DNA of 64,000 nucleotides from Cenococcum geophilum 1.58. Lineage: Eukaryota > Ascomycota > Dothideomycetes > Gloniales > Gloniaceae. A model generated the notes under the pieces. That model had not been told where the DNA came from. It did no database searches and saw nothing but the letters and a program-made list of their open reading frames with translations. Of this stretch, positions 1 through 64,000 are shown piece after piece. The translations under genes were made by a program, and so were the position numbers. Within the stretch, counting starts at the first letter, position 1, and each line of letters begins with the position of its first letter. The DNA lies in NCBI GenBank assembly GCA_001692895.1, contig KV748222.1:1-64000 (forward strand), read 5' to 3'.

Positions 1-1690
1 TTATTTAAAGAAATTTAAGACTTTTTATTAAGTAATTCTCTGAATTTTAAGAGACTACTTAGGCACTATAATCCTATATAAGTGCCATAAACTAGAGAGG
101 TTTATTAGAATATCTAAGGAAATAAAAGAGGGTATTAAAATTCTCGATAACCTTTAACGCCAGAGAAAGAAACTCTATTTTGCAGATTATATAGGAAAAT
201 CCTCTAGAAATCTTGGAAAATCTAAGACGTTCTCCTTAGAATAAACTAAGGTAACATATAATTAACCAAAAAGACAAAAAAACTCTATATTCTTGGTATA
301 ACTAAGAATATTAAGCTACTAATTGGAATTAGAATCTTCTGGAAATTCATAAGGAGCTAGCAAGATTTATTAGTAAATTTTAAGAAAAATAAGCTATTTT
401 ACGTACCTAGTTAAAGACTACCCTTAGACTTAATTTTTAAAACCTTCTTTAAGGCAGCAACGCGCGCACCGTTAATATTAAGCATCTTATTAGAAAATCC
501 AAGAAGTTAGTTAATTTTACTCGGAAAATAAAAAATATTAGAAAAAATGAGAATTAAATACCTTATTAACTAAAAAAACGCTAAAAAAAATCTTAAAAAA
601 GGAAAGAAGGTAAGATCTATATCTGCCGAAGGCCTTAGGCATTCTCTTATTTTTATTAAGGTCGGAATTTCCCTAAAAAAAGTTAGTTTTATTAAAATAT
701 ACGAGAAATAAACTAGATTTCTCACCTCTTAAAGCCCTTTCTTTGCACACTAGAGCTCCAGAATAGATTCCTAGGTAAAGTAAGAAATTATATTACTATT
801 ATCGGAATTTTTAATAATATACTTCGTAGTTACAGCTGCAAGGAAGTATATTACGTTCCTTAGTACTATTAATTACCTTTTTAGGCATACGCTAAAAAAT
901 GTTAAATTAGTTATTTTTTGTCTAAAAAATAGCGAAAAACTTACTGCATTCTGGATGCGATAGGTGTAGTATCTAGGATCTGCGTCCTTATGTCCCTAGA
1001 AACCAGCCCTAAAATATTAGAAAAACTAAGAAAAAATACAATCTTTCTTACCTTAACTTCTCCTTAAGGTCTTTGTCTTATTGCTCTTAGATAGAATTAG
1101 TATATTCTTAGAGCTACTAAGAAAAAAATATATCTTTAAGGGCTTTCCTAATAACCATTTTTTCTTATATATAGCCTTATTGGCAGCAGTAATTGCAGCA
1201 GCACTAGCAGATCTAATACCCAAAATTTAAAATAATTATTGGAAAAAACAAGAAAAAATAAGAAAAAATAAAAAATAAAAAGAAAAAATATTAGTAAATA
1301 AAGCAATAGGCTGCATATTAAATAATTCTTCCTAGTGAGAAAGGAAGCCTGAGATGTTGGAAAATCCGATAATTAAGTAATTAATAGGGTAGAAAACCGA
1401 GAAATAAATTTCCTAAAAAGTTTTAAAAATTGGAAACGTTAATTTAAAGCTAATATGTTAAAATAACCAAGAAATTGGTGAGCGGTATAATATAAAACCA
1501 AGAAACAAATTTCCCGAAAATTTTTAAAAATTTAAATCGTTAATTTAAAGCTAATATGTTAAAATAACTAAGAAACTAGTAAGCGGTATAATATAAAACT
1601 GAGAAAAGAAAAAATAGATCTCTATTAATTTAAAAATATAGTTCCAGAGGCCTTTTTTTTCTAAAAAATATATGAAAATTATATGACTTG
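1..1690. other. AT-rich decayed repeat DNA, no gene recognised
   Basis: This stretch is strongly AT-rich and dense in TAA/TAG in every frame, like the RIP-decayed elements that follow. No protein domain could be recognised in six frames by eye; a short fragment near 945-1010 keeps a CxxC-like spacing but not enough to assign. A 101-bp tandem duplication lies at 1393-1594. It is probably the eroded remains of one or more transposable elements, but I cannot name the class. Confidence 0.6.
1393..1594. repeat. Two-copy 101-bp tandem repeat plus partial third
   Basis: Copies start at 1393 and 1494 and a truncated third begins at 1595. Each starts like AAAACC(G/A)AGAAA and contains the shared block TTAATTTAAAGCTAATATG. 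The copies differ mainly by transitions, consistent with RIP acting after duplication. Confidence 0.8.
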
Positions 1691-2304
1691 AAAAATTACT
1701 TACTTGGGAGGTATGTTGGATGCTCTATAAGAGCTGTTGGATTGAAAATCTAGTATATAAGTTAGTCTATAACGTATATAGCTAATATAAAGCTCTAGCT
1801 TACTAGATATTCGCTCATTAATTAAGCGATGGGGTGTTAAAGGTCGACGGGTTAATTAAGAGTGAAGATATCTTGGGCGCCAAGACCTTGTATATGCTAG
1901 GCCGTTTCGGGCCTGGCGCCCCGACCGTCCGCGCCTGGACGGTTACTATCTGAGAAGAAGTGATGCGCCCGGTGGTGTAATACGCTCGGTAGTGGAACAC
2001 GTTAGACTAAGTTGCGTTTAAGGGTCTAAACTATATAAGGAGGAAGACAAGAAGATTAGGTCCCTATTACTAGATTAATTAATTCTTTCTATTAGTAAAC
2101 TGCTACTTAATCTTAGATTAGCAAATAGTAATAAGAAATTAATCCTTATTTAAACCTAACTCTCCTTATTACGTAACCTATACCCCTAAGTTTATATTAA
2201 TATAGTAAGCCTAGTAGACTCTAGTAGTATTATAATAGTATTTACTAACGTAGAGTCTATTATAAGAAAGTATAACGTTATAACTAAGAAGCTGTTAGCA
2301 CTTA

Positions 2305-2490
2305 TATAATGGCGCTAGGGCACCGCCCCTGTGATGTCTATATGTAGCCTAGTTAGGGGCTCGCTTAGAGACTTAGCTTGTGTATATAGACCTATCCTTT
2401 CCTTAACCTCCTTCTACTCCTTAGCTTAGTATCTTTATAATACAGCATTCTACAAGCTTCGGTTTAGAGGCATTTATACAAGCCGTAACA
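2305..2490 (+). repeat. 5' LTR of element 2305-5822
   Basis: 186 bp, beginning TATAATGGCGC and ending AAGCCGTAACA. It aligns without gaps to the 3' copy at 5637-5822, with transition differences. The leading TG has become TA in both copies; the CA end is intact. Confidence 0.9.
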
Positions 2491-2871
2491 TTATACTAAG
2501 CTTACCCACCTAAGGGGGACTTTATTCGTTTTAAAGCTCCCTCTTTACCTCGCCTAAAAAGGCCTAGATAATCTCCTACCCCCGTTCCGCGTGTTCTAAA
2601 AAAATACGCGTTAAACACCCCTAGCTACGCGTCATTAACGCGTTAAGTCGCTATTATTAATACTAGGAGCCGGTATTTAAGCAGCTAGAAGGTCTTTTGT
2701 GGATAAGGACAACTGCCTAGGAAGGCAAAAATATCTTACTCCCCCTAACCTTTTCGATTAATATAGAGTTGTACGAGCTACAGAGACGACCTTAGTTAAG
2801 ACTTAGCCTAGTACTACAGAGAACGATATAGTGATCCTATTACTAAGCCTAGTACTAATCCCGTAGTATCA

Positions 2872-3040
2872 GCTAAGATAAGCTAAGACATAACCCAAGC
2901 CGTGCTATTGGGCAGTAGGTGTATGTTATCCGCGAAGTCCTCTAGTATGCATTAGGTTTGGGCCGACGGCTAAGATAAGCTAACTTGTGACCCGCGCCGT
3001 GCTATTGGGCGGTAGGTGCATGTTGTCCGCGAAGTCCTCT
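2872..3040 (+). repeat. 72-bp direct repeat pair
   Basis: Copies at 2872-2943 and 2969-3040 share GCTAAGATAAGCTAA at the start and CCGCGAAGTCCTCT at the end. In the well-aligned second half the differences are transitions (for example GGCAGTAGGTGTATG against GGCGGTAGGTGCATG), showing RIP acting unevenly on two copies. Confidence 0.85.
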
Positions 3041-3188
3041 GGAACAAATTCTACCCGTATCCTCTAGCACAGACTACGCTGCGATAACCACCCCGATTGA
3101 TACTAAGCTGTATAAGGAGAGATGAAAGTGATTAGGAAGGACCTAACGCTTACACCGTACTGCTACCCTAACCCAAACCGACCGTACA

Positions 3189-5178
3189 ATCGCGCCGATA
3201 TGCCTACGATATAACTCTCCGACTTGTCTATAAACGCCCTACAGACACCTATCGAGTTCTCATTAATAACCACCGTACCTAATCGACCCGAACCTTACTA
3301 TCGACCTAGGTAGTCCCTCGATCTTACAGCCGAATATATCTATAACATAATCCTATGTATAAGGGTACTAGGAGCCCAGGGGAGAATTTAAGTAATTTAT
3401 AGCACTCTTAATTAGGAGAACAGATTAGGAGATTTATTCCGATTTATGGCACTCTCTAATAGCTCTATAGATGAGCCTGTTTATTAATATAACCTCTTAC
3501 AAACAATTAACGCGTTTCTCTTAATAGCCATTTATATGACCTCCTACGAATGAGACAGCCTACTATTATAAAAGCATGTCTTGCCAGTCGTTAACAAGAA
3601 TCGAAATATCGACACGTACCTTTTTGATACCTCTTTTAATACCTAAATCTAACAACAATAGCGCCGATACGCCTGCTATTGCGACTTCGACAACGACCGT
3701 ATGAGTTCATCGACGATCGACTGCCTCCCTTATTGATTCGATCGTCTTCTTCGCCCGCGGTGATCCTTTTTAACTGACACTAAGCTACGCATACTAAGGA
3801 ACGACCACGGTTAATACTAAGTTATACAAGCTTTACCTTAGGCATTTATACACTTCGACAACGAGGTTAATACTGAACTGTGTAAGCTTTAACAATGAAA
3901 TCGATTTGGACGAACTGGATAATAATCGTGCCGTTACGCCTGCGACCCGAATGCGATTCGAATGCGACCCGAACGCGATTCGCATGCAAACCCGACCGAA
4001 TGATAGCGCCGATATGCCTGCTATCACTTGACGCTTGCACCGTACTGCCACCCTAAACAGACAACGATCGTGCTGATATACCTACGATCTTGATTACCGT
4101 CGCGCCTATATGCCTGCGACCCATCAACCGACCGATAGACGAGCTCTGCGTTCGACCACTATCGCTACCCGACGCTTGCACCATACTGCTACCCAAATCT
4201 GACAAGAAACTCGTGCCGATACGCATACGAGCCGACAAGATTCCGTGCCGATTTGCCTACGGAAAATGAACCTGTCGCTGGCACCGTACTGCTATTACAA
4301 TAGACCTTTGCTGCTCTGCCTGCAGCCGACCGACCGAACGATCGCGCTAATCTGCCTGCGATCTACCAATCAAATGATCGCGCCGATACGCCCGCGATCT
4401 ACGAACGAGACAACGATCGTGCTGATATGCCTACGATCTTAATTACCGTCGCGCCGATACGCCTGCGATACGCCTGCAATTCGAATGCGGCCCGAACGTG
4501 CTTCGAATGCAAACCGACCAACCGATCGTGCCGTTATGCCTACGATCCACCAACCGAACGATCGCGCCGATACGCCTGCGATCACGAACCACGAACTAGA
4601 CAATGATAGCGCCGATATGCCTGCTATTACAATAGACCCCTGCTGCTCTGCCTACAGCTGACCAACCCTAGCTGCTTAATCAGCAGCCGACCGACCCTCG
4701 CTGCTCTGCCTGTAGCCAACCGACTTCTACTACCTTGCTTGCAGTAACAACTGTATATAAGGAGGACCTTTGCCCCTTATACGACCCTGCCGCTTATACC
4801 GTACTGCTACCCCCAAATAGACAACAGCTGTGCCGATACGCCTACAGTCTGATTAACCGAATAATCGTGCCAATACGCCTGCGATCAATTGACCAACGAT
4901 AGCCGATACGCCTACTATCTACCATCTAACGCTAGCACCGTACTGCCACTGGACCTCTGCTGCCTCGCCTGTAGCTAAACTAATACCTTGCTGCCTCGCC
5001 TGCAGCACCATAATCGACTTCTGCTGCTTTGCCTACAGCACCACAAACGACTTCTACTGCTTCGCCTATAGTATCAACTGTATACAAGGGAGAGCTTTGC
5101 CCCCTAGAATACGACCCCGTCGCTAGCACCGTACTGCTACTAAACGGACAAGAGCTCGTGCCGATACGCATGCGAGCT
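3189..5178 (+). repeat. Array of short hairpins with constant core and covarying arms
   Basis: At least 19 units share a 12-nt core close to GCCGATACGCCT flanked by complementary arms of 4-7 nt that differ between units. Examples by arm start: 3657 AATAGC/GCTATT, 4002 GATAGC/GCTATC, 4066 GATCGT/ACGATC, 4099 GTCGC/GCGAC, 4210 CTCGT/ACGAG, 4241 TTCCGT/ACGGAA, 4340, 4376 and 4560 GATCGC/GCGATC, 4415 and 4524 GATCGT/ACGATC, 4828 CTGT/ACAG, 4898 GATAG/CTATC, 5153 AGCTCGT/GCGAGCT. Where dense, units are spaced about 33-45 nt. Two further hairpin types are interspersed: core ACCGTACT with TGGC/GCCA or TAGC/GCTA arms, and GCTGC-TCTGCCT-GCAGC variants. No continuous reading frame runs through the array. 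Function unknown. Confidence 0.85.
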
Positions 5179-5352
5179 ACAATTCCCTAACCCTCCCACC
5201 CTTATTAAAACTTTTTTCACCTGCCTTTTTATAAGAGGGGGGTTAAGGGGGCTTTTTTTATGGCTCGGGGCGCGCTATAATAAAAGGGGGGATAGTAGAG
5301 CTAGGAGGTACTGGAGTTCTAGAGGAGGAACGACGACCAACAGAGGGCTCCT

Positions 5353-5545
5353 AGCGATATACCTCTCGCAGCAGCAGGAGCTGCAGAACGGCTGCCTACC
5401 CTACGTTAACTGGGTATAGCGATATACCCCTCGCAGGAGCTGCATAACGGCTGCCTGCCCCACGTTAACTAGGTATAGCGATATACCCCTATAGCAGCAG
5501 GAGCTGCAGGACTGCTGCAAGTCCTACGTTAACCGGCATCGCGAT
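5353..5545 (+). repeat. Roughly 60-bp tandem repeat with GCAG/CTGC stems
   Basis: Three units begin AGCGATATACC at 5353, 5418 and 5477, each running through a GCAGGAGCTGCA-like palindrome, a CTGC block and ACGTTAAC. It sits between the hairpin array and the polypurine tract. Confidence 0.75.
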
Positions 5546-5636
5546 CGAGCGCCAGATGCTAGATTTTTTTTCTTTCTCTTTCTTTTCTATAAGGGGATAA
5601 AGCCTAAGGGCAGGCTTCTTTAGAAGGGGGGGGTAA

Positions 5637-5822
5637 TATGACGGCGCTGGGGCACCGCCCCTACGACGTCTACATACAGCCTAGTTAGGGGCTCGCTTAG
5701 AGACTTGGCTTATATATATAGACCTATCCTTTCCTTAACCTCCTTCTGCTCCTTAGCTTAGTATCTTTATAATATAGCATTCTATAAGCTTTAGTTCAGA
5801 GGTATTTATATAAGCCGTAACA
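5637..5822 (+). repeat. 3' LTR of element 2305-5822
   Basis: 186 bp, beginning TATGACGGCGC right after the G-run polypurine tract and ending CCGTAACA, followed by the TSD copy ACTTA at 5823-5827. Confidence 0.9.
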
Positions 5823-5827
5823 ACTTA

Positions 5828-8800
5828 GGCCACTACACCTTATAGATAGTATCCTAACTTTACTTATTACGGACTACTTTACCACCTAAATATTAATCGG
5901 CCTCTATACTAAAGCTATGCTCTTTTTTATTACTAAACTCTCGCCCGCTACCCTAATTATTCTAAGTATACCCTAGCTTTAGAAGTATAAGCCCTATCCT
6001 AGCTTTAGGAAACTTAAGATCCGCTTTAACTTAGACTACTACTTTAGGCACTGCCTCCTATAGGGGATAACTGACGTTAGTAGGGACGCCCTATATAGAT
6101 ACTTAGTACTACTAAGCCTAGTGCCTAGGACTATATATAAAGCCCTAATAATAAAAGACGTTCCTAATAAAGGGGAGCCTATATAGCTATAAAGAAATAA
6201 GATAGTAGAAGACTGGACTACCTTAGCACTTAAGACTAAAATAATAGGCTAGCTAGCCCTGCCAAGACTAAGGAAGAAGGTCCGCTTTGCGCCGCTATTA
6301 TTAAGAATCTAACCCTAACCTAGGCACTATTTAAACCCTAGCCGCCTAGCCTAATACCTAGAACTAAGCTATATGCTATATACGCACACTATAGCTCGCG
6401 TTATAGTAAGGACTAGCTATAGAACTACTAAGACCCGGATAATAGAAACTGCGCTACCGTAACGCCTAACCTTATACCCGTTTCCCGCGCGTACTATATA
6501 AAGCCACCACCTTATTTCCGCCCCCCTAGGCTAACTAAGCTATACTAGCCTAGCCGTAGCACTAGAGAACTAGATACGCCCTAACCTAGATAATATTAAA
6601 TATACTTATACTATTAATTTTACCTAGTTCTATAAATAAAAAGATATAAAGGTAATAAGGATTTATATAGCAGAGCTAGTAGAACTAGTTAAATAAGATA
6701 AGCACTAATAGCTGCTTAAAGAGCTGCCTATAGGCCTAATAAAAGTACTAAACCTATTAGAAAGGTCTTTCCGCCGGCTAGTAGAAGGCGACTATACAAT
6801 AAAGAAAGCCCGTAAAGTACTCCCCCTTTATTTCCATAACTTCCTTAAAATAAATCTAAAAACTAAACCCAAGCTTTTACGTTAGAAGATAGTTAATACT
6901 AATATTAAAAAATTCCTAAAAGGTAAACTAGGATTAACCCGTAAAGACATTCTACAACGCCTATTAAAGGAGTTTAGTAAATATATTAAGCACTTCCTCC
7001 CTAAGAATATAGATAAGCTGCCCCCTTACTAACCATAGGACCATAAAATTAAGATCACCCCTAGAAACTAGGCCCCGTATTATAAAAATAGACCACCCCT
7101 ACCCGCTAAACTTAGGTGCGTAAAGAAGTGGATTAATAAGATGCTAGATAAGGGTTTTATCCGCGAATTAACCTTACTAACTACCGCATCACTCCTCCTT
7201 ACTGCTAAGCCCGGTAGCAGTATAAGAATTTACTATAACTACTAAGGCCTAAATATAGTTACTATTAAGAATTAATACCTACTACTACTAATCCGCGAGA
7301 TACTTAACGTACTTTATAGTGCTAAGTACTTTACTAAACTTAATATAATTGCTGCGTTTAACTGGATCCGGATTACAGAGGGCTATAAGTGGCTTATAGC
7401 ATTTATTACCCAGTTTAGACTCTATAAGATACTANTTATACTATTTAGCCTCTATAACGCACCCGCTATATTTTAGAACTATATTAACTATATTCTATAT
7501 AACGCCCTTAATAACTACTGCACTGCCTACCTTAATAATATCCTTATCTTTTTTAAAATATAAGCTAAGTATACTAAGTATATAAATAAAGTTATCTAAA
7601 GACTTAGTAATGCTAGACTTTAGATTAATATTAATAAGTCTAAGTTCTACTCTACTAAAATAAAATACCTTAGTTTAATTATCTTAACTAATAGCATAAC
7701 TATAGACCCTAAGAAGGTACAGGCCTTATAAAAATAGAAGGACCCGACATTAATTAAAGAACTATAACAATTTCTTAGCTTTACGAGCTTTTACTAACGA
7801 TTTATCTAAGGCTACTCTGCTATTGCTATACCTATAATAAAACTTCTAAAGAAGGATATTAGATGGCTATAGGGACTAAAATAAGCTAAATTGTTTAAGG
7901 CCCTTAAGGAAGCCTTTACTTTAGCACTAGTACTAGCATACTACGACTATATAAAGAAAATAGTGGTAGAGATAGATATATTAAATTAGGCTTCCGGCGG
8001 AGTCCCCTCCTAGTATAATAATAATAGAAAATTAAACCTGGTTGCATTTTTCTCCATAAAGCACTTTATGCTAGAGTATAACTACGAGATCTATAATAAA
8101 GAACTCTTAGCTATTATTAAGGCTTTAGAGAAATAGTATCCTAAGCTATAAGGGACTAAGGAGCTATTTAAAATTATTACTAACTATAAGAACCTATAGA
8201 CGTTTATAACTACTAAGTAGCTAAACTAGCGCTAAGTCTGGTAGGTAGAGTTCCTCTTATAGTTTAACTTTATAATTATATATAGACCTAGCAGTAAAAC
8301 TACGCTCCCTAATACTCTAAGCTAACTACTAGGAATAAGGCCTAAGGACGCTAATAATAAACGCCTTCGCTACCGAGCCTAAGTTATTATACCGCCCTAA
8401 AAAGTTAACCCTATAATCTTAGAAGAATTACTATATAAGTCCCGTAACTCTAATAACGCAGAGTTTATAGCTGCTTTAGACCCTAAAATAGCTAAAAAGT
8501 TACTAGATATATTAATCTAGTTAGAATACTAAAAGAACAAACTTATAAAAGATATAGTAGTAGCCCTACGTAATTAGAAAGCTCGCTATTAACTAAAGAA
8601 GATTAGGAAATTACTCCGTTATAATAAGTTAGAATATAGTATTATTAACGGATAGATCTACTTCCGCTAATATCTTTTTATCCCTAACGCCCTAAACCTC
8701 CGCCTAGAAGTTACCTATTACTCTTATAGCAGCGGCCCTACTAGTTACCCCGGCTAGGTTAAGACTCTTAACCTTTTAAACTAAATATACTGGTGGCTAG

Positions 8801-10030
8801 AAATCTCCCAGTTTACGGCTACCTTCGTTAAAGACTATGCCCTATGCTTTTGCACTAAGACCCCCTATTCTACCCTACCTAGTTTCCTAAAACTACTAGA
8901 ATTACCCGCCTACCTATAGACCAATATCTTAATTAACTATATTATAACGCTGCTAGTATACTAACGCTATAGTAAGATATATAAATATATCCTTATTATT
9001 ATAGACCGCCTAACTAAAATATAATACTTTATTTTAGTAACAGGACTCTTAATAGAGGAGCTAGTTAATGGCTTTGTTAATAATATATATAAGTTCTATA
9101 GTATACTAAGCACGATTATCTCCGATTGCGGTATATAATTTATTAATAACTTCTAGTAATAACTAAGTAAACTCCTTAAGATAATCTTATAACTAAGCTT
9201 AGCCTAATACCTAAAATTATTAACGCTGTTATAAATAAATACCTTTATGCTTTTATTAGCTTTATATAGGATAACTAGGTTAACTACTTACTACTTATTA
9301 AGTTTACTATAAATAACCAAGTTAATAAAAGTATAGGTATCTCCCCGTTTTTTATAAACTATAGCTTTAACCTTCGCCTTAAAATTAAGCCTGCTAGCCT
9401 CCGCCTACTAATACTATTAGCATAAATAAAGAAGGAGTTCTTTTACGCAGACTCTGTAGCCAACCGCTTTGAGTAGATATTAATATAGCTTAAGGCCCTA
9501 GCCCGGATTTTATAGCAATACTATAAAGATAATACTAATACCTATAGGGATGAGAGCGCGTTATTCTATAAAGGTGATATAGTTATAGTTAGCTTAGAAA
9601 ATATAAAGATAAATAGACCTAAGAAAAAATAGGATGATAAATGGGACGGCCTGTACCCCGTACTCGTAGTATACTAAGGGGTAGTTATAGTAGACCTCCT
9701 AGACTATATTTAAGTAAATAAATCCTTTTATATATCTAAGGTCCGCCTTTAGGCTGCTAAAGAGATCCCTAGTTAAGTAAATATTAATACTATAGAGCGC
9801 CGTAATATATAAAGATAAGTAGTAGAGAGAGATAATAACGGTAATATAGAAGATAAATGGGAGTTTAAGAAAATCCTTAATATATACGACGAAGACCCCT
9901 AGGGCCTAACTTATAAGATTAAATAGAAATATTATAAGGATATAACCTAGCAGCTAGAGAAAGACCTAAAGGGTTGCGAATAAGCTATATAGCGCTTTTA
10001 TAAGCAACACCCTAAGAAGCCAGAATCCCC
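5828..10030 (+). pseudogene. Gypsy A pol remnant (protease end, RT, RNase H, integrase, chromodomain)
   Basis: The protease starts before the insertion (LVDS near 2209-2225) and ends with a hydrophobic segment and IPWL-like motif near 5950. RT motifs appear at about 7220 (IRIYYNY.GLN) and 7528 (AYLNNILIF, the decayed YLDD box, with Asp changed to Asn). RNase H lies at about 7965-8220 (ASGGV, then NKELLAIIKALE). The integrase core is at about 8920-9140 (IIIDRLTK, then IISDCG). A chromodomain-like end (WEFKKIL) occupies about 9850-10025. In-frame TAA/TAG replace Gln and Trp throughout, so it cannot encode an active polyprotein. The chromodomain places it among chromoviruses, whose chromodomain is thought to guide integration into heterochromatin. 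Confidence 0.8.
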
Positions 10031-10235
10031 AAACTGGGTATAAAATAAGGAAAAGTTACACTAAGGTTACGGCCGACCACCGTATTAAAATTTATAGTAG
10101 TTAAGATGTTATAGAACTTTAACCGGCGGTTAAAGTTGTCTAATTAGCTAAATTCTTACTAAGAAATGCCACGTGGATTAATTTAGGTAGTAGTATAGAG
10201 TTCTGCTAACCTTACTCACTAAACTAACTAATTAG

Positions 10236-10262
10236 GATTTTCTATACCCAGCATAGAAAATC
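10236..10262. other. 10-bp-stem hairpin near the gypsy A 3' end
   Basis: GATTTTCTAT and ATAGAAAATC are perfect inverted arms around a 7-nt loop. A related hairpin with similar flanks (CTAAT before, CGC.ATT after) lies near the 3' end of the copia element at 38898-38924. Confidence 0.7.
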
Positions 10263-10599
10263 GCTATTGGCTTAGTTAAGGGCGGTAAGCGGAACTAATA
10301 TCTTTGCGGTAAAAAAATAGGCAACCCTATATACTGCCTATTTTTAAGTTATTTATTTAGTTTAGGGACCAAACTATCTAGGGGAGAGGAGTACTATTAT
10401 AGCACTGACCTAACGCATACTGTTTTATACTGTCTCGTACTGTTTCCTATTATTAACTGGCCTACTACTAACGACTTAGTAGCTGGCCCTACTATTTATA
10501 TACAATACCCCCTTTCCACCTTCTTCCCCTCTTTATACTATAACGTAGTTATTTAGTCTACTTTATTGCAGCACTATAACACTAAAGCTATTAATTAAG

Positions 10600-10995
10600 A
10601 GGAGTACCTTCTTACTAAATATCTTTTTATTAAACTAGGTAAGCCAATTAAGTATAATAACCGTTATTATCTAGGCCTTCTTATTATGCCTCTAGATAAT
10701 ATCTAATAAGGCTATATTAACTTTATTGGCCGTAAAGTAATATAGCTATAGTGCTAAGCTAATTATAAGAAGAGGAAGCTTGTTAGAGCTATTTATATTT
10801 AAGCAATTACCTAAAGAGATTCGTGCCTTCTATATCTTTATTCTTAATTAAGCCTTAGTAACTAATATAGTATCTAGTATAGCCTTCTAAAATAGCTCTA
10901 TCTTATCTATATTATAAACATCCTTTAGTAAATAAGATGCGATAATTGCTTAAAGCTCTATTATATAATCCTCCGCCCCCTCTATATTAACTAAG
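10600..10995 (-). pseudogene. CENP-B/pogo-type DDE transposase relic
   Basis: Reading the minus strand gives a decayed but recognisable DDE_1 endonuclease core. It begins with the family's DEtGLFwk signature, seen here as VYNIDKIELFWKAI at about 10885-10925. A NAxG.KLPL-like stretch follows (NSSNKLPLLII, about 10760) and then a WLTQFNKK-like end near 10630. Stop codons interrupt it where Gln or Trp is expected. Only the core survives; no HTH domain or terminal inverted repeats were identified. It lies next to the gypsy A 3' end, so its original insertion order is unclear. Confidence 0.6.
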
Positions 10996-13291
10996 GTAGC
11001 CTTACTATACTGCTTTCTCTTATAAATATTATTATAAGATTTAAAGCCTTCTAACTAGCTAATAGACTACTTTAGCTCTATTATCTTAGCTAATATAGAT
11101 ATCCGTTACTATAACTAAGAGGCGGCGGCATATATAAGCTCGCTAGAAATAGGAATTTAAGGGTTCTATAGGCGTTAGTGCTACTTAAAGAGAGCTTCCT
11201 TTAAAAGAGGCTGTTTAGTGTCCTTTTTACGCTCTTACCTGTCACGGAAGTGGGCACGAGCTGGAATACAATGTACTAAACAGGGTAGTAATTGAAGAAG
11301 GCTACGTACGCGTAACTATGCGTGGTTGATACAAAGACATTTGGATACAGAACAGAACAGAACAGGTCAGGTACGGGTATAAATAGGGGTTGTAGGAGAA
11401 CGTGCGTAGGTGTCTCGGGACGAACGTGAGCACGGGTTAAGAACGTCAAAACGCGCAGAGACGTGAGAACGTGTGAGTCCCGTGACATTACCTACCTTAC
11501 CCGCGTAGCAATTTGGCTATATTAAGGTGCTTAAACTTATTGCTAAGTATTTCCAATATTAAGGATTAATTAATTCTATAACGGAAGAAGTTAGTAGCCT
11601 ATTAAGTAAGCTGGTTTTACAATAGGTGGGGGTAATTTAGGTAGTAGGCGCGTATTTTTTAGCGTTTAAGGTTAGAAAATCTCTAACGGCGTTACCTTTT
11701 ATGATTTTAATGTCTTACTATAATAAATAAGGTAGAATTAAGTATAGAGAGTAAGATTTAAGGGTTATTTTAATAGATTTAAATTGTTATGCGGTGGGTA
11801 TTAATGGCTAAACATATAGTAAGTAAGTGTTAAATCTAACGAATTAAAATCTGCTTATACCAATATTGGTAAAATACCTTAACAATATTACCAAAAGCCA
11901 GAATATCGTAATATTACACCAAAAAAAGGGTTAATTAAGGATGTAGATCGTAATATAGAAGATATCGTTATATACCCCATATCGTTATAAGGGGGTTTAA
12001 CTATATACTAATCATAGTTATCGATTTCAAATCATCTAATATTTAAGGCGTCAGCTAATGAACTTTAAATTTTAATTACTTTTTACTAAAGTTAGGCAGA
12101 AAGTAGGCTGATATTAGGGTAAAACAGTGTTAGTAGGCAAATAAAGGGCATAAGATTATCTCATTCGTGATTTACATATGGCTGACTGTATGGGTATCGC
12201 TAATAAAAGGTCTTGCACCTTCCTAATTAGGAAATTAAGCGACTGCGCACGCGCAATTATGGGTGCGCAGCTATCAGTCTACCCTACGTAAATTTAGACA
12301 CGATCCCGCTACAAATGCGTAATTTTTAGCACCGCTGCGTAAGCTACAATACCGGCTTTATAAATTATAGCACTAATAAAATTTAATAAACGTGATAGAT
12401 ATTAGCTATTCTGTACGCTGAGTTTAGAACGACTCCAGATGCTTATACATAACTTACATAAAATAGTGATGACTCAGCAAAGGGCCTAAATAGGATAATA
12501 GAATACTATCCCTTGCACCGATAATATGATTCTCGCAGCTGTGGCACGTGCGTAGCCAATCAGAAAGCTGGAATTTTGGGCGGTCGGCGTTCTGCCAGGA
12601 ACACCAAAACATAGACCGTACTTCTAATATTAAATACGACACTAAGATGGTGCGGAATCGCAAGTCCAACGATGAAGACTTTGTTCCATAGACTTAATAC
12701 CCTAATCGGGTAACACGAGCGAAGAAGAAGCCTCCCCTAGCGCCGTCAGCACTCCCTGACTATAATCCAGTTCCTATTGACCTATACAATATTTAAGCTC
12801 TTCATTATAGATGAGCTCTTGGATAAGCTGGCGGAGTTTACAAATTGATATATAGAGCTTTATTTAACTCCCCCAGAGCGTTAGCCAAAGGACTCCCCTC
12901 GGCCGTGGAAACTGACATGCAGGCAGGAGCTCCTTGCATACCTCGCTGTTTTACTTTATATGGGCATTTATACTGAACCGTCAACAGAGGACATATACTT
13001 CTCATAGAATTTCGTGGCTTCAAATATCAAATATCAGATATTTTGGTGTTCACACGCACGGGCCATACCTCCGAGAACCCTATCGGTGCAAGGGATAGGG
13101 GGTGACTTCCTGGTAAACTTTCCGTAGCAGATTAGCAAAGTATGAATATAACCTTGACACCTGCGCCGCTCATGTTCTATTTAGCGCACTAATTATAGTA
13201 GAATAGAACCAATGATTATCTTGAGTATCCACGTATATAAAAATAACATGACGCTCCCATAGCGAAACGATTGATCTCGCTGAAACTTATT
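10996..13291. other. Intergenic, AT-rich left part, no gene seen
   Basis: A GC-richer patch occupies about 11220-11500; 11500-12300 is AT-rich. From about 12400 base composition becomes normal for the gene-bearing part of the window. Short frames on both strands (for example 12454-12669 and 12838-13023) have no recognisable domain and no supporting splice structure. Confidence 0.6.
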
Positions 13292-15047
13292 TCAAGGGCT
13301 TTCGGGTGAGTTTCCATGCCCAAGCCAACTCTCAGTCCTCCGCACGCTCGCCTGTCGACTTGTGGGCATCTCGTGAATTGGCTTCGGCTCCTAATCAGAC
13401 AAATTATCAGCATAGTTACTCATTTATGAATAGATCCTATCACAACTCAGGCAATCTCGATATTCTGGGCCAACGTACCTCTCTTGCCGCCATCTCCGAT
13501 GGGATCTGCGAGGCGGGGGATTGAAGGGAGTTGACAGAGTCCACTAAAGCACGCTGACGGCGATATCTTCTGAAGAGGAAGAAAATGATACCGCAAAGGA
13601 GAGCAAGGCCGACAGCGCCACCTACTGTGCCACCAGTTATGGCGCCGACATTTTTGGACGAACTGAAGAGAAAGATTTAGTGACTAGTGATAACTTGAAA
13701 AGATTTTCTACTAAGTGAGGTGGTAGTACCTTGTAGATGTTGGTGTTGCGGATGCAGGCAGAGATGGAGCGGAGGAGGGAGAGGGTGTAGGAGTACAGAT
13801 GGTTGTGATGTTGGAAGAAGCAATTTGTTGATCACTCGGTACTGCTGGAGCCAGTCGAAATTCACCTTTCTCATAGTCGACAATTAGGTAGTTGAATGTT
13901 AGGAACAACCCACCAAGCGTCGGCAACACCGAGCTGGGATTGGATTTTCGGTTGTCAGCAACCCCAGCCTCGATTATTGAGTTATTAACAATAGCGTAGC
14001 GACCGTATTGGTCAGACCCACGGAGGGGGGCGAACAATTCCGAGTTCGTAATAGTAGTATTGTAGCCGTTGCTAAGTGTGATTGTAAGATTGCCAGTGGG
14101 CCGCTGGTTGACTGGATAGTACATTCCGCTGTAGGCCGAGCTGTTCTGGCTTGTGACGCGGCTGAAGGCGGACGCAACATCCGGGGTGAACACACTCCGT
14201 TGTGTCGAGGGTTCTATGCAGGCATTTATAGTTTCTGAGGAATTGGCGAAGAGAGAGATGCCTGTATAAGTGATTTGAGAGATGGTGACTTGAAGCGGGC
14301 ACGAACGACTGAGAGACCAATTGCCAACGGGGAACGATGTAAACGGTCCAGCAACTCTTGCCTGATCATAACCTCCAATGACTAGAAGTCCATCCACAGG
14401 TGCAACTGACCTGCTCCCTGTCCACAGTCCAAAAGCTCTCGAAGGAGCAACTCTTCCTATAACGGCGGCTCGCAGGAATGAAGAGTTCGTACCAAGCGGT
14501 AAACCGCTTTGTGATCCTGTTTGAACAACCCAGGTTAAATTCATGTTCAACCAGCACTAAGAGGGAAAGGTGAGAGCCTACCTCCACCAGCTTCGCTATC
14601 CATCACCAATGGAAAACCTTCGACATGTCCATTGCTTTGGAAGTCCACCACATCATTAAAGTATACATAAGCTCCAGAAGAGCTCTCCTGGTCGATTTGA
14701 CTGCCGTTCCACTGCGCCTTTATGGAAACTTCGTATGTGCTAGACTTTGAAGGGTCAAAGACGCCGCCCTCTCCACCTACGCAAGAATCATTCGAAGCGG
14801 AGCCGCAGCCCAGAACGTTGTTAATTCGCGTGTTATTCAGCGTTGTGGCCGGGCGGAAGGCGAAGATTTGGTTCGGGGTTCCAATGCCGACTTCGATGCC
14901 TCTGGTGACAGCAAGACCATCGTTAGAGACAGTGGTGTTACTCCAAGCAAGCTGGAGCGGGGATATGTCGCATTGCGCCGCTGCAAGGGCCAACAGCGCC
15001 AGCAGAGCAAATAAGGTCCCAAACCACGTTGGTTCCTTCAGCGCCAT
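13292..15047 (-). CDS. Membrane-anchored aspartic-protease-like protein, catalytic motifs lost
   Basis: Four exons, complement(13292-13390, 13479-13662, 13730-14516, 14582-15047), give 511 residues; introns of 88, 67 and 65 nt all have GT...AG ends and keep frame. The start is at 15047, opening a signal peptide (hydrophobic LLALLALAAAQC). The fold resembles pepsin family A1: the N-lobe has EVGIGTPNQIFAFRP and the C-lobe ends ...LGGLFLTFNYLIVDYEKGEFRLAPA, matching the conserved LG..Fl....vVfD....fgLA. A Ser/Thr/Pro stalk, one transmembrane helix (about VGGAVGLALLCGIIFFLF) and a basic cytoplasmic tail follow. Where DTG should stand the sequence reads RPATTLN, and where DSGT should stand it reads IEPSTQ, so both catalytic aspartates are absent. 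Many N-x-S/T sites suggest a glycosylated cell-surface protein. I infer a non-catalytic surface role. The last exon rests on a GTACGT donor and GATTAG acceptor; skipping it would end the protein at 13440. Confidence 0.85.
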
Positions 15048-16195
15048 TTGCTCTCATCCATCCGCGAATCAGGAAAACGAAGGGCTTGATGGAAACGCAG
15101 AAAGTAACGCGGGCATGATTTCAATCGAGGGACGAGTCTGACAGCCCAAAGGGGAGTGAGAGGCTCTAAAACAACGGCGGGNATTGGGGGCCAGGCTGGC
15201 GGTCCCCATGACAGGAACACCTGTGCTAGGTATACCTGCATATGCAGATAGGTGATGGTGTGCTTATTGGTTTCAGCGACAGAATTTCAGGGGTCCAAAG
15301 TACTAGAAGTGAAGCTTGGGGGACGGGGAGGCGTTCGTGGCATCTGGCGAAAGGCGGCCCAGGCGAATTAGACAAAAAAGCTATTTCTCGGCCTGCGGAC
15401 CCCTTACGAGGTGCGCAGAAAGAGTGCCTGGAAGAGAGCTCTAGGGGGCAAGAGGATCGTCCATGGCCGCCAAAAACAGCCGTGAAAGACAGCTTAGCGT
15501 AACTTGCAAGACTGCGCAAAGCAATCTCAACGCCCAGGTCCTACACCAACCATGACATTAACACCCCAAGGATCCACAGGTGAGTTACGGAACGATGGAA
15601 GCAAAATAATACCGGTGCGCGATTTAAAGTACTAGAACTGAACAATTTTTCGAGCTTAAGCTATTGGAAAGCTGCCAATGAGAAAAGAGGCGTCATGTAG
15701 TTCGTTTTGTTAAGTACGGTGCCAACTTTCTCCATCATAACCAATCATTAGATAGGATGAGAACACACTTCCACCCTCACACAGCTGGCTATGAAATATC
15801 GACGAGACAGCCCTGTTATTTTTCCGCTCCTCCGTGGCGCTAGGGGCATTATATTCCTATTGGTGTTGGTGGTCATAGCGCAGGCTTCCGGTCTGCCTCG
15901 TTGGCGATAGGGTTAGAGTTGAAGAACAGTATATTTCCAGCTACAGTCTAATCCTCCGCTTTGCATGACGATATTTGAGATGAAGCAAGTCACAGGGTTC
16001 CTTTGAGGATAATAGACAACGTAACGCATGAACTACCGCCCGGCAAAATACTTAGCTTTTTCGCCCGACCCTACATGTACCACCAGGCCTCCTCGTACCT
16101 CTCTTCTTTTCTGCAGACACCACCTCATACAGGACCTCCTATAGTAAATCTTACAATACCTCTTGCATTTTTAGCACTCCATTTTTCTACCCAGA
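15048..16195. other. Intergenic, divergent promoters of protease-like and ALKBH6 genes
   Basis: About 1.15 kb between start codons of two divergent genes. Overlapping open frames on both strands at 15226-15519 have no recognisable domain and look like chance frames in GC-rich DNA. Nothing else identified. Confidence 0.5.
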
Positions 16196-17237
16196 ATGCC
16201 CCTCCCACCAGTCCAGTCCGACCTCCTAGCACCCTTCCTTATCCCATCCCTCCCGCCATCGTTCTATTACATCCCGAACTTCATAACACCGGAAGAAGAA
16301 GCTTCAATTCTCAGAAAGGCACCAAGATTCCAACTCTCCTCTTCTATCCTCACCTTACCACCCCCTGCTATTCAGGGAATACCCGCCTCAGCCGCCACTT
16401 CCGCACTCCCCAGCTCTCCACATAATCCCTACTTCACGACCACCTTTCCCATCTCGCCTTGCCCATCCCACTAACCTTTCTTCCGCAACACAGATCCCGC
16501 CAAACCGCTGGACCTCCCTAAGCTACCGGCGCCTACAAGCCATCCCCTCCACGCTCACAAAATCCAACACGCTCCTCGCCGCTCCGTTCCCCGCCTACCT
16601 AGCCGACCCCATAATCCCGCGCTTCTCCGCACTGGGCGTATTCGCGACAACCCCGCACGGAGCGCCCAACCACATCCTGATAAACGAGTACAAGGCTGGC
16701 GAGGGCATCATGCCGCACGAAGACGGCGCCGCCTACGCGCCCGTCGTCGCGACCGTCTCGCTGAACGCCTCCATCTGCCTCGAGGTAATGGCCAAGGGCT
16801 CGCCAGCGCCGCGCGCAGCGACTCCGGCCGCGCAGACGGGCTCCGGAGCCGCACCCAGCCAGCCCGACGTCTCGTCCTCGGAGCCAGTGGCACGTAGGGA
16901 AGACGGCGGGGAGGACGGCGAGCGGAGTGCGGAGGAGGCGAAGGCGAATGCGTCTCGCGTCTCGCTCCCGGCGCGCATCCTCCAGGAACCGCGCTCGCTC
17001 CTCCTGACCACCGGCGCTGCGTACAGCGATCTGCTGCATAGCATCTCGCCCGTTGACGTGGACGCGGATCTCGGTGCCGCCACGGTTGCTAATTGGGGTT
17101 TATTGGGAGACGAATCAGTTTTCGAGAAAGTTGGTGGGATAAACCAGCGCGGAACCCGCGTTAGTCTCACGTATCGGGACGTGTTGAAGGTGAGTTCAGC
17201 AGCGGGGAAAGTGCTCGGGGGTCTGCGTAAAGGGTGA
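16196..17237 (+). CDS. ALKBH6-like Fe(II)/2-oxoglutarate dioxygenase
   Basis: Two exons (16196-16318, 16494-17237) give 288 residues. AlkB-family enzymes oxidatively demethylate nucleic acids or proteins; ALKBH6 has no settled substrate. Family signs are FYYIPNFITPEEEASILRK at residues 23-41, then PPNRWTSLSYRRLQ, and the iron-binding HxD in GIMPHEDG (His116, Asp118). A second iron histidine is in YSDLLH (about His213), and the 2-oxoglutarate-binding arginines are in RVSLTYR (about 253-259). An Ala/Ser/Glu-rich insert at about 140-190 is longer than in animal homologues. The 175-nt intron must be GC-AG: there is no GT between 16262 and 16493, the donor reads AAG|GCACCA, the acceptor CACAG, and CTAAC lies upstream. 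Phase 0 joins LRK to IPPNRW as the family requires. Catalytic residues are intact, so it is probably active. Confidence 0.85.
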
Positions 17238-18067
17238 TGCGGTGGGACGCTGCGTCCTGATACGCTTTAAATTACAACTTCAGCAAGTTGAGTGAAGGCG
17301 TCACCAGCACTTGAGGCGACGAGGGAGCCCACGTAACCTTACATCTTCATTTAGCTTACCTAGCTTTCAATGCTCTGGCTCGAGAGTTCCTCAGCAATGG
17401 CAGCACCCTCGGCCTCAATGCTCAGATGTCCATATAGAAGTTTAGTCTATTTGCGGCTAGCTACAAGAGATCAAAGTACAAATGGTGAACCACGTTAGAT
17501 CGTGAGGAATGAGAGATGGGTAGAAGCAGGCAAGGGTGAGGAGAGCAGAGTCCAAATGTTTGGAGACGAAGAAATCTATTCGGACTCCCGAAAATGAGCA
17601 AGCATAAGTGGAAACGAACCACACTTCTCCGAATGTGTATGGCCACGCACATATATGTATAGTTCGTACCAATAAAACGAGATATGAACATATAAACATG
17701 CACGACAGATAGCGTGACGTTAACGCGGTAGTGGTCAGACAAGAGACAAACAATAGACACCAACACCATCCTTGCGCAGAAAAAAAGCCAGGAAGATGAA
17801 TTGGATGGCTGGGGAGATAAAAAAGGTTACAATCTATCCAGAATGCAAAAATGCATGACGGAACTCCACCAGGAAATTCTGTCTCCGTCCCCATCCCGAA
17901 AACACTCCAAAGACAGTGCATAATATCGAAAATCATCTTCCACCCATAATCATCCGTCTATCTTGTGAATGCGTGGTTTTTAAAAATAAAATCATCCCAC
18001 CGACAGTTAGACCAAGCTAATACTCTGTCAACGTACCTCAAGATGCCACTTTGATGCCAACCAATGA
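17238..18067. other. Convergent intergenic region
   Basis: Holds the 3' flanks of the ALKBH6-like gene (plus) and the F-box gene (minus). A minus-strand open frame (17457-17936) reads as hydrophobic low-quality sequence with no domain and is probably untranslated. Nothing else seen. Confidence 0.5.
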
Positions 18068-20173
18068 CTACATGACCACACAGCCACCAGGTCCACTCCT
18101 TGCCCTTCGCCGCCTTCCTCCACCCACTCCCAAAGCCCCTGCGCCTCCCTCCTCTTCATCTGCATGCAGCATCTGGGCCTCTCTCGCTCTCCTCCTACGT
18201 CTCCGCGCGCCTGTGCCACCAACACCTGCTTCTTCGTTGAGCATCATGTAGTCAGCCCATTTCCGCTCCAAGCGGGCCGCAGCAGCAAAATCGCCACGCA
18301 GGACACGCTTGGTGTGCTCTTCGACAGTGGGCTGCCAGTTATAGAAGCATTTCAGCGAGATAATCTCGCGCGGGTACGAGGCGGCAGAGGAGGCGGTTGG
18401 GCGGGAGATTTCGGCGTTGCGCGAAAGCACCTCGCGTACGCCGGTCCAAGTGACGTTTGCACAGTCATACGCCGCAATCCTCAATGCGACGTGCGGTCGT
18501 TCTGAACCAGATAAAGGCCTAGCGGCGCGATTGCGCGTGCGAACGCAACCGGCGGCTTCGGCGAGAACGAGGTCAGAGACGCGTGTATTATCCATATCCA
18601 GGCTCGCGAGGCTAGGACAAGCTTTAAGAACAGGCAACATGCCCGAGTCACCGAGATTTTCGCAGTATGAAATGCTCAGGTGCTGCAGGTATGGGGCGCA
18701 GGAAGCTGCTGCGAGGGATTGTAGCGTTGCATTTGTGAGGCCATCGAGTTCTTCAAGGTCTAAATGTGTGAGAACAGGGATAGTGGGTAGGAGCTCGGTT
18801 AGGGAGGCATCAGTCAGAGTGTGACATTTGGAAAGCTGAAGGCCTTCAAGGTAGGGGACATTGTTTGCAAGAGCTTTGATGCCAGTGTCAGAGAGGCCAC
18901 GGCAGCTCGTAAGGTCGAGATGTTTCAGTCTGCGAGGCGGGACGATGGCGCGATTAGTGAGGAGGTCGATCTCACTATCCACACCTTCTATAAGAGCAAT
19001 AAGGGAGTCATCATTGACACTATCGCAGTTCATGAGAACTAGACGTTCGAGGGTATTACGTTTGAAGATTTCGGCCATGAAGTCGATGTCATCCCAGCCA
19101 CGAACTTCACCAGCGCGAAGATCTTTGAGGTTCGGGCAACCTTCAACGACCTTACGAATTCCGCGTGTGTCGACGTTGTTGCACCAGGAGACGTTAAGAT
19201 GTTCCATCCTGGGACAGTACTGCGCGATGATTTTCATGGCAGAGTTCGTCGCTCCTGCAAGCCCAGAGAGGTTGATATGAACCAGACGAGTGTTCTGGAG
19301 AAGGAAGCAATGGATTGAAGTGCGATCAATACGGCATCCTTCAAGAGAGAAGTTCTCGAGATTTCGGCAGGCGTCAGCCAATCCATTGGTATTCCAGCGC
19401 TCCCTCAGCTGAACACAGCCTCTAAGATTGAGGTCGCGAACAAAGGGGCCAGCAGAGGTAATGATATTTACCAGTGCATCTGCTGGAATATCTCGGTAAT
19501 ATTCGGAAGTATCAAGGTGGCTCCACAATTGTCCATCAAAGCACATTGCATGCCAAGATTTGGATACAGATGAGCAGCGGACGATTTCCTTGGGTTTGAG
19601 ATAACGGAGAATCTCCGTACGGATCTCCGGTGGCATGTCTCCCCAAAAATTGAAGTTCTCCCTTCTCTTTAACTTCTTTACTTGTTTGACTTGTCTTGAG
19701 GAACACTCTCCCTCGGTATCAAGGCCATCACGGGACATGGGTCTCAGGTCCGAAGGAAGGGGCACGGATGTGGGCATGCCTAAGGTGACGATTCGAAGTC
19801 GAGCCTTCTCGTCGAAGAGAGGACTTCCGGGAGCAGGACTGCTCGTTGCAGACGTAGGTGCTGTTGAATATCCAGCAGATATTTCGGAGGAGTACGAGCT
19901 GCCGTAGGAATGGCCGTAAGGAGAGCCAGACGATGACAGTGAAACGCATGACATTGAGGCCTTTCCACCACTCCGATATCCCGAAGATGTTCTTCCCATC
20001 CTCGCTAGCGATGGGGAAGAGGATATACGCTGCAAACCCTGTAGTAGTCTCCGGCGGCCCTTGAGCTTGAAACATTCAATCGGGGTTGCATCGCTGTGAG
20101 GAGCGCCGGGACTCGTTGGAGTTGGATCGGCAGAAGCGTCGACGACGACCGAGTCAATAGATAGAGGTTCCAT
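18068..20173 (-). CDS. F-box / leucine-rich-repeat protein with C-terminal CaaX box
   Basis: Single exon, 701 residues. The ATG at 20173 (MEPLSIDSV) is used; the frame extends further upstream only through a non-ATG (TTG) codon. After a Ser-rich, probably disordered N-terminus comes an F-box (NFWGDMPPEIRTEILRYL, about 175-220), which binds Skp1 in SCF ubiquitin ligases. About a dozen LRRs of the cysteine-containing F-box type follow (about 240-570; for example LNLRGCVQL, LNVSWCNNVDTRGI, LDLTSCRGLSDTGI), which choose the substrate. The C-terminus is basic (a run of six Arg, then RRRRAR) and ends GGCVVM: a canonical CaaX box whose final Met favours farnesylation. Together with the basic patch this predicts membrane attachment, as known for mammalian FBXL2, which ends in a different CaaX. 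The substrate is unknown. Grr1/Pof2-like proteins are the nearest named relatives, but I do not assign orthology. Confidence 0.9.
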   Translation of the reverse strand: MEPLSIDSVVVDASADPTPTSPGAPHSDATPIECFKLKGRRRLLQGLQRISSSPSLARMGRTSSGYRSGGKASMSCVSLSSSGSPYGHSYGSSYSSEISAGYSTAPTSATSSPAPGSPLFDEKARLRIVTLGMPTSVPLPSDLRPMSRDGLDTEGECSSRQVKQVKKLKRRENFNFWGDMPPEIRTEILRYLKPKEIVRCSSVSKSWHAMCFDGQLWSHLDTSEYYRDIPADALVNIITSAGPFVRDLNLRGCVQLRERWNTNGLADACRNLENFSLEGCRIDRTSIHCFLLQNTRLVHINLSGLAGATNSAMKIIAQYCPRMEHLNVSWCNNVDTRGIRKVVEGCPNLKDLRAGEVRGWDDIDFMAEIFKRNTLERLVLMNCDSVNDDSLIALIEGVDSEIDLLTNRAIVPPRRLKHLDLTSCRGLSDTGIKALANNVPYLEGLQLSKCHTLTDASLTELLPTIPVLTHLDLEELDGLTNATLQSLAAASCAPYLQHLSISYCENLGDSGMLPVLKACPSLASLDMDNTRVSDLVLAEAAGCVRTRNRAARPLSGSERPHVALRIAAYDCANVTWTGVREVLSRNAEISRPTASSAASYPREIISLKCFYNWQPTVEEHTKRVLRGDFAAAARLERKWADYMMLNEEAGVGGTGARRRRRRAREAQMLHADEEEGGAGALGVGGGRRRRARSGPGGCVVM

Positions 20174-21421
20174 CTTTCGAGGTAAGGGAGGTGTGGATGC
20201 GGCTGACGCGATCGGAAGTAGCGAGTGTCGACAGGCCAGCTGTATTGAAGGTAGGGCGAGGTACAAAGTAGAAGGAAAGGGAAAAGACGGTTCGAAATGA
20301 TTGAAGAAACAATTCAGTGTGCTCCAGACTACGGCATTTTGCGAAGGGGGTGCGGACCAGGCCCGCAGGAGGCGGACGGAAGGAGGTGAGCGCGCAGCGG
20401 TTTCGGTCTAGAAGGAGCGGGGAACAAGTCAGCAGCTGTGTGGGGGTGGAGCGGCTGAAGAGTAAGAGTCGGTGGCAGAGGAAGGAAAGTCGAGGCAGGA
20501 AGGAGAAAGCGACGACCTAGGGATGCCCGTCGGGTTGCAGTGGAGAGATGGTATGGAGAGCGGAGTTTGTTGTTGGAGTTGCCGTACCTCGCGGAGGGGG
20601 AGAGAGTAGGAATTAACAGGAAGTTGCAGATGTCAAGGGTTCTCTTATCGCACTTTCGATAAAGAACGGGGAACCACGTGCGAGCCCCGGTCGGAGTCCA
20701 CAAGATCAACCCTGGTCACTCAGCGCCAATCCGAAAATCACCAGCTGATACTTAAAACAGGTCTCGCGACCGTCGGGAGGCTGCCCGTTGGCCAGTACAA
20801 CCGTGAGAGGAGGGATGAGGAGGTGGGAGGAGATGCAGGGTTAAGGGGAAGGAGAGAGGAGACTCTGATCTTGGAGAAGGATAAGCTGGCCTGCAGGGAG
20901 TAGTCTCCTGAGGCTTCGCCACCATGCTTGATATGCAGGGCAAAGCCAAAGAAGCCCACACGCCTTCGTCGCCCAACACCAAATCGGGCCTGCCCACTAG
21001 TCAGGCTGAGTGAACTCGCCCCGTCCAGATCCCACCCCCGGCCTTTGTCTCCCACCTTCCCCCTAAGGAAGAGACTGTCAGCAAGAGGCTGTCAGCAAGA
21101 CTCTGGGCATGTCAATTTTCCCTTATCTCTGTCACTAATTAGCACAGCTTCCCAATGAGAGTATGTTTTAGTATCTGGACACAATTGCTATCGAGAACAG
21201 TGTGCTTGACTTGCAGACTCTGCATCACTTCTCATTCGCTGGTTTACATTTTGTTCCAACACATTCGGCTCTGGCGCTTACGTAGAGTAGAAATTCCTGG
21301 TATCCCCTTATAGTGCATCAAGTCCTCACCAGCCCACAGCTAGTCATTTCCGAAACAAACACCACACCAGTATATCTCTCTGCATCATCCCACTCTCAAC
21401 CCATCCCGTTTGCTCCAGAGG
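20174..21421. other. Intergenic, GA-rich promoter region of the F-box gene
   Basis: About 1.2 kb between the F-box start and the 3' end of the DUF1772 gene. It is purine-rich on the plus strand around 20330-20520 and 20800-20870. Short frames on both strands show no domain. Confidence 0.5.
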
Positions 21422-22037
21422 TCAGGCCAACCTGACGATGTCGATCTTGTCCAGAGTAGCCAAGAGAGCGCACAGGGAACCAATTCCTGTGATGATAGCC
21501 TGTCCTAAATTCAACGTTGCCCACTTGTCAATCAACGCATGCACTGTTTCTTCCTGCGTGACACCAGCCTCAGCAGCTTTATCTGTGATTTCCGTGGTCG
21601 CAAGAGAATCCGCTTTGCCTAAGAGTTTGTTGTTCGTTTGAACCATTAAGCCAAGGGTGTACGGGACGATTGAAGGAATAAGGACGGCGGCAGCTGTGTA
21701 GAGCTTAAATGTCCGACTGGAGCTAGGTTCTAAAACAACCAAGTCAGTTGTTGTCTTTCGCGCAAAGCCATACTAGCCTACCTCGCGCTGCCAACCATCC
21801 ACAAGCCACAGTAGAAAGTGCTGAGAGCCCGGATCCAACTTTAGAACCAATAGAGTAGACCTTCTTCCACTGACGGGCGGCTAACGGAGCTGGAGCTTCT
21901 AGAATACTGGGCACAAATATAAAAGACGCAGCGCCAGTTGCTCCAGTAAGAAACACCGAGGCAGTAATGCCAACCACCTGGACTAAAAGCACGTCAATAG
22001 GCAACCGCTCGTGATAGAAAAGACCTGTGCCGCTCAT
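21422..22037 (-). CDS. DUF1772 (anthrone-oxygenase-like) membrane protein
   Basis: Two exons, complement(21422-21729, 21782-22037), give 187 residues; the 52-nt intron has GTAGGC...TTTTAG ends with a CTGAC branch site. Four hydrophobic segments are visible: VLLVQVVGITASVFLTGAT, then LSALSTVACGWLAA, then AAAVLIPSIVPYTLGLM, and LGQAIITGIGSLCALLATL. The conserved Pro-Tyr-Thr and TNNKL (PYTLGLMVQTNNKL) are typical of DUF1772, which includes anthrone oxygenases such as HypC of aflatoxin-type pathways. Most DUF1772 proteins are uncharacterised, and no polyketide synthase or other pathway gene is nearby, so no biosynthetic role is claimed. Confidence 0.85.
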
Positions 22038-22559
22038 TTTGAATGACTGTCAATTGCATCAGTTGTAAAATATCTCTGACCAATGAAAGATGGATCTGGT
22101 GGAGCAACGAAAGTGGTGGTCGAGGGCCGACACAGCTAAACCCCAATCCTTACGTCATATGTATATGCTGCGTGATTGTTGCCCCTCCCTGCTCTCCTCA
22201 ACTCACCCACCGGATTGACAACATCCAACATCGACCCCAATTATCAAAGGCAATCTAGGTCCCTCAAACACGTAATAATTCTCGCCATGCCTTATATTTC
22301 AATTGGCATTTCAGAGCGTCGCTCTCAACGCCAAGCGCGTCCTATGCAGGGGGGAGTGTGGTAGTTGTTGTTGAAGAGGTAGGAGAGGATAAGGCAGCAG
22401 AAGCAACAACTAAGAAGTCTGGTTAAAATTTTTATTCCATCTAAAAGGAACAGAAGTTTGTTGTCTATGCAATTTTTTATGAATTAATTTACACGAGCAC
22501 TAGAACTTTTGGGCCACCCCGCCAAGGCGAGGTGTAGTTAGGGTACATAAGAAAGCAGC
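22038..22559. other. Intergenic between DUF1772 gene and repeat island
   Basis: Ordinary composition up to about 22400; no gene seen. It carries the DUF1772 promoter at its left edge. Confidence 0.5.
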
Positions 22560-23245
22560 CTGCTACCCCGGCGGCCGCTCCAGCTTCTGCTCCGGCTGCT
22601 GCTCTCTCTGCTGCTCCCTCTGCTACTCCCTCTATTGCTCCTTCTGCTGCTCCCCCTACCGCTCCGGCTACTTCTCCCTCTGCCGCTCCAGCTACTACTC
22701 CAGCTACTCCAGCTACTACTCCGCTACCTCTCTAGCTACGGCCTAGCTGTCGCTCCACCCGTCGCTCCACCCGCCGCTCTAGCAACCGCCCCCGCCCCTA
22801 TCTCAGATACCGCTGCCACTCCTACCCTAACTACTGCTCCCGCTGCCACCGCAGCCCTAGCTCCAGCCGCAGCTCCGGCCCGCTACCTAGCCGCTGCCCT
22901 AGTCTACCGTCCCAGCTACTGCTCCCACCGCTGCTCCGTCTAATGCTCTGGTTGCTACTCCGTCCGCCGCTTCGTCTGCTGCTTCTGTTGCTAATCCTGC
23001 TGCTGCCCCGTCTGCTGCTCCAGTTGCTGCTCTAGCTGCGGCTTGGCTATTGCTCCGCCCGTTGCTCCAATTACTGCTCCAGCAACTGCTCCCGCTCCTG
23101 CCCCAGCTGCTGCTCCCACTGCTGCTCCTGCTACTGCTCCCGCCCCAGCCCCTGCTACTTCCCTGCTCCTGCTTCCGACACTGCTCCGTCTGCTGCCTAC
23201 TGCTGCCCCGTCTGCTGCTGCTCCAGATCCTGCCCTAGCTACAGC
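22560..23245 (+). repeat. Ala/Pro-coding low-complexity tract (GCT/CCN repeats)
   Basis: Imperfect GCTGCTCC-type repeats read as Ala/Pro/Thr/Ser-rich peptide in one plus frame (for example APATAPAPAPAAAPTAAP near 23080) with occasional stops and frame changes. It could be a decayed disordered or cell-wall protein or a pure minisatellite. A short stretch of the same type (CCAGTGCCTGCCCCAGCTCC) lies at 46807-46826, on the far side of the repeat island, so the island may have inserted within or next to one such tract. Confidence 0.55.
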
Positions 23246-23899
23246 CTACGTATGTATGTATGTATATTCTATTATGGCCATGCACCATCTAGGGTATGGG
23301 CCGTTACAGAGCGCTAACTAAATACTTCCTGCCATCAACATGCATGCTCTAGTTTAGAAGCCAACTATAAGAACTATATATCCATTACCTAATACTATGC
23401 TTAACTAAGGAAATAAAGGAAAGAAATGCGTTACTATTAAAAATAAAAATAAAAAAGGTCGGAGTTTAGAGGCGAGCCTAAGTAAGTAGTTTTCGACGCC
23501 TCGTGTCCGCAGGGCTGTTCTGGCGTTGTGCGCTTCTTAATTGGCGACGCACCAGTGGAGGCACGTGTAGAGGAGGCTCGTGGTGTATTCGGTTAGATAA
23601 TAGAATAAGGGATTCTTAAGAGTCTTTGCTTATTAACGTTGGCTTCTATACTTTTTGCATCTTATACACTTAGGTATAAATATCCAGTCTCCTTTATAAA
23701 TTTAATTATAGCTTTAACTACGCTAATGTCTGGCTTCTAGTGCTTAATTAGGCCGTTAATATTCCTGCCTCCTTCTTGTCTACGTAAGTAGCCTCCTAAT
23801 ATATATAATAGATCCCCAAATTAATCTTTATACTGCTTACTTAGTCTAAACCTCTACTATATCTACCTCCTATAAGAAAAGAGGAAGTGCTATATTAAT

Positions 23900-26256
23900 T
23901 CTATAAGCCTATAGTTGTATAACGCCGCCTCTAATACATTAATTTTGTGGAGATATTCTTTTAGAAATAACTTGCCAGTCTATAGCTGTGTAAAAATAGT
24001 AGCTTTAGAGCTAATTAGCTACTAGTATAATCCTATAGCCTTTCCTAGGTAGAGTACTGTGTTAATTTTCCTTATAAACTTGCCTGTATTAGATCTTCCT
24101 AATAAAAGCGGTCCTATTATTATCTTAGCTTTTTTTAAGGCTTGCGTTATAAGGTACTATAGAAGGCCGTCTCTTTATAGTAGCTCCTCACTTTTTAGTT
24201 TTATTGCTACTTTAGTAAGCTTATTAGCCTTCTTATTTTCTATAAATTCTAAGTGGCCTAGAATCTAGTATAGCGTAATGTTATTTAGCTATAGCTTCTT
24301 TAAGATCTCTGCGACTATTTCCTAGCAGGCTTTAGCCCTTTAGCTCTATATTAACAGCAACGCTAATTATAAGTTGGAGAATATTCTTATACTAAAAGCA
24401 GGTATTAGAAAACCTACTTAATTAACAGCTATATATATAGGGTCCTATAGCTAGTTAGCTACCTCGCTAATTATTAGAAGCTTTATAAGGTGGGCATTAG
24501 CCTAATTAGAGCTTACTACCATTTTTAAAAGTATTACTTTAAATAGCGTAGTAAACACGCTAACTCCTACCTTACTATTACGCACTAATATATTAACGTA
24601 TATGTTAACCTGCCCTAGCTTATAGTCTTTAATAATAGCTTAAGTATACTCTTTATCCTTATATATTACTATATTAGGCTCAGCCACCTATAGCGGGTAT
24701 ATATATAGTTTGACCTCTAGCACCCTATTTACTTAAACGTTTTTATATATCTCTACTATTCTTTAAAGCGGCAATTGGTGCTATCTATAGAGCCTCTATC
24801 TTTAAATTATCTAATAAGGATATAATTTACCTAGTTTATAGATTAATACCTAGAACGCGATAGCCTAGTTATACAGCCTTTACTTAAGAGGGAGTAAGCC
24901 AGCTTTTACCTCCGCTATTAGTAGAGCGACAGTACGGAACCCCTTAATAATAGCTTATACCGTAATCCTCTACGCCTACTAGAGAAGCTATATTAACTCT
25001 TATATCACAAGCGGGTACTATATTAGCGATATATAGTCTACTACTAGTAGGACTAAGCTTTTAGCTAGTTGCTTAACGCTTTTAAACTATAGTCCCTTTA
25101 ATTTACGTAACGCTAGCGCTACCTTAGTAGCTTTACCTACCTTATCTACTAGGTATACCTTAAACCGTAGCTCCTTATTAAGAATCACCCTAAGGATTTT
25201 AACTTTCTATATTAGGGGGATTCCTTTTTCTTTAAATTAGAGGGGTGTGGTAGTATCCCTACCCGCTTCTTTATATCTAGTAAGGTAGATAAATAACGTT
25301 TTCTTCGCTTTAAATTAAGCTCTATTAGTCCTCTCCTATTTCTTAAGTATTAGTATAATCTCGCCCTAAATAATCTGTGTGTTTTCCTCTACTATAGGGC
25401 CTATAACCTATACTAAGTAGTTATTAACGAAGGCTATAGAGCTGCTATTTCTGGGTGCGCTTTATATAAGATCTGCGTTAAAGAATAGAAAGAGTATTAG
25501 GGCTAGTGCTAATCCCTACGGAAAACCCGCCTATGGGAGCGCTTATACCTCTAATATATATCTATTAACTAGGATATAGGCTCAACGGTTTGTATAAAAG
25601 TCCTATACCTATTATATAATTGTTTAAGGTATCCATTACCGCTATAATCTCCTAATTTCCGGCTCTATAGCTATATTATTATATATACCCTTAACATTAA
25701 ATAATACTAGAAATAGCGTCTTCTTTCCTCTTTATACTTTAAATACGTCCTTATAGAGATATAATAGCGTATATATTATTAACCTTTGCTTTTTAGCTCT
25801 AAAGTATATCTTAGGTAATAGGCTATGTTCCTTTACTAGGTATATTATCCTCTCCACTACTAGTAATTTAAGTGCTTTTCCTAGCGTTAGGAAGAGGGAA
25901 ATTGGCCTATAGTTGTTTACTACTATATAGTCCCCCCGCTTTGGCTTTTATAATAGTATAATTTTTACTACCTTCTATTCCTATAGTACTTTTCCTATCT
26001 TAAGTAATTTAGTAAAGAGAGTGGTAATCTTACCGCTTAGTATAGGCTATAGCTCTTACTATACCCTAGCTAGTAGGCCGTCCCTTTAGGAGCCTTATTT
26101 AGGCTAGCCCTAAACACAGCCGCCTTAACCTTATATTTGGCGATGGGCTCCTACGGCAGTTAGTTATAGCTAGCTATAGCATCCTTCTCTTATTCGCACG
26201 TTAGCGGGACCGGAAAGAATACCTAGAGTAGTTTTCTTATAATATTATAGTTCTCT
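23900..26256 (-). pseudogene. LINE reverse transcriptase and RNase H remnant
   Basis: On the minus strand SIAFVNNYLV (about 25408-25440) is the decayed AFVDDY RT catalytic box, with both Asp codons changed to Asn (G-to-A). Further along, ILGHLEFIENKKANKLTKVA (about 24185-24260) matches the RNase H ending HxGxxGNExADxLAK. Numerous TAA/TAG prevent function. Confidence 0.75.
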
Positions 26257-26261
26257 ATAAT

Positions 26262-26483
26262 TGTTACGGCACTAGCAAATTGCCGTTAGATTGCCGCAAA
26301 TTGCCGTCACGTAATGGCAACTTGCTATTACGTAACTAGAGAATTGTATATAACTTTAAGCGGTGCTTTTATTCTTCCCCTTTCCTTTCTCTAGCTTTAG
26401 ATTCTTGTTTATAGACTACTAATTATATAGGCTTACGCGCCCCTTTTACTATGCTCGTGCCTTAATTAACTAAGTCGCTAATA
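26262..26483 (+). repeat. 5' LTR of gypsy B
   Basis: 222 bp, TGTTACGGCACTAGC to GTCGCTAATA (original CA end now TA). Aligns gap-free with 40779-41000. Confidence 0.92.
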
Positions 26484-26989
26484 TTATCCAAAGCTCGTTT
26501 ACTCTTCTTCCTAAGAAGAAATTTAAATATATTTATCTATAAGACCACGAATAGGATAAGGACATAGAATAGGACCCTAAGGATATTACTAGGACTATAA
26601 GGACAGGACAGACCTAAGAACTAAGAGAATATAAATAGAACGCGAAACCTAAAAATAGGACACGTATAGACCAGAACCCCTAGAAAATAAATAAATACCG
26701 GAAATTACCTAATACCCCTACTACTATGCTAAGAAATACAGCAGCTGGCAAAGCCGCTGTAGGACCTATAAATACCTCTAATAGTGAAATAGTTGCCGTC
26801 TTAACTCCCTAGGAAGAGCTTATAGCAGCTAATGCTAAAATTAAACGGCTTCGAGAGCTGCTTAAAACTAGAGACACCCCTACACTTAGTAAGAAGTTAT
26901 TAAATACCTAAAGACTTGCTATAGTCCTTAAGGCCCTAGCCTAATATATAGTATTAGCATTGTTATGGTCCGCGAAGGTTGCGGACCCC

Positions 26990-28330
26990 TTATTGCTTAT
27001 AAACGGAGCTAACCCTATATTTAATAACTAGAAGCTTTAATTGCAGGATAAGCTCAAAGTTAATGCGGATTACTTCCCTACTACTTAAGCTAAGATGGCC
27101 TATGTCTTTAGCTGTACCGGCGGAGACATATAAACGTACCTACGTCCGCAATACGCCTAGGACTTAATAGACCTTCCTTTCTAAAGAAGAGATGGTTAAC
27201 TACCTATCTTCTATTTATAAGGACCCTTTTAAGATATAAAACGCCTGCCTTAATTATAAAGCTCTTAATATAAAGACGACGGAGACCTTTTTAGCCTTTT
27301 AGACCCGCTTTTTGTACCTAGCTAGCTAAGCCTAAATTCCCTATAAAGACCTAATGCTAGACCTCTTTGATAAGCTTACCCTAGACCTATAGCGCGCCGT
27401 ACTACTAGTTTTTACTACTATATAGACGCTAAAGGTACTTACGGACTACTGCCTAGCTATTAACTAAGGCCTTTATTAAATTAAGGCATAAGCTAAGCAG
27501 TATAAAGCTAGAAACTCTCTAAATTAGGCTATAAGCACTATATAAACGGCCCGTAACACTCTAGCACAATTTATAACTCCTACGGCACTAGCCGTACAGC
27601 CCGCCGTTAATTTAGCAGCTAGCCGTACAGCTAGTCCTACTACGGGCCTAGCGTATATTTGGCCTATATATAACAACCCCCGTAAATAGGCCCTTAGTAA
27701 TTAAGGAGCTTACTTTTTATATAGCTAGAAAGACCACTTTATAAAGAATTGCTAAACAAAGGCAAAAACGGGCAAGGTTCTGTTAATTTAGGAAGATAGT
27801 ATAGAGTTAGAAAAAGAGGAACCCTAGAGAAAGACTCCTCTTTAGGGTTAAAAGGGATTAATATGTTATATATTAATCTAGGTCGGCTAGTTAGTAAAAG
27901 AAGCTACACTATCCCTTATACTTTATTCCGTAATAGATATTAAGTTTTAACCTCTACTTTAGCTAACTCTGGAGTAAATGCCTTTGCTTTAATAGATACC
28001 TAGTATACCGTAAAGCTGGCTAACTTTTTAAATGTACCCCTTAAAGAACTGCCTAAATTAATTCCTATTTGCGGGTATAATAGATAAATAGGGCCACCTA
28101 TTACGACTATCTTGCGGATTTACCTCCGCGTTAACGGACGAAGGTAGTATAATGTTCCCTTTCTTATTATAGACCTTAGGAGCCACGATATAATTATAAA
28201 GAGAAAATGGCTAGCCTATTTAGGCTTATAGCTTAACGTATAGAATAGACGGCTTATCTAGCCTAAAACCCTACCCCTAACCCCTTCCTTTATAAAAGAA
28301 ATTAGCATTATAATGGAAAACCTTATACGG
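26990..28330 (+). pseudogene. Gypsy B gag and protease remnant
   Basis: A CCHC zinc-knuckle relic (CxxxC then DHFIKNC) is near 27705-27760. The protease follows with ALANSGVNAFALIDT (about 27958-28000), where the catalytic DSG has become NSG, and a conserved IIDLRSHDIIIKRKWLA-type segment (about 28170-28220). Stops are frequent. A gap of repetitive DNA separates it from the RT. Confidence 0.7.
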
Positions 28331-28689
28331 CCCTAGATTAATACTATTTACTAGGCCGATGCTATGCGTAGGGGCTAGGCCTTTAAGAAGGATATACGTC
28401 TTAATCCTTAACGGATCCGTATACTACGCCGCCCTTAGACTATATATGTTACGCCACCCACACTAGAGACCTAGGAAGTTAGTAATAACCTAGCTAAGCC
28501 CCCTACGGAGAACCTAGGCCCTATATAGCCTTAAAGGAAAACTAGGAATATTAGACGCTATACTAAGTTAATAGATAAAAAGGATAACTTACAGAAAATG
28601 AAACGTGAGCTAAGGAAGACTATAAACCCTATACCGTAAGATACGGCCCAATTAGCGTCTATACATCAGGATTTTTTTTTTTGGGCACG

Positions 28690-28858
28690 TTGTCGCAAGC
28701 GAAAATCGGGGTCTACAAAACCTGCGTAAGTCGCAATTTTAGCGATTTACGGCAACTTGCGGCGATTTGCTACAAATACATAGGCTACCCATATAAATCG
28801 CCGCAAATTGCGACTTAAGTAGACCCTAATTTTCGGCTGCAATAAAAACGCAACAAAA
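28690..28858. repeat. Imperfect inverted repeat, MITE-like
   Basis: Left part (GGGTCTAC, AAGTCGCAATTT, CTTGCGGCGATTT) is mirrored on the right (AAATCGCCGCAAATTGCGAC, GTAGACCC). It lies just ahead of the 12-bp satellite. It resembles a small palindromic insertion; no clear TSD. Confidence 0.5.
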
Positions 28859-28861
28859 ATA

Positions 28862-30060
28862 CTATAAAGCTCTACACGAAGCTCTACACAAAGCTCTGCA
28901 CGAAGCTCTGCACGAAGCTCTATACGAAGCTCTGCGTATAGAGGCTCTGTACGAGGCTCTGCACGAAGCTCTACACGAGGCTCTGCACGAAAGCTCTACA
29001 CGAAGCTTTGCACGAGGCTCTACACGAGGCTCTGCACGAAGCTCTACACGAAGCTTTGCACGAGGCTCTACACGAGGCTCTGCACGAAGCTCTACACGAA
29101 AGCTTTGCACGAGGCTCTACACGAGGCTCTGCACGAAGCTCTACACGAAGCTTTGCACGAAGCTCTACACGAAGCTTTGCACGAAGCTCTACACGAAGCT
29201 TTGCACGAAGCTCTACACGAAGCTTTGCACGAAGCTCTACACGAGCTCTACACGAAGCTCTACACGAAGCTCTACACGAAGCTCTACACGAAGCTCTACA
29301 CGAAGCTCTACACGAAGCTCTACACGAAGCTCTACACGAAGCTCTACACGAAGCTCTATACGAAGCTCTACACGAAGCTCTGCATAAAGCTCTACACGAA
29401 GCTCTACACGAGGCTCTGCACGAAGGCCTACACGAAGCTCTGCACGAAGCTTTGCATAAAGCTCTACACGAAGCTCTACACGAAGCTCTACATAAAGCTC
29501 TGCACGAAGCTTTGCGCGAAGGCTCTACACGAAGCTCTACACAAGCTTTGCACAAGGCTCTGCATGAGGTCTACACGAAGCTCTGCACGAAGCTCTGCAC
29601 GAAGCTCTACACGAGGCTCTGCACGAAGCTCTACACGAAGCTCTACACGAAGCTCTACACGAAGCTCTGCACGAAGCTCTACACGAAGCTCTGCACAAAG
29701 CTTTGAAGCTCTACACGAGGCTCTGCACGAAGCTCTACACGAAGCTCTGCACGAAGCTCTACACGAAGCTCTACACAAAGCTCTGCACGAAGCTTTGCGC
29801 GAGGCTCTACACGAAGCTCTACACGAAGCTTTGCACAAGGCTCTGCATAAGGCTCTACACGAAGCTCTGCACGAAGCTCTACACAAGGCTCTACACGAAG
29901 CTCTACGTACAGAGGCTCTGCACGAGGCTTTGCGCGAAGCTCTNNNTANGGAGGCTNTACACGAAGCTCTGCACGAAGCTCTACACGAAGCTCTACGTAC
30001 AGAGGCTCTGCACGAGGCTTTGCGCGACATACGGAGGCTCTACACGAAGCTCTGCATCGG
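28862..30060. repeat. 12-bp satellite array (CACGAAGCTCTA/G)
   Basis: About 100 copies of a 12-bp unit with minor variants, free of stop codons in several frames. The plus strand reads repeated His-Glu-Ala-Leu (or Thr-Lys-Leu-Tyr/Cys) and the minus strand Ser-Cys-Arg-Ala. It lies in the gypsy B linker between protease and RT. A variant GTACAGAGGCTCT interrupts at about 29910 and 30000, and there are ambiguous bases at 29944-29957. Long frames across it are a property of the repeat, not evidence of genes. Confidence 0.9.
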
Positions 30061-30189
30061 GTCCCCGCTATATTCCCAATAGCCTCTACACGTGCCTCTN
30101 CCAAGTGTACCCCTTATCTATATACCTAGGTAGCCACCTTATTTTTTACCCTTCCTTCCTTACATCCTCCCTACCTAGGGAGGCACTAG

Positions 30190-30365
30190 AACGGCAGCTA
30201 GCTAAGGACCGTCGCCAGAACCAGACGACCGTCGACCGTTGCTAGAACTAGACAACCGTCGACCGTTGCCAGAACTAAACAACCGCGACTATCGCCAGAA
30301 CTAGACGACCGTTGACTATCGCTAGAACCAGACAACCGTTGACTATCGCCAGAGCTAGATAACCA
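30190..30365. repeat. About 30-bp tandem repeat (GACCGTTGCCAGAACTAGAC)
   Basis: About six units of a GACAACCGTCGACCGTTGC / CAGAACTAGAC type follow the 12-bp array. GTCGAC and ACGACCGTCG are self-complementary. Confidence 0.75.
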
Positions 30366-30479
30366 CTATTCAAATATACAGCCAGCGAACGGCCGTAGAA
30401 AACGATTCGAATTAATACAATTAATCAATTAATTAAATTAGGCAGAGCCTTTAATTAGGCCGACCTTTCCCCTAAATTA

Positions 30480-30725
30480 TAGATAGGTAGGCATAGACAA
30501 TAGCATAGATAGGAGGCACAGACGGTAAGTATAGACGGTAGGTATAGACAGGTAGGCATAGATAGGTAGTATAGATAGGTAAGTACAGACAGGTAGGCAT
30601 AGATAGTAGGCACAGACAGGTAGGCATAGATAGTAGGTATAGACAGTAGGCATAGGTAGGTAGGTATAGGTAGGTACAGACAGATAAACAGACAGATAGG
30701 TAGGTAGGCAGGTAGGCAGGCACTA
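30480..30725. repeat. TAGGTAGGCATAGACA microsatellite-like tract
   Basis: Irregular TAGG/CATAGACAG repeats, followed at about 30850-30950 by AAAATATATAAAATGTATA repeats. Low complexity inside the gypsy B linker. Confidence 0.8.
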
Positions 30726-31369
30726 GGCCTAGTTAGGAAATCGGTACATAGCTAGCAGATCGTTAGGAATACCGCTAATTAATAATTTAGAGCCTTTATA
30801 AAGGGTATCCCCTTTATCTTAATTGCTTAATAAATAGCTCTATATTTTATATAGTTATATAGAAATATAAAATATATAAAATATAAAATGTATAAAATAT
30901 ATAAAATGTGTAAAATATATAAAATATATAAAATATACAAAACGTATAAAATACACAGGCTCTACGCGTTTGCTGCGAGTTACTATAAAATATATAGGCT
31001 CTGTGCAGTTTGCTGCAAGTTGCTGCAAAATACGTAGGCTCTATGCAGTTTGCCGTAAAATGCGCAAACCGCACAAGACCATATACGACTGCCGCGACCG
31101 TACAGTTTGCCGTAAATTGCCGCAAACTGCAATAACGAGCCCGAAAAAAAATTTCCTAATGTAAAGAAACTTGTGGACCTCCTACTAATTAATATCTACT
31201 ATATTAGCGCTGTAGGATTCTACTGGAACTTAGTTTAGCCTAATACTATTGCCTTTATAACTAGCCTATACAAAATTAATCGAATAATTAAGGAAAAGGA
31301 AAGTAAGCTTAGCGGATAAGAAAGCGAGCTTATAGATAAGGAACTAGTAGAACAAAAACTACCTAATTA

Positions 31370-33142
31370 ACACTAAAAATTTAAGGATGTATTCTCTAAG
31401 GTAGCGTTAGATATACTTCCACCTTACCAACCGTATAACTATAAGATCGAGATTAATTAAGGTAAGGGAAGCACCCTTAGCTTTAGCCCTCTCTACCTAT
31501 AGTCTATCGCCAAATTATAGGCTATAAAGTAGTACCTTATTAATAACCTAAATAAGGGCTTTATTAAGCCTAGCTAAGCCCCTTTTAACTTACCTATTCT
31601 CTTTACTAAAAAGCTAAATAGAGGACTACGCTTTTGCATTAACTACTATAAGCTAAATAATATAACCCGTAAGGACTGCTACCCGCTACTCTTACTTAAT
31701 AAGACTTTTACCTAAATAAGTAGAGCTAAGATCTTTATAAAGCTTAATATCCGCTAGGCCTTTTACTAAATTAGGATAGACCCCGGGTCTAAAAAACTTA
31801 CTATATTTTAAACCTATTACGGAACGTATAAATATAGGGTACTCCCTTTTAGACTAATTAACGGACTAGCTACGTACTAGCGGTATATAAATAATGTACT
31901 CTTTAACTACCTTAACAACTTCTATACGGCCTATTTAGATAATATTATAATTTACTCTAAGAACGAGCTAGAATATAAGGAGTACGTCTATAAAGTTTTA
32001 TAACGGCTTCGCAAGGCTGGTCTCTAGGCCAATATTAAAAAGTTAGAATTTAGTGTTAAGCGTATAAAGTACTTAGGTTTTATTATTAGTATAGATGGAA
32101 TTAAGGCTAACCTAGAGAAAACGGCCGTAATTAACTAGTGGACACCCCCACGGACTGTAAAGGGGGTGTAATTATTTTTAGGTTTCTATAACTTCTACTA
32201 ACGCTTTATTAAGAACTATAGTAGAATTACCTAGCCTCTTAACCGCCTTACTAGGAAAGACTAGCCATTCTACTTTAATGCTATATATATGCAGGCCTTT
32301 AATAAGCTTAAAAAACGGCTGGTATCGGCTTCCCTATTTACCTACTTTAACCTAAAACGGCCCTTAATGCTAAAAACTAATGCCTTAGATAGTGCGATAG
32401 CCGGTGTTTTTTCCTAAAAGTAACTAGACGGAAAATAGTACCTTATTATATACTATTTGAAGACTATAATAGATACTAAGCTAAACTACTACATCTATAA
32501 TAAAGAAATACTGGCTATTATCTCTAGCTTTTAGTACTAGTGTGTATAGCTAAAGGGGACCCCTAAGCCTATTAAGGTAGTTTCAGATTATAAAGCCTTA
32601 GAATACTTTATAATAATTAAGGCCCTTATAGCCCGGTAGGCACGCTAGGCGGATATCCTATCTTAGTTTAACTTCTTAATTATATATAGACTAGGCGCTA
32701 CGAACCGTGCGGATGCTCTTATAAGGCGTAAATAGGATTTAAGTAACTAGGCGGCGGTAAAGATCTTATTATAGATTTAGGCACTATTATAACTAAAGCA
32801 CCTTAACCCCTAGATATAGGTAGAACTAAGTATAAACTCCTTAGGTGCTAAGATATATCCTATTAACCCCTTAGGATTTAACTTTATTAATAAATTGCTA
32901 TAGGTAAACCATACAGCCTCTTCCCTATAGGAGTACCGTAAAAAGGCAAAGAATTTTACTAGCCTATAGTCCCTTAAAAATAGATTACTTAAGTATTAGG
33001 AATAGCTAGTAGTAGTAAAGGAATAAAACCTATGGACTTAGCTTATTGCCAAAGCACATACTTAGGTCTCTACCGCCCACCCTAGAAAAAATAAGACTTA
33101 TAAGATTATTAGTAACCATTACTACTGGCCTAGAATGGTTAT
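31370..33142 (+). pseudogene. Gypsy B RT, RNase H and integrase N-terminus remnant
   Basis: RT is well preserved apart from stops: CINYYKLN near 31635, AYLDNIIIYS near 31929-31957 (YLDD with the last Asp changed), then the FLGFYNFYQRFIKNYS thumb/connection (about 32175-32225). RNase H follows (NALDSAIAGVFSQK near 32385; YNKEILAII near 32497). The integrase zinc-binding motif starts HYYWPRMVI at about 33117 and is cut by the copia insertion. Confidence 0.8.
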
Positions 33143-33356
33143 TGTATAATTACAGCACCTGATATACGAACGCGTAAATACGCGTTCGTGCACTAACTAC
33201 CTACGTGCTAACTAATTAGGGGGGAGGCGCATTAGTATATAGACCACGTAGTCTGCTTCATACAATTGACAGTCACCATCCAAATAAGCATACGATACTA
33301 CATATATTTCGTGCCCGTGGATATAACTTACTCGTACTATTAAGTTAGTACAAACA
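33143..33356 (+). repeat. 5' LTR of copia element
   Basis: 214 bp, TGTATAATTAC to GTACAAACA. Contains the perfect hairpin CGAACGCG-TAAATA-CGCGTTCG. Confidence 0.93.
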
Positions 33357-33779
33357 CTAATTAGTAAGCGCGCACAGATTAGCAATTACTCGACACCTCC
33401 CCCCGAGCAATATATATGACAGCGACCACCCGTTCAGACTCCTAGTACGACCTACTAGAAGGTTGGAAGTCGGGGATTACGGACTTATCTCCAACTCTAT
33501 ATACTTATTTAAGTCTTAGTACGGTTTACTAAAAGTTATAGACGCGAATACAGACCTATATAGAACCCCTATCCTTAACCCCCTTAAACCTTAAAACTCT
33601 TCGGACCTTTTATAGAAACCCTTTACCCTCCTACAAACCATTACGGACCTGTTAATCAATTTTACGGACCGTTATAAGACCTCCCCTACCCATTATAAGC
33701 TGCTACCACCCGCTACGCACTATACTACACTATAGTATAGCAGACATCAGCAAGCAAGTCAGTAAAGGTCAAAAGAAGT

Positions 33780-36700
33780 AGAGATAAGGCGTCGACGTTA
33801 CGTCTATAAACAACATTAACAACTATATTAGCTTTAAAATCCTTAAATATAGACACTTTAAGCTTATAAATAACGACCTGTGGGAGTAATATAAGGAAGA
33901 CTTTGCGGACTTTACGGAAGCTATTTTTAAGGCTTATAACCCTACTACTATCCGTAACCTACGAACCCTTTTATATCACTAAGGCGTATGGATTAAAAGG
34001 GACAAACGAGTCACTGTTGCACGGTCTCTATATAATACACTATGTAAGGAGGACCAAACGGAATGGACTAAAGAGTAAATCTTAGATCATATTAAAACCA
34101 GCGACCTCTTTACCTCCTTTAAACTTAACAGAATCTCTAGCCTTATAGCTAACCTATTTAACTAAATTCGTTCCATAAACCCAAGTAGCATTAGAATTAA
34201 TCTTACTAGCTAAAGTATACCTAATACTCAAGTTACAGACCATAATACCCCCATAACCTAAATTACGGACTATAATACCCCTATAAACCAAAATACGGAC
34301 CAAATTACCCCTATTATTTAAGTTATAGATCCGTAAGCTATATATCCGCAAGCCATAAATCTATAAGTTACAGATCCGCAACCTACCTAAGTAAAGACCT
34401 ACGGTAAAGAGCTAGCTAACCTAGCTAAGCTTTATACCAACGAATCTAAGTACAGCAGTAAAAACGATAACTTTAACTTTAAACTTACTATCTTTACGGA
34501 CCTCTGTTAGAAGGCTAATATTCCTAAATAGGAATTTAGCCAAGCCTACTCTACTATACTGCGCGGCCTAGCACTTAACTACTACTACACTAACCTTAAG
34601 AGTAACCCCCTTGGTGTTCCCTTTAATAAGCTATACAAAGCTACGCGTAACTACTTTAAAGGACCGGAATATAAGCGTAATATTCTTACCTAATAGAATG
34701 CAACTAAGCTATGGACCGTAATCGACAAGAATACTAAAAAATCGACTATAAAGTGCCTACAAATTCTCATTAAAGACCTTTAGCACCTATAGTACGGCCT
34801 TAACACTAAGCTTCGAACAGACGACTTCCTGCACAATAAACTTATTACAGCCTGCTAGGAAGTAGAGCCCTATAAGTACGCCTACTATAAGCCTACAGAT
34901 ACCTTAGCTGGCCTCATTAATGACCTACGCTCCTCTATTGTAATGTATAAAGTCTTAAACCCACCAGGCAGCACTTAAGCCTTTATTACGGATATTTAAT
35001 ATCCATAAATAGACTTAGACGTCTACTTTATAGACCGCCGCTACTGCTAGCAGCACCTGTACCGACTAAGTCCCACCTATAACCCCCATAGCAACCCCTA
35101 TATAAAAACATACCCCCGCAAACAAACCAGCTAGAAGTGCTTTATATACGGTAAGGAAAGATATTAGTCTATAAGACATACCCGGGAAGAACATAACAAG
35201 TCTAGAAAGAGACTTAATAGCTATATTAACTAGTTCATTTTGGAATACAAAGGAGAGGAAGCAGAAGAGCCCCCTAATAAGTCAATAAAAGCCCTTATAA
35301 TTAACTTTAACTTAGACGCTTAGGAATAAGAGACCTTAGAGACATTCCTAACCACTTTCGGACCTTTTACGGACAGCCAAGCCTTTAATATTACGACCGT
35401 ATTAGCCGACCGTTCCTTTATACACTTAGTTGCGCCTAAAAACCATTCCGCAAGTACCCCTATTACAAACATTATAGATTATAAGCAGGACCTATTTATA
35501 TATATCACCACAAAACACTATACCCCTAAAGAATTCTACGGTGTTATAATCGACACAGCTACCTCTAAGAAGTCTACCATAGGCTACGGATAATACCTCG
35601 CATATAGGACCACCATAAATAACAATACGGACATTAATATTACGCAAACTGGGGCCATAAACGTCTAATTCGGCATTGGCTCAACCGCATTAATTAGATT
35701 AGTTAAAGTTAAGACTCCAATTAGCCTAGTTAACTTCCACATAGTAAAAGCGGACACCCCCTTCCTACTCTGTCTTACAGACATAAATAGGTTATAGGTA
35801 TACTACAATAATATTACGGACACCCTAATTAGCCCCGCAACTGCCCCAGAAAGCAAGCATATTACCCTACTAATTACATAACAATTTGGACACCCATTCC
35901 TTATATAGGGAGAGACTTTATAGACCTACATTTAGAAATCTTTTGATTATAACCCGTGCTACCTTACCAGTACGGAGATCCACCACCTACACCGCCGTTT
36001 TAGCCACCCGTTAGCCGAAAAGCTATATAAAGTCCTTAAACGCTCTAAATATAACGACGTTAACAAAAAGGCAATTAACCACCTAACCAAATACTGCTCC
36101 TTCTGCTAGAAATACGGACGTTCCCTAGGCCGATTTAAGTTCACCCTTTATAAGGACCTTAACTTTAACCACTCAGTATACATAGATATTATGTACATTA
36201 ACGGTAGTCCAGTATTATATATAATCGACAAGGCAACCCACTATTAAGCCGCCCATTAGTTACAAAATATATCCATAAAATATACTTAGGATATTTTACG
36301 GACCTACTAGATTAACATATACGTCAGACCTCCACAGTATATCACCCATAACGCTAATAGAAACTTCATTAGTAAGAAATTCCAGCAGTATGCTATAGCT
36401 ATAGCTATATTAATAAAAGCTGTTCTAGTTAAGGCGCATTAGTCTATTAGGCTTATTAAGCGAGCTTACCTAGCCTTATAGAGAGCTTATTAGATTATTA
36501 TAAACGAATATAAGGACATCTAAAAGGAACTAGCTCTACAGATAGCCGTAAAAGCTATTAACAACACCGCTAGCCCGGACGGACTAGTACCTACCCTCTT
36601 AGTTTATAGAGCCTACCCAAGGATAAGCAACCTAGGCCCTCCTACCCCGTCTATTACGGAACAAGCAGCTGTAATACAGAAGGCAATAACTAAAATAGTC

Positions 36701-38760
36701 AAGCTACGGGCCAAGCAAGCTATTAATAACGCCCTACACCACCGCAACGGACCTAACACAACCCTAGTACACGACCTCCCGCTTAACTCTAAAGTCCTTA
36801 TATAGCGTAAAAGCGGCAGTTGGAATAGACCTTATCGTCTACTAGCCGTAGAAAACGAGATATACTGCGTATAGCTTCCTAGTGGGCCAACCAGCTTCAG
36901 AAGCACGTTCGTAAAACCCTACTTTCGGCCCAAAAACACCTATAACGTCAAACTAAATAAACTAGAAGCACCTATTAAACTAGATGAACCGGAAGCACCC
37001 GCCGAATTAGATAAACTAGAAGCACCCTTGCCTACCCTAGAAGTCCCCTAGAAACCTACTAAACCTACTAAACCTACTATAAAGCGTAGTCGAGGACGCC
37101 CCTAAAAGCACCCTGTAACTAAGAACACTGTAACAGAAAATTACCTAACCTCCGCAGGAATATCCGCAAGGTAATCTCCGCCTGCGGATATATTAGTTCT
37201 AGTACAGGAAACCCTATTTACGGACTTACGACGTAAAGAGATTAACGGACTACTTAAAAAGGGTATCTTTGCGATTATAATAGAGAAAGACGTCCCGTAA
37301 GGCGTCCGTATATTTAACTTACGCTTTATTAACAAGATTAAGCACCCTAGTACTAATAAAGCCTTTAAGAAATTAAGGCTTGTCGTACAAGCTTATAATG
37401 ATAAGGGAAAGGACTTAGTCCTTACGCAATCGCCTATAATTTAATAAGTCAGCCAACGAATTATACTTGTACTTACGCCGGGACTATAGCAAACTAAACC
37501 CGTAGCCCTATACTTACGGGATATTTTATAAGCCTATATGCAGTCTAATACCTACCTAAGTAGGAATATCTTTATACGACTACCCTATAAGCTTAACCTA
37601 TAACTAGGAACAATTTTATGGGTTGTAAAACCTCTTTACAGAGTACCAAAAGCTAGGAACCACTAGTTTAAGACATACTACTAGCATTACGTTAGTAAGC
37701 TTAAAATAGAATAGTTAACCTACGACCCCTACCTCCTATACAGCCCATCAAACGGCCTTAGTATTGTTAGACTTTAAACAAACGATACCCTATTCCTAGT
37801 AGACTAGACCTTTACGGATACTAAAGAAACTAAACTATAAAAGGCTAAGTTCTTAGCAAAGCCGTAAGAGCAGTTAACTAAGTAGAATCCGATTAAGTTT
37901 AATAGAGGCCTAATTATATAAAAGGGCAACCTAATTAAGCTAACTTAGGAACGCTAAGCTTAAAACCTAAAGCTTGTTACAGTAAAGCCTATAGACCTTA
38001 CTAGTTCCCACGGAGAGACCTATAAAACCGTAAATATAAAGGACTAATACGCTATATAGCGTGCAAGAGGCGCCTATATTGCCACAGTCTGCCAACCTAA
38101 ATCTGCCTATGACTTGTCCTTTACGGCCCAGGCAGTAGATCTGTAAGAAGAAAATATTAAGCAGCTTAATAAGCGCATTTAGTGGCAAATTAACAATGCA
38201 GCAAGGGGACTTACTTTTATACCACTAGACCTAAATTCCCTTAGCCTACTAGTATTTATGGACGCCTCCTTTACCAATAACAAAGACCTATTATTACAAA
38301 TTGGCTTTATAATTGTACTTACGGACCGTAATTAGGACGCAAATATACTGTACTAGTCTTTAATTAAGTGTAAACGAGTAACCTATAGTATACTAGCTTC
38401 TAAACTATATGCACTAGCTTATAGATTTAATATAGCAGCTATAATCAAATTAGCGGTCTAGAAGATTCTATAACTAGAGCAGTTACCCCTAGTTTTATAC
38501 ACCGATTTAAAGTCCCTTTACAACTGCCTAGTTAAACTAGGTATAATATAAGAGAAGAGGCTTATAGTTAACCTAATGTGCTTATATTAGGCCTACGAAC
38601 AACGTGAGATTACGGAGGTTAAATGGATTAATAGCAAAGACAACCTAGCGGACGCTATAACTAAGGCAAAGCCGTATTAAGCCCTTAAAACCCTAATTAA
38701 CATAAATAAGCTCAACCTAAAAGTTATAAAATAGGTAGAACGGGACTAACGGAGCACCTA
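33780..38760 (+). pseudogene. Copia gag-pol remnant
   Basis: A gag zinc knuckle (KCFIYGKERY, decayed CxxC, about 35128-35180) is followed by a protease (GVIIDTA near 35541). Next come an integrase zinc region (HLHRRFSHPLAEK near 35980; CSFC near 36097) and core, an RT (from about 37200) and an RNase H (FMDASFTNNKDLL near 38260). Gln and Trp codons are replaced by stops throughout. Confidence 0.8.
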
Positions 38761-38897
38761 TAGTATGTCTACGGCCCGTTAAAAGGCCGTATAACTCATT
38801 ATACAGTATAGGTAGAAAACGGTAGAAAGCTACAGTGGAACTTAGTGGACTTACGTGACCTGCCGAATTTTATAGGGTAGTTGAATTAACTAATCAC

Positions 38898-38924
38898 GAT
38901 TTTCTATCCCCGGAATGGAAAATC
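38898..38924. other. Hairpin near copia 3' end, related to that of gypsy A
   Basis: GATTTTCTATCC / GGAATGGAAAATC stem. It is embedded in flanks resembling 10222-10275, although the two elements belong to different superfamilies. Confidence 0.6.
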
Positions 38925-39183
38925 GCCATTAGTTCGCTTAGTACTAGCGCCTTAGCGGCCCTTAAAATCTAATTTATAGCTCGTCTACTGCCCGTTAAAA
39001 GGCCATACGGTTTATTTTACGGACCGTAAGCAGAACTTACGGCTAGCTTAGGGCACTATTTAGAAGGCAGCCTAGACGGCACCTTGGGGAGATTTCCTAT
39101 ATATTTTTTTATGTGTTTTATGGTTCTATTGAGGCAATTACAGAGGCTATATATAAGTGGTTTTATTTTCTAAGTACCGCTAG

Positions 39184-39397
39184 TGTATAATTACAGCACC
39201 TAGTGTATAAACGCGTAAATACGCGTTTATGCACTAACCACCTACGTGCTAACTAATTAGGGGGGAGGCGTATCAGTATATAGACCACGTAGTCTGCTTT
39301 ATACAATCGACAGTCACCATCCAAATAAGCATACAATACTATATGTATTTCGTGCCCGTGAATACGACTTACTCGTGCTATTAAGTTAGTACAAATA
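39184..39397 (+). repeat. 3' LTR of copia element
   Basis: 214 bp, TGTATAATTAC to GTACAAATA (CA end changed to TA). The internal hairpin is TAAACGCG-TAAATA-CGCGTTTA, with both arms mutated symmetrically relative to the 5' LTR. Confidence 0.93.
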
Positions 39398-39402
39398 GTT
39401 AT

Positions 39403-40640
39403 AGATATTAACCGTTATATATAGAACTGCGACAGCTACCGTAGATCTATAATCCCCTAAGATAAAACCCTAGGACTATTAAAACCACTCCTAATACTAG
39501 AACGCCCCTAGTAGTATATCTTTATAGATTTTTATAAGCTACCTATAGACCGTAACGGATATAATATGGTTATAATTCTAGTTAACCGCTTTAGTAAGCG
39601 CCTGTTCTTAATTCCCTATTATAAAAATATTAATGCTAAAGAGGCGGCCTAACTATATATCTACTACGTTTACTAAATTTACGGACCACTAGATACTATT
39701 ATATCCGATTATAGGCCGTAATTTATATTAGCCTTTTAGAACGAATTCACCCGGATCTTAAGCATAGGCTAAAACTCTCTATAGTATATTATCCCTAAAC
39801 AAACGGCTAGATAGAGATTATAAATTAATATTTAAACTAGAGACTCTGGCCTTTTATTAACTACTTTTAGGATAACTAGGCTAAACTATTACCCCTAATA
39901 GACTATACCCAAGCGACCCTACCCTACGACTTTACTGGATTTGCCCCTATTTAACTAGAAATAGGCTACTTACCCTATATAAGCTTTAACTAGGAAAGAC
40001 TAGAAGGACCCCAGACTATACGCGAAAAACTATTCTATAAGGAACCCTAGCAGTACGCTAAGCGCTTAGAAGAAGCCTAGATAGTAGCCTATATAAATCT
40101 AAGAAAAGCCTAAAAATTAATAAAATAGTAGGCGAATAAGCATAGGCGCGAGCCTAACTTTACTATAGGTAATATAGTCTGGATTATAACAAAGAATTAG
40201 AAGATAGGACGGCCTAGCCATAAACTAGACTATTAGATAGCAGGACCGTATGAGGTCCTTAAAAAGATAGGCAACTTATATAAAGTAAAGCTCCTAGACT
40301 TAATTAAGGTCCACCCTATCTTCTCGCTAAATAAACTATAAAAAGCTATAAACAACCTATTGCCTAGATAAAAGAATAAACCGCCCCTACTAATTTAAGT
40401 TAATAGCAACAATAAATAGGAAATTAAGGAAATACTAGCCTGTAAACTTGTAAGGGGAACGCTAAAGTATTGTATTAGTTGGAAGGGATATAACCTAGAC
40501 CCCACTTAGTACCCTATATGGAACTTTATAAGTAGTCCTTAAAAGCTTTAGAAGTTTTATAGCCGTTACCCTAATAAACCTAGACTACTAAAATACCTAG
40601 ATAAATGGATAGAATGCTAGTATAATAAAGATAATAAGCA
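39403..40640 (+). pseudogene. Gypsy B integrase core and chromodomain remnant
   Basis: Resumes after the copia element with DINRYI.NCDSYRRS, completing the HHCC zinc motif, then the core (VNRFSKR near 39580; DRGPQF-like near 39705). It ends with a chromodomain (EIKEILACKLVRGTLKYCIS then WKGYN, about 40425-40490) and YPNKPRLLKYLDKWI. The chromodomain marks a chromovirus. Confidence 0.8.
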
Positions 40641-40778
40641 GCCAGAAGAGCATAAAGATAAAAACGCCCTATATTAGTGATATAGGATTCTGCCGGCTCT
40701 ATTTATTAAATTAATATTTTTGTAATGGAAATACGGACGTATAAAGCCTAAGGGTAGGCTTTTTTAGAGGGGGGGTAA

Positions 40779-41000
40779 TGTTACAGCACTGGCAAATTGC
40801 CGTTAGATTGCCGTAAATTGCCGTTATATAATGGCAACTTGCCATTACGTGACTAGAGGATTGTATATAACTTTAAGCGGTGCTTTTATTCTTCCCTTTT
40901 CCTTTCTCTAGCTTTGGATTCTCGTTTATAGACTACTAATTATATAGGCTTGCGCGCCCCTCTTGCTATACTCGTGCCTCAATTGACTAAGTCGCTAATA
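40779..41000 (+). repeat. 3' LTR of gypsy B
   Basis: 222 bp, TGTTACAGCACTGGC to GTCGCTAATA, preceded by GAGGGGGGGTAA and followed by the TSD ATAAT. Confidence 0.92.
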
Positions 41001-41005
41001 ATAAT

Positions 41006-42575
41006 AACCTCTCCCTATCCTCCGTCCCTTTTAATTAGTAGTATTTTAGTAAACGCGGATATAGCCTACGGATTAAGGTACTTTAATACTTTCTATATGT
41101 TATTACTGTTACTAAGGAACTCGTCCTAATAGAGCTTTTTGTATCGCCGAATAGTCCTATAAAAGAGCTTCTTCGCTCTTACTGCGATATTATATAGCTT
41201 AGGGTCTTCCCTTTTTTACCTCTATATTATACTATTCCTATTCCTCTAGTATATATAACTTTCTTAGCGCTATAAGGTCTTTATTCTACCATCTTTTTAT
41301 ATATAGTAATGGCTTAGCCCGCTAGCAGTATGTTTTAAGGGCTTTGTTAATCTACCTATTAAGGTAGTTAACCATTTTGTCTATATCTTTTATAGGGAAT
41401 CCTATCTCTTTTTATCGCTTTATATTTTCTTAAATCTTATTCTAGTTTATATTTTTAATAAGTAGCCTCTTCTAGCTCTTTTATATGTCTATATTAACCT
41501 AAAAGCTAGTATAGATAGCTCTATAGTTTAACCCATACTTATACTCCTAGATAGCGTACTTTACTAGTTTACTTACTAGGCCTAGGGTTGCAAGCATAAG
41601 GTTAATTATTAATGTTTACCCCGCGTTGCTTTTAAACGTAGGTATTTCTATTAAAAGTAGGCTTTAGAGTAACCGGTCCGCCATAAAGTTAATAATTGGC
41701 GCGCTTTCTTTCTATATTAATGTAGTACTAATATAACTTCCTCCCTATAGTAGATTATGCCGATTAAAGTTACCTATAATTACCACCTTAGTATATAGGT
41801 TGCGTAATAGTTCGCCCTAGATTAGACTATTAATTATCTTTAGCCTACTAGAGAGCTTCTCTAGGTTCTCTTCCTTAGTTCTCCTTAAATATTTATCTAG
41901 AATATATACTAATATAGTTATAAGTCTCCTTTAGCTAATGTGCGCTACTACTACTATAATATCTACTAAATTTACCTATAGCTGTATAGCTGCTAGCTCT
42001 TTAGATGCCTAGATATATAACCTAATTAGGGAAAACCGCTACTTTCTACCTATTAGGACAAACCTTATCTACCTAAAATTTAAGCCAGCTAGCACCACTT
42101 CCCTATTTAAAAGAAAGTAGTAAGGTTCCTAACCTAAAATAAAGTAAAAGTCCGCTAGCGCTTTATCGTTATATAGCGTATACTGCGCTTCCCTATACTT
42201 CTTTATATTTACTTAGAGAATTTAAAGTTCTCTATTTATAACGCTATTGTATAAGAATCCTATCTATCTCTTTCTTATATATTAGGCATTTATAGTATAA
42301 GGCTTAATAAGGACCCTAACAGTTTACACAGTATAGATTAACCGTCTTATATTAAAGATGGCCTTCCCGCCTATATATTTTACATATATTAGGTTATATG
42401 TAGTCTTTAGCCCTATATCTAAACCTTTTATATTTATAGTATGCTATAGGGGTACGTCGCTCCTTAAATAGCGATATAATAACCGCACCTCCCCTAAATA
42501 ATACGTTATTTAACGTAAGCAGCTTCTTTATATCCTCTTTTATTACCACTTTAATAATTACTAATATATACTAGC
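41006..42575 (-). pseudogene. LINE AP-endonuclease remnant
   Basis: The minus strand reads KVVIIGNFNRHN followed by LLYGGSYIS (about 41735-41790). This matches the endonuclease signature ViviGDFNRHhpLWGG, again with Asp to Asn. Upstream an ENLEKLSSRLKIINSLI-like helix fits the EEP fold. It joins the RT piece across the gypsy insertion. Confidence 0.75.
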
Positions 42576-42796
42576 TGTTACGGCACCGTTACGGCACCGT
42601 TACGGAACAACTACGGCACTGATACGGACCCTAGTTAGGGGCTCAGCTGGAGCCTTAGCGCTGTGTATATAGACGTGTCCTTTCCTTAACCTTCTTCTAG
42701 TCCTTAACTTAATATTCTCGTTAATAGACTACCAATCGTACAGGCTTGCGCGTCCCTCTTGCCGTGCTCGTACCTCAATTAACTGAGTCGCTAACA
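42576..42796 (+). repeat. 5' LTR of element 42576-45470
   Basis: 221 bp, TGTTACGGCACCG to GTCGCTAACA, with an internal TTACGGCACCG duplication. The 3' part (GACTACCAATCGTACAGG onward) resembles the gypsy B LTR. Confidence 0.93.
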
Positions 42797-43614
42797 TTAT
42801 ATTAAGTCCAATCACCCTTTCTTCCTAAGAAGGAACTTAAAAATATCTATAAGGACACAGAATAGGACCCCAAGGACATAGAATAGGACCCTAAGAACTA
42901 GAACTAGAACTAGAACCAGAACTAGAACCAGAACTAGAACTAAAACCGGAACCGGAGCTAGAACCAAAACCAGAACCCTAAGAACATAAACGGAACACAA
43001 ACGGAACACGAACAGCACACGAACATGACCATGACCCTAAGAACTAGACACGCACGGACAAGGACCTCTAAAAGAACCTACCAGAAATTACCTAATACCC
43101 CTATATCTAGCGAATACCAGATTAATTTAACTGGGTTGATCTAATTAAACTAAAGCCTTAATATAGGCCTATTACCTAATCGAATCAATTAAATTAAGGC
43201 CTTCTAGGGAGGTATAAACGATCAAATTAAGCTTAAAATAAGGTTTCGCCAAGACGCTAACTGGACCCTTCTTAACCCTTTCAAATTAAAAGCGAATGAC
43301 CTCGACGACTAGTTATACCAGACGTTAATCGTTTGAACGTACAGCTAGCGAACAAGGAACGATTTGGTTAAATCGATTGATTAAATCAAAATTAAAAGGA
43401 ATCAATTTGGACCACTTAAAGAACCTACGTGTCTTAACTTCTGAGCAAGCCTCTGCTATTGGTTCGCTTAGGTGTATGTGATTAAAGTTAAATCTAACCT
43501 TTAATAACTGCCTACCCCGCAGGACTTTATTATCATTCTCATTAAAATATACGAGTATTTATTACCTAGACATTAAATATACGCGACAGAACCAGTAGCA
43601 ATATCACTGATAAT

Positions 43615-44475
43615 ATGGCTCTATTAGCTCTTCCGTTCGAACCGTCCTATACGGCGTTAAAGAACCTCCGTCAAAAGGTCTCTAATTATACCACTACCTC
43701 CGTTATCCTACCTCATCGACCTAAGAACCTCTCTACGGATCTCCACCCCTACCTTGACAACGCTATCGTGACCTTAAGCACCTTAACGGCCTATCTATAC
43801 GATAATAATGCTCCCTGGGCTGTAAGGGTAGTAGAGGTTAAAAAGGGGGTAGAAAGAGTTGATATAAAAGTCAACGAAGTCAAGGCTGAGGTTGCGGAAG
43901 TTAAAGCTTAGGTCGATGAGGTTAACAAAAAGGTCGATGAGGTTAATAAGAAGGTCGACGAGGTTAAGACGGAAATTGCGGAAATCAGGACGCAAATGAA
44001 GTTAATGGATAAACGTCATACGACACAAGTCAACGACGTTAAGTTGCAAGTAATGTCGTTAGAAATGTAAATGGACGATGTTAAGAATAGCCTTTTTAAC
44101 TAGACGCAAAGCCTTAATAACCACATATATATTCAACTGAATTCTATGTGAAAATGGCTCGACGACTAGATTGAACCTATTACAGCTTATGTTTAGGATA
44201 GAGACTGCTATAGGTATATTGTGGCTAAAGGTTTTCCTAATAGAGTTAAAGACTTCTGGAGGCTTGTTTTAGACCCTAAGACCCTAACAGATCTCGCAAG
44301 ATATTACTTAGTATAAGACTGGGAATGATGGAAGAGGGCTACCTTAAGGGACACCAACGTTAGCTGTTATATGGAACTAAAGGATGTAGTTACCGCGCAT
44401 CTATATAAGTGTCTTAGGGCCCTGGCTATAATATGGGGCCTATAGTACAGCGTTCTTAAACCCCCGAGACCTTAA
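43615..44475 (+). pseudogene. Coiled-coil gag-like ORF remnant
   Basis: Starts ATG at 43615 (MALLALPFEPSYTALKNLR) and stays open to a TAG at 43909, after which the same frame continues with stops only where Gln or Trp is plausible. Residues from about 85 carry heptad-like repeats (VDEVNKKVDEVNKKVDEVK), a coiled coil of perhaps 80 residues. The following part (GFPNRVKDFWRLVLDP, DLARYYLV, LRALAIIWGL.YSVLK) resembles a conserved globular domain seen in fungal hypothetical proteins, as I recall it, without an assigned function. It may be the element's structural (gag-like) protein. Three or more stops make the present copy inactive. Confidence 0.65.
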
Positions 44476-45022
44476 CGCCAAGGCCTAGGAAAGCGCAAAG
44501 TAGAGACCGATAATGGGTCAAGACGAGTTAGGGCACAAAAAGACCAGGATAACGATTCTGTAACAGGATCAGAATTAACCTCTTTATAAGATATCAACGA
44601 TTAAAGGTCTTAGCCGAGTAGGGTAATATCGGTGTAGATACGGGTACCTTCTAATACAGAGAGAAGAGATCTTGTAGAACTGCTAATAGTAGCTAAAAGA
44701 GAGGATCCGGGAAGACGTAGCCCTAAGTCTATATATTAGGAGCCTAGTAATTCTCCTGAGCTTTAATAGAGGATTAGATCTACTCCTTCTACTAAATAAC
44801 GGAGGAATCGGATACGTTATTAGGACGGTTAATCGGTCTATACCTCTGAACTTATTGGACGATATTAGGACCGCAGCTCTAGGGACCGCAGCCCTAGGGG
44901 AAAGCTTACTCAATCAGCCCCTAGCACGGTACCTTTTGGATCAGCCACTCGCGAGGGACTTTAGCTTCCTTATCTACCAAACAAACGGACGGTCAACCCC
45001 GACCTAAACAACCGACCCTAAC

Positions 45023-45140
45023 GCTGGCACCGTACTGCCAAGGACTAGACAACGATAGCGCAATACGCCTACTATTACGACCTAATGACGATCGTGCCGA
45101 TGCGCCTGCGATCTACTAACCCAACCCAACCGGCCAACCT
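45023..45140 (+). repeat. Hairpin module shared with element 2305-5822
   Basis: Contains TGGC-ACCGTACT-GCCA (about 45024-45039), GATAG / CTATT arms around a CGCAATACGCCTA core (45054-45076), and GATCGT-GCCGATGCGCCT-GCGATC (45090-45113). The cores match the array at 3.2-5.2 kb. Confidence 0.8.
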
Positions 45141-45249
45141 CTGCTGCTCCGCCTATAGCGACAATTCAGAATGGATCTACAATGTGGCTTTCTTAACGGG
45201 GAGGACAACTACAAAGCCTAAGGGCAGGCTTTTGTGGAGAGGGGGGTAA

Positions 45250-45470
45250 TATTACAGTACCGTTACGGCACCGTTACGGAACAACTACGGCACTGATACG
45301 GACCCTAGTTAGGGGCTCAGCTGGAGCCTTGGCGCTATGTATATAGACATATCCTTTCCTTAACCTTCTTCTAATCCTTAACTTGATATTCTCGTTAATA
45401 GACTACCAATCGTACAGGCTTGCGCGTCCCTCTTGCCGTGCTCGTGCCTCGATTGACTGAGTCGCTAACA
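45250..45470 (+). repeat. 3' LTR of element 42576-45470
   Basis: 221 bp, TATTACAGTACCG to GTCGCTAACA, gap-free against the 5' copy and followed by TSD CTAGC. Confidence 0.93.
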
Positions 45471-45475
45471 CTAGC

Positions 45476-46490
45476 CGTGTGGCCTTAGTTATCTGAGCTA
45501 TTTTATTATATATACCTCTATACTATTCTCTACCCTAAAGCGCTCTATAGCTAACTTACTTACTTTTCCGCTATTAATATTTATTACTAAGGGTACTTTA
45601 ACCTAGTCTGCCTTAACTATATACCACTTAGGTCCGATAAGCTTTGCCCTAGGGATATACAGTTTAAGCTATTAGGTAGTTATCTACCTAAACGCAGCTT
45701 TTTTATCTTTTTCTATTAAGAATCTAATAATGCTTACGCTATCTCTTATTTGCTATACGCGGAAGTCCTTAAGTATAGCTCCTATAAGCCTATTAATATC
45801 CTTTATACCTTATACAATGGTTTACTTTACTACTTTAGTAGTAGCTACCTTCTTTATTATCTCCTTACCTGCTTAGCTAACGTCTATTACTAGCTACTAA
45901 TTAGGTTTCTTAGAGTTTTTAGCATTTATTATTTATAGCAGAGTTACCTCTACCCCTACTGTACCTCTACTAGCCGCTATTAATGCCTATAATTATATTA
46001 GAGCTAAGGGGGTGTTTAGTTACGCTCGTAAGGACCAGATAGCCTTTTAGAGTTTAGCGTTTTACTTTTTAAGGCTTTACTATTCTAATTTAATATCTAC
46101 TAGATCGTTTCTAATACTCTTAATAATACTATTTTAGTTTATAATAATATTGCTCTACTATACTATAGTTTCTCTAAGGCTTTTAATAAGTCGATAAAAT
46201 TTATTACGGTTAATACCTCCTCCTTTACGTTTGGGTAAGGCAAAGATTCTTACTATAGGGAATGAAGGCAGTATATACTGTATAGCTTATAGTCTGGTTT
46301 ATAGTGTAGTTATCTACTATTTAAACTATGTTAATCTTTAGGTTTGTATCCTTAGCGACTACTAGGCCTCTTATACCTTTGCGCTCGGTTTCCTTATCTA
46401 TCTTGGTGAAGCTACTAGCGGGTCTAGAGGTGGTGTTGCTAATACGCGTTCAGGGGTTAAAGCAGCCATTAGGGCTTTGGGGCTTCGTTT
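45476..46490. other. LINE 5' part, decayed
   Basis: AT-rich DNA with dense stops, continuous with the LINE endonuclease piece once the LTR element is removed. No ORF1 domain could be recognised. Composition returns to normal near 46490, taken as the approximate LINE 5' boundary. Confidence 0.45.
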
Positions 46491-46649
46491 AGTGGGCCGC
46501 AGGGGCCGCCTTATAGCGGGAACTAGCTAAACAAAGGACCAGGATTCGAATAAAAGAATGTCCGAGATGAATATCCTCCTCTTTCAAAAGATTTTCCTTT
46601 TCGTCCAGACCCCTCGTTTCTCGCCCGCTTAAACAAGGGTCGCTACAGC

Positions 46650-46799
46650 CTACAAGGGGGTGACATGAGCGGGCCAACCGCCCTCCCTGCAAGTTTTGGT
46701 GGCATTATAGTAGCCCCGCTAAAATGCTGCCAATATGGTTATAATGCCACCAAAACTTGCAGGGAGGGCGGTTGGCCCGCTCATGTCACCCCCTTGTAG
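46650..46799. repeat. Perfect palindrome with 60-bp arms
   Basis: Arms 46650-46709 and 46740-46799 are exact reverse complements around a 30-nt spacer. The left arm runs from CTACAAGGGGGTGACATG to GTTTTGGTGGCATTATA. It is GC-rich and shows none of the RIP decay of the adjacent elements. It may be a MITE or fold-back element, or a recent hairpin-forming duplication; flanking duplications are not evident. Confidence 0.9.
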
Positions 46800-47061
46800 T
46801 TGCTGCCCCAGTGCCTGCCCCAGCTCCTGCCTAGCCCTTACCCCAGCTTCTACTCCCGCGGCTGCTCCAGCAGGTGCTAGTGTCAATCAGAAGTCCGTGC
46901 GCAGGTCAAGAATGAGAAGTCTATCTATTGAAGGTGGCTCTAGGGCCTCTATATATACACGAGGGTGGCTGAGTCGGTGACCGAGTCAAGGGGTCGGTGA
47001 CTGAGTCAAGGAGTCAAGGTGGCAAAATCCGATTCAGGTCGACACCTAGATAGTAGTTCTA

Positions 47062-47298
47062 ACGTAGTCCACGGGCTAGTGACCCACATGGGCCAGTGAC
47101 TCACCCCACCAAAAACGCGTCGCGATCTTTTTTACTACTGCTATAACTACACCACAACAACAAGCAGCCTTATGCAAAGAAGGTAAGCTTGAACTAGCTA
47201 TTCAAGCCTACAAGCAAGGCCGTTTTCGAAGCTATAGAGACGCGTTCTTGTTGGGGTGAATCACTGGCCCGTGTGGGTCACTAGCCCGTGGACTACGA
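47062..47298 (+). mobile_element. Pogo/Fot1-derived MITE with transposase N-terminus
   Basis: Terminal inverted repeats of about 59 bp (left CGTAGTCCACGGGCTAGTGA; right end mirrors it) with a few mismatches, flanked by TA at 47060-47061 and 47299-47300, the Tc1/mariner-pogo target duplication. The interior (about 47137-47262) encodes TTPQQQAALCKEGKLELAI and AYKQGRFRSYRDAF, which matches the N-terminal psq-type helix-turn-helix of fungal pogo transposases. The ORF runs into the right inverted repeat and stops. The initiator appears as ATA in place of ATG. This is an internally deleted, non-autonomous copy. Confidence 0.8.
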
Positions 47299-47796
47299 TA
47301 GACAAATTTGTTTGCGAAACCTGCAAACCTTTATAATTAGGGTCATCTTTATAACCCCATCACCTACGTTATATAATTATCCTGCCTAGTATATATTATT
47401 AGGCCGTCGAAATCAGACTCTGCACCTGTACGTAGTGACGGTTACGAACCTGCAGTCGTCGAAGTTTAGACTTAGAGCTGACGCAGAGATGTCAGCAATG
47501 CCTGGTATGTAGTTCAAATTTGTCATTGAACAAATTCCGTATTTGCTCCACTACTGCTTTACTATACACGCCAGCGGCGCAAATATTCTATACTACAATA
47601 CATCCTTCCCCGGGGCGCAAACAAGAGCGGAAAGGAGTGGGATTAGAGCCAAAACAATTCCAAAACCATGCAAGAAAACTGCTTGGATGTGCCAACCAAC
47701 GCACCGTAAATGCCAACAAAAAGTACAGCTACTAGATATGCCTCGAAGTATCAATATGATAGGAGAGGGATTTTTCAACCGTCACACTTAAACTAT

Positions 47797-50558
47797 TCAC
47801 GTTGTAGGTGCGGGCGCTGGCGGCTCCGAACTAGGTGGGACCAGTGGTTTCTTCTCGGCCGTCCCGTTGGGCTCTATAAGCCCAGGCACCTTTCCATTCT
47901 CGCCGCCAAAATATTTGTGGAAATCCTGAGGATCTTCAAAAGGCCTCGGCCCCAGCAGCCGAATCATGTCGTCTCTACCCAGCATCTCTTTTCTTAACAA
48001 TTCCTCCGCTACAAGTCCCACTTCCGCCTTCTTCTCAGTCAGGAGATCTTTGCATTGTTTATATGCTTCGTCGACAATGCGGCGGACCTCGCTATCAATG
48101 TTCTTGGCTGTTTCTTCCGAGAACGGTTTGTGCAGTTGCTGTGAGGCGTCGTCTTCGAAGTAGATGTAGCCAATTTTGCGCGTCATGCCCCATTTGGTCA
48201 CCATAGCTGTCGCCATAGCCGTGACTTTCTTAAAATCATCTGAGGCTCCACTAGTCACTGTATCAAAATGTAACTCCTCGCTCACTCGGCCGCCAAGAGT
48301 CATAGCCATACGGTCCATAAGCTGGTTAACATTCATGAGATATGTGTCGCCAGAAGGGAGATATTGGGCATAGCCAAGGGCGCCTTGCCCACGTGGTATT
48401 ATGGAGACTTTGAGGAGCGGATCGGCGTATTTGAAGTACCAGCCGCATATGGCGTGTCCAGCCTCATGGTAGGCCACTGTCCGTTTTTCTTCAGGTTTGA
48501 GGACAAGAGATTTCTTCTCGAGGCCACCAATTACCCGTTCAATGGCTTGTTCAAAATGTTCCATACGGACAGAGTCAGCTTGATAACGGGCAGCTAGAAT
48601 ACGTTAGTAAAGTTGTATAGGACAATTTAGCAGGAAAACCTAAGGGTCTTACCAATAAGAGCAGCTTCATTAACACAGTTAGCGATATCTGCGCCAGAGA
48701 AGCCGGGTGTAAGCGCTGCTAGTCGACCCATCAAGAACTCGAGGTCTTCTTTTGTCACAATCTTCTTAAGATGCACCGCGAATATCTGTTTTCGGCCATC
48801 CATAGTAGGTCGATCGATAGCGATATGTCGGTCGAAACGGCCGGGCCGCATAAGCGCTTTGTCAAGGACATCGGGACGATTGGTACCAGCCAGGACAACA
48901 ACCTGCTCCGATGTATTAAAGCCGTCCATTTCAGTTAAAATCTGATTTAGTGTGCTTTCTCGCTCATCGTTGCCGCCGCCGAAGTTTTGTTTGGCTCGGG
49001 ATTTGCCGATAGCGTCAATTTCGTCGATGAAAATGATGCACGGCGTGTTCTTCCTTGCGTTTGCAAATAGATCCCTCACTCTAGACGGACCGACACCAAC
49101 AAACATTTCAACGAACTCCGACCCACTGACGCTGAAGAACGGTACACCAGACTCACCTGCAGTAGCCTTCGCCAGTAACGTCTTACCGGTACCGGGAGGT
49201 CCAGAGAGAATAGCTCCACGGGGTATCTTGGCACCAAGTTTCTGGTAGACTCCCGGCTCTTTCAAGAAGCTAACGAATTCCATAATTTCCTGCTTTGCCT
49301 CATCCATACCAGCAACATCAGAAAATTTAACTTTGATATCCGTTTCATGGTTAAATCGCTTCGCCCTACTCCTGCCCATGCCGAATATACCACTTTGTCC
49401 CCCTCCGCCAGACGCAGCACGTCGTGAGAAGTAGAATATTGAACCAATGAAAAGTAGCGTGGGACCAAAAGAGAGGATCGTAGCAAACCAGGATATTTCG
49501 TTCGAGTAAGCAACGGGAATACGTTCTGAACTAGGTATATTTAATTCGTTTTGGGCTTCATCCATTTTCCTCTCGAATGCTTCTACCGAGCCAATGGTGA
49601 AGTAGTAGTAGAAATTGCCGTGCGCTGCAGGTGAGTCCGGATACATTGCCGCGACAGCTTCTCGGTGTAAATGCACACGCGCTTTGCTCTGGTTGAGAAC
49701 TACAATCTTTTCTACCAGTCCCTTGTCCAGAAAGGTTGTCCTAAACTCTTGCCACGTTATTTCCCGGGAATTCTCTCCAGGGACCATCAACCGGTATAGG
49801 AGATATGCTACAAAAGCAGACATGACAAATGTGCTCATATCCATATTCACCTCTACCCCTGGTATGCCTCCCCCTTTCTTCTGCTCTTTCGTCTGTGGGC
49901 CTGGGTCGTGCGCGCCGGATTTTTGCTTTGGTGCATCCTCCACAGGTTCCGTGTCAGACGCTTTCTGTTCCGCAGCTTTGCGGGCCATCTGCGATGTCAT
50001 TCGAGATATCTTCGCCGCGGTTGCTAGATCCAGCGGTTCGCCCTTCTTCAATTTATCCAACATCTCCCGCACCTCAGTTGGGATTCCTTCCTTTTTGATC
50101 TCCTCAAAAGCTTTTTGCAGGTGCTTCACTTGCTCAGCCGGCATACCCATTGAAACAATGGATGATAATTGATCCAGCGCCTTCTCCTCCTCAGCGGTAA
50201 GTTTTGACGTAGTTGGTTTTCCATCTTTTCCTCCCTCTGGTTCATTTCCGGGTGGCTGTGGAGACATGGGACTGCAGCTGTTGTAAAATTGTGCGAACCC
50301 CGGCGCAGGCTTTCCAGGCCGATTACGATCCCCCGCTACCTGCTTTCCCTTCTTTTCCCACTCTGTTTCCTTCCCATTCTTTGGATCTTTATGGTCGTCG
50401 GGCTTGGTGGTGGCATACCGACGTACGCGGTAATAAGAAAAGGCGCACTCTGGTAATGATGCAGGGCGTCGAGAGTATTGTGAGTTTCTTGTAGCGGTAT
50501 TGATAGTCTGTCTGGATAGTCTCGCGAAATGGCCCGACCGGCGCAAGAGGGGAGTCAT
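47797..50558 (-). CDS. YTA12: Mitochondrial m-AAA protease subunit Yta12 (AFG3 family)
   Basis: Two exons, complement(47797-48593, 48653-50558), give 900 residues; the 59-nt intron has GTAAGA...TTCTAG ends with a CTAAC branch site and joins NEAALI to AARYQADSV. The N-terminus is Arg/Ser-rich, a mitochondrial presequence. Two membrane helices (about 240-257 and 356-378) flank the intermembrane-space domain. The AAA domain has Walker A GPPGTGKT (453-460), Walker [10 protein letters not shown] (508-516) and the arginine finger region RPGRFDR (571-577). The metalloprotease has zinc motif HEAGH (678-682). The inner-membrane complex degrades misfolded proteins and matures substrates such as ribosomal protein bL32m. 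The segment [12 protein letters not shown] resembles yeast Yta12 more than Afg3, as does [11 protein letters not shown] near the end; a separate Afg3 paralogue would be expected elsewhere. It is divergent from ATP8. Confidence 0.93.
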
Positions 50559-50911
50559 TGTCCAGGAAGGGGAGAGGCTGAGGAAAGGAGGGATAAAGGA
50601 AGCTCTAACGGTGTTGCGGACACTCCATCAAACTTGCGATGGAGAGGGTCTCTAGATTGATGGCGAAACTTCTCTAATATTTAATGCAAGTCGTGATGAG
50701 ATCGCTTCCGCAAATCCCACGTCACGTGATCTAGAGCCCCCGACTTTCTCCCCGATCTTCCGAACAGCATCATCTTGACGCTTCAAGAGCCGCAATCGCA
50801 ACACCATCGAAACTCATCTCTCTCGGCCTTTGTCCGAGCAGCCTGTACGTCAATTCCCCCACCAGCCTAACCTTAGCCTTCCTTCTAAAGCCAAAACACG
50901 TAGAGCCCACC
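50559..50911. promoter_or_regulatory. 353-bp divergent promoter, YTA12 / ATP8
   Basis: Lies between the start codons of two genes for mitochondrial inner-membrane proteins. It contains the palindrome CACGTGA at about 50723 (E-box-like) and pyrimidine-rich stretches before the ATP8 start. Co-regulation is inferred from the arrangement only. Confidence 0.6.
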
Positions 50912-51280
50912 ATGAACTCCACTCGCCTTTTCCGCCCGCTCGCAAGAGCTTTTCAGCGCCAGCCAGCCATCCTTTGCCCGTCGACTATTGCTCGTCCCGC
51001 TCTCGCCACTGCTCAAGTCAAGTCTAAGCAGACTGTGGCTCCGTTCGAGGCTAACAAGAGATTGGTACATTATCCGAAACTCTTCAACCTACGCCATCGG
51101 TTCTAACAGCCGTAGACAATGATGCACTCTGCCATGCCGCAGCTCATCCCANTCTTCTTCGTCAACGAGACCACATTTGCCTTCATCCTGCTCCCTTCCC
51201 TCATCTACGTCCTGTCTAAATACATCCTGCCTCAGAGGGTCCGCATGATGGCTGCACGCCTCTTCATCAGCAAGCTATAA
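50912..51280 (+). CDS. ATP8: Nuclear-encoded ATP synthase subunit 8
   Basis: Two exons (50912-51064, 51116-51280) give 105 residues. The 51-nt intron has donor GTACAT, branch CTAAC at 51103-51107 and acceptor GTAG; the nearer AG would create an immediate stop. Exon 1 encodes a classic mitochondrial presequence (MNSTRLFRPLARAFQRQPAI), rich in Arg and free of acidic residues. Exon 2 encodes the entire subunit 8: MPQLIP start, one hydrophobic helix (about FAFILLPSLIYVLSKYILP) and the RLFISKL C-terminus typical of fungal ATP8. Subunit 8 is an Fo stator component, usually encoded in mtDNA. The targeting sequence, spliceosomal intron, normal codon use and GC content argue for a functional transferred gene, not a stray mtDNA fragment. 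One base is ambiguous (51152, in the MPQLIPx codon). Confidence 0.92.
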
Positions 51281-51780
51281 ATGTAGCGGCAATTCAACGA
51301 AGTAGCGGACGGAAGAATAGAAGGTGTTTTGTATGATTTGCGGGCTTTAAACCATGGTGATTGTACATATGACGTTGAAGCTGGTGCAGATAGCAAAATA
51401 AAGGAACGAGCTTCAATTGGCACCCTATTTACTATATATTATATTCGCTACCTATTCTAAGTCTAATTAGCAAGAACCTTTAAGGGACTCGCTGCTATAG
51501 GCCAATATCGTCCGATCTAGGCCCCAGTCCCTTAGAAAAAGCTATTTATAGGAACCAGTCTAGTCAGACTATAACTACATAAGCCTACTCTACTCGGCTA
51601 ACCTACGATAGGAATTACATAAGTCCGTATTATACTTAACCAGCTATATAGCCTTTATCTTTACTATCCAAGGTTATATGGATCTGCGTAGCCAGTAATA
51701 GTGAGCCTAACTTTAGCCCTTACGGTTGTAGTAAAGCTTTAGCTTATGCTGTTCCTTTGTCTGCTTATAAGGATATCTTA
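51281..51780. other. ATP8 3' flank and AT-rich spacer
   Basis: ATP8 3' untranslated region to about 51425, then TA-rich, RIP-like DNA with no recognisable domain. Confidence 0.5.
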
Positions 51781-51921
51781 TCCCTTCGAACGGTGGCGTC
51801 CATCTCTAAGTTGGTCCGTGCGGGAACACCAGAATTCCTCAGCAGAAACGATTTGATTTAGTTGATTTAATTGGCCAATTCTTATCGATAACAGATGGAC
51901 GCAAACCACCGTACGAAGGGA
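51781..51921. mobile_element. 141-bp MITE with TA target duplication
   Basis: Ends TCCCTTCGAACGGTGG / mirrored CCACCGTACGAAGGGA, continuing with CGTCCATCT / AGATGGACG, and flanked by TA at 51779-51780 and 51922-51923. The TA duplication suggests Tc1/mariner origin. Non-coding. Confidence 0.7.
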
Positions 51922-51933
51922 TAAAACCTATAT

Positions 51934-52455
51934 CTAGGGAGTGTTCGGTTGCAATCTGAGGTTTTTTCAATCTGAGGTTGCTCCGTGCTTTCACCGGCGT
52001 CAACTAGTACATATTTAGCGGCGCTTGATCTGGTAGTCGTACTCGATCTGATCTGAAGCCGAGTGTTCGGTTGAGCGCTCTAGAAAGCCTCAGATGAGAA
52101 TTAGAATTAGCGAAGTCTCTGCACATTAATCACCACTCACCCAGACGTCGCATAGGGCCTGCAGCTGTAGCAGCAATATCGTCGGTGGGAGGGGTGGTGG
52201 GGGCATACTGGATAGGGTGGACGATTGGGCGCATTGCACAAGCAGAGCTCCAGATTCAATCTGGAATCTGGAACTGAAACTGAGGGCTCCATATTGATCT
52301 GACGCCAAGAGCTTCAGTTCAACTACTATATACGGTATGGCGTGCGAATTTAACGCGCTTGCCGATCTGGAGGAGCTTCAGATTGAAAAGTCGCCAGATA
52401 CACCGAACACCCGCCTCCAGATCGCTTCTGAACCCCGAAACGAACACTTCCCTAG
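51934..52455. mobile_element. Candidate MITE(s) with GTGTTCGGTT termini
   Basis: Begins CTAGGGAGTGTTCGGTT and ends AACGAACACTTCCCTAG. A second internal pair (GAGTGTTCGGTTGAGCGCTC near 52061 and ACACCGAACACCCGCC near 52398) suggests one element nested in another of the same family. No convincing target duplication was found, so the superfamily is open. Confidence 0.5.
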
Positions 52456-53230
52456 TCAACTAAGATTTCTCCAGACTGGACCGTAATCAGCTCGCTTAAC
52501 CTTAACGTACCTTTTTACTATTAGAGCTTAATCTACCTATTTCTTTATTATACTGTATAGGCTAGGGGTTTGCGATGCCTTTTAAGAAGCCTTATTTTGG
52601 TCAGCATCTAGCACCAGACTTAGATCGACATTGTTTGATCTAGCTCCTTCGTTATAACCTACACCGGAGAATAATACAAGAGCTTAGCGCATAAAAGAGG
52701 GCGCGGATCCGGTATACGTATTACAAGATCCGCTTCCCCAAATGGGTGATGGACAAACATCGTAACATTCGTTAGCTAAAAGTACAGGAAGATATAATTA
52801 GATTATAAAGAACGCAAGAAGATATATATTTTAATAAGAAATAAAGCTTGCTGCGCTACAAGGCGTGTTTTGCTGTAATGCGATAATAAATTATGTAAAG
52901 TAGTCTTCTTCTTAAAGTGTACTGCTGTTCTAGCCAGGAGGCTAATCTAAAAGCGGAGGTAGAACTCCGCTGGTAACTACAGCCGAGGTAGGGGCTGTAC
53001 AGGGGGGCCGGAAACGGCCACCCTCCTTGCACAGGCACGCTCAGCCTCAGTTTAGGCTTCTTCTCCCTCAGCTCGGGTAAAAGCAGCAGCTGTTCAGGTT
53101 GGCGGCCGTAACTAGAACTAGGAGAAAAAAATCTTATGTTCGACTATACGGGGAAACCGCAGCTACTGGGCTTATCGTGAGAAATTGCACGCTTTGTCAT
53201 TCACTCTTTTACTTAGGCGGAGAGGTCGCG
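52456..53230. other. Spacer between MITEs
   Basis: No gene or repeat recognised. A minus-strand frame at 52856-53038 has no domain. Confidence 0.4.
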
Positions 53231-53620
53231 CAGTGAGGTCATCTACATTCAATATCAATATGAAGCCGTATTGATATTGGTGTGGAACCGCCAACTTATA
53301 TTAACGTTTTATTGAATATTGAATATTGAGCTAAGCTTCCATCTGTGCACAGGCATTTAGACACTACAACCCCCCTCCCCTTTTCCCTCCCTATACACCC
53401 TCTGCCTATCCCCTACTTATTATCTATACTACTACCTATAATATACCCTTACTTTATCTATATAACTATGTAAAAAAGTAAAGTAGTGCTATATTTATAT
53501 AAAATATTCAATATTCAATATACTGAATCCTGTCACTTTTCGTATTGATATTGAATATTGAATGTCAATACGCAATATTCAATAATCGCTAATCAATATT
53601 GAATATGGATAACCTCACTG
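53231..53620. mobile_element. 390-bp hAT-like MITE rich in ATTCAATAT
   Basis: Terminal repeats CAGTGAGGT(C/T)ATC and the mirrored GATAACCTCACTG. Flanking octamers AGGTCGCG (53223-53230) and AGGCCGCA (53621-53628) differ only by two transitions, consistent with the 8-bp duplication of hAT elements. The interior repeats ATTCAATATTCAATAT in both orientations. Confidence 0.7.
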
Positions 53621-54138
53621 AGGCCGCAGAGCGTACAACGTAGTTCATCACCGTCACGAGCTTTCTCATTAAGCTAAATTATTCACCTTGCTCATATAGA
53701 ATAGGGTGCCTAAGCCACAATTTGGATTTCACTAACACTCATGCTGTCTGTCCAAACGTTCTTCCGATTAGCAAACGATAGGATTCGGAGGGTCGTGTCG
53801 AACAGGACGATTAAGGATGAGAACTCTGGTCTATTGCAAGAGGCTTAGAGCCTCATTAAATATACGAAAATGGGTGATATAAGCTTGATATGGTAGTGAT
53901 TGACGCCAGGCCGACAGGCCAGGACAGGAGGAGGTACTAATACCTAAGGCACGTGAAGGTGTATCTTGAGTTGGGCATTGGTAAATCGCTACCCTAAATA
54001 ATGTACAACTCGGTAGGTCAGATCATATTTCGAGTGCAGGGACCGCTAATTTAATTTTACATTTCAATACTCTTGCAGCCTATTCACGCCCTTGGTTCTG
54101 TACGGGCGTAGCACCTAGTAAGCGTTAGCACATCCATA
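53621..54138. other. Intergenic 3' of the Sec39 gene
   Basis: No gene or repeat recognised; presumably contains the Sec39 3' untranslated region. Confidence 0.4.
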
Positions 54139-57100
54139 TCAGACTATATGCAGCTCGAAACATCCAACTGATACTTCTTCAACAGCTCCCAGGGAGAGGT
54201 GGGAAAGAAGCTTACCAAGTACCCAACCCAAACCACTCGCCAGTCCCCCCGTCACTGCATTAGCAACCATATCTCTCTTTCTAACCCTCCCACTTTCCTC
54301 GCTACCTCCAATACTCCCAGCTTCACTTCCGAAGTCAGATGAGATGCGGGAACTTTCCAACCCCTCCCCAATACCAGTCTGTCCCCTACTCCCATCCCCA
54401 CTCCCATCGACTCCACTGATGCTTGCGCCCCGAAGCGGAAAAGCACTTCTCGAAAACGCGGCCGCAGCGCCCTTAGCTACATCAAACAGTCCCATGGGCG
54501 CCTCTTCCACGGCGCCCCTGCCGACTTCGCGACGAGGCTGCACCGCCACCGTTTCGTTTGTAAAAGCGCCCGGAAGCTTGCGGTCTGCTTGGTCATTGAA
54601 GCGTTGGTCAGCCTCAATCTCACGTGCAAGAACCGCTATCATTTCGGCTTCACACTGCTGCCACACATCCAATACTTCAGGTAAGTGAGACGATGGAGCG
54701 AGGAGCAGGGCTTGGGAGAGCAACTCCATTCTTTGTTCTAGCCTCCTCAATCCCGGCGGAGCGGATGAACCCGCGGAGGTATGTGACTCGGACAGGGAAG
54801 AAGACTGATGTCGGCCGGCAAGAAAAGCAGCACGCCAGGAAACATCGTCTTCATCTTCTCTCCCCTGTTGGCGGCGATGAGTGGAAAGCACTAGTACAGA
54901 GGGTCTGCGGCTCGAGGGCGAGGAAGTTGATGTGAGGTACACGGGACCGGGGGGGGGTGATAGACGGTTCACGACGTAAGAGTACGCAGTCTCGAAGTCA
55001 TCTTCAACAAGGGCAGCTTCAATGGCCATGCCGATGATACGGCGCTCTGCAGTGCTCTTTCGCTTTTCCAAATCGGCTGGGAATAGCTCTGTAGCTAGGT
55101 CCGAAGCTTCTTCAGATAGGCTATTGGGAGACGATATTACTAGGTTCTGGCCAATCGAAACGAGATCATCAAGATGAGTATAGCTTCTCGGGTTCTGGTC
55201 AAGTACTCTCTCAAGCAGGGATAGTGGATCGGCGCTGACACGAATGTTTACGGGCTGAAAGGGAACACCATGCTGAAGTGTTAGAGAGTAGAACGAGAGA
55301 GCATGTGTGGCGGAGAGAAGGGCTTTGCTGCGGCGGAAGGAAACAGACGTCGAGAAGTAGAGATCAAATGCGGAAATTCTATTGAGAAATTAGCACGGCA
55401 TAAAAATGCTCACATATAAAAAGTCGGTCCCATTTTGCTTAAGAAAGATTATTAGTGAGGATGACCTACATATCTGAAGCTTTCTTCATGCCACCCCTTG
55501 TTCGGTTTCCATTGCTAGCATTATCGTAGTGACGCATCGCCGATGCTAATACCACCTTTTCAATATCATTCATGGATAAATGATGCTGATACTCGGACGA
55601 TTGAAGATAAGTTCTGATAGTTAGGCTGTAATCTGTGAAGAAAATTCTATGTTAGAGTTTCTAGAAATCATATCACCCAGGAAACCCGAGCAAGCGTAAT
55701 CTTGCCAATAGGATTTATACAGAGTACAAGCGTGACTTACGATTGCCTTCCAAAAGGGCCCTGAGTATCTCACTCTCAAACAATTTTCTCTCAATCTTTC
55801 CAAATACCCCGAACCCATGGAATGTGGTCTCATTCATATCCGTTCCCCAGTTCCATAACCATGTTAGCCTACTTCGAATAAATTCCCATTGCTCATCACT
55901 CTTTCTTGGCCCTGTACCTAACGTATGCAGTATTTTTTGTAGCAGTGAGAACTGTTCATCGCCATCGCAGTGAAAACGAAGCTTCGCTACATTTCTAATG
56001 GAAGCAATATGATGTAAGCCTGCAAACAGATATGCGGAACAGACCAACATTTGGAGGATGCTAAAGGTCTGAGGCTCGGGTTTTGTGAGAGGATTATCGG
56101 GTTGCAGAAGGATTTCCAGCTGGAGAAAGGCAGTAGAGATTTCAGGGAAATTTGGCAACGAGAGGTCAATTTTTGGGAAAAGATCGATATTAGTCGTGAG
56201 ATCTGGCGGTGTTTCAAAATCCAGGAGGGTTGCTAATCGAACCAAAAGACTGTGAGCACCCTCAATCGTGGCTTGGGTGTCAGCGTCAACCGTATATACA
56301 CTGGCTAATGCCGATTGAGCATATCTTAGTTCGAGGGTGCGCTGGAGCTCCTCGCTGAGGTATTCATGCCCGTCCTCATAACCCCCTAAATCCACGTCTC
56401 CCGGGCCATCCCAATTCTCTATAGCACTAGTGACAAGTGGGAAGTTTTCCGGCGCAGTGCGTACAAGCCAAGCGAAAAGATACTCCCAGTCTTCTTTCGT
56501 GACTAGTTCATGGAGAGCAGCGGTATCACCCAGGCTGCCTCCCTGGCTACGTTCGTGTCCACCATCCGCAATTGACCGCTCCTGAGCTGTGTTTAACTTT
56601 CTCCTTTTCCTTTCATTATGCCCATACATCCATGGGCCTACTAGCCCTCTGATGTCTCGACCTATGGTATCTGTGTCGGTTTTGATGTCATGTTTCGACT
56701 GCTCGTGATTGGAGAGGAGAGTCTCAACAGCTCTCATCTCACTGAGCTGATCAAAGGCTTCCAGAGAGGGAATGGAGGTCCGCGGATAGTATTCATAACC
56801 AAGCCGGAGAAGAGGCAAGGCTGTCGATATGAACCAGGTTCTAAGATACTCAGATTGACTAAGAAAAGGCACAATGAGCTGGGGGACAAAGTTTAATAGG
56901 CCGGTCTCCTCGTCAATGCGATGCGCCCGATGAATAAGAAAGAGTGTAAGAGGGTCGTGTGGAGGATCAGGAGGGCATGACGGATGCGCCAATGGCAGGA
57001 GGTGCAGCTTGTGTAGTCTTTTACGAGCCTGTGCATCGGATAGTTCCTTCACGGGCGATACGTCGAGAGAGGCACTGTTCTCCCGCTCGCCCAAGTTTAC

Positions 57101-57313
57101 CCGAGTCGCAGATTCGTGGACGTAAGTAGTGTAGGAAGATGGTTCAACACTTTCGGGAAGGTAAGTAAGGATAATTCGAAGGGTGAGTTTGAGATCGAAG
57201 GCGTCCTGCCTGGAAGCTGTCAGTGTATGCAGTGCGGTGACGTTAGACTCGGTGGCATAATGGACAGCAAGCAAGACGCAGTGGGCAACCGATAGCTGTT
57301 GGGCTTCGGCCAT
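54139..57313 (-). CDS. SEC39: Sec39-domain protein, Dsl1 ER tethering complex
   Basis: Three exons, complement(54139-55378, 55470-55632, 55741-57313), give 991 residues; introns of 91 and 98 nt have GTAGGT...AATAG and GTAAGT...CACAG ends and keep frame. Sec39 is an alpha-solenoid subunit of the Dsl1 complex (NAG in animals), which tethers COPI vesicles to the ER with Dsl1 and Tip20. The sequence is helix-rich throughout with few charged loops. Family-conserved segments include VAHCVLLAVHYATESNV at the N-terminus and HYDNASNGNRTRGGMKKASD across exon 2, and RVRKRDMVANAVTGGLASGL near the C-terminus. A Ser/Pro-rich linker lies at about 735-790. The second exon is only 163 nt and is needed to keep the HYDNASNGNRTRGG motif. 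The adjacent CoA-transferase lies 291 bp upstream on the same strand. Confidence 0.88.
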
Positions 57314-57604
57314 GAGGGTTTAAAGCTTTCGGGTAGCTTCAGGGCATAAACACGGCCTTCATTGTAATGTATAGCTGAAGAAGAGGGGAAAGGGTATTGT
57401 TGCTTTCAAGCTCTATGTGCTACACAGCAGCTTCCTGGCTTCCCTCCACGTTTCTAGCCTCGCACAGGCCCTCCTACCAGCCACCATCAGCCACAGGCCC
57501 CAATTCCCACACATCTTACGGTAAAAGTACCAGTTATATTAACAAGACAGAGCACTACAAGCAAAGCCGTTCAGGACCTTAAATGCCTAGTGTTCATGTA
57601 CAGT

Positions 57605-59541
57605 TTACTCTACGAGCATTCCTTCGTCAACCTCCCAATCCTCCCAACTTGCCTGGTCGAATCCATTTGGCCTACTTGACCTCAAGAATCCAATCCAAGT
57701 CCCCTCAATATCCACAACCGGCTTAACAGCCTTGACAGAAGCACGGAATCCACGGCTATAGCATTCCTGCATGTGTCTATCCCCAAACAACTCAGGATGC
57801 ACCCTCCGCATCGTCTTCAGCGCCCTCTTCCCAACTTCATCTACAGAATCATGGTGCCTCAGCTCAAAGAACTCAGCATCATGCGCCTGCCTAAGCTGAG
57901 CCATCATCTCGGAGGAGTATAGACCGATATGGAGCAAATATATGTCGTACTGACACAATGACGTCGTGCCATAGTAACTCCCTCCATACTTTGCGCGCTT
58001 ATAGAGGCCTACAAGCGCTGCGATTGTGCCCATGCACCCAGTCCCATAGTCACTCATTGGAAATGGAGGTACGACAGGCTCATTCAGGCCCATACACAGC
58101 CCTTGATACCATGCTACCCCAGTCACACAGTCTGCAATCTGTTGCCAGCCAGGGCGCGAAGCCCATTCGCCAACGTGCCCGAAGCAATCTTCAGCAACGT
58201 AGACGATACCGCGTTGTCGGTGCTTGGTGAGTTCTACTATCTGCTTAGGGCCGTATCCAAGGCGCTCAAGCGACCCAGGGCGGTAGCCGTCCAGGATTAC
58301 GTCGGCGGACTGCAGTAGGTCCTCGAAGGTCTTACGATCCCGAGAATCACGTAGGTTAAGTTCTGCGGTGTGCTTTCCAAGATTGCCATCGACTTGAAAG
58401 AATGGGACATCGCTGAGGTTTGGGGAAGTAATCTTAATTACATCAGCGCCATATTCTGCAAGACCGCGACCGATTGCGGGGCCGGCGATGATGCGGCAAA
58501 GCTCCAGAGCACGAATACCAGACAGGATTTGTGGTTTTGGTGCTCTTGATGCGGTGCACGGAAACGGCGCTGGAGGGGAAATTGTCTCCAAGGTATCGAC
58601 TCTCCATGGGGGCTCTCGAATGAGATCTCGACCCTAATATAACGTCAGACCACAGCGTGAATATACACACACAGTTTTTCATGAGTTATTACGTGACTAG
58701 TTGCCTCGAACTCCTCCCATTTTAGGCATGTAACGCCTGCCTGCTTGACCTCTGCGTTCATCTCTTCCAACTCCTTGGCGCTGAACTGCTTCACATGATC
58801 CTCGATGAGCTTGATACATTGGTGGTAGTCCGTCATGTCCGGGCGAAACCCTTTCAGTCCGACCATGTTTAATGCGGTTGTAGCTTCTAGCGACCCATGC
58901 AGGTGAAAATATTCGCTAGGGTTCTTTGTTTCGTAGAGATTCGCTGAGAGCCTGCGATAGAGGATCATGCAGGTGAAAATATTCGCTAGGGTTCTTTGTT
59001 TCGTAGAGATTCGCTGAGAGCCTGCGATAGAGGATTGACTGAGCTTTGAGGAGATCGGTATCTTGAAGAGGATCAATTGATACTGGCGAGTATGTCTCGA
59101 GTATGCCTTACCCTTGAGTAGCGTCTTGACGTTGGGATGTGCCTTATTCATACCACCGACTGTCGCAAGATATGTAGAGAACAGGAAGGCCGATGCTCGT
59201 TCCCAATCCACAACCATCTTCCGCTTCCGGTCGCCGTAAGCAAGGTTTGCTATTCCCGCTGCCACTCCAGCCTCAACTGCCTTAAGAGCCGATATAGCTT
59301 CTGTTTGCTTGAAGGGACTTGGGAAGTACGGACTTCCCGTGTTAGCAGTAGTAAAGTCGACATTGGTGATGAGCGCATAACATTCCTGCGGTATCTGGCC
59401 TTTGGCGAGTCGGAGCAAGAGCTGTAGAGATTTCCGAGTCTCATCTAGCATCGAATAGCGGGGACCGTTGGTCCCATTAGTGCCAGTCATTCCATGATGG
59501 ATATTATGACGGTTATTCTCTGCTCCGCTAGAGGCGACCAT
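57605..59541 (-). pseudogene. CaiB/BaiF family III CoA-transferase, disrupted by 70-bp duplication
   Basis: Exons complement(57605-58633, 58693-59541), with a 59-nt intron (GTAATA...TATTAG) joining the halves. Family III transferases move CoA between carboxylic acids. The C-terminal half carries the family core (LSGIRALELCRIIAGPAIGR, GLAEYGADVIKI, ADVILDGYRPGSLERLGYG). Conservation also implies a 50-nt intron at 59062-59111 (GTAAGG...TTCAAG), turning KTLLK|DTDLLKAQSILYRR into the family sequence. A perfect 70-bp tandem duplication (58896-58965, 58966-59035) then shifts the frame and gives a TAG at 58915-58917. If that intron is retained, 50 + 70 = 120 nt restores the frame and yields a continuous 625-residue product with about 40 foreign residues. 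The gene is therefore broken as normally spliced, or expressed as an altered isoform, unless the duplication is an assembly artefact. Confidence 0.75.
58896..59035. repeat. Perfect 70-bp tandem duplication in CoA-transferase exon
   Basis: Copies 58896-58965 and 58966-59035 are identical, beginning CATGCAGGTGAAAATATTCG and ending CCTGCGATAGAGGAT. Lack of any difference implies a recent event or an assembly error. A length of 70 is not a multiple of three. Confidence 0.95.
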
Positions 59542-60162
59542 TACGTTCGAAACAGTCGGTCTTAGTCTTTCTTATCGAGGTAAAGCGTTAGACTCGGGCG
59601 AAGCAGAGAGGAGCGAGATATCAAAGCAATCAAGGGAATTCAGCATTGGGGGTAAAGCAATATTCTAATAAGCCGGAGGCCGCCTTGGGCGATATTCGTA
59701 GATTATATACATTGTCGGGGACTAGTACAGCGCTACCCGAATGCTGATCAGATGTGGAACTGGTAGGATGGGTACATGCGGGATGTAACCAGCGGGTAAA
59801 GCTGTCAGAAAGGTGTTTGGTGGAGACGAAGGTGGTGCATCTTCCGAGTACTTCCGACAACAACTTTGGAAAGCCACAACGAAGCCCAACGACAAGCTCC
59901 TCGCGCCGTCGACACACGGGCTGCATTCGCCCACTGCCAGCGAGACGAGGGGCCAACATTAGGCCAATATCAGGTGGATATCAGGCCAATATTAGATTCT
60001 GTACCACAGTAAACGAGGAATTCTTAGGCCCCGCGCAGCCTGACAGGCCGATTGCCAATCGCTCCCGCATCCGACGCTTACTGCTCCATCTCTCAATCGC
60101 CTACTGCCTGCATCCGAAGCTCGACCAAGACCCTCATCAAAACACCCATAGAGCTCTCGGCC
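59542..60162. promoter_or_regulatory. Divergent promoter, CoA-transferase / Zn2Cys6 regulator
   Basis: 621 bp between start codons of a metabolic enzyme gene and a Zn2Cys6 regulator. A short direct repeat GGCCAATATCAGG / GGATATCAGGCCAATAT (about 59952-59990) contains two CCAAT boxes and lies about 180 bp before the regulator start. Confidence 0.5.
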
Positions 60163-63100
60163 ATGACCCGACCGAAGGTTCCACCAGACCAAAGGCAGCG
60201 CACCGCTCAGGCTTGTGAGAGCTGCAAGCGAAGAAAGCAAAAGGCAAGTTGTTTCAGTCTTCGTTGGATCACCCAAGCTGCCAACCTGACAATTTTAATC
60301 CTCGTATTTGATATAACTAGAGCATTGGGGGATTTGCTTTCAAGCTTGCTAAAGGAATGCATCTACTGCAATGCCGTATGCTCCCGAATTGATTTAACCT
60401 CTACGGCAGAATGACCGTGTTTGTTTGCTTGATCCCTTTCCTCAATGCTTCCATGCTGTCTTGCGTTGTCCCATAATCGTAATAAGTTCTGCAATGCAAC
60501 ACTGCCGGAACTTCCGATAATATTCTTTTTCAGCCACATTGAACCTTCTGCGTGACCGCGAGTTTTGGCGGCAATTCCGAGCATACGAACTAACAGTATT
60601 CAAAAGTGTAATGGTCTGTGCCCATGTAATACCTGCGAAAAGGTAATCTTCTCATTCGTATTTCTCCCAGCCATCAAGACTTACGCATCGACTTTCAGCG
60701 CAAATTTACCTGCATTTATTCCGAGCGAGATGCAGCCTCACCATCTGAAGGCTCGTCTGCGAAGAAAAGAATGCTTGAGAACGGGGAAGCCGACCAAGAC
60801 CATGATTTTTCTCACGATGGAGATGGCTCTACAGCGGATACTCCATTCAATGAACACACCTCTCATTCGTCACACTCGCATCATGCTCCCATATCCCCCT
60901 CGCAACAAAATCGAGGAAGTTTTACAGCACCAGACGCCAACGTTCATCCCGAAGCAATGGGACTGAATCATGAAGATCCACGCAAGCCTGTGGATGAAGG
61001 TAATACTATGGAAGCTGCTGCAAGGTCACTGCAGCAATTTGCGGCTGGTCCGCCAACCGAAGAGCAGCCGACACTCATATCACGTGGCACTAGCCAAAGC
61101 GGACAGGATGAGGAGGCTGTCGTCTATACACAGACACGGATGCTCCAGGATCCCACTGGCAGGCTACGTAAGTCAAACTAATTCATATTTCGAATAGCTT
61201 TACGTTGGGGATTTGCCTTTTTAAGTTCCTACTATCTCTACATAAACCTCCCTCGAGGCTTTAGGGGCCTCCTGTCTAAAATAACTAACCAGCAACCCGG
61301 CAGTGTATGTCGGAGATTCAGCGACACTATCTTTTCTGCAGCTTTTGCGGATGATGGTAGAAAATGTCGCTGGACCATCAACTTTTACAAACGATCCGCA
61401 GAGGCACAAAATTGTAGAAGGACAATTCTCACTTCAGTCTAGCGTACGTCACACCCATCTACTGCCTAACAAAAGGACTGCAGTTGTTTTAGTGGATGCA
61501 TTTTTCATCAATACACATGGATTTCTCCAGGTTTTTGAACGGCAAATATTCCTTGGAGAACTGGAACGTTGTTACTCTGATCCACTCTCAACAGAGCCTT
61601 CATGGCTCTGCCTACTGAATCTTGTCTTTGCCATTGGACTTATGCTAGCTACGCCGCAGCCAGGAAGCAACGAATCGGTGACAATTGAGAAATTGCGAAG
61701 CGAGCGCCTTGACAGAGCGGAAGTTTTCTACCTCAACGCCAAGAGTCTCAACGATCCGATGACAGGGTTCGAGGATGCAGACTTCTGGTCTGTTCAGGCC
61801 TTACTGCTAATGTCCGTGTATATGTTAGCGAAATCAAAGAGAAACACGGCATTTGCATTGCTAGGGATGGCTGTCCGATCGGCGTATGCGCTTGGATTAC
61901 ATCGTGAGGAAACAATGGTGATCTTCAGTCCTGACGAGCAAGCTGCACGCCGAAACCTCTGGCGTTCACTCTTCGTCGTAGATCGGTTCCTCTCCTGCTC
62001 TCTAGGCCGGCCCACCGCCATATCTGAGGATGACTGCAGTGGCGATACTCTGCGCCCTCCTAACTCTCACGGCGATACTGACGCATTCGGTTTCAATGCC
62101 ACATTCCCTTCCACCTCTACATTCAACCAAACTAGCACCTTCGCCCTTGAAGCTGCTGTCCGTAGTTGTTCCGTCATAGGTAAAATCTTGAAACGTGTTT
62201 ACCAGCAGCGCAAAATCAGCACACGTCTTGCGCAAGAAATCGCTGATACCTGTAAGCTCTGGCCGAAAGCTCTAGCACCAAGCCTGCACTGGCGTCAAGC
62301 AGCCACCGCATCCCCTAGCCAGGGTATCGCGATTCTGCACGTCAACCTCTTTTACTGCCATTCCATCGTATTACTCACCCGGCCATTCTTCCTGTTTATC
62401 CTGAACGCAGAGGCGCAAAAAGATGTCACACAAAGCATGACCGGTGTACGCCCAGGTCGTAATCACAGCCGTATGGAGAAATTCAGTGAGGCTTGCGTGA
62501 TTGCATCAACACATACCATCGTACTTGTCCAAAACGCGTTCGAGGCAGGATACCTGCCGCGCCGCAACCCTACAGTGATCTACTTCCTCTTCGCTGCCAC
62601 ATTAGTCATCCTTGCCAACGAATTCACCTCCCTTTACACGAACCTAACGGAAGACCAATGCATCCTTAACGCGGTCGCAGTAATGGCATACTGTGCCGAG
62701 GGAGACCAGCAAGCAAGCCGCCTCCTTTACATCCTCAGCACATTCCGGGATGCTGTTGCCGCCCAACGTGCGCATAAAAATCGCAGCCACACGGGGATGA
62801 TGGGCATGGGCTCAATCACAGCACAGATGTACGCTACATCACAACAGCAACCTCATATTTCTAGTCCGCTGCACACGACACATCAGCCTCCGCTCCACCA
62901 AACGCCGGTCCACGTATACCCAGACTTACATTGTTCCCCATATTTAAATACCGACTACGCCACCCAAACTCGCCATGCCCCGTCTTCACACCCAGACCAC
63001 ATTCAAAACCCTGCGCAACCCTCCGCCCCTATCAGATCTCCACATTCTACGGCCGGCAATCCCCCGGACCTAGCCTTCAACCCCACCTTCTCGCGCCCCA

Positions 63101-63372
63101 TTTCCCTCAGCAATGTCCTCGACCTCTCGGCCCTCGACGCCGCGCGGGCTCCCAGCCTGCACTCGGAAGAGAGCAGCGGGCCGGACGAGGACATTGATTT
63201 CGACGCCCTCTGGGCCTGGCCGAGCAGTACGCCGGCGCTCGGGAGCCCGCGCTTCGGCGCCGATGCCGCGGCCGGCGTGCAGGGCGCTAGCGAGTCGGCC
63301 GTGCCCCTCTTCGCTGTCATCAGCGGGAATGAGAGGCCGAGGGGGAAGACTAGTGGTGATGTAACGAGCTAA
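60163..63372 (+). CDS. Zn2Cys6 transcription factor with fungal-specific TF domain
   Basis: Four exons (60163-60243, 60607-60642, 60699-61167, 61304-63372) give 884 residues. The zinc cluster is split over three exons: ACESCKRRKQK | CNGLCPCNTCEK | RKFTC, giving the exact spacing C-x2-C-x6-C-x5-C-x2-C-x6-C (residues 18-45). Intron 1 (363 nt) is GC-AG with the ideal donor AAG|GCAAGT. Introns 2 (56 nt) and 3 (136 nt) are GT-AG. The fungal_trans domain follows in exon 4, with YVGDSATLSFLQLLRMM, then VLVDAFFINTHGFLQVF, and the signature YALGLHREE ... RRNLWRSLFVVDRF. The C-terminal 200 residues are His/Gln/Pro/Ser-rich and end acidic, a likely activation region. The regulator is divergent from the CoA-transferase, so that gene is the first candidate target; this is inference. 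The true targets and inducer are unknown. Confidence 0.9.
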
Positions 63373-64000
63373 AGTTTCGGGTTTGATATGGACCCTTCGG
63401 TATTTAGGCTGGGGTTTATGTATGGTATGAGTATGGATGGGCATTTTGGTTCGAGAATGGATAAACCCGAGAAGGGTTTTGGGAGGTTTGGGATTAGTTA
63501 AGCTGGACAAGGGAAAGGTGGGTGTACGTAAGCAGTAAATAGGTGGGCCAATACCTGTGTAAAATATTTATAGGCGTGCTAGTAAACAAAAATAAACCCC
63601 CCACTCGCCAAGGAGGACACATCGATTCTTCATGATGCACGTATTTGTGTTCCTCCCGAGATGAATTAGGTCAGGAAACTAATATATTGAGCGGACTCGA
63701 TGTAACAGAATAGACATAGTAGCAGGTCCAGGTGCTAATGATGTGGCCCATTTACCTCTCTTCTCGCCCTAACGCCGTAGAACGTAAATATAGGAGTGAA
63801 CCACAAAGAAGAAGCCGCTTGCAAGGAGGGGATATCTATATCTTCGTTCATTTCCATCGGTCAAATCATTCAATAGTCAAATCATGCAATACTATACCAT
63901 GCTAACAGGAGTCTTACGAAATGATGCCCATGCAAATAAAATCGCTAGAACACACAAAAATCGACAAATATACCGCAGCCTCTGGCTCCTTCATTTCGGA
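63373..64000. other. Intergenic 3' flank of the Zn2Cys6 gene
   Basis: Contains the 3' untranslated region and AT-leaning DNA to the window end. No gene or repeat recognised. Confidence 0.45.

Follow-up and report, generated by a model that had tools for sequence, protein, structure and literature searches.

An array of covarying, bulged hairpins inside non-coding LTR retrotransposons of Cenococcum geophilum

A stretch of contig KV748222.1 of Cenococcum geophilum 1.58 contains many short units in which a near-constant 12-nt core is bracketed by arms that differ between units. A reading of the sequence letters (hereafter the original prediction) suggested that these arms stay complementary in spite of their differences, and that selection or a copying mechanism preserves the resulting stem-loops. 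What carries such hairpins, whether their pairing is really kept, and what might keep it, are the questions that this locus raises. The window analysed here is the whole stretch of 64,000 nucleotides from which the array was picked out, and the genome around it was searched for further copies.

The hairpin array and its pairing

The array lies on the + strand at positions 3182-5183 and comprises about 19 type-I units, with type-II and type-III hairpins interleaved. The core, allowing two mismatches at most, occurs at 18 places in 3189-5178, one of which (4464) coincides in part with the adjacent unit and does not count as a hairpin of its own; two further units with three or four core mismatches (loops 4072-4083 and 4346-4357) were found by direct reading, so that the predicted number of at least 19 units was right. 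Type-I units, all on the + strand, include those with arms AATAGC/GCTATT and core GCCGATACGCCT (3657-3680), ACTCGT/ACGAGC, forming five pairs, and core GCCGATACGCAT (4209-4232), TTCCGT/ACGGAA (4241-4264), GATCGC/GCGATC with an exact core (4560-4583), GATAGC/GCTATT (4605-4628), and GCTCGT/GCGAGC with a U.G closing pair (5154-5177). The type-II class is represented by TAGCA-CCGTAC-TGCTA (5124-5139, +), a hairpin with a hexaloop of the same form (YNNUAY), and the type-III class by GCTGC-TCTGCCT-GCAGC (4310-4326, +). Linkers within 3900-5180 are A/C-rich and G-poor (A 0.30, C 0.32, T 0.21, G 0.17).

The commonest spacings of type-I units are 36, 32, 37, 67 and 78. A coding repeat was considered and rejected, as these spacings do not all divide by three and the frames are broken, the longest being of 100 aa; coding is thus an unlikely source of the pattern, as originally argued. 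At the gathering score, Rfam 15 gave no match in the window, and with relaxed filters a single match was obtained in 2305-5822 (13.7 bits, where 45 is required; E 4.4). Tandem repeats overlap the array. Elsewhere in the window, a minisatellite with about 94 copies of a 12-bp unit, open in several frames, occupies 28867-29996, and a 70-bp tandem duplication with 100% matches (58896-59035) lies within the ORF at 58645-59541.

When folded on the sense strand, a type-I unit consists of a variable stem, a CU bulge on the 3' side, a clamp of two G-C pairs (GC/GC) and a YNNUNY hexaloop. For a wider sample, the genome (177.19 Mb, 162 contigs) was searched, and loci found by the core itself were taken in listing order (L009-L028, 10 kb each; L029-L048, 2.5-3.5 kb), giving 41 arrays together with that of the window. 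In these arrays, stems were also selected independently of the core, as five Watson-Crick pairs round a 12-nt loop. The loops of the 321 stems so obtained are bimodal, with 137 at four changes or fewer from the core, none at five, and 184 at six to twelve. Among the 137 core-like loops, G1 is kept in 133, C2 in 136, U6 in 136, G9 in 132, C10 in 137, C11 in 132 and U12 in 134, and positions 3, 4, 5, 7 and 8 are variable. Hairpins with 12-nt loops number 251 (shuffled mean 91), those with 6-nt loops 189 (97) and those with 7-nt loops 166 (95). Variation in the type-II and type-III stems of the same arrays consists mainly of transitions.

That the arms differ yet stay complementary was confirmed, on a larger scale than had been noted and above shuffled, slid and tree-based controls. 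For 18 units of the window, in an alignment where the overlapping 4464 row was moved by the aligner and the 4902 row has a shifted arm, 89.9% of 139 pair cells hold standard pairs, against 76.7% (sd 1.9) when shuffled and 40.3% at most when slid; the covariation score is 0.369, against 0.142 and at most 0.144, respectively. Five of the eight pairs change on both sides, a number also reached by 33 of 500 shuffles. The excess is present in other copies as well. Over the 41 arrays, 234 of 328 core-selected units have at least four of five Watson-Crick arm pairs, whereas an exchange of arms among units would give about 82, and 287 are complementary at the purine/pyrimidine level at all five places. 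At arm position 3, the genome-wide counts are C-G 327, A-T 105, C.T 1 and A.G 2, so that 432 of 435 are complementary. Under a custom-made tree-based null (293 distinct 30-mers, a tree built on the 30-nt sequences, 40 simulations), arm positions 5, 3, 4 and 1 are among the nine best of 435 column pairs, with E at the floor of 0.025 that 40 simulations allow; arm position 2 does not stand out. The other five of these nine (three adjacent pairs, one two columns apart, and one joining left position 6 to right position 5) are not arm pairs, and shared descent was therefore not fully removed.

The carrier element, its relatives and their possible helpers

The array is the interior of a non-coding LTR retrotransposon of 3518 bp (2305-5822, +), a non-autonomous element recognized by its LTR pair, an exact 5-bp target-site duplication (TSD) and a relative of the empty site, present in locus L021 (9202-9324 / 9320-9997). 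The two 186-bp LTRs (5' LTR, 2305-2490, +; 3' LTR, 5637-5822, +) are 89.3% identical; the first starts with TA, taken as TG altered by a transition, and the second ends with CA. They are flanked by ACTTA at 2300-2304 and 5823-5827. A polypurine tract, AGAAGGGGGGGG, was recognized by eye just 5' of the 3' LTR (5622-5633, +), and + is assigned as the sense strand because of it; in L015, the other element inspected, such a tract was seen just before 6147. By visual inspection, no obvious tRNA primer-binding site was found 3' of 2490. No usable gag-pol is present, the longest stop-to-stop frame touching 2305-5822 being of 100 aa; a bacterial-code scan gave no tRNA genes, and phage records gave no match to the queried sequence. 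In the leader of the element, a segment of about 70 bp is present twice (2868-3045), both places matching relatives.

The genome contains 231 copies of the 14-mer GCCGATACGCCTGC, 104 in forward and 127 in reverse orientation, and a single copy of the pattern read backwards. LTRs were examined in 20 loci (L009-L028), and all 20 are LTR elements. The LTR pair was direct in 18 of them; in L017, LTRs were recognized through matches to related LTRs, and in L013 once a nested Copia element was allowed for. Twenty LTR pairs (from 18 loci, one with two pairs, and the window element) were tested for a TSD, with the termini searched for up to 22 nt from the BLAST boundaries and TA permitted at one of them. 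A 5-bp TSD was exact in 17, had one mismatch in two (that of L018 doubtful) and was lacking in one, and under the same rule 22 of 1000 random frames show an exact duplication. An exact TSD together with both TG and CA was found in six of the 20 pairs, against none of 1000 random frames.

By similarity, 22 LTRs fall into four groups of 11, 9, 1 and 1. Between the window element and the loci of the group of nine, as well as L019, the match is confined to the array (about 4101-5140), bar short pieces: two LTR pieces of 75 nt that match inside L016, and a piece of 51 nt whose match in L028 lies outside its element. L015 has cores in common with the window element, but no match to the element at that cut-off. 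Since the window element matches other groups nearly only in the array, the array acts like a cassette that these elements share. The window contains a further LTR element with such hairpins (42578-45473, +; LTRs 42578-42799 and 45252-45473, 94.6% identical), with type-I, type-II and type-III hairpins at about 45020-45160. Its type-II hairpin, TGGCA-CCGTAC-TGCCA, is a compensated version of TAGCA/TGCTA. A related element of GalEa-like kind, L050, has LTRs and a leader, but no core with one mismatch or fewer.

Which elements could supply proteins to these non-coding ones? The available text of a survey of 30 genomes, Cenococcum geophilum included, describes fungal GalEa Copia elements as carrying mostly CTGATCAGT or CTAATTAGT (CHSeq1) directly 3' of the 5' LTR (PMC5445492). 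CHSeq1 was tested in 20 of our elements, L013 and L017 excluded. Exact CTAATTAGT follows the 5' LTR in L010, L016, L019 and L027; it has one change in L028, two in L023b (the first element of L023) and L025, and three in L023. Thus, of the eight elements outside the window's LTR group (L015 set aside), four carry the exact site, one differs from it by a single change, and the remaining three by two or three. In the window's group (11 tested) and L015, CHSeq1 has three or four changes at best: near the window LTR end, the best match to either form has four changes in nine, and among the other ten elements of the group it likewise has four in nine, or three in L026. The presence of CTAATTAGT in L010, L016, L019, L027 and L028 makes a GalEa helper likely for these five. 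Judging from this site, GalEa elements probably act as helpers for part of the hairpin elements, and the window's group probably depends on another source.

For the window's group, no helper was found among the best 40 matches per LTR query, out of 2300 and 459 first-look candidates. Two LTR pairs about 10 kb apart were considered as possible autonomous helpers that share these LTRs, but nested insertions explain them best. Likewise, a Copia reverse transcriptase 2.3 kb upstream of the array in L013 was rejected as an array-carrying helper, as it has its own 117-bp LTRs and is nested. The Copia element concerned (RVT_2; L013 6308-6424, with L051) is inserted in the hairpin element. A hairpin element also contains, at about 5190-5780 of L013 on the minus strand, a decayed coding-like stretch with cysteine pairs, seen by eye between two copies of a purine-tract-like repeat; it may be a captured gene fragment.

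Our tentative preference, which we hold at well below an even chance, is that non-autonomous (LARD/TRIM-like) LTR retrotransposons carry the array as a cis-acting RNA cassette, which would serve as a packaging or sorting tag read by Gag. The sense RNA of the element would fold into a string of short hairpins with A/C-rich linkers between them. The lower stem of a type-I unit would need only to be paired, so that its letters could drift in compensated steps, and an RNA-binding protein would read the near-invariant CU bulge, the GC/GC clamp and the U of the YNNUNY hexaloop. Protein-less elements would have to move in trans, and the reader would then most likely be the Gag or the particle of a helper LTR element, for which the array would act as a multivalent packaging or sorting tag. 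Gag or a particle appears to be the single most likely reader because elements without usable coding sequence depend on a helper for packaging. We infer all three steps: transcription of the array, its binding by a protein, and the identity of that protein as Gag.

The cassette is common to elements with probably different helpers, and the Gag version is thereby weakened, as one Gag would not serve all of them; a host protein, or a cassette that is exchanged, gains by the same token. Two further points weigh against the preferred reading: L050 has LTRs and a leader without a core of one mismatch or fewer, and the best 40 matches per LTR query gave no helper for the window's group. It is conceivable, if still rather less than probable, that several protein-less LTR groups with different helpers share a multivalent tag that recruits one RNA-binding protein, from a helper particle or from the host, and that the cassette spreads between families. 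Somewhat unlikely in our judgement is the alternative that the hairpins are selected RNA structures for a host-facing step, such as nuclear export, stability, a block to translation or escape from RNA silencing. The structural evidence applies to it equally, and it would be at ease with an array common to LTR groups of which only some have the GalEa site and which thus probably use different helpers. A host signal might, however, be expected to occur elsewhere too, and all 20 examined loci are LTR elements, a point that counts weakly as the loci were picked by the core.

Origin of the compensated changes and the strand that folds

The number of independent compensations is far smaller than the number of units; the copies descend from few events, with two to four compensated transversions. 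The 113 units with five Watson-Crick pairs fall into three transversion classes (five over six pairs) and have 17 distinct arms, ten of which occur in at least two units. These ten recurrent arms need at least nine two-sided changes, on the assumption of a single pair altered per event and no recombination, and two of those changes (four with the sixth pair) are required to be transversions. Hence, the arm covariation first noted is real, and the strength that so many units suggest is inflated by shared descent.

Repeat-induced point mutation (RIP) is active, as 72 of 106 C/T differences between paired LTRs lie before A. Differences between LTR pairs are mostly transitions (189 of 208, with 19 transversions), whereas the arms hold compensated transversions; RIP alone is therefore insufficient, and the claim that it does not explain the pattern was borne out. 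Some two-sided transitions may nonetheless be due to RIP on both strands, and the counting of every such transition as a compensation was dropped for that reason. Sixteen units have exactly one transversion mismatch (with no more than two of transition type), which is at the outermost position 5 in 13, at position 3 in two and at position 4 in one.

The core contains two CpGs with different fates. At C3/G4, which is unpaired, C3 to T (58) and G4 to A (51) are symmetric. At C8/G9, C8 to T was counted 94 times, in 32 loci, against nine of G9 to A, in six loci, the counts being taken over related copies that are not independent. The 94:9 contrast fits a structure in which G9 is paired with C2 and C8 is free. 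The G9-to-A form with C-G at arm position 3 occurs twice in the genome, and for the C8-to-T form the figure is 31 of the first 100 listed places with C-G at that position.

Wobble pairs and folding bear on the strand. Since insertion, the LTRs have mutated alike on the two strands (106 of 3747 and 83 of 2932 bases). At arm positions with paired neighbours, G.T was found 62 times against 28 for A.C; after relatives are collapsed, the ratio is 45:22, 30:19 or 17:9, and the excess shrinks. At arm position 3, genome-wide, T.G (44) exceeds C.A (25). Arm position 1 was dropped as strand evidence, being contradictory between backgrounds: among the matches listed, T.G and C.A number 13 and 3 with C-G, but 4 and 16 with A-T. 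The moderate excess of G.T over A.C points, moderately, to sense RNA. The dense part of the array (4200-4640) folds in the sense orientation with a z of -2.34, and two of 100 shuffles are as good, against a z of -0.77 and 20 of 100 for the antisense. Single type-I units fold moderately better than shuffles (z -1.75 to -2.29), and the type-II hairpin at 5124-5139, folded alone, no better (z -0.36). Taken together, the CpG-partner asymmetry and the strand-biased wobble would favour selection on RNA.

Could mutation, not selection, have produced the compensated stems? In reverse transcription or replication, a strand that snaps back might use one arm as the template for the other (quasi-palindrome correction), and compensation would then arise in a single step. 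Such a process is described for RNA hairpins in the available text of PMC8794818; it would need few independent events, and it would suit a change from C-G to A-T, which cannot pass via G.U and for which mismatched intermediates are very rare (3 of 435). Copying by itself, however, predicts no near-invariant bulge, clamp and loop U, nor the contrast of 94:9 with 58:51, nor the excess of G.T over A.C. No reverse-complement core (one mismatch or fewer) was found on the array strand in the 41 loci, although inversion of the loop is not required, and the mainly transitional variation of the type-II and type-III stems also speaks against it. We thus regard copying as an improbable full account. The copying mechanism of the original prediction remains the chief rival for the covariation, and leaves the near-invariant bases unexplained by itself.

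More improbable still is that nothing is maintained, and that the array is what decay has left of a minisatellite amplified from a small number of original hairpins, the pairing being inherited and RIP making two-sided transitions at matching contexts. The tandem repeats that overlap the array, the activity of RIP, and the finding of only three transversion classes over five pairs would all agree with this. Decay should nevertheless leave uncompensated transversions stem-wide, and 13 of 16 sit at the outermost position; moreover, pairing exceeds the tree-based null, and the near-invariant clamp and bulge need constraint. Least credible is action of the hairpins in DNA, as extruded or single-stranded protein-binding sites in integration or replication, where the same Watson-Crick covariation would be expected, but neither a wobble excess on the sense strand nor a folding excess on the sense only, and the array is internal, away from the ends that integrase uses.

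Among the functions offered by the original prediction, a structured element RNA or putative protein-binding sites provide the best fit. The stems are indeed kept above chance. Hairpins used in replication gained no support. The clamp, the CU bulge, the hexaloop, the type-II and type-III classes and the LTR setting had no place in that account.

Relation to known systems and significance

Like LARD and TRIM elements, the window element has paired LTRs, a short TSD, a purine tract and no usable coding sequence. Unlike them, it holds an array of hairpins with one loop and covarying stems that is common to several LTR groups, a feature for which no described LARD or TRIM member was found. The available text of PMC4558846 states that the internal region of TRIMs may hold a packaging signal conserved in structure only, and that such conservation makes packaging signals difficult to recognize. 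GalEa elements are alike in that some hairpin-array elements have CHSeq1 CTAATTAGT directly after the 5' LTR, but the GalEa CHS is one hairpin beside the LTR, whereas the array consists of many, deep in the interior, whose loop and bulge are different. The hairpins maintained by template switching, as far as these are described in the available text of PMC8794818, likewise combine compensated changes in the stem with a scarcity of visible intermediates, but the near-invariant bulge, clamp and loop base of the array would not come from switching alone.

A further likeness is to the dispersed packaging signals of single-stranded RNA viruses and the operator of phage MS2, where many stem-loops have a common loop motif and free stem letters. 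In the MS2 operator hairpin, a bulge lies two pairs below the loop. Here, the bulge is of two bases on the 3' side, the units are clustered, the host is a retroelement, and a capsid partner is hypothetical. Being natural, bulged and multivalent, the array resembles the MS2 arrays built in laboratories. Non-autonomous LTR elements were known already, and the array of covarying hairpins inside them is the new part: among the matches listed in the open-access literature, no description of a shared array of covarying, bulged hairpins in such elements was found.

How the particles of other elements choose the RNAs of protein-less ones is a standing question about LTR elements. With hundreds of natural variants of one hairpin, in which tolerated and untolerated changes can be told apart, the packaging question becomes testable in one fungus. 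The arrays could also help to decide whether compensated stems arise by selection or by template-switch copying.
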